In this document: positions 1 to 64,000 of the stretch, in pieces
How the letters are laid out: the number at the start of each line of letters is the position of its first letter
How positions within the stretch are numbered: position 1 is the first letter of the stretch
Source of the DNA: Methanococcoides burtonii DSM 6242
GTDB lineage: Archaea > Halobacteriota > Methanosarcinia > Methanosarcinales > Methanosarcinaceae
Length of the DNA stretch: 64,000 bases
Direction of reading: 5' to 3'
NCBI RefSeq assembly: GCF_000013725.1
Contig: NC_007955.1
Span: forward strand, 403,579 to 467,578
The notes under the pieces: generated by a model
Seen by the model: the letters and a program-made list of their open reading frames with translations, nothing else
What the model was told of the DNA's origin: nothing
The model's database searches: none
Translations under genes and position numbers: made by a program

Positions 1-1768
1 CGGAGTTATCCTTGGTCATCAGGGTATAAAGTCCGCATATGAGACTGGAAGAGGGCCTATCAAGATACGGGCGGTTACCTCTATAGAAGAAATGAAGAAC
101 GACAAGAAGCGTATCGTTGTTTCGGAACTGCCATACCAGGTCAATAAATCAAGATTAATCGAAAACATTGCTGCTCTTGTAAGGGAAAAGAAGATAGTCG
201 GCATTTCAGACCTTCGTGATGAATCTGACCGTGATGGTATCCGCGTTTCTATTGAACTTACAAGGAACACAAATCCTGAAGTTATACTGAACCAGCTTTA
301 CAAGCATACCCAGATGCAGACGACTTTTGGTATCATCAACCTTGCACTTGTCGATAATATTCCAAGGGAATTGACCCTTAAGGAACTGCTTCAGATATAC
401 CTTGAGCATAGGATCGATGTCATACTCAAACGTTCCATGTTCGATATGAGAAAGGCTGATGAGAAAGCCCATATCCTTAAGGGATTAATGATCGCTCTTG
501 ACCATATCGATGAGGTCATAGCTCTGATTCGCGGTTCAAATGCTGTGGATGAGGCCAAGGAAGGGCTAATGACCAGGTTCGGGCTTGATGAAGTTCAAGC
601 AAAGGCCATCCTGGATATGCGTTTGCAGAAGTTGACAGGACTGGAAAGGCAGAAGATAGAGGATGAGCATGGAGAGCTTGTCAAGCTTATCGAGGACCTG
701 AAAGACATCATTGAAAGTGATGAAAGGAAATATAGCATCATAAAGGAAGAGTTACATGCCATCCGCGAAAGGTTTGCAGATAAGCGAAGGACAGAGATCA
801 CAGGTTCACATGTCGAATTTGAGGATGAGGATCTGATCCCTGTAGAAGAGGTTATCGTTACGATCACCAATAGCGGCTATATCAAGAGGATGCCTGTGGA
901 TACCTACAGTCAGCAGCACAGGGGTGGAAAAGGAGTCATTGGAATGGAAACAAAGGAACAGGATGTCGTTGAAGATATCTTTATATCATCCACTCATGAT
1001 TACCTGATGTTCTTCACCAACCGCGGAAAAGTCCACTGGAAAAAGGTTTACGGTCTCCCAGAAGGAAGTCGTCAGTCAAAGGGTAAGGCTGTTGTAAACC
1101 TGCTTGATCTTGCTGAGAATGAATCCGTTACTGCAACAATAACAGTGAAGGAATTCGAAGAGGATAAGTTCTTATTTATGGCAACACGAATGGGAACTGT
1201 AAAGAAGACCCCATTGTCGGATTTCAGTAATGTGAGAAAGGCCGGTATCATTGCGCTCAAACTTGATGAAGGGGACGAGCTTGTCAATGTGGCACTCACG
1301 GACGGCTCCAAGGAAATAATGATGGTCTCAAGACATGGAAAGGCCATCAGATTCTGTGAAAGGGATGTCCGTCCAATGGGTCGTACTGCAAGAGGTGTTC
1401 GTGGAATGAGGCTTACCGGCGATGATATTGTGGTAAGTCTTGATATTGTTGACCTGAGCACAAAACTACTCACCATCACAGAGAACGGATATGGAAAACG
1501 TACAACGTTTGACGAGTACCGTGGAATGAAACGTGGCGGACAGGGTGTGATCACCATAGTGACAAGTCTCAGGAACGGTCCTGTAATAAATGTAAAGGCC
1601 GTTAAAGAGGAAGATGAGGTCATGGTGACAAGTTCTGAAGGAATTTTCATCAGAATTCCTGTGAAGGATATACGTGCACAGGGAAGAAACACACAGGGTG
1701 TCAAAATTATGAATGTGCGCCCCGGCGACAAGGTTGTGGGTGTTGCAAGAATTAAAAATGAGGAATGA
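1..1768 (+). CDS. gyrA: DNA gyrase subunit A, C-terminal part (5' end outside window)
   Basis: This is the A subunit of DNA gyrase, which cuts and rejoins DNA while introducing negative supercoils. The frame is open from base 2 with no start inside the window, so the active-site tyrosine region lies upstream. The visible part covers the end of the breakage-reunion domain, its coiled-coil region (roughly bases 350-800) and then the beta-pinwheel C-terminal domain. The GyrA box appears as QHRGGKG at about 914-934, a one-residue variant of the classical QRRGGKG motif, and this marks a true gyrase rather than topoisomerase IV. Related degenerate repeats such as KRGGQG follow near 1530. Gyrase in methanogens is of bacterial origin. 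The gene ends 67 bases before pdxS, which has its own promoter. Confidence 0.96.
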   Translation, partial: GVILGHQGIKSAYETGRGPIKIRAVTSIEEMKNDKKRIVVSELPYQVNKSRLIENIAALVREKKIVGISDLRDESDRDGIRVSIELTRNTNPEVILNQLYKHTQMQTTFGIINLALVDNIPRELTLKELLQIYLEHRIDVILKRSMFDMRKADEKAHILKGLMIALDHIDEVIALIRGSNAVDEAKEGLMTRFGLDEVQAKAILDMRLQKLTGLERQKIEDEHGELVKLIEDLKDIIESDERKYSIIKEELHAIRERFADKRRTEITGSHVEFEDEDLIPVEEVIVTITNSGYIKRMPVDTYSQQHRGGKGVIGMETKEQDVVEDIFISSTHDYLMFFTNRGKVHWKKVYGLPEGSRQSKGKAVVNLLDLAENESVTATITVKEFEEDKFLFMATRMGTVKKTPLSDFSNVRKAGIIALKLDEGDELVNVALTDGSKEIMMVSRHGKAIRFCERDVRPMGRTARGVRGMRLTGDDIVVSLDIVDLSTKLLTITENGYGKRTTFDEYRGMKRGGQGVITIVTSLRNGPVINVKAVKEEDEVMVTSSEGIFIRIPVKDIRAQGRNTQGVKIMNVRPGDKVVGVARIKNEE

Positions 1769-1782
1769 CACAAACTAAACAC

Positions 1783-1791
1783 TTTTAAATA
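1783..1791 (+). promoter_or_regulatory. TATA box for pdxS
   Basis: TTTTAAATA lies 45 bases upstream of the pdxS start, in the short gap after gyrA. Position and composition fit an archaeal box A; this is inferred from sequence only. Confidence 0.5.
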
Positions 1792-1835
1792 TTGACCATA
1801 TTTACTAGACTAAATCAGCTTAAAGGATGATCATT

Positions 1836-2732
1836 ATGGAACTTGAAAAATTAAGACACGGTACAGAACTTATCAAACGCGGCTTTGCAAAGATGCAGAA
1901 AGGCGGCGTTATCATGGACGTTACGACCCCTGAGGAAGCAAAGATCGCTGAAGAGGCAGGAGCTGTTGCAGTTATGGCACTCCACGCAGTCCCTTCAGAC
2001 ATAAGAAAGGAAGGCGGCGTTGCAAGGATGGCAGACCCACAGGTAACTGCTGACATCATTGCATCTGTAACAATTCCGGTAATGGCAAAAGCAAGGATCG
2101 GACATTTCGTTGAAGCTGAGATTCTTCAGGCACTTGGCTCCGACATGATCGATGAGTCTGAAGTACTTACACCTGCAGATGAGGAGTTCCACATCGATAA
2201 GACACAGTTCACCGTTCCTTTCGTATGTGGTGCACGTAACCTCGGTGAAGCACTGAGAAGGATCAACGAGGGTGCAGCTATGATACGCACAAAGGGCGAA
2301 GCTGGTACCGGAGATGTAAGAGAGGCTGTACGCCACATGAAGCAGATACTGGGCGAGATCAGGACACTTAAGGGAATGACAAAGGAAGAGCTTATCATGG
2401 CTGCAAGGGACATCGAAGCACCTATTGAGCTTGTTATGGAAACTGCAGAGATGCAGCGTCTTCCTGTTGTGAACTTCGCAGCTGGCGGAATTGCAACTCC
2501 TGCAGATGCAGCTCTTATGATGAGACTTGGCGCTGACGGTGTTTTTGTCGGTTCAGGTATCTTCAAGGCAGAGAAGCCGGAAGTAATGGCAAAAGCTATT
2601 GTTGAGGCTGTTAACAACTACAACAATCCTGAAGTACTTGCTGAGGTATCAAAAGGTATCGGTGCAGGTATGAAAGGTATCAGTGTAGATTCAATCCCAG
2701 AGGATCAGGTTCTCCAGACTCGTGGCTGGTAA
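1836..2732 (+). CDS. pdxS: Pyridoxal 5'-phosphate synthase, synthase subunit PdxS
   Basis: PdxS condenses ribose 5-phosphate, glyceraldehyde 3-phosphate and ammonia into pyridoxal phosphate (DXP-independent vitamin B6 pathway). The 298-residue product is full length for the family. Family hallmarks are visible: Asp28 in GGVIMDVT, the Schiff-base lysine Lys85 in [10 protein letters not shown] and the second lysine Lys153 in [10 protein letters not shown], plus the phosphate-binding GGIATPADA and GVFVGSGIF segments. An ATG at 1827 is in frame but lies inside the ribosome-binding stretch GGATGATC, so the ATG at 1836 is preferred. pdxT follows on the same strand and supplies ammonia. Confidence 0.97.
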
Positions 2733-2768
2733 CCTTTCCTTTTTTACTTCTTTTTATTGGTGTTAATT

Positions 2769-3365
2769 ATGCGTATTGGCGTTATCGCTATTCAGGGCGA
2801 TGTTTCTGAACATGTTGAATCTCTTGAGCGTGCTCTTGCAGAACGCGGAGCAACTGCTGAAATAGTTAATATCAAGCACAAGGGCATCGTTCCCACCTGT
2901 GACGGACTTGTGTTTCCTGGCGGAGAAAGTACAACACTTGGTCGCCTCATCTTAAGGGAAGGTATTGACGCAGAGATTAAGGATGCAAAAGAACAAGGCA
3001 TTCCCATTATGGGAACCTGTGCAGGTCTCATCCTGACCGCAAAAGCAGGCGATTCACAGGTAGAGAAGACACACCAGCATCTGTTAGGACTTATGGATAT
3101 AAAGGTCAACAGAAATGCCTTTGGAAGACAGTTCCAATCGTTCGAGGTCGGGCTTGAAATATCATTCCTCGATTCCCCATACAATGCCGTCTTTATCAGA
3201 GCTCCTGCAATTACCGAAGCAGGAGAGGGTGTAAAGGTCCTTGCCTCCATCGATGGCAAGATCGTTGCTGCAGAGCAGGATAATGTGCTGGCATTTGCAT
3301 TCCATCCTGAGCTGACCGATGATATGAGGGTTCACCAGTATTTCCTTGACAAGTTATTCAATTGA
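2769..3365 (+). CDS. pdxT: Pyridoxal 5'-phosphate synthase, glutaminase subunit PdxT
   Basis: PdxT hydrolyses glutamine and channels ammonia to PdxS in the 12+12 PLP synthase complex. The 198-residue protein has the class I glutaminase layout: GGES at 51-54, nucleophile Cys84 in MGTCAGLIL, and the His179/Glu181 pair in FHPEL. The ATG at 2769 is chosen because GGTG lies just upstream (2759-2762) and the next residues read MRIGVIAIQGD, the usual N-terminus; TTG at 2757 and GTG at 2760 are in frame but overlap that site. It lies 36 bases after pdxS and is probably cotranscribed. Confidence 0.97.
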   Translation: MRIGVIAIQGDVSEHVESLERALAERGATAEIVNIKHKGIVPTCDGLVFPGGESTTLGRLILREGIDAEIKDAKEQGIPIMGTCAGLILTAKAGDSQVEKTHQHLLGLMDIKVNRNAFGRQFQSFEVGLEISFLDSPYNAVFIRAPAITEAGEGVKVLASIDGKIVAAEQDNVLAFAFHPELTDDMRVHQYFLDKLFN

Positions 3366-3624
3366 TCTGTTTTATTTTATTGCATTCTGTAGAAGACATA
3401 TCCGTAATCATCAGGACATTCCCCATACATCCCAAATATGACAGTTTCAATCAATTTTCATTAGAAAATGCTCAAAACTGTCAAACTTGTAATGGATGAA
3501 TATAGTGACATAACGTATCACAATATCAAATATTATGTCAGGTTAATATTAATTCCCTCCATTGAAGGGTTGATCAACAAGGATCTTCTAACTTATCTTA
3601 AAAATAAAAAAAGAAAAGTGGAGA

Positions 3625-4545
3625 TTATTTCTTCTCTTTGGCATATGCCACAAGTGCTTCTTTGATACCCCACTTGAAAGCCACGACAACAGCGAATCCC
3701 CATGCAAGTGGTCCCATAAGCAGATAGAAGATACTCGTATCGATGAGCATTGTATCAAGTGCAAGCAATACCAGTATGAGTGCAAGGAACCCTTTGAGTA
3801 ATGGAATCCAAACATTACTTCCCTCTACTTCCATTCCTTCCATGATACCTTTTAGGTAATCTGTAAGGAGATCAAGTACCAATAACCCAACTATCAGTAT
3901 GAGAACACCTGCAAATAAACTGGGTATGTAATTGAGTATGTCTGTTAAGAACTTAGATACGACATCCAATCCCAGTATATTAGAAGCTGCCAGAATAAAG
4001 ATCAAGTATCCAAAAGCTTTTACGATACCTGCAATAATTCCCGAAATTTTCAAGTTTGCCGCTTCAAGTCCTTTTCCGATTCCACTGTTTTGTATCTTTT
4101 CATCAATACCAGATGCAATCAAGATCGTCTTTATGAACCCTGTCAAGAAATCAACGATAAGCAACCCAATTATAAGAATTACCGCTGCAGATATTACAAG
4201 AGGCAGGAATAATATGATCTGTGCGAGGAAATTTGCCACAATCTGTATCTTCAGTATGTCTATAATGATCACAGCAAATATGATATAGACGAACCATTTG
4301 ATTATGCTACCAAACATTGCAACGGTGGTAGATCCAGTTCTTTCGATCATGCCGCCTAAGAATGTTTTATCGATGAGGTCATCCAGACCTATCTTATCAA
4401 GGACCTTTGCTCCGATCTTTCCAAGGATTTTTCCGACAAACATTCCTACTATCATCAACATGATGACAGCTACAAGTATCGGAATAAATGCAATGAACTG
4501 ATCCACCATTCCAAATAAACTTCCCAGTATCGGTGATTCTACCAT
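3625..4545 (-). CDS. Multi-pass membrane protein with TM-helix repeats (small-conductance channel-like)
   Basis: A very hydrophobic protein of about 306 residues built from three similar units. Each unit has a pair of membrane segments followed by an amphipathic stretch with GxILGKI, GLLIVDFLTGFIK or GLLVLDLLTDYLK. This resembles the conserved TM-helix repeat family found in small mechanosensitive channel-like proteins of archaea and bacteria. No ligand or catalytic residue is evident. The first in-frame ATG is at 4560, but GGGGGAA just after it makes a better ribosome-binding site for the ATG at 4545. The gene converges on pdxT and stands alone. Its role in osmotic or ion homeostasis is inferred from family resemblance only. 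Confidence 0.7.
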   Translation of the reverse strand: MVESPILGSLFGMVDQFIAFIPILVAVIMLMIVGMFVGKILGKIGAKVLDKIGLDDLIDKTFLGGMIERTGSTTVAMFGSIIKWFVYIIFAVIIIDILKIQIVANFLAQIILFLPLVISAAVILIIGLLIVDFLTGFIKTILIASGIDEKIQNSGIGKGLEAANLKISGIIAGIVKAFGYLIFILAASNILGLDVVSKFLTDILNYIPSLFAGVLILIVGLLVLDLLTDYLKGIMEGMEVEGSNVWIPLLKGFLALILVLLALDTMLIDTSIFYLLMGPLAWGFAVVVAFKWGIKEALVAYAKEKK

Positions 4546-4560
4546 TATATATTCCCCCAT

Positions 4561-5079
4561 CTATTTATTTATTTATTCTATTCATTATGTAGAAGAAATA
4601 TTCTAAACTCAGATATCTCTCATACACCACTCCATCTTTAAATTTGGCATGTTTGTATTTAAGGCTTCTGCCTATAATATATCATACAGTAATTAACACA
4701 AAATATATTAAAAATAGGATAATCATTTTGAATCAAGAGCTGGTCTTTCCAGTGTTCTGTAGAAATCTTTATAAGGCAAAAAAGAAAAGTTTGCATAACT
4801 TGTACTTTTAACAAAAAATGATGTTATAATTAGAATATAAGTTCTTTACACGATTATTTACTTCCATTTCCTTTTGTGATATGTTTGCAATACGAGACCG
4901 TTCGTTTTAAATCATGTATGTACTTTTATTTTCATTGATGTCTTTTTTAAGTCATTCAATTATATCATTTTAGAAGAATAACTTCGAAACATTAATGTAT
5001 GGTACTTGTTAACAGATGTCAGCATTAGTGCGTGTTATGTGGTAGCATATACCAGGCAAAAAAATGGCAAGTGATAACT
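4561..5079. other. AT-rich intergenic region between divergent genes
   Basis: No coding region was found here. Four tandem TTTA units lie at about 4563-4578, next to the start of the leftward membrane protein gene. CTTTATAAGG at 4767-4776 resembles an archaeal TATA box pointing right, which would give the 39-residue protein and symporter a leader of about 280 bases. No riboswitch fold was recognised. Confidence 0.5.
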
Positions 5080-5199
5080 ATGTTAGGAATTGATGATCCT
5101 CAAATCTGGTTGGCATATATATTGTGCATTGTTAGTGCATTGGGATGTATGGTCTATGGTCTTTTGAAGTGGAATGAAGAGGAAAGCGAGGAGTGGTAA
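5080..5199 (+). CDS. 39-residue single-span membrane protein, symporter accessory type
   Basis: A short gene with ATG at 5080 and TAA at 5197, preceded by GTGAT as ribosome-binding site. The product begins MLGIDDPQIWLAYILCIV, has one membrane span (about residues 9-29) and ends in an acidic tail NEEESEEW. It stops three bases before the symporter's GTG, and its last codons contain that gene's Shine-Dalgarno sequence (GGAGTGGT, 5190-5197), so the two are almost certainly translationally coupled. Similar tiny proteins with an LGIDDP start sit beside SSS-family symporters in other archaea and bacteria and are called symporter small accessory proteins; I recall this from general knowledge and have not searched. 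A role in assembly or regulation of the symporter is inferred. Confidence 0.8.
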   Translation: MLGIDDPQIWLAYILCIVSALGCMVYGLLKWNEEESEEW

Positions 5200-5202
5200 T
5201 AA

Positions 5203-6795
5203 GTGGCAGTAAATACTTCAACACTTGGTATCTTCGTTCTTGTATATCTTCTCGCAGTATTTTACTGTGGCTGGTTGGCTTACAAAAGGACGAAGGATGT
5301 AGAAGACTACATGCTTGCCGGAAGGAAGGTAAATCCTTATATTCTTGCTCTTTCCTATGGTGCTGCTTTCATCAGTACAGCGGCTATAATCGGGTTTGGA
5401 GGAGTGACGGGAACACTTGGTCTTGGAACTCTCTGGCTTGTGTTCATGAATATCTTTGTGGGTATCTTTATAGCGTTCGTGGTATTTGGTGCAAGGACCA
5501 GAAGGATAGGTTTGAACCTTGGTGCTGTAACTTTCCCTGAACTTATCGGAAGGCGTTTCCAGTCTCGTTTCATTCAAGGCTATTCTGGTGCTCTCATTGC
5601 TCTTTTTATGCCTCTTTATGCCGGTATAGTCCTTATTGGCGGTGCAAGGTTCATGGAAACCGCACTTTCAATAGATTACAATATTGCAGTACTTATTCTG
5701 ATAGTCATCGTAGCAGCTTATGTTATTACGGGTGGTCTGCTTGCTGTTATGTACACAGATGCACTTCAGGGAACTTTGATGTTCGTTGGGATGTCAATTC
5801 TTCTGGTATTGACCTATACTAAGCTCGGTGGTGTGGTAGAAGCTCATCAGGCACTTACGAACCTTGCTCCACTGGTTCCTGAATCTCTTGCAGCAGGTGG
5901 TCATCAGGGCTGGACTGCAATGCCCGTATTTGGTTCTCCGATCTGGTGGACAATGGTCTCAACCATTATTCTTGGTGTTGGCATTGGTGTATTGGCACAG
6001 CCACAACTTGCTGTCAGGTTCATGACAGTCGATAGTAAGAAATCCCTGAATAGAGCAGTTTTCGCAGGCGGTCCGTTCATTCTTATGATGGCGGGCGTAG
6101 CATACATTGTAGGTGGCCTTTCAAACGTCCATTTTTTCAATACGGTGGGAATGATCTCCATTGATGTTGCAAAAGGAAATCTCGATCTTATCATGCCTGA
6201 ATACATTAACAGTGCAATGCCTGAATTGTTCGTTATCTTTTTCATGATAACTTTGCTTGCAGCGGCGATGTCCACATTAAGTTCACAGTTCCACACAATG
6301 GGAACAGCTATCGGCCATGATTTTTACCGTGAGTTCCTTATGAAAGGAAATGCGGGCAATACAGTTACGGTTACCAAATTTGGTATAATTGTGACCATTA
6401 TATTCAGTGTAATACTCGCATACATTCTACCGATCAGCATAATTGCAAGGGCAACTGCTATCTTCTTCGGACTTTGTGCAGCAGCTTTCCTTCCGATGTA
6501 TATTGGTGCATTGTTCTGGAAGAGGATGACAAAGGAAGGCGCTATTGCAAGTCTTGTTGTGGGTACTTTTAGTAGCCTGTTCTGGCTGGCATTCGTGCAT
6601 ATAAAAGAAGCAGCACCTCTTGGCATCTGCAAGGCTCTTTTTGGAACCGATACTTTACTTACAGGTACCTGGACAGTCGTTGACCCAATTCTGATTGCTT
6701 TTCCTCTTGCAACGATAGCTGCAGTGAGTGTGAGTCTTATGACAAAACAGCCATCAAAGGAACACCTCAATACGTGTTATGGTAAGAAGTTCTGA
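5203..6795 (+). CDS. Sodium:solute symporter (SSS family)
   Basis: A 530-residue membrane protein with about 13 hydrophobic spans, the normal size and topology of the solute:sodium symporter family. The N-terminus has the family pattern of a first span followed by AGRKVNPYILALSYGAAFIS and an early GFGG segment. Also visible are the Na+-site-like YTDALQG and LAAAMSTLSSQFH segments. The substrate cannot be read from sequence; SSS proteins carry proline, pantothenate, acetate and others. The start is GTG at 5203, set by GGAGTGGT at 5190-5197. It is coupled to the 39-residue protein upstream and ends at a clear hairpin terminator. Confidence 0.92.
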   Translation: MAVNTSTLGIFVLVYLLAVFYCGWLAYKRTKDVEDYMLAGRKVNPYILALSYGAAFISTAAIIGFGGVTGTLGLGTLWLVFMNIFVGIFIAFVVFGARTRRIGLNLGAVTFPELIGRRFQSRFIQGYSGALIALFMPLYAGIVLIGGARFMETALSIDYNIAVLILIVIVAAYVITGGLLAVMYTDALQGTLMFVGMSILLVLTYTKLGGVVEAHQALTNLAPLVPESLAAGGHQGWTAMPVFGSPIWWTMVSTIILGVGIGVLAQPQLAVRFMTVDSKKSLNRAVFAGGPFILMMAGVAYIVGGLSNVHFFNTVGMISIDVAKGNLDLIMPEYINSAMPELFVIFFMITLLAAAMSTLSSQFHTMGTAIGHDFYREFLMKGNAGNTVTVTKFGIIVTIIFSVILAYILPISIIARATAIFFGLCAAAFLPMYIGALFWKRMTKEGAIASLVVGTFSSLFWLAFVHIKEAAPLGICKALFGTDTLLTGTWTVVDPILIAFPLATIAAVSVSLMTKQPSKEHLNTCYGKKF

Positions 6796-6823
6796 TATCA
6801 GTTCATTGAAATCTATGACATTG

Positions 6824-6853
6824 GGCAGCATTTAGCTGCCTCTTTCTTTTTTT
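6824..6853 (+). terminator. Hairpin terminator after the symporter
   Basis: GGCAGC (6824-6829) and GCTGCC (6835-6840) form a perfect 6-bp stem with a 5-base loop, followed by TCTTTCTTTTTTT. The form is that of an intrinsic terminator. Confidence 0.75.
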
Positions 6854-6876
6854 ACCATTTTAAAATGATGAACATC

Positions 6877-6885
6877 CTTATATAG
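6877..6885 (+). promoter_or_regulatory. TATA box for the DUF1638 gene
   Basis: CTTATATAG lies about 45 bases before the ATG at 6930 and just after the upstream terminator, a good position for an archaeal core promoter. Confidence 0.5.
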
Positions 6886-6929
6886 TTCTGATAATCAACA
6901 TTATCCAGCTATTGTATGAGGAATAACAG

Positions 6930-7739
6930 ATGCCTGTAATGAGTCTTATTGGATGCCGGATGTTCGAGGATGAGATAGTTCATCTGGTGGAGAACGAACC
7001 GCTTATAGATGAGCTTATTGTGGTGGAGAACAAGGATTGTTCACGTCTAATGGAAAAGCTTGATGATGTTGGGATCTCCTACAAACTTGTTCCTGAAACA
7101 TCCCTGAACTCCGCTTACAAGGGCAATTGTCAGGATAAATACTGTTTTATCATCAATATCCTTGAGTTTGCTTTGCATGCTATACCTCAAAACCTTAAAT
7201 CTGAGGTATATAAGGCAGTTGAGGACATGGCCGACTTTTCGGATGGTATCTTGTTGTTCTACGGGCTTTGTGGAAATGTTCTTGGCAAGGTCGAAGAAGA
7301 GCTTGGTGATCTGGATTGCAGGATCTGTATCCTTAAGGAAGAGAATGGCGAGATCGTTGATGATTGTATTGGAGCTGTACTTGGTGGCAGGGATGCATAT
7401 CTTGAACAACTTAAGAGTTTCAAGGGTGTAGGTACATTTTTCCTTACTCCTATGTGGGCAGCCAATTGGGGAGATATGCTCGTTGCCGGAGGTTTTGGTA
7501 AAGACCCTACTGATGTTAAAACCTCAAAGTGGGTTTTCGATTCCATTGGCTACAAAAAAGTTGCGAAATTGAATACCGGTCTGCATTACGAAAAGGAGTT
7601 CGATAATATCGTTAAGGAATTTGCCAATATCTTTGAGTTCGATATTCTGAACATCGAGGGTACCCTTGACCTTGTGGAGAGATGTTATCGTGATTTCAGG
7701 GATGAAATTCTTGAAGGCCATCATGAAAAGCTCGATTGA
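6930..7739 (+). CDS. DUF1638 domain protein
   Basis: A soluble 269-residue protein of the DUF1638 type, a family of unknown biochemical function that is common in Methanosarcinales and often found near corrinoid methyltransferase genes. It starts MPVMSLIGCRMFEDEIVHLV. Conserved-looking features are GCRMFEDE near the N-terminus, the segment LLFYGLCGN at about 106-114, and TPMWAANWGDM at about 173-183. The Cys residues in GCRM and GLCGN could bind a metal, but that is speculation. It has its own promoter and is not in an obvious operon; ribL follows after 84 bases. Confidence 0.75.
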   Translation: MPVMSLIGCRMFEDEIVHLVENEPLIDELIVVENKDCSRLMEKLDDVGISYKLVPETSLNSAYKGNCQDKYCFIINILEFALHAIPQNLKSEVYKAVEDMADFSDGILLFYGLCGNVLGKVEEELGDLDCRICILKEENGEIVDDCIGAVLGGRDAYLEQLKSFKGVGTFFLTPMWAANWGDMLVAGGFGKDPTDVKTSKWVFDSIGYKKVAKLNTGLHYEKEFDNIVKEFANIFEFDILNIEGTLDLVERCYRDFRDEILEGHHEKLD

Positions 7740-7823
7740 GCATTCTTCTTTTGCATACTGTTATTAAGGATATTGTCAATGGTTAAAGCAAAATAAAGTT
7801 ATCTTCAAATATGGTGATATTTT

Positions 7824-8255
7824 TTGACACGAGTACTTGCTACGGGAACCTTTGATCTTCTACATCCGGGACATGTTTTTTTCTTGAGACAGGCACGCAG
7901 TTTTGGAGATGAGCTTTATGTCCTTGTTGCAAGGGATTCGATGATAAAGCACAAGGCACAACCTATTGTTCCTGAAGGGCAACGACTTAAGATGATAAGT
8001 GCTTTCGGGGTTGTGGACAAGGCACTTCTTGGAAGCGAGAGTGATATCTTTGAGCCTTTAAAAGAGATCAATCCTGATATCATCGTTCTGGGACATGACC
8101 AGTTCTTCGATACCGGTGAGCTTGAGAAAAATTTGGGTGAGAGGGGCTTTAAAGCAAAGGTAGTACGCATCGATGATGCGATGAAATGTGAACTTTGCAG
8201 TAGTGGAAGAATTATTAAAAGGGTACTTGAAAGGTATGGGCAGAATGAGGAATGA
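7824..8255 (+). CDS. ribL: FAD synthase RibL (archaeal FMN adenylyltransferase)
   Basis: RibL adenylates FMN to FAD. The 143-residue protein is a nucleotidyltransferase fold with the HxGH motif at 14-17 (TFDLLHPGH) and the downstream PEGQRLKMIS segment. The C-terminus has the paired cysteines CELC (Cys122, Cys125) that are characteristic of archaeal RibL and tune its activity. The start codon is TTG at 7824: GGTGAT at 7813-7818 lies five bases upstream, and the product then begins TRVLATGTFD as expected. ribH lies 1.2 kb away on the other strand. Confidence 0.88.
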   Translation: MTRVLATGTFDLLHPGHVFFLRQARSFGDELYVLVARDSMIKHKAQPIVPEGQRLKMISAFGVVDKALLGSESDIFEPLKEINPDIIVLGHDQFFDTGELEKNLGERGFKAKVVRIDDAMKCELCSSGRIIKRVLERYGQNEE

Positions 8256-8293
8256 ATGTTCTCTCTAAAATATATGGAATAAATATGTGAGGG

Positions 8294-9436
8294 TTAAAGG
8301 AGTGTTTCCTCTATCCTCTGAAGTGCCTGTTTTATCCTTTCCTGTGATGTCGCGTAGGATATTCTTACGAAATCCTTTCCACTGAGTCCGAATGCTGAGC
8401 CAGGTGTAACGGCTACATGTGCATCCTGAAGCAGTTTTTCAGCTACTGCGTCACCGTCCCCGAATTCACTGACATCGGCAAATGCATAGAATGCTCCGTC
8501 CGGTCTTTTACATTTGATGCCAATGGTATTCAGTCCATTGATGAGGATGTCCCGTCTGGCTTTGAACTCTTTTAGCATATCATTGACAGGTTCCTGTGGA
8601 CCTTCAAGGGCAGCTACACCACCAAATTGTGCAAAAGTGGTCGCACTGCTTACGGAGTGTGAATGTATCTTCTTGAAGCCTTTCATAAGCTCAGGTATTG
8701 CTGTTACGTAGCCAAGTCTCCAGCCTGTCATTGCGTATGCTTTTGAGAATCCATTGACCGTTATGGTACGCTCATGCATGCCGTCAAGTGAACCCATACT
8801 GATGTGCTTTTTGTCGTAGATGATCTTCTCATATATCTCATCTGAAAGTACCAGAAGGTCGTGATCGACGGCAAGGTCTGCTACTGTTTTGAGCATTTCG
8901 TTGTCAAATACTCCTCCTGTTGGATTGCATGGCGAGTTCACAACAATGAGCTTAGTCTTGTTCGTGATCAGCTCCTCGATCCCGTATGGCATAAAACCGT
9001 TGTCAGGATCAGTTGGTGCCCATACGGGGTTTGCACCTGCGAATTTTATGCAGGGGCTGTAGGATACCCATGACGGGTCCGAAAGGATAGCTTCATCGTT
9101 ATCATCGAGAACTGACATCATGACCTCGAAGATAGCCTGTTTTGCACCAGGTGTGACGAGCACGTCATCGGAGGTCACTTCCAGTTTGTTCTCTGTCTGC
9201 AACTTATTTGCGATAGCTTCCCTCAGTTCAGGTATCCCTGTGGAAGGTGCGTAATGGGTATCACCACGATACATGGCATCTGCTGCTGCTTTGCAGATGT
9301 GGTCAGGTGTGTTGAAATCAGGCTCACCAAGGCTAAAGCTAATGATGTCGATACCTTCACTTTTCATCTTGTTTGCAGCATTGGCGATTTTAATCGTTTC
9401 CGATTCTTCAACACGTTCAAGTCTGGAGGATGGCAT
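8294..9436 (-). CDS. Class I/II aminotransferase, aspartate aminotransferase type
   Basis: A 380-residue fold-type I PLP enzyme, full length. It has the N-terminal SFSLGEPDFNTPDHI signature of the AspC-like subgroup, the NSPCNPTGGVF segment that binds cofactor, LSDEIYEKI, and the Schiff-base lysine Lys232 in NGFSKAYAMTGWRLGY. This subgroup commonly acts on aspartate with 2-oxoglutarate, but several paralogues prefer aromatic or other amino acids, so the substrate is not settled. It is transcribed leftward, with ribH directly upstream on the same strand at a distance of 49 bases. Confidence 0.9.
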   Translation of the reverse strand: MPSSRLERVEESETIKIANAANKMKSEGIDIISFSLGEPDFNTPDHICKAAADAMYRGDTHYAPSTGIPELREAIANKLQTENKLEVTSDDVLVTPGAKQAIFEVMMSVLDDNDEAILSDPSWVSYSPCIKFAGANPVWAPTDPDNGFMPYGIEELITNKTKLIVVNSPCNPTGGVFDNEMLKTVADLAVDHDLLVLSDEIYEKIIYDKKHISMGSLDGMHERTITVNGFSKAYAMTGWRLGYVTAIPELMKGFKKIHSHSVSSATTFAQFGGVAALEGPQEPVNDMLKEFKARRDILINGLNTIGIKCKRPDGAFYAFADVSEFGDGDAVAEKLLQDAHVAVTPGSAFGLSGKDFVRISYATSQERIKQALQRIEETLL

Positions 9437-9485
9437 TTCAGATCACTCTTTAATGTTCGTTTTTAATTAAAGGATGACTCTAATA

Positions 9486-9902
9486 TCACAGACGTCGGAC
9501 TAGTTTCACCGCAGCTTCAACGGCACGCTTGGCATAATCCACACGCTGATGTGCTTCCATACGTGTCATTCCCGGCCCTGCAATTCCAAGGGTCACCGGC
9601 TTGTCATATTCAAGTGAAAGATCTATTATCTTCCTTGCTGCCTGCTGTACAACGATCTCATCATGTTTGGTGGCACCTTCGATAACGATCCCAATGGTTA
9701 TCACAGCGTCAATATCATCCATCAAACAAAGCTTCTTGATAGCAAGAGGCATATCATAAACACCAGGAACAAGGATAGTTTCTGTGACTTCTGCACCAAG
9801 GAACTTTGCGTGTTCAATTCCCATAAGTTCCATCTGGTAAGTCAGGTCTCTGTTAAATTCAGCTACTACAAATCCCAATCTAATAATTTCACTATCACTC
9901 AA
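9486..9902 (-). CDS. ribH: 6,7-dimethyl-8-ribityllumazine synthase
   Basis: RibH joins 5-amino-6-ribitylaminouracil with dihydroxybutanone phosphate to form lumazine, the penultimate step to riboflavin. The 138-residue product is the short archaeal form. Seen are the substrate-binding FNRDLTYQM segment, the [14 protein letters not shown] helix, the catalytic His80 in EGATKHDE, and the MEAHQR segment. The start is TTG at 9902: GGAG precedes it, and an ATG a few bases upstream is out of frame and stops after two codons. It is likely cotranscribed with the downstream aminotransferase and shares the flavin theme with ribL. Confidence 0.95.
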
Positions 9903-10054
9903 AGCATTAAACTCCTTTATTATGACTAAATTATCTTATTCATTAAACACTATCTTGCATATAAATATACGTATAGGCTATTATAGCATCAAGTTCCTTT
10001 TATTTAAAATTATCATACACAACGATAAATATGAATAATTTCAAGTAACAGTTG

Positions 10055-11101
10055 ATGTTATCAAATGTTTTTATCCTGCTTATCGGTCTGATATTGCTGG
10101 TCAAGGGCTCGGATATTTTTGTCAGTTCAGCATCTTCCATTGCAAAAAAACTTGGAGTTTCGGAGTTCATCATTGGCTTGACACTGGTAGCGATTGGAAC
10201 TTCCATACCTGAACTTGCTTCTTCCATAGCTGCATCACTTTCACATTCAAGCGGAATAGTGATTGGCAATATTGTAGGTTCTAATATTGCAAACATAGCT
10301 CTTATAGTTGGATGTGCTGCGATCATCTCGGTGGTGAAGACCGAATCAGATATGCTAAAAAGAGATGGTTACATAATGCTTTTTGCTTCAACTCTTTTCT
10401 TCCTCTTCGCATTTGATCTACAATTGTCGAGAACTGAAGCATTTATTCTTGTCCTTTTTTATATAGCTTATATTTTCTTTTTGTTCGAAGATACAGCAAA
10501 ATACGAAGGCAAATTCTACTTTAAGGAATTTATAACTTATTTTGTCAAATTCAAATATGTAAAGTCTATGAACCAGCGCATACGAACGGGGATAAATAAC
10601 CACAATTCTGGAGAAGAACAAGAAAATAAAAAGGAAAGTATTGATATCTACAAAGATCTCCTTATTCTTGCCTTTAGTGGAACGGCAGTGATATTCGGTG
10701 CTAAATACTTTGTTGAGGAAGCAATATTCTTTGCCCAATTCTTTCAACTTCCCGACACTCTCATTGGTGTTACACTGGTTGCAATAGGCACTTCCCTTCC
10801 CGAACTAATGGTGACCATATCTGCTGCACGTAAAGGTTATGGGAACATTGCAATTGGGAATGTGATCGGTTCCAACATCACTAATATCTTTTTGGTCCTG
10901 GGTCTCTCTGCATTCGTGTTCCCTCTTGAAATAACCGGGCTTAGCATCATGTTAACGATCCCATTCATGATAATGATCAGTGTAGTTCTGTTATGGTTCA
11001 TCCACACTCACTGGGAGATCAGGAGGGTAGAAGGAATAGCATTGATCTTGCTTTATGTGATCTTCCTATTACTGCTATTCAGTTTCGGTGTAGCTTTATA
11101 A
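10055..11101 (+). CDS. Calcium/sodium antiporter (CaCA family)
   Basis: A 348-residue integral membrane exchanger with the two inverted alpha repeats of the CaCA superfamily. The alpha-1 repeat reads GLTLVAIGTSIPELASS followed by GNIVGSNIANI, and alpha-2 reads GVTLVAIGTSLPELMVT followed by GNVIGSNITNI. Between them lies a polar loop of about 60 residues (near residues 165-215). These motifs hold the ion-binding Glu, Asn and Ser residues. The size matches the YrbG/NCX_Mj group of prokaryotic Na+/Ca2+ exchangers. ATG at 10055 is chosen over the adjacent TTG at 10052; no strong ribosome-binding site is visible. Confidence 0.93.
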   Translation: MLSNVFILLIGLILLVKGSDIFVSSASSIAKKLGVSEFIIGLTLVAIGTSIPELASSIAASLSHSSGIVIGNIVGSNIANIALIVGCAAIISVVKTESDMLKRDGYIMLFASTLFFLFAFDLQLSRTEAFILVLFYIAYIFFLFEDTAKYEGKFYFKEFITYFVKFKYVKSMNQRIRTGINNHNSGEEQENKKESIDIYKDLLILAFSGTAVIFGAKYFVEEAIFFAQFFQLPDTLIGVTLVAIGTSLPELMVTISAARKGYGNIAIGNVIGSNITNIFLVLGLSAFVFPLEITGLSIMLTIPFMIMISVVLLWFIHTHWEIRRVEGIALILLYVIFLLLLFSFGVAL

Positions 11102-11167
11102 ACCGTGAACCATCAATTAACTTTTCAATAATTGGTCGATCGGTCAAACAAGTATAGTTTGACATGA

Positions 11168-13783
11168 TCACCATTTCAGGAAAGTCTTTGCAAGCAGTGA
11201 TCCTTTTCTGATGTAATATTTCCTGATCTCATCCTGAACGAACAGCAATATTGCAAAAGGCATTGCAAGTACAATATATTCCATTGAGATCGGTGCTGTT
11301 CCAAATATCTTGTTCGCAAATGGATGGAACATTATCATGGAAAGTATCACTAATTCACTCACTACCGCCAGCAGTATAATTTTATTTGTGAACATATTCC
11401 GGGATAGTGCAGACTCAATTCTTGTACGGGATACAAGTAAATTTGCTATCTGGCAGACTATGACCGCAGCAAAAAATGCCATAATGGCCTGTCTGTAAAG
11501 AAGATCATTGCTTAGCAAGGCCTGTCCCCATGTCCAGCCTCCATCCAGAAGTACTGCAAAATAACAGGTAAAGCCTGCCAGGGCTTCGATGGGTCCTTTC
11601 ATTCCATAGGATGTTAAAAGTATCTGTGGTGTCAGGAGCCTTTCATATTTTGAGCGGGGAGGACGCTTCATTATATCCCCTTCCCCCTTCTCAACAGCCA
11701 GTGCCAGTGCCGGAAGTATATCTGTACCAAGGTCGATGGCAAGGATCAACTGCACGTTCATGGGCAGGGGTATCGAAAGGAGGACAAATGCAATGAATGG
11801 CAGTATTTCCGGAATATTGCTTGTAAGGATGTAGGCAATGAACTTCTTGATGTTATCGAAGACGGTCCTTCCTTCTTCCACCGCATTGACGATAGTGGCG
11901 AAATTATCATCAAGAAGTATCATGTCAGCAGACTCCCTTGCAACATCCGTACCGCTTCCCATGGCGACACCCATGTCTGCGTTCTTTATTGCAGGAGCAT
12001 CATTTACACCATCCCCGGTCATGGTCACTATCTCGCCCCTTGACTGAAACGCCTGTACTATCTTCAATTTCTGAACCGGGGATGTTCGTGCAAATATAAT
12101 GTACGGAGCCTTCAGTTTCTTTGAAAGTTCATCAACTGATAATTTGTCCAGCTCAGCACCTGTGATCATCACCGGTTCATTGCCATTGCTACTAAAACCA
12201 ACGTTCTTTGCAATGGAAAGGGCAGTTACCGGATGATCTCCTGTTATCATCACTACTTTAATTCCTGCCTGATGACATTTGTGAATAGCATCTTTGACCT
12301 CAGGTCTGTGAGGATCGACCGCGCCGGCAAAACCGATAAATGTAAAACCTGTGTCGTATTCGATCTCCTCTTCTGCCCTGCGATATGCAAGAGCAAGCAC
12401 ACGTTCACCCCTTCCAGCGATCTTCAAATGCATATCAAGGAGCTTGTTCCGGTCATCTTCGGTAATAGGTACTTCGTCCCCGTTCATCAGGACATGGTCG
12501 CACATTTTAATAACAACTTCAGTTGCGCCTTTCAGGTAGGATTCCTGTTCACCCGGATCAGTATGGTAAATGACCTGCATTCTTTCTTTTAGGGAATCGA
12601 AAGAATATTCTTTCAAGCGAGTGTTATTTTCCCGCATCAGATCAATATCAGTAAACTTGGATGCGTACATCAACAAAGCACCTTCAGTGGGGTCTCCCTT
12701 ATATCTCGAAGGTCCTTCAACGAGCCTTGAATTATTGCAAAGTACTGCTACTTTCATTAGAATGTCCGGTGGAACTTCCCCGTTGCTCACATCAATTTGC
12801 TCAAAGCCCAGGGTCATTGAATGTATGGCCATCTTATTCTGGGTCAGTGTTCCGGTCTTATCCGTACAAATGACCGTGGTCGATCCAAGGGTTTCCACAG
12901 ATTCGAGCCGTTTGATAAGTGCATTCCTTTTTGCCATTCTTTTTGAAGCCAGGCTTAAGGATAGTGTCACAGTAGGAAGCAATCCTTCAGGGACATTGGC
13001 AACTATGATACCGATTGCAAAAATGAGATTCAACAGGAATAGGTCCTGTGTTACAAAGCCGATCGTAAAGAATGATATTCCGAGAAATATTGCAATTATT
13101 GAGATGATCCTGATGAAATTATTGAGCTCTTTGCGAAGGGGTGTTTCAACTGATGTTGTCCGTTCCGTCAGGGTTGCAAGCTTTCCCATCTGTGTATTCT
13201 GGCCGGTTCCATAAACAACAGCTTTTCCGTTACCTGTCAATACAAGTGTTCCTGAGAATACCATGTTCCTGCATTCGAGTATATTTGGATGGGTGCATTC
13301 AAGGGAGCGTAACTGTGGCTCAGCCTCACCGGTCAATGATGAATTGTCAACCTTCAAGGTATTCTCTTCAATGAGCCGGCCATCAGCAGGGACCTTGTCT
13401 CCTTCTTCAATGAATATGACATCCCCGACAACCAGTTCGGGTGCCAATATTTCTTTTATTTCCCCATCCCTCAGGACCTTGGCAACAGGGGGTATAAGTT
13501 GGCGAAAACTCGCCATTATCTGTTCTGCCTGATATTCCTGTATAAAAGTGAACGTGGCATTGAGGATGACAACTCCAAAAAGCGCAATGGCGATGTACAA
13601 GTTGCCTTTTCCAGGATCCAGCAATTCTGATGCATATGAAAGTAAAGCCCCTGCGATAAGCAGGAACGAGAAAAAATTGTGGAATTGCTTAAAATACTTT
13701 TTAAGAGCTGATTCGCTCCCTATATTTTCAAAAATATTCCTTCCACAGATCTCCAGCCTTTCTAAGGCTCCACTTGTTGCCAA
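11168..13783 (-). CDS. P-type cation-transporting ATPase, Na+/K+-ATPase-like
   Basis: A full P2-type ATPase of 871 residues from the first usual start codon (TTG at 13783). Domains in order: actuator with TGEAEP near 151-156, transmembrane IIVANVPEGLLPTVT at 259-273, phosphorylation site Asp308 in DKTGTLTQNKM, nucleotide domain with KGATE, hinge MTGDGVNDAPAIKNADMGVAMG, and a C-terminal six-span cation-ATPase domain. The PEGLL membrane motif and the following segment resemble Na+/K+- and H+/K+-ATPase alpha subunits more than SERCA pumps. The frame stays open to a TAA at 13897, and the extra codons read like the usual N-terminal segment (HSISLEDFLKRFDAGIEG), so the true start is probably a non-standard codon near 13882-13885 after GGGGGT. 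Transported ion not provable. Confidence 0.93.
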   Translation of the reverse strand: MATSGALERLEICGRNIFENIGSESALKKYFKQFHNFFSFLLIAGALLSYASELLDPGKGNLYIAIALFGVVILNATFTFIQEYQAEQIMASFRQLIPPVAKVLRDGEIKEILAPELVVGDVIFIEEGDKVPADGRLIEENTLKVDNSSLTGEAEPQLRSLECTHPNILECRNMVFSGTLVLTGNGKAVVYGTGQNTQMGKLATLTERTTSVETPLRKELNNFIRIISIIAIFLGISFFTIGFVTQDLFLLNLIFAIGIIVANVPEGLLPTVTLSLSLASKRMAKRNALIKRLESVETLGSTTVICTDKTGTLTQNKMAIHSMTLGFEQIDVSNGEVPPDILMKVAVLCNNSRLVEGPSRYKGDPTEGALLMYASKFTDIDLMRENNTRLKEYSFDSLKERMQVIYHTDPGEQESYLKGATEVVIKMCDHVLMNGDEVPITEDDRNKLLDMHLKIAGRGERVLALAYRRAEEEIEYDTGFTFIGFAGAVDPHRPEVKDAIHKCHQAGIKVVMITGDHPVTALSIAKNVGFSSNGNEPVMITGAELDKLSVDELSKKLKAPYIIFARTSPVQKLKIVQAFQSRGEIVTMTGDGVNDAPAIKNADMGVAMGSGTDVARESADMILLDDNFATIVNAVEEGRTVFDNIKKFIAYILTSNIPEILPFIAFVLLSIPLPMNVQLILAIDLGTDILPALALAVEKGEGDIMKRPPRSKYERLLTPQILLTSYGMKGPIEALAGFTCYFAVLLDGGWTWGQALLSNDLLYRQAIMAFFAAVIVCQIANLLVSRTRIESALSRNMFTNKIILLAVVSELVILSMIMFHPFANKIFGTAPISMEYIVLAMPFAILLFVQDEIRKYYIRKGSLLAKTFLKW

Positions 13784-13897
13784 TCCTTCGATGCCAGCAT
13801 CAAACCTTTTGAGAAAATCTTCCAGAGAAATGCTATGCTCATCGCCTTTTGTCTCGCAATCAATACTTTTACCGTTGAGTATAATGTTACCCCCTTA

Positions 13898-14190
13898 CTC
13901 TCAACATATTTGTAGATATAAATGTAATAATAGGATATAGATTATCCTATCTGTTCAAATTGCAGGGCTAAAATATTCAGGGCATTTTTTAGAAAGAGGA
14001 AAGCTTCCAGCAAATCAGCTTTTCAATTTAAAACCGTAGCTGTTTTTATCAGGAACAAATAAACAAGTCCAAACGCAGCTAATGCAATAAACTTATAGTA
14101 TAGTAAAGGTGCAAGTTCATGAAAAATATTTGAATATTTTCGGGTGGAATTGGTATCAGGTACTTGTGATTATAAATTTATAAAGTCGAG
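13898..14190. other. Intergenic region without a recognised gene
   Basis: AT-rich sequence between the P-type ATPase and the first flanking-repeat copy. The ATPase promoter must lie here or in the first bases of the gene. From about 14148 the sequence (AATTGGTATCAG and following) matches that near 25833 and forms the outer edge of the duplicated segment. Confidence 0.5.
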
Positions 14191-14246
14191 ACTAATAAAA
14201 AGGCAATGGATTAAAGGAGTTTCCGGTCTTACGGAAGTCCCCTTTA
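14191..14246 (-). terminator. Terminator of small membrane protein gene, copy A
   Basis: TAAAGGAGTTTCCG (14212-14225) pairs with CGGAAGTCCCCTTTA (14232-14246) around a 6-base loop. On the minus strand a T-rich stretch (CCTTTTTATTAG) follows. The stem lies directly after the stop codon of the leftward 55-residue gene, and an equivalent hairpin follows copy B. Confidence 0.75.
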
Positions 14247-14247
14247 C

Positions 14248-14415
14248 TTAGAAGAGGTTAGCATAAGATGAAAGTCTGAGGAAGGCCATCAGAGCAATGG
14301 ATACTGTAAGGATGGCAATGAATGCCCCATTTCCATCAATTTGAAGTCCTCTATTTGTCCATTCAAGAATACTGTCTTCTTCATCCATTGTAGAACCTGC
14401 GTAGTATGTGTCCAT
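14248..14415 (-). CDS. 55-residue single-span membrane protein, copy A
   Basis: A short leftward gene, ATG at 14415 and TAA at 14248, with a perfect ribosome-binding site AGGAGG seven to twelve bases upstream. The product starts MDTYYAGSTMDEEDSILEW, has a Gly/Asn turn DGNG at about 27-30, one membrane span (about 31-47) and a short tail RLSSYANLF. The acidic N-terminal half should face one side of the membrane. It is identical at 49 of 55 positions with copy B at 25936-26103. The gene has its own palindromic promoter and hairpin terminator, so it is a monocistronic unit. I do not recognise a family. Coding status is supported by conservation between copies, the ribosome-binding site and the terminator. 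Confidence 0.85.
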   Translation of the reverse strand: MDTYYAGSTMDEEDSILEWTNRGLQIDGNGAFIAILTVSIALMAFLRLSSYANLF

Positions 14416-14457
14416 TTCTTCTTTCCTCCTATTTTTATGGGCAATGAGTATCCATCA

Positions 14458-14493
14458 CGATTAATCATTGTGCAAATTTATAATGATTAATCG
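14458..14493 (-). promoter_or_regulatory. Palindromic operator around TATA box, copy A
   Basis: A perfect 12-bp inverted repeat, CGATTAATCATT at 14458-14469 and AATGATTAATCG at 14482-14493, separated by 12 bases. On the minus strand the spacer reads ATAAATTTGCAC, so a TATA box (TTATAAATT) is enclosed by the repeat, about 60 bases before the ATG at 14415. A dimeric repressor bound here would block TBP. The same arrangement and spacing occur in copy B. Confidence 0.7.
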
Positions 14494-14552
14494 TTTATTA
14501 ATGTTTCGGATTTAATAATGATGTGTAAGAAAAAGTGAGGTGAATGGAGTGT

Positions 14553-14624
14553 ATCAAGGTGTTTTCCATAAAAGAGATAGATGAAGAATATATCTTCAAG
14601 TTGCTCAAAGTAGTAAAAAAATAA
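14553..14624 (+). pseudogene. C-terminal remnant of a DUF1801-type gene
   Basis: About 24 codons reading IKVFSIKEIDEEYIFKLLKV and stopping at TAA 14622-14624. This matches the end of the broken DUF1801 gene at 26369-26694 almost residue for residue. No start or N-terminal part is present. The remnant follows copy A of the duplicated segment, in the same order as in copy B, so copy A appears to have lost most of this gene by deletion. Confidence 0.7.
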
Positions 14625-15075
14625 TGGACCAATATACTATATTCCCTGATAAGCCCAATAAAAGTATATGTGATCTCAGGCTCCTGCCTGACCTTAGGAC
14701 TGCATTTTGTTGGCAAGTCCAGGGGGATGTTGCTAGTACAATAAGCACAAGTAACCAGATGCGTCCCTCGACGATATTGTAATCATATAACAGGCGATGC
14801 CAGGAGTGGCCTATGACAAAATGTCCGAAGAGGAATTCAAAGGACATTGTCAGGCACAACCATATAAGGCCAACATAAATGAACTGCATCGATGTCCCCG
14901 AAACACCTGAATATTTCAGAAAAATATAGGTAATTATAAATATGACCGCACTGAAGTTCACCGAACTTATCTGGTGGGCAAGAATTTCACCCGTATAAGG
15001 TGCATAAAGCCCTCTTGATATACCATTTAATATGGCAGGTACTATGAAAAGCAACCAGAGCCCAAAGGAATACAA
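14605..15075 (-). CDS. Hypothetical membrane protein, possibly with an altered C-terminus
   Basis: A 156-residue hydrophobic protein with four clear membrane spans in the first 125 residues, including the conserved-looking segments GEILAHQISSV and YDYNIVEGRIWLLVLI. The rest (about residues 122-156, beginning near TCQQNAVLRSGRSLRS) is of different character and runs over the end of the DUF1801 remnant on the opposite strand. It may therefore be an accidental extension produced by the same deletion. The start is TTG at 15075, without a strong ribosome-binding site. No function is assigned. Confidence 0.55.
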   Translation of the reverse strand: MYSFGLWLLFIVPAILNGISRGLYAPYTGEILAHQISSVNFSAVIFIITYIFLKYSGVSGTSMQFIYVGLIWLCLTMSFEFLFGHFVIGHSWHRLLYDYNIVEGRIWLLVLIVLATSPWTCQQNAVLRSGRSLRSHILLLGLSGNIVYWSIIFLLL

Positions 15076-15295
15076 ATAAAGTTTGGGAACTATACTAGTA
15101 ATTATGACTTTTGCAGATAAAATTTAATGTTCTATTCAAAATTAATATTGTAATTTTTAAGCTTTAATTTAGTTTTTTTAGTCAGGTCGTGTTTTTATTT
15201 TGGTTTTAGATCACTACAAAGCTGATATTCTTACAAAACCTAATATAGTGTTCCTGCTAATCCTATAGATAATTAATAAATTCGGGGGTAACTGG

Positions 15296-17101
15296 GTGAT
15301 CGATCGTAAATGTATTATTATCGCTGGTGAAGAAGCTGGTCCTAAATCCAATAAGATGGGCGGTATATGGAATGTTATTGATGCGGAAGTAAAGAATCTT
15401 GCTCAAATGCTTGAAGACGGTACCATTGAAGAGGAATTGGTTCCAAGGATATTCGTTGTAGGTTCTTATTATGGGCATAGTGGTTCGGATTGGAACAAAG
15501 GTCTGAACCGTATCACAGACATGACTGAATTTGATGATTTTGTTCCCGATGAGGAACTTTCAATGATCATTGAAGAACTCAAGGTAAAAGGCATTGAAAT
15601 TGTTGTTGGGGCAATAAAGATCAAAGAGATAGAAATTGTTTACTTGATGTTCAAGACCAATGATTTTTGTAGAGTGGTCGTTGAATATAAAGGCGAACAT
15701 ATTTGTCTGGAAAATAAGATCAAGGCTGAAGCTTATGACCTCATTGGCCTTGATTCCTTATCCTTTGAAAATCTGGGGAACAGGACCGAATATGCACATT
15801 ATCTTAATCTATCATATGCAATATCTGAATTTGTTCATACTCTCGTATCTCTCAGGGAAGAGACTGCCGTTGCCTATGAAGATAAACTGATATCCGAATT
15901 TGCCAGTTCTTTGATGCCTACATTGTATGTTTCACTGCACTGCCACGAGTTCGGGGTATTTTATGCAATTGCCAGACTCAAGAAGATCGGTGTTACGATC
16001 AATACAGTTGCAACATATCATGCAACTATTCCAGGAAGGGTTGCAGGACATCTTTCTATTAAAAAAATACGTGAAAACGATAGTTCATTGGGTAACGGAA
16101 CTCCAAAGAATATGGTAACTCTTGAGTCGTTGTCCTCATATGCAGATGTTGTAACTGCAGTAGGAGATTCTACAAAAAAAGAGATCAAATTGTTCTATGG
16201 CATTGATTCCATTGTTGTAAGGAATGGTATCGATCTTGAGATCGAGGACATCGATGAATTATTGGATAAAAAGTTTAAATGTCGTACTAAGATCCAGGAA
16301 TTAACTGCCAGTAAACTTTATAATACGCACCACAGTGTAGAGCTATTGCCGGAAAAGATAATTCCTATATTCTCTATATCACGGATCGAAATTGAAAATA
16401 AAGGTTATCCTGACCTACTGGATTCACTCCTTCTTCTTGACAGGATGGTAAGGATCGAGATCAAAGCGGGTAGGCTTGATAAGAATTACAGGGTCGTGTG
16501 TTTCATCATAACTGCCCATGGTCCAAAAACAAATCTGCCGGAAAATTTCCCGATCATGCTCAATGAAGATATACTGATCGGTGAAGAACTACGGATCCAA
16601 AATATGATCGAGAACAGGGGACTTGAATGTTCCAAACTTCCAAATGGTGACAGGTATGTTTCCGCCGTTCTTTACCCCCAGTGGTTGTCAGATCATGATG
16701 GCGGTTTCAACATGAATGTCGATGAATTCATGGCTGGTTGTATTGCCGGCATATTCCCTTCAAGATACGAGCCTTTCCTGTTAACTGGTCTTGAAGCTGG
16801 AAAGGAAGCAACCCCCAGCATTGTCAGCAAGGTTTGTGGATTCAGTGATGCGTTAAGCACTGCCAAGCGTCTGGTGATGGGAATGGGTGGGGTACTGGTG
16901 GTTGATAATATAGATCTTGCATATCTTGAAACGATAGCAGATTATGCACTTGCCATGGATTATTTCATAGACACTTACACTGATGACAAGACAAAATACA
17001 ACTTCCTCTGTCAGGAAGCAAATCTCCTTGCTAAGGATATGAACTGGAAGGAGCCTACTAAGCAATACTACGAGATGCTTACAGGTACAAAATTAAAATA
17101 A
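15296..17101 (+). CDS. Glycogen synthase, GT3-like
   Basis: A 601-residue glycosyltransferase resembling the eukaryotic-type (GT3) glycogen synthases, which add glucose from a nucleotide sugar to the end of an alpha-1,4-glucan. Visible are the N-terminal GGIWNVI segment near residues 22-28 that binds donor, the HCHEFGVFYA and TYHATIPGRVAGH segments of the first Rossmann domain, VVRNGIDL, ISRIEIENKGYPDLLD, and the C-terminal FPSRYEPFLLTGLEAG, which contains one of the expected glutamates. The start is GTG at 15296, preceded by GGGGGT. It opens the glucan cluster; galT follows after 75 bases. Confidence 0.82.
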   Translation: MIDRKCIIIAGEEAGPKSNKMGGIWNVIDAEVKNLAQMLEDGTIEEELVPRIFVVGSYYGHSGSDWNKGLNRITDMTEFDDFVPDEELSMIIEELKVKGIEIVVGAIKIKEIEIVYLMFKTNDFCRVVVEYKGEHICLENKIKAEAYDLIGLDSLSFENLGNRTEYAHYLNLSYAISEFVHTLVSLREETAVAYEDKLISEFASSLMPTLYVSLHCHEFGVFYAIARLKKIGVTINTVATYHATIPGRVAGHLSIKKIRENDSSLGNGTPKNMVTLESLSSYADVVTAVGDSTKKEIKLFYGIDSIVVRNGIDLEIEDIDELLDKKFKCRTKIQELTASKLYNTHHSVELLPEKIIPIFSISRIEIENKGYPDLLDSLLLLDRMVRIEIKAGRLDKNYRVVCFIITAHGPKTNLPENFPIMLNEDILIGEELRIQNMIENRGLECSKLPNGDRYVSAVLYPQWLSDHDGGFNMNVDEFMAGCIAGIFPSRYEPFLLTGLEAGKEATPSIVSKVCGFSDALSTAKRLVMGMGGVLVVDNIDLAYLETIADYALAMDYFIDTYTDDKTKYNFLCQEANLLAKDMNWKEPTKQYYEMLTGTKLK

Positions 17102-17176
17102 GATCTGTACCTATTGAAAAAGTATTGTTCTTATGAAAATAAACTGAATATATCTATATTGGGGATGATGGGGAAT

Positions 17177-18166
17177 ATGTCAGAGATACGCAAGCACTAT
17201 TTTCTGGATGAATATTGCATAATAGCACCAGGAAGAAGTAAAAGACCTTCAGTGTTCAAAGCAGAAAAGAAAGAAAAGGACTCCAATAAATGTGTTTTTT
17301 GTGCAGGGGAAGAAGATAAAACACCTCTTGCAACTGCTGTTTATAAAAATGGAAGTATTCTGAAAGATTCCGAAAGTTCAAGAGTAACAGGATGGGATGT
17401 GCGGTGTATGCCAAATCTTTATCCTGCACTTGCTCCGGATGCAGGTGAAGTCAATTCAGATCATGAGGTATTCCCAGGTTATGGTTTTCATGAAGTTATA
17501 GTTGAAACACCTACGCATGAGAACATGCTCCCTGATCTTTCAGATGAAGAGATGTCATTACTTATGAAAGTCTATCGGGATCGTGTAATTCACTACGAAA
17601 CCTTTGATAAGATCGAATACGTTTCATTGTTTAAGAACTGGGGAGAAAAGGCTGGTGCGTCTTTGGAACATACCCATTCCCAGCTAATAGCGATGCCCAT
17701 TAAACCTCCACTATTAATGGAAGAGATGAAGATCATAGGATCATTTTCAATATGTCCTTATTGTGACATCGTGGAAAAAGAAAGCAAAGGTGAGAGGCTC
17801 TTATATGAAAATGAGCATTTTATGGTTATAGCACCTTATTGTTCAAAGGTCCCATATGAGTTGTGGATCCTACCTAAGGAACATATAAATCATATCTCAG
17901 GCTTTGATCAGGACCATTTGGACTCGCTGGGAATAGCAATACGTTCTGCTCTCTCATGTCTCCGGGACAATATGGGTGAGATACCTTATAATTACATGTT
18001 CTATCAGCTAAGAGATGAACCTGAATATCACTTTAACTTGAAACTTCAACCGGTTACAACGAAGACCGCGGGTTTTGAGAAAAATACCGAAGTATACATT
18101 AATACAATGCCTCCGGAAACTGCGGTCAAATATCTTCAGGGTAATTTTCAGGACGGTCCTGAATGA
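17177..18166 (+). CDS. galT: Galactose-1-phosphate uridylyltransferase-like protein
   Basis: A HIT-superfamily nucleotidyltransferase of 329 residues that exchanges UMP between UDP-glucose and hexose 1-phosphate. The active-site motif HTHSQ is at 165-169 with catalytic His167. A zinc-type pair CVFC is at 39-42, and a second CPYC lies near 195. ATG at 17177 is chosen because GGGGA precedes it and the expected N-terminus SEIRKHYFLDEYCIIAPGR follows; earlier ATGs at 17165 and 17168 lie within that purine stretch. In this cluster it probably makes or consumes the nucleotide sugar or glucose 1-phosphate used by the neighbouring synthases. Exact sugar specificity is not shown by the sequence. Confidence 0.85.
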   Translation: MSEIRKHYFLDEYCIIAPGRSKRPSVFKAEKKEKDSNKCVFCAGEEDKTPLATAVYKNGSILKDSESSRVTGWDVRCMPNLYPALAPDAGEVNSDHEVFPGYGFHEVIVETPTHENMLPDLSDEEMSLLMKVYRDRVIHYETFDKIEYVSLFKNWGEKAGASLEHTHSQLIAMPIKPPLLMEEMKIIGSFSICPYCDIVEKESKGERLLYENEHFMVIAPYCSKVPYELWILPKEHINHISGFDQDHLDSLGIAIRSALSCLRDNMGEIPYNYMFYQLRDEPEYHFNLKLQPVTTKTAGFEKNTEVYINTMPPETAVKYLQGNFQDGPE

Positions 18167-18227
18167 TACTTTTTAGCACTAATCTAAATATTTGACGAAT
18201 ACTATAAACTATTTGGGTTGAAAGAAA

Positions 18228-19397
18228 ATGGGGAATAATTTAAAGATCGGTATGTTCTCCTGGGAGAGTTTACATTCGATAAAAGTGGGTGGTATAGCTC
18301 CGCATGTTTCCGAACTTGCTGAAGCTCTTGCGAAGACAGGACATTCAGTCCACATATTTACCAGAAATAATGGACTGGAACCATATGGAGAGGTTAATGG
18401 AGTTCACTACCATCGGGTAGATCATTCTCTCTCAGGAGGCATTGTTCAGCAAATGGATAGCATGTGTGATTCAATGTACTCGAGATTCCTTGATGTTACG
18501 AAGGAATATGGCAAGTTCGATATATTACATGCACATGACTGGCATCCTTTTAATGCGGTTTCAAGGATCAAATATGAATTTGGTATTCCTTTTATGTTCA
18601 CATATCACAGTACCGAATGGGGACGGAACGGTAACATACATGGAAACTGGTGGGAAGCCGAAGAAATATCCCACCGGGAATGGAAAGCTGGATATGAATC
18701 TGTGAAGGTCATATCTACATCACAGCAACTTACAGATGAGATCAAGTTCCTGTACCAGATACCCGATAAGAAGATATCTATCATTCCAAATGGTATTTTC
18801 CATGGAAAAATAAAAAAGGATGTTGATGCCGGTGAAGTGAAAAATAGATTTGGTATCCATCCTCTTGCACCGGTTGTTCTGTTCATAGGACGTATGAGCT
18901 ACCAAAAAGGTCCGGACCTGCTTGTTGAAGCTATCCCTGAAGTGATAGATCATCGCTGGGACACAAAATTTGTTTTCATCGGGGAAGGTGAAATGCGCCC
19001 TCCCTGTGAAGCTCTTGCAAATGCCGAAAAAATTTCAGATAATTGTCATTTTCTGGGATATGTGGATGATGAAACGGCCAGGGACTGGATAAATGCATGT
19101 GATATTCTCTGTATTCCAAGCAGGAACGAACCTTTTGGGATTGTTGTTCTTGAAGGGTGGGATGCTGAAAGGACCATCGTTGCAACAGATGCTGTCCAAA
19201 TAATCAATAATTTTGTTGATGGTATCCTTGTCTACAAAAATCCGAATTCTATTGCATGGGGCATAAATTATGTACTTGATGACCTTTCCAATAGTAGCAT
19301 GAGAAAGGCCGGTAAAGAACTTATTGAGACTAGGTACAACTGGATCAATATCGCAGAAAATACAAGTGAAGCATACCTTAATGCTCTCAAAAACTAA
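18228..19397 (+). CDS. Glycosyltransferase family 4 (glucan/glycogen synthase type)
   Basis: A 389-residue GT-B fold enzyme of the GT4 type. It starts with KVGGIAPHVSELAEAL near 20-35, the donor-site glycine loop, then HAHDWHP near 103 and FIGRMSYQKGPDLLVEAI at about 220. The retaining GT4 signature NEPFGIVVLEGW is at about 302-313. Archaeal members with this layout act on alpha-glucans and complement GT3-like enzymes; a surface-glycan role is also possible. It lies 61 bases after galT in the same orientation. Confidence 0.85.
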   Translation: MGNNLKIGMFSWESLHSIKVGGIAPHVSELAEALAKTGHSVHIFTRNNGLEPYGEVNGVHYHRVDHSLSGGIVQQMDSMCDSMYSRFLDVTKEYGKFDILHAHDWHPFNAVSRIKYEFGIPFMFTYHSTEWGRNGNIHGNWWEAEEISHREWKAGYESVKVISTSQQLTDEIKFLYQIPDKKISIIPNGIFHGKIKKDVDAGEVKNRFGIHPLAPVVLFIGRMSYQKGPDLLVEAIPEVIDHRWDTKFVFIGEGEMRPPCEALANAEKISDNCHFLGYVDDETARDWINACDILCIPSRNEPFGIVVLEGWDAERTIVATDAVQIINNFVDGILVYKNPNSIAWGINYVLDDLSNSSMRKAGKELIETRYNWINIAENTSEAYLNALKN

Positions 19398-19456
19398 ATT
19401 ATGGTGATCAATAATACTGATGCCATCGATAATATCATAAAATAGGAGGCTTGGGA

Positions 19457-20587
19457 ATGCAGTCGGTTTGCATCTGTTCAGAAGTACATCTACCATGTGT
19501 GCTAAAATGGTACTGGCCATCGGAGGGGTATCGCTCTCCGGAATTCGAAACATACTTTGATCAGTCCAAAATGTACTCTGCTTTAGAAAAAAATGTCCCG
19601 GGAATAATCCGTACGAATGAAGCTTTGCTGGATTCCATAGATAACGGTGCAAAGTATACTTTTGATATATCCGGCATCTTTTTAGATCAATGTAAGTGGA
19701 ATCCTGCTGTAATAGAATCATTCAAGGAGCTAAAAGACAGGGGTGCCGGGTTTTCAGCATCACCTTATTATCATTCCATATCATCCCTTTTTCCTGATAC
19801 TAAGGAATTTAAGGAACAGGTATCCATGCATCGGGATAAGATCAAGGAGATATTCAATGTCAATCCCCGGACCTTCATCAATACTGAACTGATCCTTACA
19901 AAGGAGCTCAGTGCGATCCTTAAGGAGATGAAGTTCAAGTGCCTTATTTCAGAAGGTTCGGAGAATCTATTGTATGGAAACGATCCAAATCAGGTTTATG
20001 ATAATCATATACCAACGTTGTTGCGTCACATACCCTTAAGTGAAGATATAGAGATCCGCTTTTCAGATCAGAAATGGATAAGCTATCCTTTGATAGCTGA
20101 TAAATTTGCTTCATGGATAGCTAACATGGAAGGCGATGTAACCACATTACATTTCAAATACAGTTCTATCCTTTCCCATCAGCATAACAGAAGTGATATA
20201 CTTCAATTCCTCATAGATCTTCCGGCAAGTTTTGAGAAATATGGAATTTCCATGATAACACCTGAAGAAGCTTTGAAAAACTTTAAGACAAAGGAACTTC
20301 CATCCATCATGAACAAGTCCACTTCTCGATATGGAATGCATAATTTGATGGGCAATCACCCACAGCATCTGTACTTGCATGAACTGATAAGCATCGGTGA
20401 GATCCTCCAGTCCATAAAAAGTGCTCCTGAATATGATAAACTGAACTGTATCTATCGATACTTGCAGCAAAGCGAAATATTGCTGGAGATGGGGTCTGAT
20501 AACCAGAATATCGGTTATGAAAAGGCAGTCAATATCTTCTCCGCACTTTCGGACTTTAAACGCGCAATACTGGAGGTGAAGGTATGA
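19457..20587 (+). CDS. GH57 family paralogue, probably inactive
   Basis: A 376-residue protein that aligns over its whole length with the next gene, a GH57 alpha-amylase. Shared landmarks are the N-terminus (QSVCICSEVHLP here, RSVCMYFQLHQP there), YYHSISSLF versus NYHSLAGLF, and the nucleophile motif FINTELI with Glu144 kept. The segment holding the acid/base residue has decayed: HFKYSSILSHQH replaces FMDYETFGEHQW, so Asp is Lys234, and two conserved glutamates are Ser. It is therefore likely non-catalytic and may be a regulatory or glucan-binding partner. ATG at 19457 follows AGGAGG at 19444-19449. Its last four bases (ATGA) overlap the start of the next gene. Confidence 0.85.
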   Translation: MQSVCICSEVHLPCVLKWYWPSEGYRSPEFETYFDQSKMYSALEKNVPGIIRTNEALLDSIDNGAKYTFDISGIFLDQCKWNPAVIESFKELKDRGAGFSASPYYHSISSLFPDTKEFKEQVSMHRDKIKEIFNVNPRTFINTELILTKELSAILKEMKFKCLISEGSENLLYGNDPNQVYDNHIPTLLRHIPLSEDIEIRFSDQKWISYPLIADKFASWIANMEGDVTTLHFKYSSILSHQHNRSDILQFLIDLPASFEKYGISMITPEEALKNFKTKELPSIMNKSTSRYGMHNLMGNHPQHLYLHELISIGEILQSIKSAPEYDKLNCIYRYLQQSEILLEMGSDNQNIGYEKAVNIFSALSDFKRAILEVKV

Positions 20588-21786
20588 GATCCGTATGCAT
20601 GTACTTCCAGCTCCATCAGCCGTATCGTTTGAAGTGGTTCTGGCCGGATGATTCTAAAGGGTTTGAAAGGTATTTCGATGTTGCAATAAACAGGAGTATT
20701 TTCGAGAAGGTTGCCCGTAAGTGTTATCTTCCAGCCACGACCCTTCTGGCAGAACTCGTTGACCAGCACGAAGGCAATTTCAAGTTCAGTGTTTCAATAA
20801 CCGGAACTCTTCTAAGCCAGTGCGAAAAATGGAATCCTGATGTCCTTGATATTTTCACCCAACTTGCAGACTCTAAACGGGTAGAATTTATCGATGAGAC
20901 CAATTATCATTCCCTTGCAGGTCTTTTCGATGACAAGAATGAGTTTCGGGAACAGATCCTGGAACATCATGAGCTTACTTCAGATTTGCTTGGTGTAAAA
21001 CCACAGGTTTTCAGGAACACAGAACTCCTTTACAATAACAGTATTGCAGAAACCGTTTCATCCATGGGTTACAAAGCCATACTTACAGAAGGGGTTGATC
21101 AGTTGTTGGATTCCCGATCTCCGAATCATGTTTACAAAGCAAAGGATTGTGGTCTGCCCGTTCTTCTCAGGAACTATAAGATGAGTGATGACATAGGTTA
21201 TCGTTTCTCAGCGAGATGGTGGGAAGAGTATCCATTAACTGCTGACAAGTGGGCAAACTGGGCGTCCACGGAACAAGGGGATTGTATGAACATCTTCATG
21301 GATTACGAGACCTTTGGTGAGCATCAATGGTCCGACTCCGGAATCTTTGATTTCCTCAGGGCTTTACCTGGTGAGGTTCTTGGCAAAGGTCTTGAGTTCA
21401 ATACTCCTTCTGAGATCGTCGAGAAGTACGAACCGGTAGGAGAGGTAGATGTCGGGGACTTTAACACGATCTCATGGGCAGATATGGAGAGGGATACAAG
21501 CGCATGGCTTGGTAACGACATGCAGCGCAGATGCTTTGAAGAGGCAAAACTGCTTGGACCTTATGTGAAAAGAACGAATGATCCGAAACTCATCAACATA
21601 TGGAGACATCTTCTTACATCCGATCACTATTACTACATGAGTACAAAATGGTTAGGAGATGGAGATGTACATTCTTATTTCAGTATCCATACATCACCCT
21701 ATGATGCAGCCATAAATTTCATTGCAGCATTATTGGATTTCAAAACCTGTGTTTTCAGGAAACTGGCTGAAATGAACAAAGAATGA
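20584..21786 (+). CDS. GH57 alpha-amylase-like glycoside hydrolase
   Basis: A 400-residue GH57 enzyme with the conserved regions of the family: LHQPYRLKWFWP near residue 10, the catalytic nucleophile Glu147 in FRNTELLY, and the acid/base Asp240 in FMDYETFGEHQW. This type (MJ1611-like) acts on alpha-1,4-glucan inside the cell. It is translationally coupled to the preceding non-catalytic paralogue by an ATGA overlap, which hints that the two form a complex. The following GH15 gene begins 22 bases downstream, so the operon continues. Confidence 0.92.
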   Translation: MRSVCMYFQLHQPYRLKWFWPDDSKGFERYFDVAINRSIFEKVARKCYLPATTLLAELVDQHEGNFKFSVSITGTLLSQCEKWNPDVLDIFTQLADSKRVEFIDETNYHSLAGLFDDKNEFREQILEHHELTSDLLGVKPQVFRNTELLYNNSIAETVSSMGYKAILTEGVDQLLDSRSPNHVYKAKDCGLPVLLRNYKMSDDIGYRFSARWWEEYPLTADKWANWASTEQGDCMNIFMDYETFGEHQWSDSGIFDFLRALPGEVLGKGLEFNTPSEIVEKYEPVGEVDVGDFNTISWADMERDTSAWLGNDMQRRCFEEAKLLGPYVKRTNDPKLINIWRHLLTSDHYYYMSTKWLGDGDVHSYFSIHTSPYDAAINFIAALLDFKTCVFRKLAEMNKE

Positions 21787-21808
21787 TCCTTGAAAAGGAG
21801 GAATATAT

Positions 21809-23752
21809 TTGATCAGGCATCTAAATGCTATACTCGGCAATGATAAACTGCTCGTATCAATGGGTGAGAAAGGCAATCTTCTGGGATATTTATACCCAAG
21901 GAGAGATTGGGCTCAACATCTTGTAGAATCCAAAGCCTGCATTTACACAGGTGTAGATCTACTATGGACGGATTCTCCTGAATGGAAGTCAAAACAGGAA
22001 TATGTGGATGGTACAGATGTAATCACAACCCATCTGTCCCATTTTTCCGGTGTTGAAGTATCAATTCATGACTTTATGCATGAGGAAATGCCGGTCCTTG
22101 TACGAAAGTATGAGATCACATCAAAAGAGTATATCAATGGCAAATTCTATTATTATTCTAATTTCCAGGCTGGAGAAACCCATCGGAGAAACTCTGCTTT
22201 TTGTGATAAGGATGCAGGTCTGCTTGTTCAATACATGCAGAACTTCTACATTGGCATATCAAGTGCTCCTAAATTCGAGGAGTGGCAGGTTGGTAAGATA
22301 CAGGAGAATGGGTGGGTGACAAGTGCCAGAAGCGATATGGAAGATGGTAATCTCCAGCGAAATGTTGAAGAGATCGGTGATCTGGATAGTTCGATCGGAT
22401 GGGAGCTTGATCTCTTGCCTGGTGAAAGTACCACTATCACACTTTTTATCGGTATCTCTTCAGAAAGACAGTTGATACACGACCTGCTGGGTGATGTTCT
22501 GGAACAGTCCCCTGCTGACATAATGCATGGGTCTGAAGCTAGCTCAGTCCAATGGTTATCAAAAAAGCGAGCTTTAGACCTATCTGCACTGGAAGAAGAT
22601 CCCCTTTTCAAAAATGAGGTCCATGGCTTATACGTTCGTTCATTACTTTCTTTGAACTTACTGAATGATCCTTATGAGGGATCATTTGTAGCTTCTCCGG
22701 AGTTCGACCCTGCTTTTGAGATGTGTGGGGGATATGGGTTCTGCTGGAACCGGGACTCTGTAGAAGTCGTTCTTGCTCTATTGAATGCTGGTTATCCTGA
22801 ATTTGCGGCAAAGTTCTTTGAATGGTGTAAAAGAACCCAACTTCCAAATGGTTCGTGGTTCCAGAGATACTGGCTTGATGGAAAACAAGCTCCTTCCTGG
22901 GGTAATTTTGATGATTCCACGCAGATAGATGAGACCGGTTCAACGCTTTATGCAATTGATCACTATTATCTAAAACTGGAAGTAGCTGAAAGATCTGAAT
23001 TTCTTAAAAACATGTGGGAAACGGTGCGTGGGGGTGCAGAATATCTCATGGGAAGGACTGTCCAGGGGCTTCACGATCCATGCAGGTGCCTGTGGGAATC
23101 CGATAAAGGCATATTCAGTTATACAAATGCTGCTATCTATGCCGGTCTGAAAGGTGCTGCTCATCTGGCCAGGAATAATGGTGAACCGGTGCTTGCGAAA
23201 AAATGGTCAGACAGGGCTGAACTGGTCAGGAAGGAAACCATTGAGAAACTGTGGCTTGAGGAAGGCTATTTTTCCCGGGGTATTATTGACAACAATATCC
23301 ACAGGACCGTGGATTCTAGCATGATCGGCACGTTCATTCCTTTTGCTCTTATTTCACCGAACGATCCTAATGAAAAAGCCATGATACTCTCAATGATAGA
23401 GCATATTGAAAGGGCTCTCAGGATTCCGGTCAATGAATATTTTGGGATCAAACGTTATGAAAATGACAACTATATAGATGGTAATCCGTGGGTTGTGACA
23501 ACATTATGGCTTTCCCGTGCCTTGCTCACTCTTGCTTTCTCGCTGGAGAAAAGGGATGATAAATATGACCTGCTGGTGAATAAGGCAATTGAATACATAA
23601 AATGGACAATTAGAAGTACGACCAGCACCGGGCTCTTATCCGAGCAGGTTGATAAAAATACCGGGCAAGCTGCATGGGCCAGACCATTAGGCTGGAGCTG
23701 TGCACTATTTATAGAGAATGCTCTGCTTCTGAATGAATTGAAAAAAGCATGA
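21809..23752 (+). CDS. Glucoamylase, GH15
   Basis: A 647-residue GH15 enzyme that releases glucose from the ends of alpha-glucan. An N-terminal beta-sandwich domain (about 1-260) is followed by the (alpha/alpha)6 barrel. Barrel motifs are GYGFCWNRDSVEVVLAL near 310, QIDETGSTLYAIDHYY near 372 with the general-acid Glu, and SEQVDKNTGQAAWARPLGW near 612-630 with the catalytic base Glu. No signal peptide is present, so it should act in the cytoplasm. The start is TTG at 21809, fixed by AAGGAGGAA seven bases upstream. The debranching enzyme follows after 44 bases. Confidence 0.92.
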   Translation: MIRHLNAILGNDKLLVSMGEKGNLLGYLYPRRDWAQHLVESKACIYTGVDLLWTDSPEWKSKQEYVDGTDVITTHLSHFSGVEVSIHDFMHEEMPVLVRKYEITSKEYINGKFYYYSNFQAGETHRRNSAFCDKDAGLLVQYMQNFYIGISSAPKFEEWQVGKIQENGWVTSARSDMEDGNLQRNVEEIGDLDSSIGWELDLLPGESTTITLFIGISSERQLIHDLLGDVLEQSPADIMHGSEASSVQWLSKKRALDLSALEEDPLFKNEVHGLYVRSLLSLNLLNDPYEGSFVASPEFDPAFEMCGGYGFCWNRDSVEVVLALLNAGYPEFAAKFFEWCKRTQLPNGSWFQRYWLDGKQAPSWGNFDDSTQIDETGSTLYAIDHYYLKLEVAERSEFLKNMWETVRGGAEYLMGRTVQGLHDPCRCLWESDKGIFSYTNAAIYAGLKGAAHLARNNGEPVLAKKWSDRAELVRKETIEKLWLEEGYFSRGIIDNNIHRTVDSSMIGTFIPFALISPNDPNEKAMILSMIEHIERALRIPVNEYFGIKRYENDNYIDGNPWVVTTLWLSRALLTLAFSLEKRDDKYDLLVNKAIEYIKWTIRSTTSTGLLSEQVDKNTGQAAWARPLGWSCALFIENALLLNELKKA

Positions 23753-23796
23753 AAGAGTTTGAGTTAGAACTGAATATATTTTAAGGTGTAATTCTT

Positions 23797-25779
23797 ATGT
23801 CCCTCCATGCAACATATAATGGTGAATTTGATCCTACATCCGCAATTTTCCGGGAATGGCTTATCACGAACGGCATTGGAGGCTATGCATCATCTACTAT
23901 TATTGGTGATAATTCAAGAAAATACCATGGTCTTCTGATCGCTTCTGCAAATCCTCCGGTTGACCGTAGGGTGTTGCTTTCTTCCCTTGATGAAGAGATC
24001 ATTGTTGGAAATAAAGTATATCATCTTGCAGCCCACAGGTATCCCGATACATTGTATCCTTCAGGTTTCAAATATCTCGAGCGTTTTTCTGCTTCTCCGC
24101 TACCAACTTTTGAGTACAGTATTGGGAACATTAAGCTGAAAAAGAATATCTTCATGATCCATGGGCAGAACACCACAATTGTCAGGTACAAACTAATAAA
24201 TCCTGATAATGAGGACCTTGTTTTCCGTATATTGCCTCTTGTGACAAACAGGGATTTCCACCAGCTTAAAAGGGCAGATGCGATCAGTTTTAGTGAAAGG
24301 CATGATGCTTCAGGAGTTCAGTTGAGAACTGTTGATGGTGTTCTGCAACTGCGGTCCAATATGCAATTTGTTCAGGAACCACACTGGTATTATAATTTAG
24401 AATATGATACTGAACGTGAGCGAGGGGAAGCTTATCAGGAAGATCTCTATAACCCTGGTCATTTTGAAAGACATATTCTGGATAAAGTGAGTGAACTATA
24501 TGTTGTAGCTTCGACCCCTATTTCAGAAAATATGGAATTTGACCTTGAACTTGTTAATTCTGAATATGAAAGGGAACTTTCAAGATACAGATCTCTGCAG
24601 GACTGCTGCAATTTGACTGACGATCTCGCAAAGAAGCTTGTCAATGCTGCAGACGCTTTCATTGTGCATCGCAACTCTACCGCTTCTAAAAGCATCCTCG
24701 CAGGTTATCACTGGTTTGCGGATTGGGGACGGGATGCGATGATCTCGCTTCCGGGACTTACTCTTGTAACAGGAAGGTTCAATGATGCAAAAGCTATTCT
24801 GACCACCTTTTCTGAACAGTGTTCACAAGGCCTCATACCAAACCGATTTTCAGATGACGGGATTTCTCCTACGGATTACAATACAGTTGATGCTTCACTC
24901 TGGTTTATCCATTCCCTTGAGCGATATTATTCATATACCAGGGATATCGAATTTGTTAAAAAAATGTGGGATACAGTTGGGTCAATTCTCCACAATTACA
25001 TAGAAGGGACCTTATACGGAATCCGTATGGACGATGATGGACTAATTGAACAGAAAGGTCAGCTTACCTGGATGGATGTAAAGATTGGTGATAGGGAGAT
25101 CACACCAAGAGCTGGAAAAGCATGCGAGATAAACGCTTTGTGGTATAATTCCCTCTGTATTGCCAACTTGTTTGGGGAATTGATAGGTGCAGACACAAAA
25201 CAGTATCTTGAAATATCTCGATTGGCCAAAAGCAACTTCGTTGATACTTTCTGGAATTCAACAGACAAGTGCCTTTATGACTGCGTTTCTGTAGATGAGG
25301 ATATGGCTGTCATTAAAGATGCATCCATCAGGCCTAACCAGATCTTTGCAGTATCACTGCCCTACACTATGCTTAATCCTGATAAGGAAAAAATGATAGT
25401 TGAAAAGGTAGTTGAAGAGCTCCTAACTCCTTATGGTCTGAGGACCTTATCACCGGCTGACAGCCAGTATATCGGAAGATACAGAGGTGACCGGGATTCC
25501 CGGGACCGTGCATATCATAACGGCACGGTCTGGCCCTGGCTACTCGGGCCATTTGTCACTGCATACACAAAGGTGCACAACAGATCTCCCTCAAGTCTGG
25601 AATATTCCAGGCAATTGTTACTCAATTTTGGACCCCATTTTGATGAGGCTGGCATAGGAACGATTTCCGAGATATTTGATGGTGATACCCCGCACAGGCC
25701 AGATGGATGCATTTCCCAAGCATGGAGTGTTGCTGAAATATTACGGGCTTGTGTCGAAGATGTGAATATTCAAAGTTAA
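23797..25779 (+). CDS. Glycogen debranching enzyme (amylo-alpha-1,6-glucosidase, archaeal type)
   Basis: A 660-residue protein of the archaeal/bacterial GDE type (GH133). The N-terminal domain begins with REWLITNGIGGYASST and NSRKYHGLLIA, the hallmark of the family. The catalytic (alpha/alpha)6 domain carries HWFADWGRDAMISLPG near 305, LTWMDVKIGDREITPRAGK near 420-440, and YHNGTVWPWLLGPF near 575. It removes alpha-1,6 branches so that the GH15 and GH57 enzymes can degrade the chains. It closes the seven-gene glucan cluster. ATG at 23797. Confidence 0.93.
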   Translation: MSLHATYNGEFDPTSAIFREWLITNGIGGYASSTIIGDNSRKYHGLLIASANPPVDRRVLLSSLDEEIIVGNKVYHLAAHRYPDTLYPSGFKYLERFSASPLPTFEYSIGNIKLKKNIFMIHGQNTTIVRYKLINPDNEDLVFRILPLVTNRDFHQLKRADAISFSERHDASGVQLRTVDGVLQLRSNMQFVQEPHWYYNLEYDTERERGEAYQEDLYNPGHFERHILDKVSELYVVASTPISENMEFDLELVNSEYERELSRYRSLQDCCNLTDDLAKKLVNAADAFIVHRNSTASKSILAGYHWFADWGRDAMISLPGLTLVTGRFNDAKAILTTFSEQCSQGLIPNRFSDDGISPTDYNTVDASLWFIHSLERYYSYTRDIEFVKKMWDTVGSILHNYIEGTLYGIRMDDDGLIEQKGQLTWMDVKIGDREITPRAGKACEINALWYNSLCIANLFGELIGADTKQYLEISRLAKSNFVDTFWNSTDKCLYDCVSVDEDMAVIKDASIRPNQIFAVSLPYTMLNPDKEKMIVEKVVEELLTPYGLRTLSPADSQYIGRYRGDRDSRDRAYHNGTVWPWLLGPFVTAYTKVHNRSPSSLEYSRQLLLNFGPHFDEAGIGTISEIFDGDTPHRPDGCISQAWSVAEILRACVEDVNIQS

Positions 25780-25879
25780 CACTGGTTGGAAATAAAATAA
25801 CTCATAAAAATGAGCTTGAAGATAAAAAGGCTAGAATTGGTATCAGTCGCTTGTTATCATAAATTTGTAATATGAATAT

Positions 25880-25935
25880 AATAAAAAGCCAATAAAGTAA
25901 AGGAGTTTCCGGGTCTTGCGGAAGGCTCCTTTACT
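25880..25935 (-). terminator. Terminator of small membrane protein gene, copy B
   Basis: AAGTAAAGGAG (25895-25905) pairs perfectly with CTCCTTTACTT (25926-25936), and the inner part TTTCCG / CGGAA extends the stem. The minus strand continues into GGCTTTTTATTAT. The hairpin begins at the stop codon of the leftward small gene. It could also terminate the rightward debranching-enzyme transcript. Confidence 0.78.
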
Positions 25936-26103
25936 TTAAAAGAGGTTAGCATAAGATGAAAGTCTGAGGAAGGCCATCAGAGCAATGGATACTGCAAGTG
26001 TGGCAATGAATGCCCCGTTGCCATCGATTTTAAGTCCTCTGTTTGTCCATTCAAGGATACCGTCTTCTTCATCCATTGTGGAACTTGCGTAGTATTTGTC
26101 CAT
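25936..26103 (-). CDS. 55-residue single-span membrane protein, copy B
   Basis: A leftward gene with ATG at 26103 and TAA at 25936, preceded by GGAGG. The product begins MDKYYASSTMDEEDGILEW and ends RLSSYANLF, with one membrane span at about 31-47. It differs from copy A (14248-14415) only at residues 3, 7, 15, 26, 35 and 37. Promoter palindrome, ribosome-binding site and terminator are conserved too. The gene sits immediately beyond the end of the glucan cluster, convergent with the debranching enzyme, while copy A sits before the cluster. No family is recognised and no function is claimed. Confidence 0.85.
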   Translation of the reverse strand: MDKYYASSTMDEEDGILEWTNRGLKIDGNGAFIATLAVSIALMAFLRLSSYANLF

Positions 26104-26145
26104 TTCTTCTTTCCTCCGATTTTGATAAGCAATCAGTGTGCATCA

Positions 26146-26181
26146 CGATTAATCATGATACATATCTATAATGATTAATCG
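26146..26181 (-). promoter_or_regulatory. Palindromic operator around TATA box, copy B
   Basis: CGATTAATCAT at 26146-26156 and AATGATTAATCG at 26170-26181 form the same inverted repeat as in copy A, with one mismatch at the inner edge. Between the arms the minus strand reads TATAGATATG, so the TATA-like element is again enclosed. The spacing to the ATG equals that in copy A. Confidence 0.7.
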
Positions 26182-26368
26182 TTTATTAATGTTTCGGAGT
26201 ACAGATGATGTATTAGAAAAAATGAGAGATGTGAGACATATTGGAATTATCAACCACTCAGATCGACCTGCAGTATCTTTCTACATTCCGAAATGCTCAG
26301 CTATATAATTCTTCATTCCAATCTTATATCCTGATCAAATGATCCTGATAACCGGGGACAAGGGAAGT

Positions 26369-26694
26369 ATGGATACAAAAGTTCAGGCATATATCAAAAA
26401 ACAAGAAACACCACAAAGAGAGATAGTTGAAGCATTAAGAGAAATGATCCTAACGTTTTTTCCTGATATTAAAGAAGAGCTCATAATGAGTGTTCCCTAG
26501 TATGAAGGAAAATATTATATTGTTGCTTTAAAAAACCATGTGAACCTGGGTTTTTCAATTGATGGTCTGACAGAAAATGAGAAGGGACTCTTCGATGCAC
26601 AGGAAAAACCATGAAGCATATCAAGGTATTTTCCCTGAATGAGATAGATGAAGATATGATCGTAAAGTTGCTTAAAGTAGTAAAGAAAGAATGA
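26369..26694 (+). pseudogene. DUF1801-type protein, broken by amber codon and frameshift
   Basis: From ATG at 26369 (GGGAAG upstream) the frame reads MDTKVQAYIKKQETPQREIV through PDIKEELIMSVP, reaches TAG at 26498-26500, and resumes YEGKYYIVALKNHVNLGFS. A one-base slip near 26600 then moves to the frame GKTMKHIKVFSLNEIDED, ending at TGA 26692-26694. Together these give a typical short DUF1801 (YdhG-like) protein, a family of unknown function. The TAG stands where relatives usually have an aromatic residue. Pyrrolysine readthrough is conceivable in this order, but the frameshift argues for decay. The end of the same gene recurs at 14553-14624. Confidence 0.75.
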
Positions 26695-27335
26695 ATTGGT
26701 CTTAGCAAATGAATCCAGAAGCATCTTAAACATCTCAATACAGAATAATTAAGCCAGTGTAGATGCTAACTGGTCGATCATTGACCAATTGGTTGAAAAA
26801 CGAATACATATATTTCTGTAAACTATCAGTATGAATTTCTGTATCGTTTGAATGTCTACAACCAAAAGTATCACTGCAGAAATTCTCCATATTCGGACAA
26901 AAGTTCAAGTCTAAAATCATATCTATTCCGAGTTCGCAATAATATTTATATTTCAGTCCATTAATATAGATTGATGAGATTTTTACCGAAGCCAATATAT
27001 TTTTATATCATATGTCTTATATTATATCCAGTGGTCTCTTTTCAGCTGTGTGTAAATAATAAAAATGTTGCTAAATACAACTATAATTTAATAATTATTT
27101 GACTTTTCTTATTATTAATAATAATTTATAATGTTCAAACGATGAAAAGCGAGTTGGATATGTAGTGTACCAATCGTCAGCACTTATATTTAGTTGAATC
27201 TTGAGGTTCAAATCTTACCCTGCATAAAAAATAGTTGGAATAGTGACAAGAATACTGGAACAAATCATACAATCAAAATGTTAAGTGAGTCTGGAAATTT
27301 TGATTAATATATTTCGGTGTGAGGAGAGTGTGGAT
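26695..27335. other. AT-rich region without a convincing gene
   Basis: This 640-base stretch is very AT-rich. A leftward reading frame of 86 codons (26735-26995) exists, but it starts at TTG without a ribosome-binding site and matches nothing I know. No IS ends, tRNA or repeats were seen. Confidence 0.5.
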
Positions 27336-27689
27336 ATGAGAGAATTGTTGAGCAAATATAAGGAATTTAAAATCATCAACGTTGGGATAGAAGAAGGAAG
27401 ATTTTTGAAGGTTATGGAGGCTTTTGAGATATATTGGGGAGATCCTTGTATAGAGATACGGGGGAACAGCGAATATTCTCCAAAAGCAAAGATTTTGATC
27501 AAAAATAGAGATAGCATCATTAAAAATGCTTCTTTGACCAGTGGAAAGTTTGGCGAAAAGAACAATGAGATTCGGTTTTTTGTGGTACAGAGGGACGAAA
27601 ATATATTTTGCTGTAAGGATAATGCATCTGTTGAGATCGCGATAAAAAGTGGGGACGATTTGGAGGTTTTAGAGGAATTATTGAAATAA
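27336..27689 (+). CDS. Hypothetical protein, about 117 residues
   Basis: A small soluble protein starting MRELLSKYKEFKIINVG, rich in charged residues and of mixed alpha/beta character, ending in an acidic helix DDLEVLEELLK. ATG at 27336 is preferred because GAGGAGAG lies upstream; the frame could be extended to 27285. It has two adjacent cysteines in IFCCKD near residue 91. No family was recognised. It is isolated between AT-rich gaps and its neighbours give no hint of function. Confidence 0.6.
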   Translation: MRELLSKYKEFKIINVGIEEGRFLKVMEAFEIYWGDPCIEIRGNSEYSPKAKILIKNRDSIIKNASLTSGKFGEKNNEIRFFVVQRDENIFCCKDNASVEIAIKSGDDLEVLEELLK

Positions 27690-27964
27690 AATAAAGCTTA
27701 CTTCATAGAAAATCGGAGATATGGGTAACACGAAAAATAGAACTCTATTAATAATTCAGTATAGTCAATTACTTTGAGCAATATTAATCTATAATTGTAA
27801 AAAGAGTTAACTGTAATATTAACAAAAAAGTTTCATCATCATATCATATAGTGGTCTTAAAAAATGAAATTTAATAGGCTAAATATACTTTGACCATAAA
27901 ACCCCTATTTAGTGATCGTAGGAGGCACTTTATGGTCAAATCGATTGGCATTTATATGGTCACA

Positions 27965-28513
27965 TTATTTAACTGATTCTCCAGAAAGCTCGAATGTTGC
28001 GTTTGCCAAAAATACTGAACTGATAGGTACTGTCACAAGCAGACCAATTCCTAAAAGGAGTGTACCAATCAGGTTGAGAACAAGCATGATTACATAAACG
28101 ATTACACATTCAACAGGGGCTTTCTTTATAATCTCTATGCTTTCTTTTATTCCTTCAATGCCATTATATCCCTTAATGACAAGTAATGGCATTGTAAACA
28201 TGAAAAGTATTCCTACAATTGTGCTGAGTATGGATGCTATCTGCCCGAGTATTGTGGCGATCACTATATAGATCAGCATGAATGTCCAACTTCTGATAAA
28301 ATCGTCCTTGTTGAAACCTACAAAGACATCAGATATCTCGATTTGTTCTCCCCTTGCTCCTTTTACTGCCATGGAAATAAATCCATAGGCAAGAGGTGCA
28401 ATGGTAACTATAAATATTGAGCCTACAACGGCTATCAATAAACCAACTATAAATGTTACGAGGTTACCTTTCACAACATTCCAAGAGTTCTTTAAAGCTA
28501 TTTCATAATCCAA
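27965..28513 (-). CDS. Membrane protein with glycerophosphodiesterase-type membrane domain
   Basis: A 182-residue protein with about five or six membrane segments, starting MDYEIALKNSWNVVKGN. The pattern of a short amphipathic N-terminal helix, a span, a loop with IEISDVFVGFN, and further Gly- and Ile-rich spans resembles the DUF4013/DUF975 and YciC-like integral membrane families. These have no assigned enzymatic role. The start is TTG at 28513 after GGATGTGG. Assignment to a single family is uncertain. Confidence 0.65.
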   Translation of the reverse strand: MDYEIALKNSWNVVKGNLVTFIVGLLIAVVGSIFIVTIAPLAYGFISMAVKGARGEQIEISDVFVGFNKDDFIRSWTFMLIYIVIATILGQIASILSTIVGILFMFTMPLLVIKGYNGIEGIKESIEIIKKAPVECVIVYVIMLVLNLIGTLLLGIGLLVTVPISSVFLANATFELSGESVK

Positions 28514-28702
28514 TATACCACATCCTGAATATAATAATTAACAGGAAGGAACATATCTGGAATGCATATATACTTACCTAAAATAATGACTTTGTTAAAA
28601 TCCTATCAAAATCCACATACATAGACTGGAATTGAGATTATAATCCAACATCTTGCAACACATTAAATAATATTTTTGTATTTGATTATTGTCCAAATAT
28701 TA

Positions 28703-28719
28703 AGGATTTCTACAGAGCC
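28703..28719 (+). repeat. Solo IS end
   Basis: AGGATTTCTACAGAGCC is identical to the transposase-3' end of the complete IS at 32237-33025, but no matching second end lies nearby. It abuts the ISL3 fragment and is probably the scar of an imprecise loss of a second copy of that IS. Confidence 0.6.
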
Positions 28720-28722
28720 GAG

Positions 28723-28938
28723 AATCCTTAGTCATTATGCTAAGGAAGCAATGGGAAAAACTGACCTCTCAAATCTTGATGTAATTGGTGTAGATGAGAT
28801 CTCTGTCAAGAAAGGTCATACCTATGTAACCTTGTTCTATGATTTGAATGAAGCTCGAGTTATTCATATTGAAAATGGAAAAGGAAAGGATGTGTTTAGG
28901 AAATATAGGGATTTCCTTTCCACTAAAACAAATTCTGG
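28723..28938 (+). pseudogene. ISL3-type transposase, internal fragment
   Basis: About 70 codons encode ILSHYAKEAMGKTDLSNLDV, then VIGVDEISVKKGHTYVTL, and end at NGKGKDVFRKYRDFLSTK. This is the region around the first catalytic Asp of ISL3 transposases (GxDExSxxxGHxYVT). The N-terminal zinc-finger and HTH parts and the remaining catalytic core are missing. The left break coincides with the solo IS end. After codon 72 the frame continues to 29071 into sequence that no longer resembles a transposase. Confidence 0.75.
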
Positions 28939-29074
28939 AAATGTTTGGCCGGCAAATCCCAGTTCAGCTACCAGGGACCAAAAAGGGATGATAGAGTTGT
29001 TGCTTCTGCAAAAATTACATCCCCCTATATCTCCATTTTATTTGAGATGGGGCCTGCCCCTTCACCCGTAATAG

Positions 29075-30208
29075 TTATCTATTTGCAACCCCAAATATTT
29101 TTGCAATTTCAATTCCTTCGCTGCCGATCGCCGAAAGCTGACTAAAAATATCTGATTTTGCAATAAATTTTTCAGTTCTTGTACCATCGGGCTGCTCTAT
29201 CTTTATTGTGACCTCTTCTTTTGCATATCCTCTGTCAGTGCATTCCTTAATGATCTCACCATATTTATTGGCGATAATTTTGAGACAGTCCAGTATCCTG
29301 TTATCGTCCATAGCATTTTTGTTATCAAGTAAGATACGCGTAAGTTTCTTTGATTCCACAGATCCTGAGAACATTTTCTTGAGTTTTTTTGCAATTATAT
29401 CGACATAATTCATGTTTATCGAATCTGCCAGGACATTATCACCTGTTATATCATATTCACCATAGTGAATTATGTAAGTATTCTCATCTCCTGATATTGT
29501 GAATTTGTGTTCAGAATCTTTGTCTTCGATCACCGCTTTCAGGTTCTCACCTTCATAATCGATGGATTTAACATAGAAGTCAGAGACATTTATCTTCTTT
29601 AATTTATTCTCTTTATGCAATATACCACTCATAGACCAGATAGGTAATGTGAGTTCTTGCAGATCTTCAACTTTTATCAGATCATCAGTGAAGGTCAGAT
29701 CAAATTCATATTGCATATTGTTGATAGAACTAAACTGCTTTCCAATCATTCTTTTATCTACTAAAAAAGCAGAGTATGAATTATCAGCATCATATACGCT
29801 AATTTCAAAAAAGGGACTCAGAATCGAGAGCATTTTTGATTCAAGATCTTTTACCTCATGCTGGGCAAGTTTAGTTTTCTCTTCAATTTTTTCAACTATC
29901 TCATTATCTTTGCTTGAAGATACAGATGAACATGTATCAAGGATCGTATCCCTAATTTCAAGAATGTGTTTTGAATCAATTCCTTGTGTGATCTTTTCTA
30001 TAAAATCGGTTGTGTCTTTTTGGAATTTATCAATTTCCTGAATTATATTCTCCAAGATCACGACGTCTTCTTTATTTTCTTTTTTTATTTTTGTTGCAGA
30101 CTTTTCAAGAGGTATGACTTCCTTCGAAACCTTCATGAAATTCTGTAGATCCTGGATAAAATCCACTTGTATCGATAGTTCAGTAGAATCCTGATATGTA
30201 TAGTTCAT
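29075..30208 (-). CDS. Hypothetical coiled-coil protein, 377 residues
   Basis: A highly charged protein starting MNYTYQDSTELSIQVDFIQD. The first 150 residues have strong heptad character, including DKFQKDTTDFIEKITQGI and EIVEKIEEKTKLAQHEV. The second half is a mixed beta/alpha domain with repeated acidic strands, ending QLSAIGSEGIEIAKIFGVANR. No signal peptide, membrane span or known motif was seen. A cytoskeletal, DNA-repair-like or defence role cannot be told apart by reading. The gene lies alone between IS remnants, so it may belong to a mobile accessory region. Confidence 0.6.
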   Translation of the reverse strand: MNYTYQDSTELSIQVDFIQDLQNFMKVSKEVIPLEKSATKIKKENKEDVVILENIIQEIDKFQKDTTDFIEKITQGIDSKHILEIRDTILDTCSSVSSSKDNEIVEKIEEKTKLAQHEVKDLESKMLSILSPFFEISVYDADNSYSAFLVDKRMIGKQFSSINNMQYEFDLTFTDDLIKVEDLQELTLPIWSMSGILHKENKLKKINVSDFYVKSIDYEGENLKAVIEDKDSEHKFTISGDENTYIIHYGEYDITGDNVLADSINMNYVDIIAKKLKKMFSGSVESKKLTRILLDNKNAMDDNRILDCLKIIANKYGEIIKECTDRGYAKEEVTIKIEQPDGTRTEKFIAKSDIFSQLSAIGSEGIEIAKIFGVANR

Positions 30209-30496
30209 ATTATAACCCCCTATAAGAAATTAATAAGATATACCCATATATACACTACAATTTCGAGATATAAGTATTATGGTTCAGCTCTATAAAGATA
30301 TTCAAAAAAACTAGTGCAAGGTGAGACTTATGAATAGAATGAGTTTGTTGACTTTTTTGCTTGTCCTCGTATCATATCCTGAATGGAAACATCATTTGTT
30401 AATAATATGAACTAGTACTTTGATCGATAGCAAAGTCATATTTTCGGCTAGACTTTAATATTTGAAGGGTAGCTGAAAAAAGATCTTATTGTTCCA

Positions 30497-31297
30497 TCAT
30501 GCCAGAGCATTTTCTTCTCCTGAGTCTATTGTAAAGAGGCAGGATGAACCTGTCAGCTCTACCATTCGACGGATTAACTCAAAGTCCGGTTCATTGGACA
30601 GGTTAAATATGTTCAAAGCTGCCTGGGGTGCTTCATGGGCTATGCCTTCAATACTTCCTATTAGTGCAAAGTGGTTCACATTTGGAAGTCTTGCCAGCTC
30701 AGCTAATGTCTGAGTATATTCTACTGCTTTCTTTTTCTGTTCTTCATCATCAACCGCGGTTATGAGGTTCATTGAAGCTTTCCATTTTCTTTTGAGCTTG
30801 TACCCAACCAGAATTGCAAGGTCCATATTTCCAAGATCCATGCTGATCTCCCATTCCGGACTTTTGTCATCTATCCAGAGGTTAATTGATTTATGCCTTT
30901 CAAGACCGGATTTAGGGTGAGCTGCATATATCACAATACCTATTCGGTTCTGTAATGCCTTTTGAACTAGTCTACTAATGTCTTCTTCCCACTCTTTAGA
31001 TAATGGCGGTGTCAGAAGTAACATGTTCGGGCGGATGAAAGCTCCTGCCAGGGCTTCAATGCCTGCAATAAGGTTATCTTCAAAGGAAGGAACATCTATT
31101 ATTGTCCATGATGAGAATACACCTTCATACTGTCCTGCAACTTTACTGTTACTAATTTAGGATTGCTTGGGGATACTATTGCATTATCATTACCACTTGA
31201 ATCACTTTCGTGGGCTTCAACTTCAACCACACCAGGTGAACCTACATTCTTCTTTGACTTTTTATAAGCTAGAGTTAGCCACTTGAGCTTATATTTG
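30497..31297 (-). pseudogene. C-terminal remnant of an SLC12-type (Na-K-Cl cotransporter-like) transporter
   Basis: From 31024 to 30497 the frame gives MLLLTPPLSKEWEEDISRLV through an alpha/beta domain ending GSSCLFTIDSGEENALA. Upstream the same frame continues as VAGQYEGVFSSWTIIDVPSF to a stop near 31153, and the adjoining frame reads KWLTLAYKKSKKNVGSP further out. A frameshift near 31150 thus splits a longer tail. The pattern matches the universal-stress-like cytoplasmic C-terminal domain of prokaryotic cation-chloride cotransporters, as known from Methanosarcina. The whole membrane domain is missing. The product is therefore no transporter. Confidence 0.6.
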
Positions 31298-31474
31298 AAA
31301 TATTAGATCATTTTTAAAAATAGTATTTTAGTTCTACCCTTCCACAATCAGCATCTTTAAATATAACAATCAATAGATAATGTGTTAAATTTTTGAAAGG
31401 CAGCTTAAAAATAATAACCACTTTCTGAGAAGTGTTTCTCGTTACTTTACTGCGAAGTTGAAAAGCGTGATAAA

Positions 31475-32215
31475 ATGGATAATTTTAGATATTATGTAAG
31501 AGATGACACCGCAGTAGAAGTTGCCGAATCTGTGTTGAGAACACTTCAAACCATAAAAGAAGAGCATGAATGTGATTATTCCATCGTTGCAATTGAGGAT
31601 CTTTCAGAAGATGAACAAGAAGCAATCCGGGAAACTATACGAATATTAAGTAGAAGAAATACGGTAGGTGTTGTTAGCAAAGGTAGAGGTTCCCTTCCAA
31701 TATCACGCAAAAAGAATCTCAGCAATGTTGGAATACTCGTCCATTCCAGAGATGGAAAGGACATCGCCGTTTATCCGAATGTGAAGAACAACAAGATGAC
31801 GACTGCTATTCAATACCTGAATCTGATAATGAGATCACCAAATGTAGAAGATGCCCTTGAGTCAAAACATATTTCCGAAGATGATATATCAAGGATGATA
31901 TCCAGCATCCCCGAGCTTATCGAACCCGGACTGACATTCCACGAAGTCGAGGTGGAGGTCGAAGGTGGTAGGATAGATGCTGTTTTTACTGATTCACAGG
32001 ACAAACATTTCCTGATAGAGATAGAGATCAATGCAAGAGATAATGACATCGGACAGGTCCAGAGGTTCAAGCTTCCTTATGCTGAAAAGTACGGAGTGGA
32101 TGTCGAAGATATACGCCTGGGCATCGTCTGTGCAGATATTGATAGTAGCAGAATGACGGCGTGTCGTGGTGCAGGTATTGAAGTTTTCAGGTTGAAGCTG
32201 GAAAAGCTGGATTGA
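31475..32215 (+). CDS. NucS/DUF91-like nuclease-domain protein
   Basis: A 246-residue protein whose C-terminal half resembles the nuclease domain of NucS (RecB-like fold): [10 protein letters not shown] with Asp168, then [20 protein letters not shown]. In NucS the second motif is E-x-K followed by a conserved Gln. Here Glu182 and Gln194 are present, but Lys is replaced by Glu184, so cleavage activity is doubtful or differently arranged. The N-terminal 95 residues do not look like the NucS beta-barrel DNA-binding domain. NucS acts at branched DNA or mismatches. The gene stands alone just before the IS, whose transposase frame runs into its 3' end on the other strand. Confidence 0.7.
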
Positions 32216-32856
32216 CATAAGAACATTAGAAAAAAGGGCTCTGTAGAAATCCTCATCCAAACTAAAAACACAGTCTTGATGAACTTATCAAGATTGTGTA
32301 ATATCACTTTGAACTTCACTTCTTTTACTTGATTTCTGTACTTTCTCGCACGTAAGTTATCCCCATACCTTCTTTTCAAAACCGAGAACATCGTTTCACT
32401 TAAATTCCGCATAGAGTATATCTTGCTATCAAATTCATGTATCATCTTCTTCCGATATCTTCCCTTGATTCGCTTTCTTTCACGTTGTCTCAATGGAACA
32501 ATTGCTATTGATCCAAGTTTTTCCCTCGTCAACTCGTGTATGTTTTCAGAATCATAGGCTTTATCCACCACATAATATCTTGATCTCCTATTGTGATGAC
32601 ATTGCGATAGCAATGCCTTTGCATGTTTTGCATCATGAACTGGTTTTCCAGAAATCTTGTAACCAGTGATTACAAATTTATGAACATCAACCGAAATACT
32701 AGTTTTAACGTAACTTCGTCTCCATTTTTTGATTCTCCAAGAATAATAATTACTACAATAACCACTTGTAAATCCAGTGGAATCAATTGCAGTAATGTCT
32801 ATAGAGTCTCTGTTTTTGTAAAATAGGTCCAGTGTTCTTTTAAAGATCGAATCCAA
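32077..32856 (-). CDS. IS5-type DDE transposase, frameshifted and without own stop
   Basis: The frame of 259 codons encodes a DDE transposase: [20 protein letters not shown] with the first Asp, [16 protein letters not shown] with the second, and [19 protein letters not shown] with the Glu region. The true N-terminus lies upstream in another frame, reading [15 protein letters not shown] near 32930-32895, so a frameshift near 32890 separates the two parts. No stop codon occurs before the terminal repeat; translation would run through it (RISTEP) and 160 bases into the nucS-like gene. Probably inactive, or dependent on frameshifting and on sequence at the insertion site for its stop. Confidence 0.8.
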
Positions 32857-33025
32857 AACAACAGAATATGTACGAGTAACAAATTTTTGAAGTGTGTTTC
32901 AGATTTATAATTTGGAACAAACACATTCATCCCCTTGTATTTAAGTTGGAGATCAATCACAGGGGATTTATTATTATAAAAATGAATGGCTTAGTTGAAG
33001 TTATAATAACGATTTCTACAGAGCC
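32237..33025 (-). mobile_element. Complete 789-bp IS element (IS5-like)
   Basis: The element is bounded by a 15-bp inverted repeat, GGCTCTGTAGAAATC at 32237-32251 and GATTTCTACAGAGCC at 33011-33025. Between them lies a single leftward transposase frame with a frameshift. No clear target-site duplication is seen in the flanks. The same end occurs alone at 28703-28719. Confidence 0.85.
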
Positions 33026-33140
33026 TATATTCGTTTAAATATATGAACACATTTGTGATAAAATAAGTAGCCACAAGTGGAAGTTGTGACGAAAGGTTTA
33101 ATAGTAACAATTACAATGATAGCATCGTAATTTTGAAAGA

Positions 33141-33236
33141 GGGCTCGTAGGGTAGCCAGGACATCCTCATGGGCTTCGATGTAGTAATATGCTGCGAAGA
33201 CACCCATTGACCCGCGTTCGAATCGCGGCGGGCCCG
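33141..33236 (+). tRNA. tRNA-Arg(UCG) with a 22-nt bulge-helix-bulge intron
   Basis: Acceptor stem GGGCTCG (33141-33147) pairs with CGGGCCC (33229-33235), discriminator G at 33236. D-stem GGGT/ATCC, anticodon stem ATGGG/CCCAT, T-arm CCGCG-TTCGAAT-CGCGG. The unspliced anticodon region is too long. It folds as a canonical BHB: central helix CTTC/GAAG, bulges GAT (33178-33180) and ACA (33200-33202), and an intron stem GTAGTA/TGCTGC. Cutting after the second bulge base removes 33180-33201 and leaves the loop CTTCGAA, that is anticodon UCG (Arg) with the intron at position 37/38. CCA is not encoded. No other tRNA is adjacent. Confidence 0.9.
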
Positions 33237-33319
33237 TATCTTTTATCGTAATTCTAAGTTTTAATCATATCAATTAAAAAAAGAATTTTTCCCGGATATT
33301 TCCGGGAATAGAAAAGGGT

Positions 33320-34942
33320 TCATTCTGTAAGGTCAATCTCAAATCCAACGATAGGTTGTCCAAGGCCGAAGTTAATGATCACTTCAGGATAGAGCTCTCC
33401 CATCATTCCGACCTTTTCACCGTTGACAAGAATATCTGCACGCCTGCCTTCGATAAATGCCGGGTCCTCAGATACAACGACCTCATATTCGATATCTCGT
33501 TCCCTCATGACCGCATCAAGGACCTCTCTTATCTCTGTAAAGTTAGCCTGAGCGTGTATGGAGGCTGCTGCAAGGTGCAGGCGGTTCTTTGAATTAACGA
33601 CTACTTCACCTACTTCAAAGAGGCGCTGTGGTAGTTCATGATGTTGGTTCAGGGAAAATATTTCAATAAGGTTCGGCAAAATGGTGGTACGTACCATTGT
33701 CTGGTCTTCGCTTATGGGATGAAGTACGAAGGTCACATCATCTGTCTCCTCCCTGTTCATCCATTCGAAATGTACCTTCTGGCTTGTAAGTGTAAATGGC
33801 ATGACCTCGGAGTAACCAAGGCTCACCATTATCTCACGCATGACACCTCTTGTAACAGAGATCGGGTGTGCACATCCAATGGTTGCACTTTTTGGGAATT
33901 CGCTTTTTATCTTATCAAAGCCGTATCCAATGGCAATATCTTCAACGATGTCGAAATTATGGAGGATGTCGGCTCTGTATGTCGGGACGCTGATCTCGAA
34001 CATATCTCCATCCTCAAGAACGCTTGCATCGAACCTCATTCTCTTTAGTTCGTTGATGATCTCGTCATCTGTAAGCTTTATGCCGATGAGTGAATCGATA
34101 TCTGAGCGTGGTACATTGAGAGTTCTTGGTGTCATGTCCGGTGTGACCTTCTCGGTCCCATCAGGATATACTACCTTTACTGACTCTATCTTTCCGCCCC
34201 TCTCAGCAAGTGCACTTACTACGATGCTAAGTGCGGTATATACTGCATCTCCAAGACCTGTAACATCAATGAAAAGGTCTGTAGTGCTCTCCTCGACCCT
34301 TGTAAGGGTTCCATTGATTATTGGTGGGAATGAAAGCACCTTTCCTTCAGAATCAGTTATCAGAGGATATTTCTCCATCCCTTCTAGTATATTTGCAAAG
34401 CGAACACCTTTTGGATGCTTTTCAAGTACCTCATCCATTGTCATCGGTTCAGTAAAATCAAGGGGTACGAACTCGAAGTCCGGGCTGACTGCCTGATATT
34501 TGAAAGGTGGTTCGATGTTTGTCATATCGTGAACTCCGATAGACACTTTCTTCCTGTTCCTTCCAAGACCCCAGTGCAGATCTTCCTGGAGATCCATCAA
34601 TGACTTGATAGAACTGGATGTGAAATTGATACCCTTTACAATAGCACATCCAAGGACAGGCCGCACTTCCTTTATTTTTTCGTCGAGTTCTATATGAACA
34701 CCAGATGGCGTTACTTCATACTGGCAAAGGCCGGTCTCGATGTTCATAAAACCTCTCATTGCTCTTGCTACTCCCTCTACACTGTAAAGATCAGGTCGGT
34801 CGGGGAAGAACTCGATGTCGATGGCTTCCTTTTCAATACGTTCTATATCCGCACCTATCATTGGTACACGGTCTATGATCGTATCCTTGTCTGCTTTTGT
34901 GAGTGATTCCAGATCCTCGTATTGTAAGGTAATTATTGGCAT
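33320..34942 (-). CDS. pheT: Phenylalanyl-tRNA synthetase, beta subunit
   Basis: The archaeal-type beta subunit of PheRS, about 540 residues, which with PheS charges tRNA-Phe. The sequence starts [20 protein letters not shown] and follows the archaeal/eukaryotic layout: B3/B4 editing domain with [14 protein letters not shown] near 142-155, B5 domain near 275-340 ([16 protein letters not shown]), and a C-terminal catalytic-like domain with [12 protein letters not shown]. Three in-frame ATGs occur; the third, at 34942, has GGAGAT at a good distance and gives the usual N-terminus. pheS is not in the window. The gene faces the pilus ATPase across a 220-bp AT-rich promoter region. Confidence 0.95.
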
Positions 34943-35081
34943 GGGGGTTATCTCCATGGTCATTTATTCATGACCAGATTGCAATTTGAACCGGTAATAG
35001 AACGAACATGTATAGCTTTAGATTTAATATTTTTCATTACTTTTCATTAAATGGAGAAATAGCAACAATAAGTATAATAAT

Positions 35082-35120
35082 TAGTAATCATAATTATAAT
35101 AATATAATTATTGGTTACTA
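35082..35120. promoter_or_regulatory. AT-rich inverted repeat before the pilus/secretion ATPase
   Basis: TAGTAATCATAATTATA (35082-35098) and TATAATTATTGGTTACTA (35103-35120) form an imperfect inverted repeat about 45 bases before the ATPase start. It contains TATA-like sequence, so it may be an operator overlapping the core promoter, though AT-richness makes chance symmetry easier. Confidence 0.4.
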
Positions 35121-35162
35121 TATAGCTTGTATTGGCTTCAAATGAACCATTGCGGTGTAATG

Positions 35163-37556
35163 ATGGTTAAAAAAGCAGACGAAAAAACAGAGGAAGCTGG
35201 TTCAGATTCAGTGGATGATTCCGGTCGGAAACCTGCTTTCAAGAACGATCCTGATCATTTAGACAATAAAGGGGAGGAACTATCAGGCTCTGATAATTTG
35301 ATTGCAAAAGGAATACTTCCCGAAAACCGAAATGAGACTTTTGCATCCTCCTCTCCAAAACCTGAAGGACCAGAGGTCTTTGAACCCAAGAGTGGTTCAA
35401 CATCATCGCCTGTTAATCGGTTTGGCTTTGAAGAACCAAAAATATTCAAACCTGTTTATGGTATGGATATTGATAAAGAAGACCTTGATGCTGTAATACT
35501 GAAACCACGCGGCATGTCTTCCCCTGTGAATATTTCGAAAAGACCTCCTGAAGATAGAGAGATGGAGAATGAATTCGGAATACTTCTGCCAAGGTCTGAG
35601 AAGTTTGGTACTAATATTCCTGGTCGAGATCCTACCGAAGAATGGATCCCGAATGTGAGTGATCATGAAAGGTTTAAGCCAATCACAACAGTTTCCGAAG
35701 AGGAATTGGCACTCCAATCAGTGAATTCGGAAACTCATATTCCCGATGTCCAAGATGAAAGCCTTGATGTAGATACGATTTCGGATAACGTTCTTGAAAT
35801 TAAGGACAATATGCCGGATGAGCCTTCCGAAGACGCTTTATCAGACGATTTGACTGATGGGGACGCTGAAGAGCAATTCAATGAGATACTTACTAAACAA
35901 CTTGTCGCAGGAACAGATGAATCAACCGATGAACAACCTGATGAAGAGCCTAAAGATACTGACTTAAAGCGTGTTTCTGCTGAAAATATTGGCTTTGTAC
36001 AGAAGATCAAAAATCTATTTCATAATGAAAATGAAGAGATCGAGGCATACGATCCAGAATTGCACGGTTTGCTTTCTTGTTTTGACGGTATTGATAATTA
36101 TGAAGAAGTTGACCGTTACTGGGTCAATGAACCTTATGTTTTCATTGTCATCCTTTACAACGACGATAGTAATAATCATCTCTATTATGCTGTTGAGCCT
36201 TCAATGTCTGATTTTGAGACTGTTTTCCTGGCTGAAGTACAGGATAGGCTGCGCAATATACTTCTTGTAAAAAAGATAGGTGAGGATGATGACAAGGAAG
36301 AGGTTATTGGGAGAGTAATAAGGGATATCATCAAGGATTATGCTATCGGGATAACTCCTGACATGCTCGAAAAGATATTGTATTACACCAGACGTGATTT
36401 CATACATTTTGGTAAGATAGATTCTTTGATGAACGATGATTCCCTTGAGGATATTTCAGGGAATGGTCACAGCAAACCTATATTCCTGTACCATAAAACG
36501 TACCTGAACATTGCTACGAACATTATTTTTGATGAAGAGGAATTGGACTCTTTTATAATACAGCTTGCACAGAGGAGTGGCAAACACATCTCTGTTGCTG
36601 ATCCGATGGTGGATGCTACCATGCCGGACGGCTCAAGGATACAAATGACGTTAGGTACGAGTGTTACCACCCATGGCAGTACTTTCACTATCAGGAAGTT
36701 CAATGAAGTTCCAATAACCCCTGTAGATCTTCTGAAATGGGGCACTTTCTCACCGGAAGCTATGGCATATCTCTGGTTGTGCATCGAGAACAATAAGAGC
36801 CTTATCTATGCAGGTGGGACTGCATCAGGGAAGACATCATCACTGAATGCAGTTTCTCTTTTTATTCCTGAAAAAGCAAAGATAATCTCCCTTGAAGATA
36901 CAAGGGAATTGAAGTTACCTCATCTGAATTGGATACCTGGGGTAACAAGGGATTCGTTCACGTCAGATGAGAGGGGTGCAGTAGACATGTACGATCTTTT
37001 GAAAGCTGCACTTCGTCAACGCCCAGAATATCTTCTCGTGGGTGAAGTTCGAGGTAAGGAAGCTCTCACTCTTTTTCAGGCAATGTCCACAGGCCACACT
37101 ACATTTTCTACAATGCATGCAGACTCAGTTCCATCGGCAATTCACCGACTGGAAAATCCTCCGATCAGTGTTCCGCGTAACATGATACAGGCTCTTGACA
37201 TCATGTGTATTCAGGCACAGACCTATTCAAATGGTAAACGTGTCAGAAGAAATCTGAAACTTGTGGAGATCATCGATATTGACCCTAACACGCATAATAT
37301 CAGGACGAACGATGTATTTGTATGGGATTCTAATACAGATACTTTTCACAGGACCGGTGAATCGAAAGCCCTAATGGATATACGTATTCAGAGGGGTTGG
37401 AATGCTATGGATGTCAATAATGAACTAAAGAATCGCCAGCTTGTCCTTGAATACATGGTAGATAACGACATCAAGGACTTCAAGCAGATATCGACCATAA
37501 TCAACACATATCAATCCAACCCAAATAGAATTTTGAAGCACCTGAATTTGCTCTGA
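35163..37556 (+). CDS. Type II/IV secretion (pilus/archaellum-type) ATPase, GspE/TadA family
   Basis: A 797-residue ATPase that powers assembly of archaeal type IV pilus-like filaments. Residues 1 to about 290 are acidic, Pro/Ser/Asp/Glu-rich and probably disordered. The ATPase core follows: an N-terminal domain (about 310-500), the Walker A motif GGTASGKTS at about 550, the Asp box SLEDTRELKL, and the Walker B/His region LLVGEVRGKEALTLFQAMSTGHTTFSTMHAD at about 625. ATG at 35163 is preferred because GGTG lies five bases upstream. The long tail is unusual and may recruit partners. The cognate membrane platform gene follows 17 bases later. Confidence 0.93.
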   Translation: MVKKADEKTEEAGSDSVDDSGRKPAFKNDPDHLDNKGEELSGSDNLIAKGILPENRNETFASSSPKPEGPEVFEPKSGSTSSPVNRFGFEEPKIFKPVYGMDIDKEDLDAVILKPRGMSSPVNISKRPPEDREMENEFGILLPRSEKFGTNIPGRDPTEEWIPNVSDHERFKPITTVSEEELALQSVNSETHIPDVQDESLDVDTISDNVLEIKDNMPDEPSEDALSDDLTDGDAEEQFNEILTKQLVAGTDESTDEQPDEEPKDTDLKRVSAENIGFVQKIKNLFHNENEEIEAYDPELHGLLSCFDGIDNYEEVDRYWVNEPYVFIVILYNDDSNNHLYYAVEPSMSDFETVFLAEVQDRLRNILLVKKIGEDDDKEEVIGRVIRDIIKDYAIGITPDMLEKILYYTRRDFIHFGKIDSLMNDDSLEDISGNGHSKPIFLYHKTYLNIATNIIFDEEELDSFIIQLAQRSGKHISVADPMVDATMPDGSRIQMTLGTSVTTHGSTFTIRKFNEVPITPVDLLKWGTFSPEAMAYLWLCIENNKSLIYAGGTASGKTSSLNAVSLFIPEKAKIISLEDTRELKLPHLNWIPGVTRDSFTSDERGAVDMYDLLKAALRQRPEYLLVGEVRGKEALTLFQAMSTGHTTFSTMHADSVPSAIHRLENPPISVPRNMIQALDIMCIQAQTYSNGKRVRRNLKLVEIIDIDPNTHNIRTNDVFVWDSNTDTFHRTGESKALMDIRIQRGWNAMDVNNELKNRQLVLEYMVDNDIKDFKQISTIINTYQSNPNRILKHLNLL

Positions 37557-37573
37557 TCCTCAGGAGTGAAAAC

Positions 37574-39724
37574 GTGTCCGAAAAAAACTCTCTGGAAATA
37601 AAAAATGAGCATGATGAAGCTATAGTTTCTTCCAATGCTGAGAAATCTTCATTACTTACAAGGCTAAAGAGCAAGTTCTCTGTCAGTAGTAACGGTACGA
37701 GTTATTCCAAAGAGAAGGCCAGTACATATTTAAATATTCTCAAAAAATTACCTTTTACATTACTTGGTGATTATGTTCAAGAGAGGAAAGATAAGTATGA
37801 AAATCTCCAGTTAAAGCTTTTCCAAGCAAGAATACCACTCTCTTATGAGATGTATGTCTCAAATGCAATATTCTATTCGTTACTAAGTTGTGTCTTCGGC
37901 TTGATAATTGGTATTTTTGTTGCGTATATCTCTATCTATGTAGTCGGACTACCGGAAGCCATCACAAAACTGGAGTTCTCTGAGTCCAGTGCATGGATAT
38001 TGCAATTTAAGGGTATATTCGTAGGTTTTCTGATAATGCTCTTCTTTGCTGCTTCTCTTGGCGGTGGAATATATGGGATGTTCATGCTTTATCCCAAGTT
38101 TCAGGCGAGTGAAAGGAAAGGTGATATTGACAGACAGCTTCCTTACGCAGTCACTTTTATGTATGCACTTAGTAAAGGTGGAATGAACATAATTGAGGTG
38201 TTCAGACTGCTTTCACGCTCCGGCAGTACTTATGGGGAAGTTTCGAAAGAGATCAATGCCATTATCCGTGAAATGGACTATTTTGGATATGACATGAAGA
38301 CTGCGATCTCTAACATAAGTGAGAGATCCCCTTCTGATAGATTCAATGAACTAATGGATAATCTTATTACAATTATCGATAGTGGTGGCAGTATTCCACG
38401 CTATTTTCAAGATAAAGCCGAACAGTATCTTCAAAAAACATCTATTGACGAGAAAGGCTTTTTGGAGACCCTCGGACTACTTGCAGAGTCGTATGTGACC
38501 GCATTCGTTGCTGGTCCTTTGTTCATTATAATCATGGGCGTCATGATGGCGGTCATGGGTTCCGGATCGGAAGTAATGGTCTATGCTATCATATATGCTG
38601 TTCTGCCGATAGGCTCCCTTATGTTCGTGGTAATGATCAGTATCATAACTCCGAGCGAAATGGGTGAACCTGAACTATTGCCTACCCGGACTATACTTGA
38701 GCATGGTATTCCTGTTCTTCCTTCATATCTGGAACCAGTTTATGATGATGCAGGGGAACTTATCAATGATACTGAAGATAATGTGCGTGATAGGGAATAT
38801 TATCTGAATTTTGCGAAAGCCAAAAAATTACTTTCTGTCAGGAAATTCGCGAAAAACCCTTTTGATCTTTTGATGCACAATCCCCTTTATTCTCTTGCTG
38901 TTACTATCCCTATAGCAATTCTGGTTCTTGTCATACCTTTCTGGTCAAATATCGGAAGTCTCGTGACAACAGCACAAAAAATTGGATTTATTGATGACTA
39001 TATCGTGCTTGCACTGTTCATTGCCATAGTCCCAATGGCACTTTTCCATGAGATAATGTCCCGTAAGAAAAAGCATCTTGAAAGGAATTTTCCAGATTTT
39101 TTGAAGAAGCTTGCAAGTACAAATGAAACAGGGATGACACTTCGTGATTCTATAAAGCTGATGGCAAAATCAAAATCCGGACATCTTGGAAATGAGATCC
39201 GGATGATATGGGCAGATATCTCATGGGGTATGAATGTCAATGATTCTCTTATCAGATTTGCCAACAGGCTTCGGACACAGGTAATTGCACGGTCACTGAC
39301 GCTTATTACAAAGGCCAATGAATCAAGTGGTGATGTTGGTGAAGTGCTTCTGGTGGCAGCTCGCGATGCTGCTTCCGAACAGTCAATGAAACGAGAACGT
39401 GCCATGAGCATGATGATCTATATCGTGATCATCTATATTTCCTTCCTTGTGTTCGTAGGCGTTATCTATGTTATTTCTACGACATTTCTTGCGGAGATGG
39501 CAGCTGCTGGGGAAAAGATGACCGAATCCGGTGGTGCGGGTGGATTTTTGGGTAGTTTCGATCTTGAAGGATATACCCGTCTTTTCATGCATGCTTCTCT
39601 CATTCAGGGTTTAAGTTCAGGACTTATGGCAGGTGCTATGGGGGAAGGTAGTGTGATGTCAGGACTTAAGCATTCAATTATTATGATGGGAATCGGCTAC
39701 CTTATATTTACTGTGTTCGTATGA
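37574..39724 (+). CDS. Pilus/secretion membrane platform protein with two GspF/TadC domains
   Basis: A 716-residue membrane protein with two T2SSF (GspF/TadC) units, about residues 190-350 and 500-620, each followed by membrane spans near 310-360 and 610-716. The first unit starts RQLPYAVTFMYALSKGGMNI, the second FPDFLKKLASTNETGMTLRD. This is the archaeal FlaJ/TadC-like platform that sits in the cytoplasmic membrane and meets the ATPase encoded just upstream. The start is GTG at 37574, preceded by CAGGAGTGA. No pilin with a class III signal was found in the window, so which filament or secreted substrate is built remains open. Confidence 0.92.
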   Translation: MSEKNSLEIKNEHDEAIVSSNAEKSSLLTRLKSKFSVSSNGTSYSKEKASTYLNILKKLPFTLLGDYVQERKDKYENLQLKLFQARIPLSYEMYVSNAIFYSLLSCVFGLIIGIFVAYISIYVVGLPEAITKLEFSESSAWILQFKGIFVGFLIMLFFAASLGGGIYGMFMLYPKFQASERKGDIDRQLPYAVTFMYALSKGGMNIIEVFRLLSRSGSTYGEVSKEINAIIREMDYFGYDMKTAISNISERSPSDRFNELMDNLITIIDSGGSIPRYFQDKAEQYLQKTSIDEKGFLETLGLLAESYVTAFVAGPLFIIIMGVMMAVMGSGSEVMVYAIIYAVLPIGSLMFVVMISIITPSEMGEPELLPTRTILEHGIPVLPSYLEPVYDDAGELINDTEDNVRDREYYLNFAKAKKLLSVRKFAKNPFDLLMHNPLYSLAVTIPIAILVLVIPFWSNIGSLVTTAQKIGFIDDYIVLALFIAIVPMALFHEIMSRKKKHLERNFPDFLKKLASTNETGMTLRDSIKLMAKSKSGHLGNEIRMIWADISWGMNVNDSLIRFANRLRTQVIARSLTLITKANESSGDVGEVLLVAARDAASEQSMKRERAMSMMIYIVIIYISFLVFVGVIYVISTTFLAEMAAAGEKMTESGGAGGFLGSFDLEGYTRLFMHASLIQGLSSGLMAGAMGEGSVMSGLKHSIIMMGIGYLIFTVFV

Positions 39725-39769
39725 GTAGTATGCTTTAGGACAACGGTAATCATGTCAGGGAAGATCTCA

Positions 39770-40411
39770 ATGAAAATAATTGGAATTGATGAAGCAGGGA
39801 AGGGTCCGGTCATCGGGCCGATGTGCATAGGCGGTGTGAGGATCGATGAGGATAAAAGCAATGCTCTGAAGAATCTGGGAGTTGCGGATTCCAAGAAGCT
39901 TTCCCCAAAAAGGCGAGTACATCTTGCCGCTCAGATAAAGAAATATGCAGATGGATGGTTCGTTTATGAGGTATCTCCTAATCAGATCGATGAGCTTCGA
40001 AAACTGATGAGCATGAATGATATTATGGTGCTTGCTTTTGGTTCGGTCATTGAGGAACTTCCTTCTGACAAGATCTATGCGGATGCAGCAGATGTGAAGG
40101 AGGAACGCTTTGGGAAGCGCCTTTTTGACAATTACATGGAAAAGCATCCAGATGTATCACCTCCGGAAGTTATCTCAAAACATGGGGCAGACGATCTATT
40201 TCCAGTTGTTTCAGCTGCATCTATATTAGCAAAGGTCAGGCGTGATGAACTTATAGAGAAGATAAAGGTGGACATGGGCGTGGATATCGGCAGTGGTTAT
40301 CCATCAGATCCTAAGACCAAGAAGTTCCTTGAGAATTGGTACCGTGAGAATAGCTCCTTTCCCGATATTGTAAGACATTCATGGAAAACAGCACAGAAGT
40401 TCATTCAGTGA
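39770..40411 (+). CDS. rnhB: Ribonuclease HII
   Basis: RNase HII cleaves RNA in RNA-DNA hybrids and at single ribonucleotides. The product has the family start MKIIGIDEAGKGPVIGP with the catalytic Asp7/Glu8, the GVADSKKLSPKRR segment, YADAADV with the next acidic residue, and SAASILAKVRRDE near 150. Length 213 is normal for archaea. An in-frame ATG at 39752 exists, but AGGGAAGATC sits before the ATG at 39770, and archaeal homologues begin there. It follows the pilus platform gene by 45 bases and may be cotranscribed. Confidence 0.95.
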   Translation: MKIIGIDEAGKGPVIGPMCIGGVRIDEDKSNALKNLGVADSKKLSPKRRVHLAAQIKKYADGWFVYEVSPNQIDELRKLMSMNDIMVLAFGSVIEELPSDKIYADAADVKEERFGKRLFDNYMEKHPDVSPPEVISKHGADDLFPVVSAASILAKVRRDELIEKIKVDMGVDIGSGYPSDPKTKKFLENWYRENSSFPDIVRHSWKTAQKFIQ

Positions 40412-40489
40412 TAAATAAATGGAATAAATTTAGCAATTTCTATGAAAAATAGGTAACAATCCAGTAGGTAAATGCAATAATACAAGAAA

Positions 40490-40504
40490 GCACCCTTCGG
40501 GTGC
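40490..40504. repeat. GCACCC-TTC-GGGTGC hairpin at the IS91-like element end
   Basis: A perfect 6-bp stem with a 3-base loop, 20 bases beyond the transposase stop codon. IS91-type and other HUH elements carry small hairpins at the end lying 3' of the transposase, so this may be the recognition hairpin. It could also terminate the rnhB transcript. Confidence 0.45.
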
Positions 40505-40523
40505 AAATTTATTGTAGGTACGA

Positions 40524-41555
40524 CTACCCCATCACTATACCCCGATCATTTATATTGCCATTAACTTCCGCAATTTCCCCAGGTGGTTTTTTCTCATACC
40601 AAACAAACTTCATTTTGCCACCACAAAATAAACACTGTGGCGCCCACTTATTCAACACTTTTCTGAAGTCTTTGAGATTTGTCTGCCTTATACTTCTCTG
40701 TAAGCACTTTGAATATCTCTTTTTGACTTTGCGACTATATGCACCATAATACCGTATCATTTTAAAATTTCGATCAGGAATATGCTGAATTAACGCTCTA
40801 ATAAATTCCTGCAATTCCATTGTCACAAAATGCCTTACTCCTTCATGATCATTATACCAAAAAGTAACGGATTTTCCATCATAACTATACAACCTTGAAT
40901 TTGCGATAGCTGGATGCTTGATATACCTGCCGACATACTGTGCCATCCTTTGTTTGTTAGTGATTCTTGAGTTTTTTGGCATATGAACATAAAATCCATC
41001 AGGATATTCTTTAAAAAGTTGATTTACAAGATGGGAGAATGCTTGAACCTTAGAGAGGGCATCTTTGAATCTCGTAAGCACTTGGTATTGCCATGTTTTT
41101 CGCATGGTCTTAAAATGAATGAACTTTTGGTGAATGAATTTACCATACATATCAAATCCACCTTCAGTTAGAAGAATATGAAGATGAGGATTAAAACCCA
41201 TATCTTTGGAAAATGGATGTAGAACGACAATAGCACCCGCAAGCAAACGACCATTCCTGTGCTTGAATGAAATAGTGTCATTAATTGCTACAATTGCTGC
41301 ATCCATCAAAACCTTTAGTAGAAAACGATTCTTTCTAACAAAACCCCACAGAAGATCCGGGATTGTAAGAACAGCATGCCTATGAACTACATTGAACATT
41401 GCACGTTTGAGAGATTTAGACCATTTTTCAGTATGATTTAGACCACAATTTGTGCAGATACGACTGTTACATCCAAAATAGACCGTTTTGTAATTACCAC
41501 AACTTTCACATTGATAAGTGAAGAAACCACGACTCTTATCTTTGCAAGATAACAT
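40524..41555 (-). CDS. IS91-like HUH transposase (N-terminal part interrupted by TAG)
   Basis: A rolling-circle type transposase. After the ATG at 41555 come a zinc-binding region CESCG...CTNCG (about 16-38) and the HUH motif HLHILLTEGG (124-133). The tyrosine region AQYVGRYIKHPAIANSR follows near 235. The same frame continues upstream of 41555 through EDILRNVEIEEVNK to TAG at 41619-41621 and then onward as QLLTVKRIFKDNN to a TTG at 41690, which looks like the normal N-terminus. The amber codon may be a disabling mutation, or in a pyrrolysine-using methanogen a readthrough site. The C-terminus has a further CLFCGG motif. Confidence 0.82.
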   Translation of the reverse strand: MLSCKDKSRGFFTYQCESCGNYKTVYFGCNSRICTNCGLNHTEKWSKSLKRAMFNVVHRHAVLTIPDLLWGFVRKNRFLLKVLMDAAIVAINDTISFKHRNGRLLAGAIVVLHPFSKDMGFNPHLHILLTEGGFDMYGKFIHQKFIHFKTMRKTWQYQVLTRFKDALSKVQAFSHLVNQLFKEYPDGFYVHMPKNSRITNKQRMAQYVGRYIKHPAIANSRLYSYDGKSVTFWYNDHEGVRHFVTMELQEFIRALIQHIPDRNFKMIRYYGAYSRKVKKRYSKCLQRSIRQTNLKDFRKVLNKWAPQCLFCGGKMKFVWYEKKPPGEIAEVNGNINDRGIVMG

Positions 41556-41793
41556 CTTGTTGACTTCTTCAATCTCAACATTGCGAAGAATGTCTTCATG
41601 GTCAATGCAAAATTGATCCTAGTTATTATTGTCTTTGAAGATACGTTTGACAGTAAGAAGCTGATTGGATGCATAAGTAGTAGTTTGCAATATGAAATGA
41701 ATTGGCTTAGACCATAATATAAATATTGCTTATAGGTACGAAAAGTTATAGATTATATACAAAAATGAAAAAACCTTTTAGTCAATCATTTGT

Positions 41794-41988
41794 TTACTTG
41801 GAAATTGATTCAAACTGAATGCCATGGTCACCTTCGTATGATCCATTGTGTTTCTTGAAGCCATGCCATATCTCTGATGGAATACCATATGGAAACGCTT
41901 TACATGCGGGCATACCAATCGATTCAATGAAGTGTTTACACACCATGCATTCAGGTGCTTCCGTCGATATTGCATCTAATTCACTCAT
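41794..41988 (-). CDS. Small Cys-rich conserved protein, 64 residues
   Basis: ATG at 41988 is preceded by GGTGAT. The product starts MSELDAISTEAPECMVCKHF and continues with ACKAFPYGIPSEIWHG and SYEGDHGIQFE. Three cysteines (14, 17, 29) plus His19 could bind zinc or a cluster. The pattern CxxCKH, CxAFPxGIPxEI and GDxGIxFE recurs in small proteins of many bacteria and archaea whose function is unknown to me. It lies leftward between the IS91-like element and the methyltransferase. Confidence 0.75.
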   Translation of the reverse strand: MSELDAISTEAPECMVCKHFIESIGMPACKAFPYGIPSEIWHGFKKHNGSYEGDHGIQFESISK

Positions 41989-42281
41989 TTCAAATCACCA
42001 TCATATTTCTTTATTCAATTCAATAATTGTGGACTTACTCGGATAGTGCCTCCAATTATATATTAACTAAATGTTCCTGCACAGAATTCATTGGTTTGCA
42101 ACCCTCTGAGATTCACCCATTACCAAGATGGAATATTAAGCTATTACAGCTAACTTCTGAATCACAAATTTAAAGTAGTTCAGATACTGAAATTGTATAG
42201 AACTAATAAACAGATATATCAGCCTATATTGAACTATTTACATAGGAATGTTAGCTCAGATCGAATAAAGGAGGGTTTCAC

Positions 42282-43319
42282 CTGACAGATATCACACCAA
42301 AAGAAAGATTCATCAGATCGCTTGAAGGGAAAGAAGTAGACAAAGTACCCGTTTGTTCAGTTACACAGACAGGGACTATTGATCTAATGCAAGCTTCGGG
42401 CACACAGTGGCCGGAAGCACATTTTAATTCAGAGAAAATGGCTACACTCGCCATTGCAGGACATGAGATCGCTGGCCTGGAAGGCATTCGTTATCCATTC
42501 GATGGAACTGCTATTGCCCAGACATTAGGGTGTACGATGGGAGAAGGGACCTATGACACACAACCTTCCATTCACGATTTTCCTTTTGAGACCATCGAGG
42601 ATGTGAAAGATCTGACAGTGCCTGAGAATTTCCTTGAGTCTGAAAGGATCAAGACCATTCTGGATGCCACAGAGATCATCAAGAAGAGAGCTGATGAAGA
42701 TATACCAATAATTGCAGGTCACCTCGGGCCGGCTGCTATTACATTATCACTTGTTGGTGTAAGGAACTACCTCATGTGGTTCATTTCACACCCCGATACC
42801 ATCAAGGAACTGATAACTTTCAGTACTGATATTTGCATAGAATATTCAAATGCACTCCTAGAACGCGGGGCTGATGTTGTCTGCATACCTGATTCGGAAG
42901 CAGGACCAGAATTGATCCCACCGGAATTCTTTGAAACGATGATATTCCCGGAATACAAAAGACTTAACCGTGAGATAAAAGGAAAGACCATAGCCCACAT
43001 ATGCGGGGATTCTGCCGATATCCTCGAGAAAGTTGCGATCTCTGGTTTCGATGGTATAAGCATAGAAGAAAAGGTAGATGTCCAATATGCAAAAAGTGCC
43101 ATCGGTGACAAAGCCTGTCTGATAGGGAATGTATCACCTGTGCATACACTTCTTGGGATGAAGCCCGAAAAGGTGAAAGAAGAAGCAAAACAGTGCATAG
43201 AGGATGGAGTTGATATTCTCGCACCGGGTTGTGGACTGGCACCACATACATCCCTGAATAATTTGAAAGCATTCGTTGCTGCAAGGGATGAATATTATTT
43301 GGAGAAAGGACTCCTGTGA
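42282..43319 (+). CDS. Methylcobamide:coenzyme M methyltransferase (MtaA/MtbA family), CTG start
   Basis: This zinc enzyme moves a methyl group from a methylated corrinoid protein to coenzyme M in methylotrophic methanogenesis. It belongs to the uroporphyrinogen decarboxylase fold. Zinc ligands are in the HICG motif at about 238-241 and in LAPGCGLAP at about 317. The N-terminus TDITPKERFIRSLEGKEVDK and VPVCSVTQTG match MtaA/MtbA, but the only codon fitting the start is CTG at 42282, six bases after GGAGGG (42270-42275); a TAG lies upstream in frame. The first in-frame ATG, at 42387, would cut off 35 conserved residues. The wording of the motifs is closer to MtaA (methanol) than MtbA (methylamines), but the substrate is not proved. 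No corrinoid protein is adjacent. Confidence 0.88.
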   Translation: MTDITPKERFIRSLEGKEVDKVPVCSVTQTGTIDLMQASGTQWPEAHFNSEKMATLAIAGHEIAGLEGIRYPFDGTAIAQTLGCTMGEGTYDTQPSIHDFPFETIEDVKDLTVPENFLESERIKTILDATEIIKKRADEDIPIIAGHLGPAAITLSLVGVRNYLMWFISHPDTIKELITFSTDICIEYSNALLERGADVVCIPDSEAGPELIPPEFFETMIFPEYKRLNREIKGKTIAHICGDSADILEKVAISGFDGISIEEKVDVQYAKSAIGDKACLIGNVSPVHTLLGMKPEKVKEEAKQCIEDGVDILAPGCGLAPHTSLNNLKAFVAARDEYYLEKGLL

Positions 43320-43374
43320 GTCCATTCTCCAACTATTTACCTTATAATTATAAACTATTTTGTATTATTTACAC

Positions 43375-44199
43375 TCATTTCCAATTTACCCTCACAGGCT
43401 CCCTTCCCGGAATGCCATTGACCTTATGATCAGGATGACCGAACATCATACTGTATTGCACCACATGCTCTTGCGGAAGGTCAAGCTCATCTATGAGTGG
43501 TTGGTAGGATGTTGCCGCAATGGCAAGGAAACCAGCCCAGCATGCCCCGATATCGAACGCCTGTGCTGCAAGCTCGAACCATGAAAGCGCTATGATACTG
43601 TCAGTATAGCCAGTCGGATTTTCAGCCTCAGCGTGAGCAAAAGCCAAATGAAGTGCTCCCCTGCATATCGGATCACTGCCATTTTCATAAACTGAGATCA
43701 GAGTTGGCATCAGTGGCTTGAGAGGATGTTCAATATCATCGGCCACTACCTCTCGCATCCAGTCAATGGTCAGAGAAGTGATCTTCTTAACTTCCTCCGG
43801 GTTGTGGACAATGGTCCAATGTACAGGCTGATTGTTCATCCCGGAAGGAGCATAACGTGCAATATCAAGTATCTCTTCAATTGTAGACTTTTCCACCTTT
43901 TCATCCTTGTAGTTTCTGACCGAGCGCCGCATTACCATATATTTTCCGATCTCTGATGGCGTAAGAGAGGAAGGACTATCATCCTGAAATTGATAGTAAG
44001 TTGAGTCAAACAAAGTAGAAATTGCACCCTCGGGACAGAACACTTCACAGTGTCCACATTTTGAACAATATACAGTTGCTTCTTCTGGACTGTAAGGAGT
44101 TCCACCTTCCTCTGAAGGAAGTATTATCGACATCGGACAAAGTTCTACGCATACATCACAATTGGTGCACAGTTCAGGGTTTACAGAGATCACTTGCAT
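43375..44199 (-). CDS. Ferredoxin-nitroreductase fusion protein
   Basis: A 274-residue flavoprotein with an N-terminal 2[4Fe-4S] ferredoxin domain and a C-terminal nitroreductase (FMN) domain. The clusters are CTNCDVCVELCP (11-22) and CSKCGHCEVFCP (45-56). The nitroreductase part begins near residue 86 with MVMRRSVRNYKDEKV, contains ARYAPSGMNNQPVHWTIV, and ends with GHPDHKVNGIPGREPVRVNW. Such fusions in anaerobes accept electrons from low-potential donors; the physiological acceptor is unknown. It is convergent with the methyltransferase gene and stands alone. Confidence 0.9.
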   Translation of the reverse strand: MQVISVNPELCTNCDVCVELCPMSIILPSEEGGTPYSPEEATVYCSKCGHCEVFCPEGAISTLFDSTYYQFQDDSPSSLTPSEIGKYMVMRRSVRNYKDEKVEKSTIEEILDIARYAPSGMNNQPVHWTIVHNPEEVKKITSLTIDWMREVVADDIEHPLKPLMPTLISVYENGSDPICRGALHLAFAHAEAENPTGYTDSIIALSWFELAAQAFDIGACWAGFLAIAATSYQPLIDELDLPQEHVVQYSMMFGHPDHKVNGIPGREPVRVNWK

Positions 44200-44407
44200 A
44201 CTATCACCTAAGATTATAGAATATATATTCGTTTAATGTTGATCTTAGAAGTGTATAAACTTTTCATCTGCCAATTTCCAAATTTAAATATGATCATTTC
44301 AGTTAGACCTTTGATCAAAACAATTCAAATATATTATTTTTGGCAATCAATCTGCTCTGCATTAACAACATATAGTATCAGACAAACATACATTATGGGG
44401 AATTTAT

Positions 44408-45325
44408 GTGGGCACTACAAGATTTATAAATAAAATAATAAAGAGCAGACCGACCCTTGAAGGAGCAGGAGTACCTGAAAAGATGTTTTGGTTTTAACCA
44501 GCCACCTCAACTTGATCCTTTTCTCTTGCTTGATGACTTCCATTCGAACGATCCGAATGAATTTTTAATGGGATTTTCCTGGCATCCGCACAGGGGCATA
44601 GAGACTATAACCTATGTACTCTCAGGAAAAATAGAGCATGGTGATAGCCTGGGAAATTCAGGCGTGATCAATTCAGGAGTGATCAATTCAGGAGATGTGC
44701 AGTGGATGAGCGCCGGAAGCGGAATAATTCATCAGGAAATGCCCAAAGGTGAATCCGATGGCAGCCTTTGGGGATTCCAGTTGTGGGCTAACCTGTCAGC
44801 ATCCCATAAGATGATGGAGCCAAAGTATCAGGAAATAAAAAGTGAGCAGATCCCGGAAGTAGTATTAGATGACAATGTTCGTGTAAAGGTCATTTGCGGT
44901 GAAATCGAAGGAAATAAAGGCCCTGTACAGGACATTGTGACTGATCCTGAATATCTTGATGTGACAATTCCAGCTAATATAGATTCACGCACCCTACTTA
45001 AATGGGACATACCGTCTTTGCATATGCAATGAAGGGAAACGGTTCTTTTGATGAAAATGAATGCACCTATGCTTATGAAGTGGACGGTACTAACTATTCA
45101 GACCTTGACAATTCATCATTCATTAGTTCCGAAAATCTTATTATGTTCAATGACGGTGACCATATCTCAGTCACTTCTGGAGATAATGGTGTTCGCTTCT
45201 TGCTCATTTCAGGAAAACCACTCAATGAACCGGTTGCATGGTATGGCCCTATTGTGATGAATACACAGGAAGAGTTAGAGATAGCTTTTGAAGAATATAG
45301 GAAAGGGACATTTATAAGATCCTGA
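44408..45325 (+). pseudogene. Pirin-family protein with two frameshifts
   Basis: A pirin (bicupin) gene read in three frames. It starts at GTG 44408 as GTTRFINKIIKSRPTLEGAGV, shifts near 44477 to LKRCFGFNQPPQLDPFLLLD, and runs through HPHRGIETITYVLSG, the metal-site region. It shifts again near 45000 to GHTVFAYAMKGNGSF, ending EELEIAFEEYRKGTFIRS at 45325. All three pieces align head to tail with one normal pirin. The middle part also has a 15-bp tandem duplication giving GVINSGVINSG. Pirins bind iron and some act as quercetinases or regulators; this copy should be inactive unless the shifts are sequencing errors. Confidence 0.8.
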
Positions 45326-45375
45326 GATTAAAAATTAGTAAACATATTTATTTAGAAAATGATCAATTGTTCAAT

Positions 45376-45750
45376 ATGGAAGATGAAAAGCAAAATATCT
45401 TCAATGGACTTAGGTTTATTCTTTCTTCTTATGTGCCACCCCTCTCTGTAAAAATAGATGAGAGCAGACGATACGATATTTACGGAACAAAACCTGTACA
45501 GATCGGAAGGACAAAGAAGAAAGATATGTTCTTTGCTTTCATCATCATACAGAAATATCACGTTGGATTCTATTTCTCCCCCATATACACGCATAAGGAC
45601 AGATTTGATGATGCTACTGAAGAACTATTACATCTTCTTAAAGGCAAGTCCTGTTTCCACATAAAAAGGTTCAATGCCGCTGTTTTTGAAGATATCAGAC
45701 AATTAATGGATAAAGGTATAAAAATATATGAGGAAGAAGGATGGGTTTGA
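45376..45750 (+). CDS. Conserved hypothetical protein, about 124 residues
   Basis: A soluble protein starting MEDEKQNIFNGLRFILSSYV. The core reads KKDMFFAFIIIQKYHVGFYFSPIY followed after a gap by LLKGKSCFHIKRFN and ends with DKGIKIYEEEGW. This pattern (QIxKxYVxxxLxPxY and GKSCFxFK) is shared by a widespread small alpha/beta family related in style to DUF1801. I know of no assigned function. The ATG at 45376 lacks a strong ribosome-binding site; TTG at 45367 is an alternative. Confidence 0.65.
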   Translation: MEDEKQNIFNGLRFILSSYVPPLSVKIDESRRYDIYGTKPVQIGRTKKKDMFFAFIIIQKYHVGFYFSPIYTHKDRFDDATEELLHLLKGKSCFHIKRFNAAVFEDIRQLMDKGIKIYEEEGWV

Positions 45751-46049
45751 GCCAAAAAATGTGCTTTGATATCAACAAAATAGCTAAATATCATGAGATG
45801 AAAGATGAATCATACAACTTCTTCAATTGACTTTATATAGATTGAATGGAGTTTATAACTAAAAAGTACGATTATGATTTGTTATTTAAAATCATCTCAT
45901 TTTTAATAATGAATTGTATGGGCCCTTAAAGATCGAAAATGGACTTAAGGCGGGAAGATGACCACAATGTTTTGAGGTATTGCACTTATTGTCTGAGTGA
46001 AATGTGTCAAAAATTTTCAAAATTATCATTAAAATAAAGAGGAATTAAT

Positions 46050-46391
46050 CTGGCCAATTATAGAAGTAATATGAAAAAAAATAATGGAGGTCGTGGTAGC
46101 AAGACAGATGCTCCAGCTGTCACAAGAGTTAGGACTCCACGAAGAGAGAACAATGAGATACTTGCAACCGTAAGTGCCCTCCTCGGAGGAAAAAGAGTTA
46201 CCCTCCAATGTATGGACGGTATCGTAAGAATGGGACGAATCCCTGGTTCAAAGAAAAAGCGAATGTGGGTACGTGAAGGCGATATTGTTATTATCACACC
46301 ATGGGACTTCCAGGATTCAAAAGCAGAAGTAATATGGAAATACACAAGACCACAGGTCGAGTGGCTTGAGAGAAAGGGTTTCCTGAAATAA
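46050..46391 (+). CDS. eif1A: Translation initiation factor aIF1A, CTG start
   Basis: aIF1A binds the ribosomal A site during initiation. The OB-fold core is plain: [20 protein letters not shown] and [19 protein letters not shown], then [10 protein letters not shown] and [19 protein letters not shown]. The basic N-terminal tail is expected to begin (M)ANYRS. Here this is encoded from CTG at 46050 (LANYRSN), with GAGGA at 46039-46043 six bases upstream. The next ATG, at 46071, has no good ribosome-binding site and would drop seven residues of the tail. I therefore annotate CTG, giving 113 residues. The gene is monocistronic and ends at a hairpin terminator. Confidence 0.92.
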
Positions 46392-46393
46392 GT

Positions 46394-46436
46394 ATATGAA
46401 TAGCAATTTTTGCTTTTCATATCATCTTATTTTTTC
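46394..46436 (+). terminator. Terminator of the aIF1A gene
   Basis: ATATGAA-T-AGCAA (46394-46406) pairs with TTGCT-T-TTCATAT (46410-46422) around a 3-base loop with one internal mismatch. CATCTTATTTTTTC follows. The hairpin starts two bases after the stop codon. Confidence 0.7.
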
Positions 46437-46650
46437 TTGAATCTATTTTTGAGTATATTTTGAATTTATTGTTTTCGAGGTACGAAGACGTTCATTTAAA
46501 CTCGATAGCATATTTTTAAACCCGTTGATCTGGATACATCAATATCTGGTATGTATAAAAAAATGCTAGAACATAGTGGAATCCAGGCGATCCAGAAAGG
46601 TTCTACCCCTAAAAATAACAAAAATAGGAAATGATAACCGAAGGAGAAGC

Positions 46651-47994
46651 TTAGTCAAGCTTTTCCTTCAGGTAATTCTTGAACTGCTCATAGTCAGCTC
46701 CCATAGATTCCATAAATTCCTCTCTTGACTCGACATCCTTGAGTGTCTGGGGTGGTTCAGGATCGACACCTATTGCAGACATCACTTCTTTAGGGAACTT
46801 TGCCGGGTGAGCGGTCTCGAGTGTTACAGCCAGTGTATCGTCATTAGAAGCTGCCCTGTAATCCAGAAGTCCCTTTATTCCGACTGCTCCATGGGGTTCA
46901 ATGAAAATACCATAATCCTCATAGAATTCCTTTACAATAGCCGTTGTTTCTTCGTCGGTAACTGATGTAGAGAAGATATCATTATTGAGAACATCCATAT
47001 CAGGCATCTTAGTTATGTGGCCGGTCTCATCCATCTCACCACCATATATTGTCACCAATCTGGCAAGATTGCTTGGATGACCGACATTCATTGCATTTGA
47101 GATACAGTTTTTTGAAGGTTCGATCTTGGAGTACTCACCTGTGTTGAAAAAAACAGGCACCTCATCGTTCTCATTCACAGAAGCAAGTATCTTCTTGATT
47201 GGCACTCCCATTCTCTTTGCGAGCACACATCCCATCATGTTACCGAAATTTCCAGAAGGAATGGAATAGATGATCTCTTCCGGGAACTCTCTAAGCTTAA
47301 GGTAAGCATAGAAATAGTAGATCGACTGGGGGATAAGTCTGCCAATGTTGATAGAATTTGCTGATGAAAGGTTCAGATGCTTAAGGTCAGGATCTGCAAA
47401 AGCCTGTTTGACCAATGCCTGACAGTCATCGAACTTCCCATCCATTGCAATGGCAGAGATGTTGCCATCCAGGGTCGTCATCTGCTTTCTCTGACGTTCT
47501 GATACTTCAGTCTCAGGGAATAGAACGATCACCTTTATGTTGTCAAGATCGTAGAATGCATGAGCTACAGCACTGCCGGTATCTCCGGAAGTAGCCGTTA
47601 GAATTGTCAGGTTCTTGTTCTCTTTTTTGAGATAGAACTGCATCAGCCTTGCCATCATGCGAGCAGCAAAGTCCTTGAATGAAGCAGTGGGACCACGGTC
47701 AAGTCTCATTATATAAGTGTTCTCATCCACTTCCTCGAGAGGAACATCGTAATCGTAAGCATCATATGTTATCTCTTTCAATGATGCTTCATCGATCTCA
47801 CCTTCAAGGATCCTGCTGAGCAGCCTAAAGGCTATCTCGGGATATGGTTCATCTTTTAGGGAACTAAGCTCTTCCTCTGAGAAATGAGGGAGATCTTTGG
47901 GCATATAAAGGCCTTTATCCGGAGCAAGACCTGTAATAAGAGCAGTTTCGAAAGATACTTCGTCTGCTTTGAGATTGGTACTATAGAGTTTCAT
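46651..47994 (-). CDS. thrC: Threonine synthase
   Basis: ThrC converts O-phosphohomoserine to threonine with PLP. The 447-residue protein is the longer, E. coli-like class, with the N-terminal MKLYSTNLKADEVSFETALI and GLAPDKGLYMPKDLP and the cofactor lysine Lys107 in GPTASFKDFAARMM. TATSGDTGSAVAHAF and the phosphate-binding SIPSGNFGNMMG follow. The end of the protein is complete. It faces the CTG-started aIF1A convergently and has no pathway partner in the window. Confidence 0.95.
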   Translation of the reverse strand: MKLYSTNLKADEVSFETALITGLAPDKGLYMPKDLPHFSEEELSSLKDEPYPEIAFRLLSRILEGEIDEASLKEITYDAYDYDVPLEEVDENTYIMRLDRGPTASFKDFAARMMARLMQFYLKKENKNLTILTATSGDTGSAVAHAFYDLDNIKVIVLFPETEVSERQRKQMTTLDGNISAIAMDGKFDDCQALVKQAFADPDLKHLNLSSANSINIGRLIPQSIYYFYAYLKLREFPEEIIYSIPSGNFGNMMGCVLAKRMGVPIKKILASVNENDEVPVFFNTGEYSKIEPSKNCISNAMNVGHPSNLARLVTIYGGEMDETGHITKMPDMDVLNNDIFSTSVTDEETTAIVKEFYEDYGIFIEPHGAVGIKGLLDYRAASNDDTLAVTLETAHPAKFPKEVMSAIGVDPEPPQTLKDVESREEFMESMGADYEQFKNYLKEKLD

Positions 47995-48280
47995 GTTGAT
48001 CAGATATCAATTTGATTGGCGAACATTATGTTCTTTTGTTCTTTAAAGGTGTATGAAGTATGAAAAGCTTCCTTTATAATTAATATTTCGATGGGAACGT
48101 GATAATCATTTGAATATGCCTCGAAAATTCCTGATCATCCGATCATTTCGAGAAGTGTACCAGAATCGTTATTATACCAATATTCATAATTTTAACAAAT
48201 TCAGTAGTTCTCTAATTTCTGCATAATCCATTAAATCAACACCATTCGGCACATTTATATACCTTTAAAATGCCCCCTCC

Positions 48281-49405
48281 ATGTTATCACGACTAGAATT
48301 AACACCTGCTCACTGTATCAAAACTGTTCTACCACCACTTCTGGACAACATTCCCATTTCAATAAATGGATCACTTACTCCTAAAGACCTCTTCACTAAT
48401 ATTCTCGGAATGTCCACCGATAAACTTTCAATTCATTCGATTGGTAAACAATATCATAATACTCCATGTGAAACATCAATGAGATATCATTTACATAAGA
48501 TTGATTTCGATCAGCTCATTGAAAACAATGCAAAGATTCTCTTGCAATCATCCCACAAAACCCTTGATTCAAATAAAAAGTATGATCTTGCCATCGATTA
48601 TACAAATGATCCATACTATGGAGAAGTGAATTATGTCAATGAAAACTATGTGATTCGAGGACAAGCTAAGAAATCAACAAACTCATTCTACTCTTATATT
48701 TCTCTTTGCATTATAAACAAATACACAAGATTTACAATTTCCATGTTACCTGTGGAAAAAGGCAAAACGAAGACAGATTATCTGAAATATTTCATAGACG
48801 TAGTTGATAAAATCAATCTCAAAATAAATATTCTTTGTTTGGACAGAGAATTTTATTCCAGAGATGTTTTTACATTTTTGCAGGAGAATGACATTCCACA
48901 TATCACTCCTGTTGTAAGAAAGGGAAAGAGAATAAAAGATATTCTTGATGGAAATAATAAACGCTATGAAAAGTACGTCATGAAGAATAAGAAAGGAGAT
49001 GTGGGACTTGATATTGCTATTGATGTTAAGTATCTGAAAGGAAAGAGAGGGAAGAATGGTTGTGAGAATCTAGGGTTTGTTGTTTATGGAATTGATTGGG
49101 AACCCGGAAAGATTAGTACGATCTACAGGAAACGGTTTACGATCGAATCATCATATCGAATGCGGAATGTGGTGAAACCAAAAACATCCTCAAGAGATCC
49201 AATGCTACGATATTTCTATGCGTTGATATCATTTATGTTAAAAAATGCATGGGTATCAATCCAGAGAATGCATTTTATGAAAGTGAAAAGGGGACCGAAA
49301 ACAATAGAGGAAGATGTTTTTAGATTTGATTTATTTGTTCACTTTGTTGAGGAATGGGTGAAAAAAAGGTTGAAAGTGAAGTTAGTAGTGAAATGTTATA
49401 GGTGA
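48281..49405 (+). CDS. ISH3-type transposase
   Basis: A 374-residue DDE transposase with the layout of ISH3 elements, known in haloarchaea and methanogens. DLAIDYTNDPYYGEVNY gives the first Asp, ILCLDREFYSRDVFTFL the second, and RKRFTIESSYRMRNVVKP the Glu. The reading frame is intact. Short similar sequences around CTAATTTC on either side (near 48209 and, inverted, near 49455) may be parts of the terminal repeats, but the ends could not be fixed. It is followed head to head by another transposase gene. Confidence 0.88.
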   Translation: MLSRLELTPAHCIKTVLPPLLDNIPISINGSLTPKDLFTNILGMSTDKLSIHSIGKQYHNTPCETSMRYHLHKIDFDQLIENNAKILLQSSHKTLDSNKKYDLAIDYTNDPYYGEVNYVNENYVIRGQAKKSTNSFYSYISLCIINKYTRFTISMLPVEKGKTKTDYLKYFIDVVDKINLKINILCLDREFYSRDVFTFLQENDIPHITPVVRKGKRIKDILDGNNKRYEKYVMKNKKGDVGLDIAIDVKYLKGKRGKNGCENLGFVVYGIDWEPGKISTIYRKRFTIESSYRMRNVVKPKTSSRDPMLRYFYALISFMLKNAWVSIQRMHFMKVKRGPKTIEEDVFRFDLFVHFVEEWVKKRLKVKLVVKCYR

Positions 49406-49493
49406 GATTATATAATTTATTTAGTGGAGGGAATATTAGTGAAGTACTGAAATTAGCTCATAAATTCTCCCATTCTAATTTGATGACATTACC

Positions 49494-50615
49494 TCATACA
49501 TAATTTGCAAATGAGTTAGTTTCTTTAACTCCATTTTGCAAATTTGTAGCTACAAGCAATTGATATGCAACGAAATTCATAACTGAATACAGTTTCTTAC
49601 TGCCATTTTTCATTCCTCTGATGTCGAACTTTACAGTCCACTTAATATGATTGTGTACTCGTTCACATTCACCCCTGTGCGAATAATCTTCATCGAATCC
49701 ATCATCTTTGATATTCTTGTTTCGCAAGTGCATACCTACCTGTTTTTCTCTTCCATTTTCATAGAGGAAATGAAGTTTTTCTTCATATTTCATATGAATA
49801 GATCCACCAAGTTTCCACATTTTGTTAACCCAGTGATCAATTCTTTCCATCATTCCCTCGTATTGAACTTTAGAATCCGAAGAGTATGCAATCACTGGTT
49901 TTGCATTCAACTTATACCAGATATCTGCATGATTCCTGAATGAATCATAACCTCCATCCAATGCATAAGTGTCAATGTCAACTCCCATTTCTACCAATGC
50001 ATCAATATGTTTCTTCAATTCAGGAGAATCGTGAGAAGCACCTTTTGTATGAGTCATGTAGATTGGAAGTGTTCCAATCATGGTGATGTGAGCTTTGTCC
50101 ATCTTACAATTATAATGCGGATTGTAATCTGCATACTTGTCATATCTTGATGCTTCAAGTGGAGTTGAATCTGTTTTCGCATCTCTAATCTTTGTATTTT
50201 TGGAGATATTCTTTCCAATTTTGAACATTACTTCATCGAGTCCAGTTTTTCCAAGTCTGTATATTACAAAATGATGCAGTGTTGCAGGGGATGGAAGATT
50301 CATAATGCCGTTATTGTCTTCAAAAGAAAGAAGCTGCGCTTCTTCTTTTGTTAAGGTCGATATTGTTTTCTCAAATGAGAGGTTTCTATAACATTTCACA
50401 ACGATGAGCTTTATCATTGACGAAACCTTATACCGAAAGTGCCAGTCCTTATCGGCATAATAGCTACTTTCAACATAAGAAGCAATGTCATCGATATCTA
50501 AGAAATACAAAAATTGGCATATTGATGCATTATCTGTGTTCAGATAGTTAGCAATTGAATCTCTGGTACAGATTCCGTCCGAAACATCGTAATAATATTT
50601 CATGGACTGGTACAT
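49494..50615 (-). CDS. IS1182/IS5-like DDE transposase
   Basis: A 373-residue DDE transposase. The N-terminal part is helical. The catalytic core shows AKTDSTPLEASRYDKYADY with the first Asp, DTYALDGGYDSFRNHADIW with the second, and HRGECERVHNHIKWTVKFD with the Glu. ATG at 50615. The frame is intact. It resembles DUF772-type transposases of methanogens; exact family assignment is tentative. Terminal repeats were not identified. Confidence 0.82.
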   Translation of the reverse strand: MYQSMKYYYDVSDGICTRDSIANYLNTDNASICQFLYFLDIDDIASYVESSYYADKDWHFRYKVSSMIKLIVVKCYRNLSFEKTISTLTKEEAQLLSFEDNNGIMNLPSPATLHHFVIYRLGKTGLDEVMFKIGKNISKNTKIRDAKTDSTPLEASRYDKYADYNPHYNCKMDKAHITMIGTLPIYMTHTKGASHDSPELKKHIDALVEMGVDIDTYALDGGYDSFRNHADIWYKLNAKPVIAYSSDSKVQYEGMMERIDHWVNKMWKLGGSIHMKYEEKLHFLYENGREKQVGMHLRNKNIKDDGFDEDYSHRGECERVHNHIKWTVKFDIRGMKNGSKKLYSVMNFVAYQLLVATNLQNGVKETNSFANYV

Positions 50616-50950
50616 TTTCTACAATATAAATGTAATGCATAAGCTATGCTCAGAGTGGTGCCAGTAGTCTTGAAAAAAGAGTTACGTTTTTAAAGCGAAA
50701 AGCTAATTTGATAATCTCATAGTGCTACCTCAATGATGCAGACAATTAGAATAGTTCGATTTCATCTTTTCACTACACACAAGTTTACTCTAGATTGAAA
50801 CAATCATCTATTGTATCTGATGATCAAAATTGATGCTTGAAAAAATAAAAATAAAATATGAAGATAATCAGATATTTGCTGCCATCGCAGAAGATACCTA
50901 TGCTGAAATTGATATGTATCCCAAGTCTGACAGTCAAAATTAATATAAGT
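50616..50950. other. Spacer between IS genes without a recognised gene
   Basis: No coding frame or RNA was found. The stretch probably holds the upstream end of the leftward transposase element and older IS debris. Confidence 0.45.
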
Positions 50951-50996
50951 GTTCTTAGTTTATTTGAATCGTGACAAAACAAACAAAACTAAGAAC
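50951..50996. repeat. 11-bp perfect inverted repeat
   Basis: GTTCTTAGTTT (50951-50961) and AAACTAAGAAC (50986-50996) enclose 24 bases, including the GTG start of the following short frame. It could be an IS terminal structure or a hairpin that hides the ribosome-binding region. Confidence 0.55.
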
Positions 50997-51192
50997 ATAT
51001 GAAATAGTGCCTAACACCAATATATCCTTTCCGATTGGAACTATCCTGACCGTTGAAAAACTCTATGATATCCTTGATTTTTTTACAGTCTTTAGTAAAC
51101 ACAAAAAGCATAGCATTGACATCAACAGATTATTGAATATATCAAAAAAGAATACAAAAAAATGTGAGTATAACAGGTGTTCACCTGTTTGA
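50971..51192 (+). pseudogene. N-terminal fragment of an IS1634-type transposase
   Basis: The frame from GTG 50971 gives TKQTKLRTYEIVPNTNISFP, then GTILTVEKLYDILDFFTVFS and KHKKHSIDINRLL, and breaks off in the end of purQ. The wording resembles the start of IS1634-like transposases of methanogens, which continue with a long DDE domain that is absent here. The family is tentative. The fragment overlaps the last 12 bases of purQ on the other strand. Confidence 0.5.
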
Positions 51193-51876
51193 AATATACT
51201 CTATCATTGATTCGAACATCCTGACTCCGTCATTGGAACCGAGAATTTCTTCGGATGCTCTTTCAGGGTGGGGCATAAGTCCCATTACATTTCTATTCCC
51301 ACTGAGTATTCCTGCAATGTTCTCCTGAGAACCATTAGGGTTTACATCATCAGTAACATGTTTCGCATTATCGACATATCTGAACGCGACGAGATCATTG
51401 TCTTCCATGTTCGAAAGGGTTGCTTCATCTGCGTAGAAATTACCTTCCATGTGAGCTATGGGTATGCGGATGACCTCACCTTTCTTGAATGCGGATGTAA
51501 AAGGTGAATCATTTGTCTCGACCCTCAAATTTGTCCATTCACATCTGAACTTTGGGTATTCGTTGGTGGTAAGTGCACCATCCAAGAGACCTGATTCAGT
51601 GAGTATCTGGAAACCGTTGCAAATTCCCATTATAGGTTTCCCTTCGTCTGCCATCTTCTTGATGGAGTCCATAATCGGTGTTCGTGACGCGATAGCACCT
51701 GCGCGCAGGTAGTCGCCGTAGGAGAATCCTCCGGGGATAATAACGCCATCGTACTTATCAAGATCGTGTTCCTTGTACCAGACCAGTTCTGCCTCTGTTC
51801 CGACAACATCTTCCAGTACATGCAGAACGTCAAGATCGCAATTGCTTCCACCAAATTGAATGATGGCGATAGTCAT
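51181..51876 (-). CDS. purQ: Phosphoribosylformylglycinamidine synthase subunit PurQ
   Basis: The glutaminase subunit of FGAM synthase in purine synthesis. The 231-residue protein has IAIIQFGGSNCD at the N-terminus, PGGFSYGDYLRAGAIA near 48-63, the nucleophile Cys86 in PIMGICNGFQIL, and His203/Glu205 in GLMPHPERASEE. It follows purS directly: the purS TAA ends at 51877 and the purQ ATG begins at 51876, so the two are translationally coupled. purL is not in the window. Confidence 0.96.
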   Translation of the reverse strand: MTIAIIQFGGSNCDLDVLHVLEDVVGTEAELVWYKEHDLDKYDGVIIPGGFSYGDYLRAGAIASRTPIMDSIKKMADEGKPIMGICNGFQILTESGLLDGALTTNEYPKFRCEWTNLRVETNDSPFTSAFKKGEVIRIPIAHMEGNFYADEATLSNMEDNDLVAFRYVDNAKHVTDDVNPNGSQENIAGILSGNRNVMGLMPHPERASEEILGSNDGVRMFESMIEYISNR

Positions 51877-52125
51877 TTAAGCTTCCCTCAAGTCGATCGT
51901 ATAATTATGGATCATCGGATTTGCAATAAGTTTCTGGCACATTTCATCAACTTTGGTCTTTGCCATTTCTGGAGACTCTCCCTCGAGATAGATGATATAT
52001 CTCTTTGAGGTCTTGATATCATTTGTGTGGTAGCCAAGATGTTCAAGTGCTCTTTTAATAGTAGTGCCTTCAGGATCCAGCATTCCTGATTTACGTTCTA
52101 TGGTTACTTCTGCACGGTATTGCAT
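51877..52125 (-). CDS. purS: Phosphoribosylformylglycinamidine synthase subunit PurS
   Basis: The small 82-residue subunit that bridges PurQ and PurL. It begins MQYRAEVTIERKSGMLDPEG, with the family segment TTIKRALEHLGYHTNDI and the end NPMIHNYTIDLREA. ATG at 52125. It leads the purSQ operon, with a 150-base AT-rich upstream region toward the lipid synthase gene. Confidence 0.96.
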   Translation of the reverse strand: MQYRAEVTIERKSGMLDPEGTTIKRALEHLGYHTNDIKTSKRYIIYLEGESPEMAKTKVDEMCQKLIANPMIHNYTIDLREA

Positions 52126-52278
52126 TTTTTTCCTCTGTGTTTATTTATGATGTGATAGTGCCATTAATGGACATCAAGCAATTAAAAATATCGCTTTGAT
52201 AATGATCTTCTACTTCAATGTAATATAGTCATTATCGGATAATATTTGTACCTTTAAACATGATTCTTATATATAGAT

Positions 52279-52863
52279 TTATAAGGTTTGTTTAGCTTTC
52301 CATATCCTTTGCAGAAGTGTTATGTGTGTGAGTATTGCAATAAGTACTACTGCGATCATTATCTGATAAGTAAGTGCTCCCAGTACTAGTATGATCAGGC
52401 GCTCAGACCTTTCTGCGATGCCAATGTTCATTGCTGTAGAACCTGCAGCTTCGGCACGAGCACGCGTGTAGCTTACCATGTAAGAACCGATAAGTGCGAT
52501 GACACATAATAACCACAATGGTGCCTGAAAAAATGTGGTAGTTTGTATCACGCCTGTTATTGAACCATAAATGATCCCGGCAAAGATGGCTGCATCAGCA
52601 TATCTGTCACATACTGAATCAAGAACTCCTCCAAAAGGTGTCATCATTCCTGACGATCTTGCAACAGCTCCATCAAGGACATCGAATATACCGCTTAGCA
52701 TTATAAGGACAGCTCCCATTATCAGATCCCCTGCGGCAAATTCAATGGCTGCCAGAAAACTAATACCAAGTCCCATCACGGTCAGTACGTTTGGTGAGAT
52801 CGGAATCTTTTTTGCAATTGGTAATACAAGTGTTCTGATTGTGTTCTTCAGTTCATTGAAAAT
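52279..52863 (-). CDS. CDP-alcohol phosphatidyltransferase (archaetidylinositol/glycerol phosphate synthase type), ATT start
   Basis: A membrane enzyme that joins a CDP-activated lipid to an alcohol phosphate in polar lipid synthesis. The signature D-x2-DG-x2-AR-x8-G-x3-D-x3-D is complete in FDVLDGAVARSSG and the following GGVLDSVCD. About six membrane spans follow. The first usual start codon is GTG at 52779, but the frame remains open upstream and encodes FNELKNTIRTLVLPIAKKIP and ISPNVLTV, the normal N-terminus, back to ATT at 52861-52863. GAGGGAT lies five bases before that ATT, and a TAA immediately precedes GCT-ATT. The precise alcohol (inositol phosphate or glycerol phosphate) is not readable. 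Confidence 0.85.
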   Translation of the reverse strand: MFNELKNTIRTLVLPIAKKIPISPNVLTVMGLGISFLAAIEFAAGDLIMGAVLIMLSGIFDVLDGAVARSSGMMTPFGGVLDSVCDRYADAAIFAGIIYGSITGVIQTTTFFQAPLWLLCVIALIGSYMVSYTRARAEAAGSTAMNIGIAERSERLIILVLGALTYQIMIAVVLIAILTHITLLQRIWKAKQTL

Positions 52864-52929
52864 AGCTTATCCCTCATTCGATCAAGGATCATCTGTCCGA
52901 CTGTACAATTTAGAAGGTGGATCGAATTA

Positions 52930-53547
52930 TTATGTTTTATTGCCTTTTAGTTTTCCCATTGCTGCAGCCAGATTATTCTTTGCATCCTCATAATCTGGGT
53001 CTGCATTCAATACTTTTGCAAAACATGTTATAGCTTCTTCATATTTATCCAGGTGGTGGTAGGCGACACCTTTTTTGTTCCATGCAATAGTGTATTTTGA
53101 ATTAAGCTCCATGGTGCTATGTACATTCTCATAACATTCAAGAGCTTCTTCATATCTGCCAAGGATGTCATATATAATGCCCTTATTTATCCACGCATTA
53201 TCATATTTTGGGTCGATATCAAGAGTTTTTGAATAAGATATTATCGATTCTTCATGGTCACCAACATATGAATGGGCGATACCCTTGTTGTACCATATAT
53301 CAGGATTATCGGTGTCGAGCTCAAGTCCCCTCTCAAAACAGTAGATAGCTTTCTCATAATTGCTCAGGTCGCAATATGCAATGCCGGTGTTGGTCCAGAC
53401 TAATGCAATAGCTTCTTCACTCCATAAAAGAGGATCCTTTGATCCGGATTCAAGTACTGCAGAATAATACTCGATCTTCTCATCCGGGTATTCTGCATAG
53501 AATCCCATATGGAATAGTTGTTCTACTGTCTTGCCTTTCCCTTCCAC
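52930..53547 (-). CDS. TPR-repeat protein
   Basis: A 205-residue protein made of about four tetratricopeptide repeats, with consensus-like units ALVWTNTGIAYCDLSNYEKA, DIWYNKGIAHSYVGDHEESI, NAWINKGIIYDILGRYEEAL and IAWNKKGVAYHHLDKYEEAI. TPRs bind other proteins; no catalytic domain is present. The start is GTG at 53547. TPR proteins of this kind are numerous in Methanosarcinales. The gene diverges from the asparagine synthetase-like gene. Confidence 0.9.
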   Translation of the reverse strand: MEGKGKTVEQLFHMGFYAEYPDEKIEYYSAVLESGSKDPLLWSEEAIALVWTNTGIAYCDLSNYEKAIYCFERGLELDTDNPDIWYNKGIAHSYVGDHEESIISYSKTLDIDPKYDNAWINKGIIYDILGRYEEALECYENVHSTMELNSKYTIAWNKKGVAYHHLDKYEEAITCFAKVLNADPDYEDAKNNLAAAMGKLKGNKT

Positions 53548-53731
53548 TAAAATCCAACTCCGTTTTTATTTTTGATCCAAAAGATAAAACTCTACCTATT
53601 ATCAAATGTATAACGTTTTTATGGTTTTTTAATTCCCAAAGGACTTTAATTATTAGGGCATTATTTGAATATATAATCAGTGGTTCATTATTAAATAAGC
53701 ATCATTCTATTTTATTGCTTAATACATATTA

Positions 53732-55258
53732 ATGCACAAATTTCCGATACATAAATATATGGTCGACAAGTGTTCAAACTACATGGGCAGAATCGCAGGT
53801 TTCTTCAATTTATCTCCTTCTTCCATCAGTCAAATCAGGATATTTAATGAAATGGAAGTTCGTGGTGAATATGAAGCTATCATCTATACAGGCGATACGA
53901 TTCATAATGTGCATTCTGCTTCTGAAATACAATTCATATCACTCAATGATGCCATGATCGGCTTTGATAGTTTGAAAGCTTCATCCCCATTGAGTTCATC
54001 ATCAGATAAATTTGAACTTGTTGGAGATATTGATATCTACAATTCTGATGAGTTTGCATGTGAATTTCATTGTGGGAATGTGGAGAACATGTCAATTCTG
54101 ACACGATTTTTGCAGGATACTTTCGGCCTCGAAAAATGTAGTGATGATGAGATGTTCCAACGTTTTGATAGTTCATTGAAGGCTATTCGCGGGGTTTATG
54201 CAATTGCTTGTCATATAGGTGATAAAGTGTTTCTCGCAAGGGACCTGATCGGTGTAAAATCTCTCTGGTATGACGTATCTTCCGGTTTTGCATTCGCTTC
54301 GGAAAAGAAGTTCTTAGAGATGGCCGGGCTTCATGAAGTGGTGGAACTTGATCCTCGGCATATCCTGTGCTACGATTTTGAAAACGATATTATAAAGTCA
54401 TACGACAGGGAATTTTTGCAGGGACTTGCAGAACATCAGGGATCTTTCGTGGAGATCCGGAATGGTTTTCTTTCTTTGCTTAAAGAAGCGGTCTCTAAAC
54501 GTGTGCCGGATGAGGATTTTGGTGTAATGTTCTCAGCAGGAATTGATTCCACTATCCTTGCTCTGCTTTGCAAAGGATTTGCTGAAGCTAAAGGTGTAAA
54601 ATGCAATTATTATACGGTGGGACTTTCAGGACAGGTCCCGTCACCGGATATCGCCTGTGCAAGAAAGCTGGCAGATGAGCTTGAACTTGAATTAAATGTG
54701 CATGAGATCGGTCTCGATACTGTGGAAGAGTATCTAAGTACAGTTGTCCCTTTGATAGAGGATGCGACCGTTCCGAAAACAGGCGTTGCATTGACAATGT
54801 ATGCAGCTTGTAGGGCGGCAAAAGAGGATGGCATAAATGTATTGTTCGCAGGTGCCGGAGCGGATGAACTTTTTGCCGGATATAACAGGTTCAAAAGTTC
54901 GGAATCGGTAAATGAGGATTGCATCAGGGATATAATGGAAATGCATAAAGTGAACACATATCGCGATGATACAGTTGCAGCATTTACGGGAACCATAGTG
55001 CGTTATCCCTATCTTGATGAGAACTTTGTGGAATATGCCCTTGCCATTCCAAAAGAGTATAAAATATCCGATGAGATGAACAAGATAGTCCTGCGAAAGG
55101 CAGGTGAGGAACTTGGGTTGCCAAAGTATGTGGTCGAGCGGGGAAAAAAGGCTGCTCAGTATGGTAGCAGTTTCGATCAGGCTTTAAAAAAGCTTGCAAA
55201 AAGAGCAGGTTTTGCGAATAAGACCGATTATATCAATAGTTTTCAGGAGAGGAGATAA
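53732..55258 (+). CDS. Asparagine synthetase-like protein lacking the N-terminal glutaminase cysteine
   Basis: A 508-residue protein with a class II glutaminase-like N-terminal domain and an AsnB-type ATP pyrophosphatase domain. The synthetase P-loop is VMFSAGIDSTILALLC near 263-278, and GAGADELFAGYNRF is near 375. The glutaminase domain should begin with Met-Cys-Gly-Ile-Ala-Gly; here the equivalent is MGRIAGFFNL (residues 18-27), and Cys2 is absent, so glutamine cannot be the direct nitrogen source. FLARDLIGVKSLWY and FASEKKFL keep the fold. It is followed after one base by dph6, a coupled pair. It may amidate an unknown substrate with free ammonia. The start is ATG at 53732; 53759 and 53783 are alternatives. 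Confidence 0.85.
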   Translation: MHKFPIHKYMVDKCSNYMGRIAGFFNLSPSSISQIRIFNEMEVRGEYEAIIYTGDTIHNVHSASEIQFISLNDAMIGFDSLKASSPLSSSSDKFELVGDIDIYNSDEFACEFHCGNVENMSILTRFLQDTFGLEKCSDDEMFQRFDSSLKAIRGVYAIACHIGDKVFLARDLIGVKSLWYDVSSGFAFASEKKFLEMAGLHEVVELDPRHILCYDFENDIIKSYDREFLQGLAEHQGSFVEIRNGFLSLLKEAVSKRVPDEDFGVMFSAGIDSTILALLCKGFAEAKGVKCNYYTVGLSGQVPSPDIACARKLADELELELNVHEIGLDTVEEYLSTVVPLIEDATVPKTGVALTMYAACRAAKEDGINVLFAGAGADELFAGYNRFKSSESVNEDCIRDIMEMHKVNTYRDDTVAAFTGTIVRYPYLDENFVEYALAIPKEYKISDEMNKIVLRKAGEELGLPKYVVERGKKAAQYGSSFDQALKKLAKRAGFANKTDYINSFQERR

Positions 55259-55259
55259 A

Positions 55260-55955
55260 GTGAAACTCGGCGTTCTTTTCAGTTCAGGCAAGGATTCCTG
55301 TTATGCATTGCATATCATGCAGGAAAAAGGGAATTCAATTGAGTGTTTGATCACTATAAAAAGCAAAAATCCTGATTCTTATATGTTCCACACACCTAAC
55401 ATCGATATGTCAAGGTTGCAGGCAGAAGCCATGGGATTTCCTTTTCTGGAAACGTTTACAGAGGGGGAGAAAGAGCTTGAACTTGATGATCTGAAGAATG
55501 CCATTCTGGAAGCACAGAAGAAATACGGTCTCGAAGGGATCGTGACAGGTGCACTGTATTCCAATTATCAGAAGGATAGGATCGAAAAGATATGTGATGA
55601 GCTTGGTCTCGATGTGTTCTCACCGTTGTGGCATATGGACCAGGAGCAGGAAATGCGGGACCTGCTTGATAACGGATTCAGGTTCATTTTCAGCAGCATA
55701 GCTGCCTATGGTCTTGACAGTGGCTGGGTAGGAAAGGAAATTACTACTTCTGAAGTGGATAAACTCGTAAGGCTCAATGAAAAGATAGGCTTGAACATTG
55801 CAGGGGAAGGCGGTGAGTTCGAGAGTTTTGTCATCGATGCACCAATGTTCAAAAAGAAGATACAGATAAACAAGTATGATCTTGTGGAGAGAGATGAATA
55901 TACGGCGAAGGTTATTATCGAGGATGCTGTGCTTGTGGATAAGGCAGTTGAATGA
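55260..55955 (+). CDS. Diphthine--ammonia ligase family protein (Dph6/DUF71)
   Basis: A 231-residue ATP pyrophosphatase-type enzyme. The PP-loop is VLFSSGKDSCYALHIM (5-20). Then come GIVTGALYSNYQKDRIE near 99-115, SPLWHMDQEQEM near 120-131, and GEGGEFESFVIDAP near 184-197. This matches the Dph6 family, which performs the last amidation step of diphthamide on elongation factor 2 in eukaryotes and probably archaea. The start is GTG at 55260, with GGAGAGGAGA just upstream, inside the end of the asparagine synthetase-like gene. Tight coupling suggests a joint pathway with that protein. Confidence 0.88.
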   Translation: MKLGVLFSSGKDSCYALHIMQEKGNSIECLITIKSKNPDSYMFHTPNIDMSRLQAEAMGFPFLETFTEGEKELELDDLKNAILEAQKKYGLEGIVTGALYSNYQKDRIEKICDELGLDVFSPLWHMDQEQEMRDLLDNGFRFIFSSIAAYGLDSGWVGKEITTSEVDKLVRLNEKIGLNIAGEGGEFESFVIDAPMFKKKIQINKYDLVERDEYTAKVIIEDAVLVDKAVE

Positions 55956-56041
55956 TCTGAGTCTAATGAACAAAAGATGGCGGCACAATGTCACATTGTG
56001 CTATTCCATCTTATCGAAAGATCGAATTGAGGTATTTTCCA

Positions 56042-57436
56042 TTACTTTCCTTTTCTTGACATAATCATTACTACGCTCAGGACCGATGATAACAAGACCA
56101 AAGCTTCAAATCCGGGAGTTGTCTTTGCATCATTTTCTCTTTTTTCAGAACTTACATCGATACCAAGATTCGCTTCTATATCTGCGTTAAGCCTGATCTG
56201 TTCAGCCATTTCCACAATTTCAGCTTTGTCTTTTAGAAGTTCGTAGAATCCGTGCCATTGTACGTAATCCGGTCCCATCATGAATGCGCCCATTCTTGCA
56301 CGTCTGCCTTCGTGGTGCCAGAACTCATATATCTTGAATTCAACAGGTTCATCAAAGTCCTGCTCTGTAAGCAAGCCGTCTTTCCTCAGGCTGTCGACTA
56401 TAGAACTTGAATCTGCATATTTTTTGTTATAGAGCTCTACAGTGGCATCTGCATTTTCGTAGTAGTTGTTCACCCATGTTTCTGAGTGGCATTGTTCGCA
56501 AACGGAAGTCATCCTCTCACGCTTTTCCTGCCAAGTGGTTCCGTCGCTGATCGGAGTTCCCAGTATGTTAGCCGTGTTGTCGGTATGCCTGGATACAGGT
56601 GGTTCAAGTTCCCATGAAAGCCGTGAACTTACATCGTGGGTGGCCTTTAGCTCATCTGTTCCTGACATGTGGCATACGGCACAGGTAGGTGCACGATAAT
56701 CCTCTCCGGCTTTCCAGTCCCCCTCGGTCCAGTTCCAGTCATCACCTTCTGTACCGTATATGCTTCCGTGTTTTGATTCAAAGTATATTTCGGTCTGTGG
56801 ATGGTCAGGCCCAAGATGACATTGCTGACAGGCTTCAGGCTTTCGTGCTTCCTCGACTGAAAATACATGGCGTGTGTGACAGGAAGCACAAGATCCAGAA
56901 CTACCATCGGGATTTATCCTTCCAATCCCATTGTTCGGCCACACGTCAGGATCATCTGTACTTTTTCCGGTCATATTGGTACCGTGGCATGCCTGACAGC
57001 CGTTGACAGTTGCATTATGACTGGCGGTGGTATATTCATCAAGTGTGATCTCGCTTTCAAGAGATGGTAGTTTTTGACCGTCAAAATCTACCTCATAGTA
57101 AAGAGTACCAAGGGAATGCAGGCTTCTTGTATTCTCCTCAAATGCAGCAACGTGGCAATTTCCACAGTCAGCAGCCGAAACTACCGGGGTCATATAAAGT
57201 CCCATATGTGCTATGGCATCCGGGTCGTCAGCTTCAGCAGTATGGCAGTTCTCACATGTTATGCCCGCTTCAGCATGCTTACTGTTCTCCCAGTCATCGA
57301 TGACTGCTGGAAATTTGTTCATGGAACTGTGACAGTCAAGACAACTGTCAGATACAGCAGCAGATGCTGATACTGGAACAATTATCAATATCAATATTGC
57401 TATAATAGTTAGTTTTAATATGTGCCCATTCTTCAT
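56042..57436 (-). CDS. Octaheme cytochrome c, hydroxylamine oxidoreductase-like, PGF-CTERM anchored
   Basis: A 464-residue secreted multiheme protein. A signal peptide covers about residues 1-26 (KLTIIAILILIIVPVSASAA). Eight CxxCH heme-binding motifs start at Cys32, 61, 91, 147, 183, 203, 252 and 313. The last third contains FWHHEGRRARMGAFMMGPDY and VQWHGFYELL, a clear signature of the HAO family, which oxidises hydroxylamine or hydrazine or, in other members, reduces nitrite. The C-terminus is PGFEALVLLSSVLSVVMIMS plus RKGK, a PGF-CTERM sorting signal cut by archaeosortase, so the mature protein should be surface-attached by a lipid. No redox partner gene is adjacent. The substrate is unknown. 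Confidence 0.93.
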   Translation of the reverse strand: MKNGHILKLTIIAILILIIVPVSASAAVSDSCLDCHSSMNKFPAVIDDWENSKHAEAGITCENCHTAEADDPDAIAHMGLYMTPVVSAADCGNCHVAAFEENTRSLHSLGTLYYEVDFDGQKLPSLESEITLDEYTTASHNATVNGCQACHGTNMTGKSTDDPDVWPNNGIGRINPDGSSGSCASCHTRHVFSVEEARKPEACQQCHLGPDHPQTEIYFESKHGSIYGTEGDDWNWTEGDWKAGEDYRAPTCAVCHMSGTDELKATHDVSSRLSWELEPPVSRHTDNTANILGTPISDGTTWQEKRERMTSVCEQCHSETWVNNYYENADATVELYNKKYADSSSIVDSLRKDGLLTEQDFDEPVEFKIYEFWHHEGRRARMGAFMMGPDYVQWHGFYELLKDKAEIVEMAEQIRLNADIEANLGIDVSSEKRENDAKTTPGFEALVLLSSVLSVVMIMSRKGK

Positions 57437-57641
57437 TTTTTACCACTCGGATCGTAATTACAATGCAAGGTAAAACGGTAATATTCCCTTTTATAATGCA
57501 TCAAACTTCAATAAAAGGATTTGTAAGACCTTTTGTAAGAATTGAAGCGATCTTGAAAACTCAAATTTGTTAAGGGTGGATAGTTAAAAAAATAAGAATA
57601 TGAATTTCTGTATAAGGGTAATAAAAAAAGTTCAACAGGCT

Positions 57642-57839
57642 TTATTCTGTATTTTTCTTTTCAGTTGCTTTTTTTGTATCAGTTTCGCCTTCTGAACCCT
57701 TGCACCATTCATCGATCACAAGGTCATCAGCACTTTTGCTATCGGAATTTTCAGTGGATATTTCACACCAGCTTTCTATCTCATCATCCAATGAAGGTAA
57801 TTCGATCTCTTCTTTCTTTTTGTCTTTTTTGTCTTTCAT
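57642..57839 (-). CDS. Small acidic protein with repeated EWC motif
   Basis: A 65-residue, very charged protein: a lysine-rich start MKDKKDKKKEEIE, an acidic middle and a KKATEKKNTE tail. Two similar motifs, DEIESWCEIS and DLVIDEWCKG, each hold a Trp-Cys pair 22 residues apart. ATG at 57839 is preceded by GGGGGCT. It lies upstream of the octaheme cytochrome gene on the same strand, 205 bases away. No family is recognised. The two cysteines could bind a metal or be tethering sites, which is speculation. Confidence 0.6.
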   Translation of the reverse strand: MKDKKDKKKEEIELPSLDDEIESWCEISTENSDSKSADDLVIDEWCKGSEGETDTKKATEKKNTE

Positions 57840-57977
57840 TGATAGCCCCCATTTACTATATCTAAAGGAAGTTGAAATATTTACTGGTTTTTGATATTGC
57901 AGTTACCAATATATCAAATACACCTATCTCAAACGAACAGTAGTCATTTAAGCCAAAAGACCAATTCTTTGATCGAG

Positions 57978-58088
57978 ATGGTAGATTTAAGCATTGATGT
58001 AACAAAAATCCTGATTCTATTAGGCTTATTGTGGCTTCTGTTTAAAATATATGTGGTGCTTAAAGAAATGTATCTATTTCAATTATGA
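57978..58088 (+). CDS. Possible 36-residue single-span membrane protein
   Basis: The frame from ATG 57978 encodes MVDLSIDVTKILILLGLLWL followed by LFKIYVVLKEMYLFQL, one long hydrophobic helix. The ribosome-binding site is weak. It lies between the acidic protein and the coiled-coil gene. Coding status is uncertain. Confidence 0.3.
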   Translation: MVDLSIDVTKILILLGLLWLLFKIYVVLKEMYLFQL

Positions 58089-58203
58089 AAAGGTATATGA
58101 AATGCAAGTTGATTAATTTATACATAACCTTTATCAGTTCACTAGCCATTAAATCACGATACTACGATATCTATCGTTCATAATTTCTTAAGAGGTATAC
58201 TAT

Positions 58204-58461
58204 ATGGAAAATGACCCATTCAAGCAGATCCAGAAGCAGATAGATGAGCTTAAGCGCCAGCTGGATGAGAAGGATGAAAAGATAGTGGATCTGGATGGAC
58301 AGATCATTGAGCTGACCAGTTATATCAATATGCTTAATGAGAGATTTTCAGGGCATTCTGATGAGATGAACCAGCTTTTCGATGCAAATCCTTCACAAAA
58401 GCGGGGTATTTACGCCCGCGATTCAATTGTCTATTCTGTTGATACTGAAGAGTTGAAATAA
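58204..58461 (+). CDS. Small coiled-coil protein, 85 residues
   Basis: A protein starting MENDPFKQIQKQIDELKRQL with a coiled coil over residues 5-48 (DEKDEKIVDLDGQIIELTSY) and a short tail with GIYARDSIVYSVDTEEL. AGAGGT precedes the ATG at 58204. It is rightward, 90 bases before pyruvate kinase. The function is unknown; a small structural or partner-binding role is inferred. Confidence 0.75.
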   Translation: MENDPFKQIQKQIDELKRQLDEKDEKIVDLDGQIIELTSYINMLNERFSGHSDEMNQLFDANPSQKRGIYARDSIVYSVDTEELK

Positions 58462-58550
58462 CCGTATTTGTTTTTCCCTTCTTTTTTTGTAGTCCTTCTA
58501 AAAAAGGTAATGTTTTAAGTCAGCCGGTCAATAATTGAGCAGTGAGATAA

Positions 58551-59984
58551 ATGAATCTGCCGGACCACAAGACCAAGATCGTATGTACTATAGGACCTGC
58601 TTCTTCTTCGGAAGAAATGCTGCGTGAGCTTATCTTTGCAGGAATGAACGTGGCGAGGATCAACTTCTCGCATGGCAGTTTCGAGGACCATAGTAAAGTT
58701 ATCCGGCTGATTAAAAAGCTGTGTGATGAGCTCAACGTTATTGTTTCGGTGATGGCAGACCTTCCGGGACCAAAGATTCGTGTAGGCGAGATAAAAGATT
58801 CCCCTATAAATTTACAGAAGGGGGATAAGGTGAAACTGACCACTAAAAGGATCGTAGGTTCAAAGGACCTTATTCCGGTGGACTTTGATAAGCTTCCTTA
58901 CTGTATCGCCAAAAAATCTGATGTTTATTTCAATGATGGTTTCATTCAGATGAGGTGCAGTGGCATTTGTAGCAATGAGGCTGAATGTGAAGTGATCGTA
59001 GGTGGTCAGCTCTCATCTCACAAGGGCGTGAATCTTCCCGGTATCGATCTTTTACTTGACCCCGTCACCGAAAAGGACCTTAAGATCCTGGATTTTGCAT
59101 TGGATGAGGGGGTGAACTGCTTCAGTGTCTCGTTCATCGAGCAGGGTTCCGACATACAGAAGATAAGGGACCATGCTACTAAAAAGGGAAGGTCAGTATT
59201 CCTTGTGGCGAAGATCGAAAGAGGTCATTCGGTTGGGAATATCGATGACATCATGGAAGCTACCGATGCCTTGATGATAGCACGTGGTGATCTTGGAGTG
59301 GAAATTCCAATAGAGGAAGTTCCCATCGTACAGAAAGAACTGATACATAAGGCCAATCTTCGTGGAATGCCGGTGATAACCGCTACGCACATGCTCGAAT
59401 CCATGACCGATAACGTGCGACCAACACGTGCAGAAGCTACGGATGTTGCAAATGCTATTCTTGATGGCACCGATGCTATCATGCTTTCCGGAGAAACCGC
59501 AGTTGGTAAGTATCCGTTGGAGGCCGTTCATACGATGGTCAGGATCGCAAGGAAGACTGAAGCATGGCGTGATAGTACAGGTAACGGAATGGGCAACATC
59601 AGGAACGCCATTGGTGAGACTGAGATGGGTATAAGTGATGTCATTTCATTGCAGGTATATGATGCTATTCGTAAATTATCCATAGAACTCGTTGTGACAC
59701 CCACTCACTCCGGGGCTACCCCAAGACGTATTTCACGTTTTAAGCCGGATAACTGGATAATAGCCATGAGCCATGTTGAGCTTACCTGTGAACAACTTGC
59801 ATATTCCTATGGTGTCTATCCAATTTCTGTATCTGATAGCAGTGAAGATCTTGAAAAGAAAATGCTTGGTGCCCTCCTGTCCAGAGGGATTGGAAAGTCC
59901 GGCAACACGATCGTTCTGACACAAGGCTCTTCCGGCGGCACCAATCTACTGAAAATAATAGAGCTTGATCAGTTGGTCGAGTGA
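58551..59984 (+). CDS. pyk: Pyruvate kinase
   Basis: Pyruvate kinase makes ATP and pyruvate from phosphoenolpyruvate and ADP. The 477-residue protein is full length: KTKIVCTIGPASSSEEM at the N-terminus, NVARINFSHGSFEDH near 32-46, the catalytic-site KIERGHSVGNIDDIM near 222-236, MIARGDLGVEIP near 242-253, and MLESMTDNVRPTRAEATDVANA with the K+/Mg2+ region near 282. The C-terminal domain is complete. It would link the glucan cluster's hexose breakdown to pyruvate. Confidence 0.96.
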   Translation: MNLPDHKTKIVCTIGPASSSEEMLRELIFAGMNVARINFSHGSFEDHSKVIRLIKKLCDELNVIVSVMADLPGPKIRVGEIKDSPINLQKGDKVKLTTKRIVGSKDLIPVDFDKLPYCIAKKSDVYFNDGFIQMRCSGICSNEAECEVIVGGQLSSHKGVNLPGIDLLLDPVTEKDLKILDFALDEGVNCFSVSFIEQGSDIQKIRDHATKKGRSVFLVAKIERGHSVGNIDDIMEATDALMIARGDLGVEIPIEEVPIVQKELIHKANLRGMPVITATHMLESMTDNVRPTRAEATDVANAILDGTDAIMLSGETAVGKYPLEAVHTMVRIARKTEAWRDSTGNGMGNIRNAIGETEMGISDVISLQVYDAIRKLSIELVVTPTHSGATPRRISRFKPDNWIIAMSHVELTCEQLAYSYGVYPISVSDSSEDLEKKMLGALLSRGIGKSGNTIVLTQGSSGGTNLLKIIELDQLVE

Positions 59985-60022
59985 TCATTCGATTGTTTGA
60001 TCTGCCTGGGGGAGATGTGTTC

Positions 60023-61108
60023 TTAAAGAACGCTCTCCAAAAGCAGTTCAGTAATATCCTTTATCCTGAACTCTTTTTCTTCTTGTCGGCATACGTCCTC
60101 AAGATGATGATAACAGAACGGACAGTAAGAGACAACGCCATCAGGATAATCCTTTGTTTTTTCTATTGTTATCATGCCGACCTTTGATGAGATCTCCGGG
60201 AAGTTCGGTTTCACACCTGCAGGTCCTCCGCAGCATCCGTGTTTACCACCAAACATCTCCTTGATCTCGACTTGCATGGACCTTAGTATCTCTCTTGGAA
60301 TGTCTGACATCTCCAGAATGGCACAGGCATCTCGTATAGCTACTTTTTTGTCCAATGCCTTCGGAACGAGCTTACCTTCCTGTATCAGGTCTCTGAACAA
60401 TTCAAGAGAATAGACCACTTCGAATTTAGGTTCCCTGAAAAGCCTGGCATATTCTTCCTTCAGGACAATATAGCAGCCAGGGCATGAAACTATTATCTTT
60501 TTGATCCTGAGGGATTCAAGATATTCGACATACTCTTTGGCGTATTCCTTTGCTTCTTCCATATGACCGTTGTCAATGAGGAAAAGACCGCAGCATTTCT
60601 CTTCGGGTATAGCTCTTGGAGCGATACCTGCTTTGTTGAGTAGCTTGATGGTAGAGCGGGCGATATCCTGATGTGCGAATGCTATCCAACAACCGGTCAT
60701 GTAAGCAACATCAGATGTTTCGGAAAGTTCGATCTCATCGTTTATCCAGGAGTTCCTCAGTGTGGCATCCTTTCTTCCGGGGCTTCCGGCTTCGATGATG
60801 TTCTTGCATATCTGTGATGTTCTTGCAGGTTCCTTTCCCTGTTCTGCCAGTATCGTCCTTTCTCTCTGAATGATATCGGTTATTGGAATGTTCATGGGGC
60901 ATGCATCGTCACAGGCACCACATCTGGTGGAAAGATAAACATCGTCCACCTCGTCCTGATCAAGTTCATCACCCTCGATAAGTTTCTGTAAAAGCATTAT
61001 CTTCGATCGGGGTGTATATTTGTTGTCCGTGACCTTTGCGATATGACAGACATCATAACATTTCCCACAGTCTATACAATAACTAACGGCAAGCAGGTCT
61101 TCATCCAT
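60023..61108 (-). CDS. HdrD-like iron-sulfur protein with two CCG domains
   Basis: A 361-residue cytoplasmic protein resembling HdrD, GlpC and related oxidoreductase subunits. The first [4Fe-4S] site is complete (Cys11, 14, 17, 21). The second, STRCGACDDACP, has Cys63, 66 and 70, but the expected first cysteine is Ser60. Two CCG domains follow: EEKCCGLF with SCPGCY, and HGCCGGPAG with YCPFCYHH. In HdrD these bind noncubane clusters that split heterodisulfide. The partner membrane or flavin subunit is not adjacent, so the electron donor and acceptor are unknown. ATG at 61108; divergent from the permease gene. Confidence 0.85.
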   Translation of the reverse strand: MDEDLLAVSYCIDCGKCYDVCHIAKVTDNKYTPRSKIMLLQKLIEGDELDQDEVDDVYLSTRCGACDDACPMNIPITDIIQRERTILAEQGKEPARTSQICKNIIEAGSPGRKDATLRNSWINDEIELSETSDVAYMTGCWIAFAHQDIARSTIKLLNKAGIAPRAIPEEKCCGLFLIDNGHMEEAKEYAKEYVEYLESLRIKKIIVSCPGCYIVLKEEYARLFREPKFEVVYSLELFRDLIQEGKLVPKALDKKVAIRDACAILEMSDIPREILRSMQVEIKEMFGGKHGCCGGPAGVKPNFPEISSKVGMITIEKTKDYPDGVVSYCPFCYHHLEDVCRQEEKEFRIKDITELLLESVL

Positions 61109-61156
61109 AATATTGCTCCGATGCTATCATATATGTCCTGATACATCAAATATCGT

Positions 61157-62413
61157 ATGGAATCCTTGCTTTTATTTGTTCTCACAATTGTTTTCATCAG
61201 TGTCCTCACCATTCGGTATCACATCACTCCGTTCCTGACCCTTATAGCAGCAGCTTTTCTTTTTGGGACCTTCAGCGGAATGGACTGGCTCATACAGTAT
61301 GTAACAGGTGGAGCAGGACGTATCTTTTCACTTCTGGGTATCCCCATCTATTGTGGTGCGGTCATTGCACAGTTACTAAGGCATGGGCATTTCATAGAAA
61401 AGATAGTCGAAGATGTAAAACACACCATCAAGGCTCCTGACCTGGCAGCCGGAGTTGTCGGTTACCTTCTTTCCATTCCTTTGATGTGCTGTCTTACTAC
61501 CTATGTGGTAATGCTCCCTCTTATCGAACAGATGGAAAAGGAACAGTCTTCAGGCGGGAGACTTTTCTACATGGCAGCATTTGGAAGTGTGCTGTCCTTT
61601 GTGCTTATATTGCCATTGCCGGTCGTTTATAGCATGACCACGGCATTCGGAGTTTCCAATTCGGATACTTTCAGTATCAATTTGATCACTGTCCCCCTTT
61701 CCCTGTTCCTCCTGGGTACAGGTTATGTGGTCGCAAAAAGACTTTCAGGGGGTTCTCAACATCTTCTTCCGGAACTTTCAGGTCTGGTCGAACCTGCGAT
61801 GCTTTCATTGCCAAGGTGGAAGGTCTGGTTGCCCATAGCATTACCAATAATCCTGATATCTATTGGCTATCTGTTCTCCCCGCTTTCAATTATCAGCGAT
61901 GTCAATATTGCTCTTGTGATATCCGTGTTCGTTTCCCTGTTGCTTGTTGAGGAAAAGCCTCGCAAGATCGCACTTGAGAAGGGAACTAAGAATGCAGGTA
62001 TAATTCTCTTTGATCTGTGCGGTGCAGGTGCACTTGGTTTTGTGATAGCTGCCAGTAGTTTTCCGGATGATGTTTTTGCTCTTATCAATGGTGTGTTCCC
62101 TGTTGTTATCGTTCCATTCGTTCTGGCGGTTTTGATCCAGACGGCACAGGGTTCGCGTATAGTTACAGCAGTAATAACGTCCACCATCGTTGCAGGAACT
62201 GATATTGTCACATCTGTTCCAACAGTTCCGCTTATCCTTATGATAAGTGCCGGTACTCTGATAGTTTCCTATGTCAGTGACCCTTATTTCTGGCTGATAC
62301 AGCGTTCCACAGGTGACAGTATACCAACCGTTGTACGCAGGTTCACTCTGCCACTTGCAGGCGCTGGCGTCCTTATATTTTGCTGTGCGATGGTATTGTT
62401 CATGTTCGCATGA
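61157..62413 (+). CDS. GntP-like permease
   Basis: A 418-residue membrane protein with about 11-12 spans. It begins MESLLLFVLTIVFISVLTIR. The second half resembles the gluconate permease (GntP) superfamily: GALGFVIAASSFPD, IQTAQGSRIVTAVITSTIV and SYVSDPYFWLIQRSTG correspond to the family's ATG.RGSATVA and DS.FW segments. The substrate is probably an organic acid, but this is not shown. It is divergent from the HdrD-like gene across 48 bases. Confidence 0.75.
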   Translation: MESLLLFVLTIVFISVLTIRYHITPFLTLIAAAFLFGTFSGMDWLIQYVTGGAGRIFSLLGIPIYCGAVIAQLLRHGHFIEKIVEDVKHTIKAPDLAAGVVGYLLSIPLMCCLTTYVVMLPLIEQMEKEQSSGGRLFYMAAFGSVLSFVLILPLPVVYSMTTAFGVSNSDTFSINLITVPLSLFLLGTGYVVAKRLSGGSQHLLPELSGLVEPAMLSLPRWKVWLPIALPIILISIGYLFSPLSIISDVNIALVISVFVSLLLVEEKPRKIALEKGTKNAGIILFDLCGAGALGFVIAASSFPDDVFALINGVFPVVIVPFVLAVLIQTAQGSRIVTAVITSTIVAGTDIVTSVPTVPLILMISAGTLIVSYVSDPYFWLIQRSTGDSIPTVVRRFTLPLAGAGVLIFCCAMVLFMFA

Positions 62414-62457
62414 GTTTAAGGATAACTATAAATCCACACAAACTCCAACAATGATAC

Positions 62458-62982
62458 ATGCTTTCGGAAAAAATAGTGGTCACTAAAGATGATATTGTAA
62501 AACTGAAGGTCGATGCCATTGTGAACGCTGCCAACAATTCCCTTCTTGGGGGCGGTGGGGTTGATGGTGCTATCCATAAGGCTGCAGGACCGCAACTTCT
62601 TGAGGAATGCAAATATCTCGATGGATGTCTGACAGGTGAGGCTAAGATAACTTCAGGATATCATCTTCCTGCAAAATATGTTATCCATACGGTCGGTCCG
62701 ATATGGAAAGAAGGCGCTTCAGGTGAGGGCAATAAGTTGGCAAAATGTTACCGTAACTCTCTGAAAGTCGCTGTAAAGAACGGTGTAAGAACAATAGCTT
62801 TTCCCTCTATAAGTACGGGTGCATATGGTTTTCCTGTGGAGAAGGCAGCCACGATAGCTATGCGTGAGATAACTGCTTTTCTTGAAAAGAATAAAAGCAT
62901 TGAGAAGGTATTGATGGTTTGTTTCAATGAGGAAGCTTTCAGGAGTTATTCGAATGCTCTTGAAGATTTTTTTGGGAAATGA
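62458..62982 (+). CDS. Macrodomain protein (O-acetyl-ADP-ribose deacetylase type)
   Basis: A 174-residue single macrodomain. The ADP-ribose-binding motifs are [20 protein letters not shown] (near 18-37) and the phosphate loop [20 protein letters not shown] near 120. This matches the YmdB/Af1521 type, which removes the acetyl group of O-acetyl-ADP-ribose or ADP-ribose from proteins. ATG at 62458. It lies 44 bases after the permease gene and may share its transcript. Confidence 0.93.
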
Positions 62983-63007
62983 GTGAGGTTATAATCCACC
63001 CCCTCAA

Positions 63008-63223
63008 TTAGTTATTGTATGCATCATATATTTGCCATAACCAGATTATAGGTGCAAGTACAAAGCCTATAACAATAAATGTTAATAGTCCGCTGATACC
63101 CAGTGCTACCCATATACCTATAGCCTTGAATATTTCTCCTTTTATGATCTGACCTAATCCTGGCACCAAAAATGATAGTAATGCCGGAACTCCGTGTTTT
63201 CTATTATCGCTTATAATAATCAC
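63008..63223 (-). CDS. Small membrane protein with two spans
   Basis: About 70 residues: NRKHGVPALLSFLVPGLGQI followed by KGEIFKAIGIWVALGISGLL and a second span ending LWQIYDAYNN. The VPxLLSFxxPGLGQIxKGE pattern is typical of TM2-like small proteins. The frame has only GTG at 63223 as a usual start, but that GTG lies within the ribosome-binding sequence GGTGAT, so initiation may use ATA or ATT a few bases later. Confidence 0.75.
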   Translation of the reverse strand: MIIISDNRKHGVPALLSFLVPGLGQIIKGEIFKAIGIWVALGISGLLTFIVIGFVLAPIIWLWQIYDAYNN

Positions 63224-63451
63224 CTTTATTATATTTTAAAAATATGTGGCATATATTGTTCATTGTCATAAATATCTGTTGTTTGCTATGATGGTTTTAA
63301 TCACCATTTGTTAGTTGTAAGGCAGTGATCACTTATTTAGCCGATATTAAGTTTTACTGTCTCTTCCAAAAATAAGAGATCTATAAGAGTGATAGCTATA
63401 ACGAATGAAATGGGGTCTTATAAAAGGAAAAAGTGGTTTTAACCTTTATAG

Positions 63452-64000
63452 TTACGACCTATTAACTGTTATTTGCGAAGATCTCATTATGTCAATACCT
63501 ACTGCAGTGCCCAAAATAATGTCCTCTTCCGGTTCGAAGGCCTGAAAAAGTTTCTGTACCAGCATATGTTTTATTTTCCTTCGCTGGCGAGGGTCCACTA
63601 CATATCTGACACGCATATCTATCCAGTTATCCCGAGTTGTCATGTATAGTTTGGTTTCCACGTCATAGGAGGTGATGAAATATTTCTCACTCATGTTCAA
63701 TAGTTCTTTTTTTGCAGAATCTTCAAAATCATATATGGCATCCTTTGTGACCTTTATTGCAATTTCTTCTGCTTTTTTCCAGTTGCTTCCGTATACCAAC
63801 ATGATCTGTACTTCGTCCCAAATGAAAGAGAAGTCCTTAGTGTAATTCTTAACTGTACCACTTAAGATGAAACTGTTTGGTAGCTGAACAATCCTTCCTG
63901 TGTACTGATCCCCATCAACCCATTCACGGATCTCCATTATGGTGGTACTGAAATTCTTTATATCAATCACATCTCCGATTATATCTCCCACTTCTATCCG
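63452..64000 (-). CDS. MscS-family mechanosensitive channel, C-terminal part (5' end outside window)
   Basis: The frame is open to the end of the window. It begins with IEVGDIIGDVIDIKNFSTTI and GRIVQLPNSFILSG, the beta-domain signature of small-conductance mechanosensitive channels. The cytoplasmic alpha/beta domain follows, ending SSQITVNRS at 63452. The pore helix lies beyond base 64000. Such channels release solutes upon hypo-osmotic shock. Confidence 0.85.
   Translation of the reverse strand, partial: RIEVGDIIGDVIDIKNFSTTIMEIREWVDGDQYTGRIVQLPNSFILSGTVKNYTKDFSFIWDEVQIMLVYGSNWKKAEEIAIKVTKDAIYDFEDSAKKELLNMSEKYFITSYDVETKLYMTTRDNWIDMRVRYVVDPRQRRKIKHMLVQKLFQAFEPEEDIILGTAVGIDIMRSSQITVNRS

Follow-up and report, generated by a model that had tools for sequence, protein, structure and literature searches.

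What are the two nearly identical open reading frames of 55 codons in this part of the Methanococcoides burtonii chromosome: are they genes, and if so, what might their products do? Both lie in the window, by which we mean the whole stretch of 64,000 nucleotides that was analysed. We hypothesize that they belong to a new family of 55-residue proteins with a single membrane span, encoded in a switchable, dosage-amplified one-gene unit and acting on a membrane complex, a reading to which we give slightly less than even confidence.

Two window copies and a family under purifying selection

The two copies align as DNA almost without gaps and have in common the BRE/TATA, the palindrome, the GGAGG ribosome-binding site, the ORF and the 3' hairpin (Table 1). 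This common unit runs from about 14509 to about 14193 in copy 1 and from about 26197 to about 25880 in copy 2, and the sequence beyond it is largely dissimilar between the copies, aligning only at background level. The family alignment reproduced the identity of 49 of 55 residues (89%) reported in an earlier note on this DNA, which had described two copies without stating their strand; both are confirmed and both are on the minus strand, but the M. burtonii genome (a single contig of 2,575,032 bases) holds a third copy outside the window, at 2,457,176, which is 57% identical. The same note held these frames to be too short for ordinary gene finders. This was overstated: the usual minimum ORF length of common gene finders is below 165 nt, and the 165-nt ORF exceeds it.

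Table 1. Coordinates of the features of the two window copies, with the basis for each assignment
Feature	Copy	Positions	Strand	Basis
ORF, MDTYYAGSTMDEEDSILEWTNRGLQIDGNGAFIAILTVSIALMAFLRLSSYANLF	1	14248..14415	-	Family alignment, dN/dS
ORF, MDKYYASSTMDEEDGILEWTNRGLKIDGNGAFIATLAVSIALMAFLRLSSYANLF	2	25936..26103	-	Family alignment
GGAGG ribosome-binding site	1	14425..14429	-	Read from sequence; kept in most family copies
GGAGG ribosome-binding site	2	26113..26117	-	Read from sequence
Possible 5' leader hairpin (arm 2 + arm 3), uncertain	1	14442..14470	-	Folding, covariation
34-bp palindrome GATTAATCATT-N12-AATGATTAATC, putative operator across inferred transcription start	1	14459..14492	-	Alignment, element searches
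34-bp palindrome	2	26147..26180	-	Alignment, element searches
BRE/TATA core promoter (CCGAAACATTAATAAAC)	1	14493..14509	-	Sequence; kept in 30 copies
BRE/TATA core promoter	2	26181..26197	-	Sequence, alignment
3' hairpin then U-rich stretch	1	14193..14247	-	Pairing/covariation analysis
3' hairpin then U-rich stretch	2	25880..25937	-	Pairing/covariation analysis

The family totals 30 copies, distributed over all 11 Methanococcoides genomes and two of the eight genomes of a second genus, taken as Methanohalophilus. Every copy has exactly 55 codons with an ATG start and no in-frame stop. Conservation of the reading frame outside M. burtonii had been set beforehand as a test of the proposal, and the frame is intact in 12 other species-level genomes, with the nearest relatives in M. 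alaskense, M. seepicolus and M. vulcani. Profile searches of the order (186 genomes) and the class (238 genomes) yielded nothing above chance level outside the two genera, and the family is absent from the roughly 225 other genomes of the class, Methanococcoides and the second genus aside. Two weak profile matches were dismissed, as their positions were off-frame within a regulator-like gene. No relatives were found among the viral contigs, phages and plasmids searched, and a literature search by guessed locus tags returned nothing on family members.

Eight synonymous and six non-synonymous changes separate copy 1 from copy 2, giving a dN/dS of about 0.19 for the comparison that the earlier note had proposed as a check. 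Across the family, 13 of 15 comparisons fall between 0.10 and 0.41, and the two outlying values, 0.64 and 0.79, belong to very close pairs with one or two synonymous changes. Judged by these substitution patterns, the comparisons show that the 55-codon frame is under purifying selection and is a genuine gene. One could instead suppose that the conserved entity is the DNA or RNA itself, as a mobile cassette or a regulatory RNA, and that the frame is incidental; the promoter element is indeed more conserved than the ORF, the unit occurs at several loci, and in one genome (G037) it is flanked by an SMR transporter gene and an SMR remnant. However, the dN/dS values well below 1, the constant length and the lack of a single in-frame stop in 30 copies all argue for the protein, the alignments inspected reveal no terminal inverted repeats enclosing the unit, and we consider this explanation highly improbable.

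At larger distances, synonymous divergence within the family is 0.33-0.61, compared with 1.1-2.2 for gltX, msrA and mscS and 0.40-0.96 for the gene of ribosomal protein S3ae. The family thus stays below most of the genes in its neighborhood and comes closer to the ribosomal protein gene. Such low values fit a well-expressed gene or an extra constraint on the RNA. The final ~55 coding bases hold one difference between the window copies, but since most congeners also retain this 3' coding stretch, gene conversion need not be invoked to account for it.

Copy number in Methanococcoides genomes ranges from one to four. Tandem arrays of two to four copies each are present in four genomes (G017, G018, G019 and G020), and in the tree the diverged copies at the msrA locus form a separate group with full support. 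The arrangement of the copies shows that their number has grown by both tandem and dispersed duplication. This amplification, the strong BRE/TATA and GGAGG, and a synonymous divergence closer to that of the ribosomal protein gene would also suit an abundant structural or envelope-membrane component with no regulatory part, needed in bulk, whose added copies boost output. We regard this as rather unlikely: a single copy suffices in some species (G024 and G025), and the palindrome across the inferred transcription start hints at switching instead of a steady supply. In the array at G017:C6:22949-24368 (L042), four tandem copies repeat with a period of 418 bases and two of the protein products are identical, indicating a recent amplification.

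The promoter element and the RNA hairpins

Upstream of all 30 copies stands the consensus GAAACnTTAATAAAyGATTAATCATTATAgATrTGTGCAATGATTAATCGTGA or a close variant of it, in which the CGAAA and TTATAAA-like part is a normal archaeal BRE/TATA. The 38-bp element, made up of the BRE/TATA and then the 34-bp palindrome, was matched 29 times in 112 genomes when up to three mismatches were allowed (<=3), each time upstream of a family ORF and nowhere else, while the reversed element, searched as a control in the same 112 genomes, had no match. The thirtieth copy (G019, 1,117,199) carries the element minus one base. Across the whole M. burtonii genome the element occurs three times, once per family copy, against zero for the reversed control, and a regulon search of this genome with the palindrome returned the three family promoters only and no co-regulated gene. 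The private promoter with a palindrome that the earlier note had described for the two window copies is thus borne out across the family. Going by the usual distance from the TATA, transcription would start between the palindrome arms. The simplest reading is that the palindrome may be the binding site of a regulator that serves the family gene alone.

A ribosome-binding site, a promoter palindrome and a hairpin terminator had all been claimed as common to the two copies, and this holds for both in the window, but the 3' hairpin is not a trait of the whole family, being missing after eight of the 30 copies, mainly upstream members of tandem arrays. In the family alignment 86% of its cells are paired, compared with 40-62% when slid, 11 cells have changed on both sides, none of 500 shuffles reaches its covariation score, and RNAalifold predicts 11 pairs. 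A leader hairpin, formed by the second arm and a looser third arm, appears in many single folds and has 72% of cells paired against 19-56% slid; covariation is modest and RNAalifold predicted no structure on the leaders, so that the presence of this hairpin in the family is uncertain.

A predicted membrane protein and its possible action

For every copy, hydropathy over 19 residues gives values of 1.7-2.5 across about residues 28-49, indicating one membrane span, and the N-terminal side of the span carries a net charge of -4 to -7; the acidic N-terminal half and the predicted single span noticed earlier in the window copies extend to the entire family. The invariant residues include M10, E13, E18, W19, L24, D27, F32, S39, I40, R47 and Y51, of which R47 lies at the C-terminal end of the predicted span, and cysteine is absent from all 30 copies. 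By the positive-inside rule, applied to charge alone, the N-terminus is predicted to be outside and the C-terminus inside. An AlphaFold2 model (mean pLDDT 68.6) places helices at residues 9-23 and 28-54 and is confident for the span only, the N-terminal half being weak. The suggestion that no such family had been described agrees with our searches: neither window copy matched Pfam or NCBIfam at E<=10, PADLOC had no match for 16 family members, and the best hit of a PDB sequence search was an unrelated protein at E 1.1. Matches to PHROGs were weak, scattered and at chance level, the best (E 0.008) being to a group of unknown function.

Small hydrophobic proteins with one span raise the question of toxicity. 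Peptides of the Ldr/Ibs/TisB type are typically short, single-span, multi-copy, tandem and narrowly distributed, with private promoters. The family could likewise encode a hydrophobic peptide, similar to a type I toxin, that harms the membrane once derepressed and is otherwise restrained by a palindrome-bound repressor or an RNA; it is short, has a single span and its own promoter, forms tandem arrays of two to four copies and is distributed at the level of the genus. Yet Rfam, which would pick up known antitoxin RNAs, has no match in the window, PADLOC has none for the family, and the 3' flank, the expected site of an antisense promoter, is unconserved between the paralogues apart from the hairpin. 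Conservation also extends beyond the span to the acidic N-terminal half, and the gene is found in every Methanococcoides genome with a locus that is mostly stable, which is not what a typical addiction module shows. In other words, the family is like Ldr, Ibs, TisB and DinQ (for DinQ, PMC3567139) in being small, single-span, often multi-copy and narrow in distribution, but differs from them in its conserved acidic N-terminal half, its genus-wide presence and the lack of a known antisense RNA. We think a toxin quite unlikely.

We favor instead a small protein that acts on a membrane complex. Hypothetically, a dedicated regulator would bind the palindrome and block or position the transcription machinery, so that some condition would turn the family gene on or off as one unit. 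Once made, the small protein would insert into the membrane, the acidic helix facing outward and the C-terminus inward, and there the conserved span and the N-terminal helix might contact a membrane complex and alter its stability or activity, and the dose of the protein would be set by the number of gene copies. That the action proceeds through protein-protein contact is something we infer by analogy. Still more tentatively, it is possible that the family has a modulating effect on an energy or ion complex of the membrane and answers to a one-to-one regulator dedicated to it, the 34-bp operator being near-unchanged over duplications and across two genera.

Several known small proteins offer points of comparison. 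AcrZ, MgtS, KdpF and CydX are bacterial proteins of about 30-55 residues that have a single span and bind membrane complexes. The family resembles them in size and single span, although it is archaeal, has no sequence match to them and lacks a fixed neighbor. In Methanosarcina mazei, MtrI is a protein of 68 aa with four helices on the Mtr complex and a cysteine as cobalt ligand (PMC12774963), and MtrR, of 49 aa, binds Mtr and has neither a transmembrane domain nor aromatic residues (PMC13370731). Like MtrI, which acts on a membrane complex, the family is a stand-alone small protein of Methanosarcinales in a variable context (PMC12774963), whereas MtrI is soluble and helical with a cobalt-binding cysteine and the family has no cysteine, a predicted membrane span and no known tie to Mtr. 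The narrow distribution of the family recalls MtrR, which is genus-restricted, located at the membrane and transcriptionally regulated (PMC13370731), but the family has the invariant W19 and Y51, conserved Tyr/Phe and, again unlike MtrR, the predicted span. Few regulatory small membrane proteins are known from archaea, and the recent examples MtrI and MtrR touch methanogenesis itself. The present family is genus-wide in a methanogen genus and comes with a switch-like promoter that can serve as bait for its regulator and with natural copy-number variants. It lends itself well to further study.

Genomic neighborhood and candidate partners

A neighbor common to all copies was looked for across the family loci and none was found. 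The family gene adjoins msrA/msrB in most Methanococcoides; the burtonii clade has a diverged copy at that place and two canonical copies flanking the glycogen cluster; and in the second genus the gene has an SMR transporter gene on one side and argG on the other. Because the neighbors vary among copies, context does not allow a partner to be named, and because they are not conserved, the partner of the small protein is probably encoded elsewhere.

Some small proteins do serve one particular pump, as phospholamban and KdpF are small partners of theirs, and the family protein could be the dedicated partner of one neighbor, either the P-type cation ATPase by copy 1 or the SMR transporter. The ATPase gene follows copy 1 downstream and shares its strand, but this linkage is not constant, as it adjoins only one of the burtonii-clade copies. 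An SMR gene lies upstream on the same strand in one Methanococcoides clade (G000, G016, G021, G022 and G023) and in both second-genus members that carry the family (G032 and G037), and these SMRs are 72-78% identical across genera, compared with 63-69% when genomes bearing the small gene are set against the remaining members of the second genus. We treat this link, recurring in two genera, as a lead and not as evidence: every Methanococcoides has an SMR gene, and in the remaining species it is far from the family gene. Co-transcription with neighbors is not expected either, because each unit starts with a promoter of its own and most units end in a 3' hairpin. Altogether, a dedicated neighbor as partner seems decidedly unlikely, and action on a complex encoded elsewhere remains our preferred reading.

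Other features of the surrounding DNA deserve mention. A DUF1801-type gene beside copy 2 (26339-26640, plus strand) is interrupted by an in-frame TAG, and beside copy 1 there is an apparent C-terminal remnant of the same gene (14548-14620, plus strand), which suggests that both window copies derive from one duplicated block. In G037, the SMR remnant on the far side of the unit is a decayed SMR gene (L090:924-1004, L098:1504-1584), the intact SMR gene being on the other side. On the minus strand at 14605-15075, the window encodes a membrane protein of 132-156 residues without a Pfam match (cluster c0), and a gene of this cluster is found within a few kb of many Methanococcoides family copies. 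By the third M. burtonii copy, a Rieske-type gene (G000:C1:2458499-2458749) matches in two separate pieces; in congeners it matches as one piece.

Follow-up and report, generated by a model that had tools for sequence, protein, structure and literature searches.

What does a methanogen do with a cytochrome that resembles hydroxylamine oxidoreductase (HAO)? The question is raised by an octaheme cytochrome c gene of Methanococcoides burtonii DSM 6242, located in a stretch of 64,000 nucleotides that we analyzed as a whole (the window; NC_007955.1, positions 403,579 to 467,578). The gene starts with ATG and encodes 464 amino acids plus a stop codon (Table 1). A first-pass annotation, made from the sequence alone, had described eight CxxCH motifs and a signal peptide. 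Both are present: the N-terminus is hydrophobic, and all eight motifs (cysteines at 32, 61, 91, 147, 183, 203, 252, and 313) are invariant over 47 homologues. The same annotation had considered that the gene might be contamination from a bacterial contig. This is excluded, since the genome is complete in one contig of 2,575,032 bp and copies with 93-96% identity are flanked by the same genes in three congeners (G016, G022, G023). The dN/dS values of 0.07-0.21 between orthologues correspond to purifying selection. Taken together, the one-contig genome, the conserved synteny, and these ratios indicate that the gene belongs to this genome, is intact, and is under selection. A DDE transposase gene (PF01609) is found about 5.4 kb away (window 49494-50615, minus strand).

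Judged by its sequence and predicted fold, the protein is a member of the HAO superfamily, but not an HAO proper. It matched the Pfam family PF13447 (Multi-haem_cyto) at 4e-36. The closest PDB sequence in a single-sequence search was the octaheme cytochrome IhOCC of Ignicoccus hospitalis (4QO5, 1.6e-42); neither match can be put down to chance. With a 19-row profile, IhOCC again scored best (7e-122), compared with 3e-67 for Kuenenia HAOr and 8e-62 for Nitrosomonas HAO. The structure prediction proposed as a check gave an HAO-type fold (AlphaFold, pLDDT 85.8), for which Foldseek returned IhOCC as the best match (2e-22, TM 0.73) and HAOs at a TM of about 0.6 (Nitrosomonas HAO, 1FGJ, 1.5e-14). 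The eight hemes are in HAO order. We then calculated a tree of 51 rows with a careful method. A group of 44 rows (support 100/100) united the bacterial octahemes, IhOCC, and the M. burtonii protein, with the Nitrosomonas and Kuenenia HAO references outside; the references are partial sequences taken from alignments and form long branches, which leaves their exact place unsure. Within this group, the M. burtonii protein falls into an archaeal clade (85/85) together with sequences from methanogens, an ANME-2 bin, a euryarchaeal bin, a bin labelled Bathyarchaeota, and the archaeal genome G301. The copy on the contig binned as Bathyarchaeota (L056, 63% identity) is nested among ANME and methanogen sequences, which points to either transfer or misbinning.

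The alignments agree with this placement. As in the reductive group of octaheme cytochromes (OCC), the cross-linking tyrosine of HAO is lacking and a loop of the type PN.G.GR.NPDG lies between hemes 4 and 5; this loop, with WPNNGIGRINPDG, is common to IhOCC and the bacterial group and absent from HAO. The segment GRRARMGAFMMGPDYVQWHG (residues 377-396), previously read as a mark of the HAO family, is indeed present, but it carries the OCC-group signature HH[ED]GRR, and Nitrosomonas HAO differs there. The earlier description as HAO-like therefore holds for the superfamily and the eight hemes, not for HAO proper, which is rejected by the missing tyrosine and the different clade. Two further families were considered. 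Heme 4 is bound by CQACH, and because of this histidine ligand the protein is not of the CxxCK type of NrfA and ONR; ONR matched the N-terminus only (1.4e-8 in the profile search). No OTR structure was among the PDB sequence, profile, or Foldseek matches listed. We conclude that the octaheme protein, although uncommon, can be recognised as belonging to a known enzyme family.

Table 1. Features of the octaheme cytochrome c gene in window coordinates
Feature	Position	Strand	Evidence
Complete octaheme cytochrome c gene (P0001)	56042..57436	-	Sequence, Pfam/PDB matches, Foldseek, dN/dS
Predicted signal peptide, residues 1-27	57356..57436	-	Hydrophobic N-terminus; model helix 4-24
Heme 1 CLDCH, residues 32-36	57329..57343	-	Motif, invariant
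Heme 2 CENCH, residues 61-65	57242..57256	-	Motif, invariant
Heme 3 CGNCH, residues 91-95	57152..57166	-	Motif, invariant
Heme 4 CQACH, residues 147-151, predicted catalytic	56984..56998	-	Profile alignment to 1FGJ, position of HAO heme 4
Heme 4-5 loop, residues 152-182, with WPNNGIGRINPDG	56891..56983	-	Alignments
Heme 5 CASCH, residues 183-187	56876..56890	-	Motif, invariant
Heme 6 CQQCH, residues 203-207	56816..56830	-	Motif, invariant
Asp211-His212, distal side of heme 4, equivalent to HAO Asp267-His268	56801..56806	-	Alignment
Heme 7 CAVCH, residues 252-256	56669..56683	-	Motif, invariant
Heme 8 CEQCH, residues 313-317	56486..56500	-	Motif, invariant
C-terminal helix HHEGRRARMGAFMMGPDYVQWHG, residues 374-396, with Trp394/His395 at the place of HAO Tyr467	56249..56317	-	Alignments
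PGF-CTERM-like tail TTPGF...SRKGK, residues 439-464	56045..56122	-	Motif, relatives' tails, archaeosortase A

The predicted catalytic heme is heme 4 (C147-H151). Its distal Asp211-His212 pair is kept in all groups of the alignment but the IhOCC type, where position 212 is Val. Seven further histidines are conserved (54, 77, 107, 190, 223, 267, and 374 or 375) and, in a tentative assignment, would suffice for seven bis-His hemes. A search for the cross-linking tyrosine (Tyr467 of Nitrosomonas HAO), suggested by the first-pass annotation, was negative: the column holds Trp394/His395, and although gap placement can bring Trp394, Gln393, or His395 into it, no placement gives a tyrosine. The nearest one, Tyr391, is Phe in two orthologues and therefore cannot be a conserved cross-linker. 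Absence of this residue is a mark of reductive HAOs (PMC12485887, PMC12758564); reductive enzymes of the family have His at the key site, whereas oxidative ones have Tyr (PMC12758564), and Kuenenia HAOr, which also lacks the tyrosine, reduces nitrite to NO (PMC12485887). Since the Asp-His pair is kept and the tyrosine is missing, a reductive enzyme acting on nitrite and/or hydroxylamine is predicted. Some other archaeal HAO-like octahemes (L031, L034, L036, L037) have a Tyr (DYxxWYGW) at the His395 column, next to the Tyr467 column.

The protein ends in a TTPGF motif, a hydrophobic stretch, and a basic SRKGK terminus. It had been called a PGF-CTERM protein, and this assignment stands for the motif and for the archaeosortase A (ArtA) gene that the M. 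burtonii genome encodes (8e-93), but the PGF-CTERM model TIGR04126 did not score the tail itself. Two relatives in the same archaeal clade, from G301 (L018) and from a member of the family (L006), have tails that pass the cut-off of 24.5 bits with 28.0 and 24.6 bits, respectively. The archaeosortase, the motif, and the relatives' tails make anchoring likely. With the signal peptide, they support the earlier suggestion that the protein is secreted and probably held at the cell surface.

The gene stands alone. As noted before, no partner cytochrome is encoded beside it, and no nitrogen-cycle gene adjoins it in the methanogen loci. The M. burtonii genome encodes cytochrome c assembly proteins but no member of the NapC/NirT family and no NapA, the only match to the latter being a 31% fragment. 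In methanogens, the octaheme gene is solitary and lies at different places in different genera. It occurs in 9 of the 112 genomes of the family (3 of 14 genera), and this patchiness suggests repeated gain or loss; a truncated copy in genome G058 (L048:8711-9481), a C-terminal remnant of 256 amino acids with two hemes, is a sign of gene loss in one family genome. From so patchy a distribution it follows that the protein is not needed for methylotrophic life. Its presence in a methanogen, regarded as unexpected at first, is less so given these nine genomes and the HAO-cluster cytochromes already tabulated for archaea in 2015 (11 matches; PMC4429474). Archaeal IhOCC-type sequences (Ignicoccus, Ferroglobus) also appear in an HAO tree from 2025 (PMC12758564). 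Thus, the protein adds a further case to a kind already described; our literature search found no paper treating the M. burtonii gene.

Two other multiheme cytochromes were met in the course of this analysis. M. burtonii encodes an ONR-like octaheme of 405 amino acids (C1:17872-19089; L050:7873-9090, plus strand) with seven CxxCH motifs and CVACK at heme 4. It was considered as MmcA, but judging from the CVACK motif and from the surrounding open reading frames listed, which include no Rnf genes, it is probably not MmcA. A putative Rnf operon has been reported for M. burtonii (PMC3017947). The CVACK octaheme (orthologues L163-L169) occurs in 32 of the 112 family genomes. In six genomes from two genera the gene is interrupted at one position by a TAG codon in frame (KWDR-TAG-YANVD; LYxK/R-TAG-YGEVV), where homologues with the same extra heme have Trp. 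The five long copies have no further stop between this codon and the tail, so that the remaining hemes are in frame. These genes are candidates for a pyrrolysine-containing cytochrome. In genome G057, a gene some 4 kb away from that of the octaheme (L046:12891-14186) encodes an unrelated cytochrome with eight CxxCH motifs and a PGF tail. It was rejected as a general partner, since its orthologues (7 of 112 genomes) are absent from M. burtonii and occur in only two genomes that carry the octaheme gene.

The neighbourhoods of relatives are richer. The loci were taken from the best 80 of 563 matches, and all fractions describe that sample only: among its 69 bacterial loci, 42 show a membrane redox partner, either close by or fused, and in 28 of the 42 this partner is of the NapC/NirT type. 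This partner type does not fix the direction of the reaction, since NapC-family partners also serve oxidative HAO. In the archaeal genome G301 (58% identity; L018/L049), the octaheme gene overlaps a gene for a Tat-signalled molybdopterin protein of 786 amino acids, which scored best against the NapA model (703 bits, below the cut-off of 904); this pair (L049:6057-9793) is a possible unit for two-step nitrate and nitrite reduction. In an Acidobacteria bin (L103), genes for NapA (above the cut-off) and NapB come after the octaheme gene, and cytochrome b and Rieske genes before it. In three Nitrospirota/Nitrospinota bins (L057, L058, L063), the octaheme gene lies downstream of NapC-type and ammonium transporter genes. 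Among the neighbours of the relatives, no gene family of sulfur metabolism is conspicuous. In Desulfobacterota/Proteobacteria bins (L059, L081, L092), the octaheme is fused behind a CopD-like membrane domain (730-738 amino acids in all); that of L092 also has a cytochrome b5-like match below the Pfam cut-off.

We favor, with a probability of about 0.6, the view that the protein is a secreted, surface-held, IhOCC-like octaheme of the reductive branch that reduces nitrite and/or hydroxylamine, most likely for detoxification. These two substrates had been proposed before, and the missing tyrosine, the grouping with IhOCC, and the nitrogen-cycle neighbours of relatives support them; direction, substrate, anchoring, and physiological role are what we infer. 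The cytochrome c assembly proteins, the archaeosortase, and the purifying selection also speak for this view. Against it count the lack of an adjacent donor, of the NapC/NirT family, and of NapA in the genome, the patchy distribution, the tail missed by TIGR04126, and the score of the G301 NapA-like protein below the cut-off. The processed PGF-type tail would hold the cytochrome at the cell surface. Methanophenazine is the membrane carrier of the family. Electrons would pass from the membrane chain (presumably from this carrier via another cytochrome) into the heme wire, and the His-ligated heme 4, beside Asp211-His212, would be the site where nitrite and/or hydroxylamine is reduced. Nitrogen oxides harm methanogens, and the likeliest role would be to keep nitrite, hydroxylamine, or NO away from methyl-coenzyme M reductase by removing them, while the disposal of electrons would be a secondary gain. 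As the genome lacks a Nap-type nitrate reductase, the substrate would come from outside the cell, which favors detoxification over respiration. A nitrite-reducing enzyme for comparison is Fsr (PMC10202398). More speculatively, the protein might be a stand-alone nitrite-ammonification module at the surface, which would turn nitrite or hydroxylamine into ammonium, fed by methanophenazine via a donor so far unrecognised in methanogens, and separate from both nitrate reduction and the F420-dependent nitrite reductases of the Fsr type.

The main rival, which we consider unlikely, is a surface electron conduit to Fe(III), humics, or syntrophic partners, with a heme 4 that has no specific substrate. 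The surface-type tail, the eight hemes, the solitary position of the gene in methanogens, and the precedent of MmcA (PMC11024163) fit such a function. But a plain wire would not need the distal Asp-His pair and the surroundings of heme 4, which are strictly kept, and relatives adjoin NapA/NapB, NapC, and ammonium transporter genes; pure extracellular electron transfer, raised in the first-pass annotation, thus found no specific support. Somewhat more doubtful still is a reductase that acts on a different small oxyanion or nitrogen oxide, such as sulfite, NO, or tetrathionate. Related multiheme reductases are promiscuous: sulfite is a further substrate of octaheme nitrite reductase (PMC8840924), and OTR accepts tetrathionate, nitrite, and hydroxylamine (PMC11024163). 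But nitrogen-cycle genes do occur beside relatives, and no family of sulfur metabolism is prominent there. An oxidative enzyme, that is a true hydroxylamine oxidoreductase or hydrazine dehydrogenase, is very improbable, since family, fold, and the equivalents of Asp267/His268 would allow it but the tyrosine is absent, the protein lies outside the HAO references, and there is no context of ammonia oxidation.

If nitrite or hydroxylamine is indeed reduced at the surface, this would give a methanogen available in culture a direct means of surviving nitrogen oxides at oxic-anoxic boundaries, and octaheme reduction would touch the methane and nitrogen cycles together. Because the gene is patchily distributed between close relatives, this idea is testable on paired strains with and without it. 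The name hydroxylamine oxidoreductase on such genes is probably wrong in direction and calls for caution in annotation.

Among known systems, ONR, OTR, and MmcA resemble the protein in their eight (or seven) hemes; the latter two have been described from Methanosarcinales (PMC11024163). Nitrosomonas HAO has the same superfamily fold, heme order, and Asp267-His268, but the M. burtonii protein lacks Tyr467, differs at the conserved His 107 and 374, and contains the extra loop. Kuenenia HAOr (kustc0458, 6H5L) agrees in the HAO fold, the eight hemes, the Asp-His pair, and the absence of the cross-linking tyrosine, but belongs to another clade, has no heme 4-5 loop, and works with a partner cytochrome whose gene is adjacent. 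The bacterial octahemes (Vibrio, Shewanella, Desulfobacterota, Planctomycetota, Nitrospinota; L057-L132) are about 39-48% identical and share Asp-His, HHEGRR, and WPN.GIGR.NPDG; they have no archaeal tail and are usually accompanied by a NapC/NirT tetraheme, Rieske/cytochrome b, or a comparable partner, whereas the M. burtonii protein is an orphan. IhOCC (Igni_0955) reportedly reduces nitrite and hydroxylamine, in work by Parey and co-workers from 2016. It has been grouped with octaheme nitrite reductases (PMC11024163). The M. burtonii protein differs from it by His212 in place of Val, by HHEGRR in the C-terminal helix, by its shorter length, and by the PGF-type tail; although only about 26% of the residues are identical in the structural alignment, both have eight CxxCH motifs, the PN.G.GR.NPDG loop between hemes 4 and 5, and no cross-linking tyrosine.
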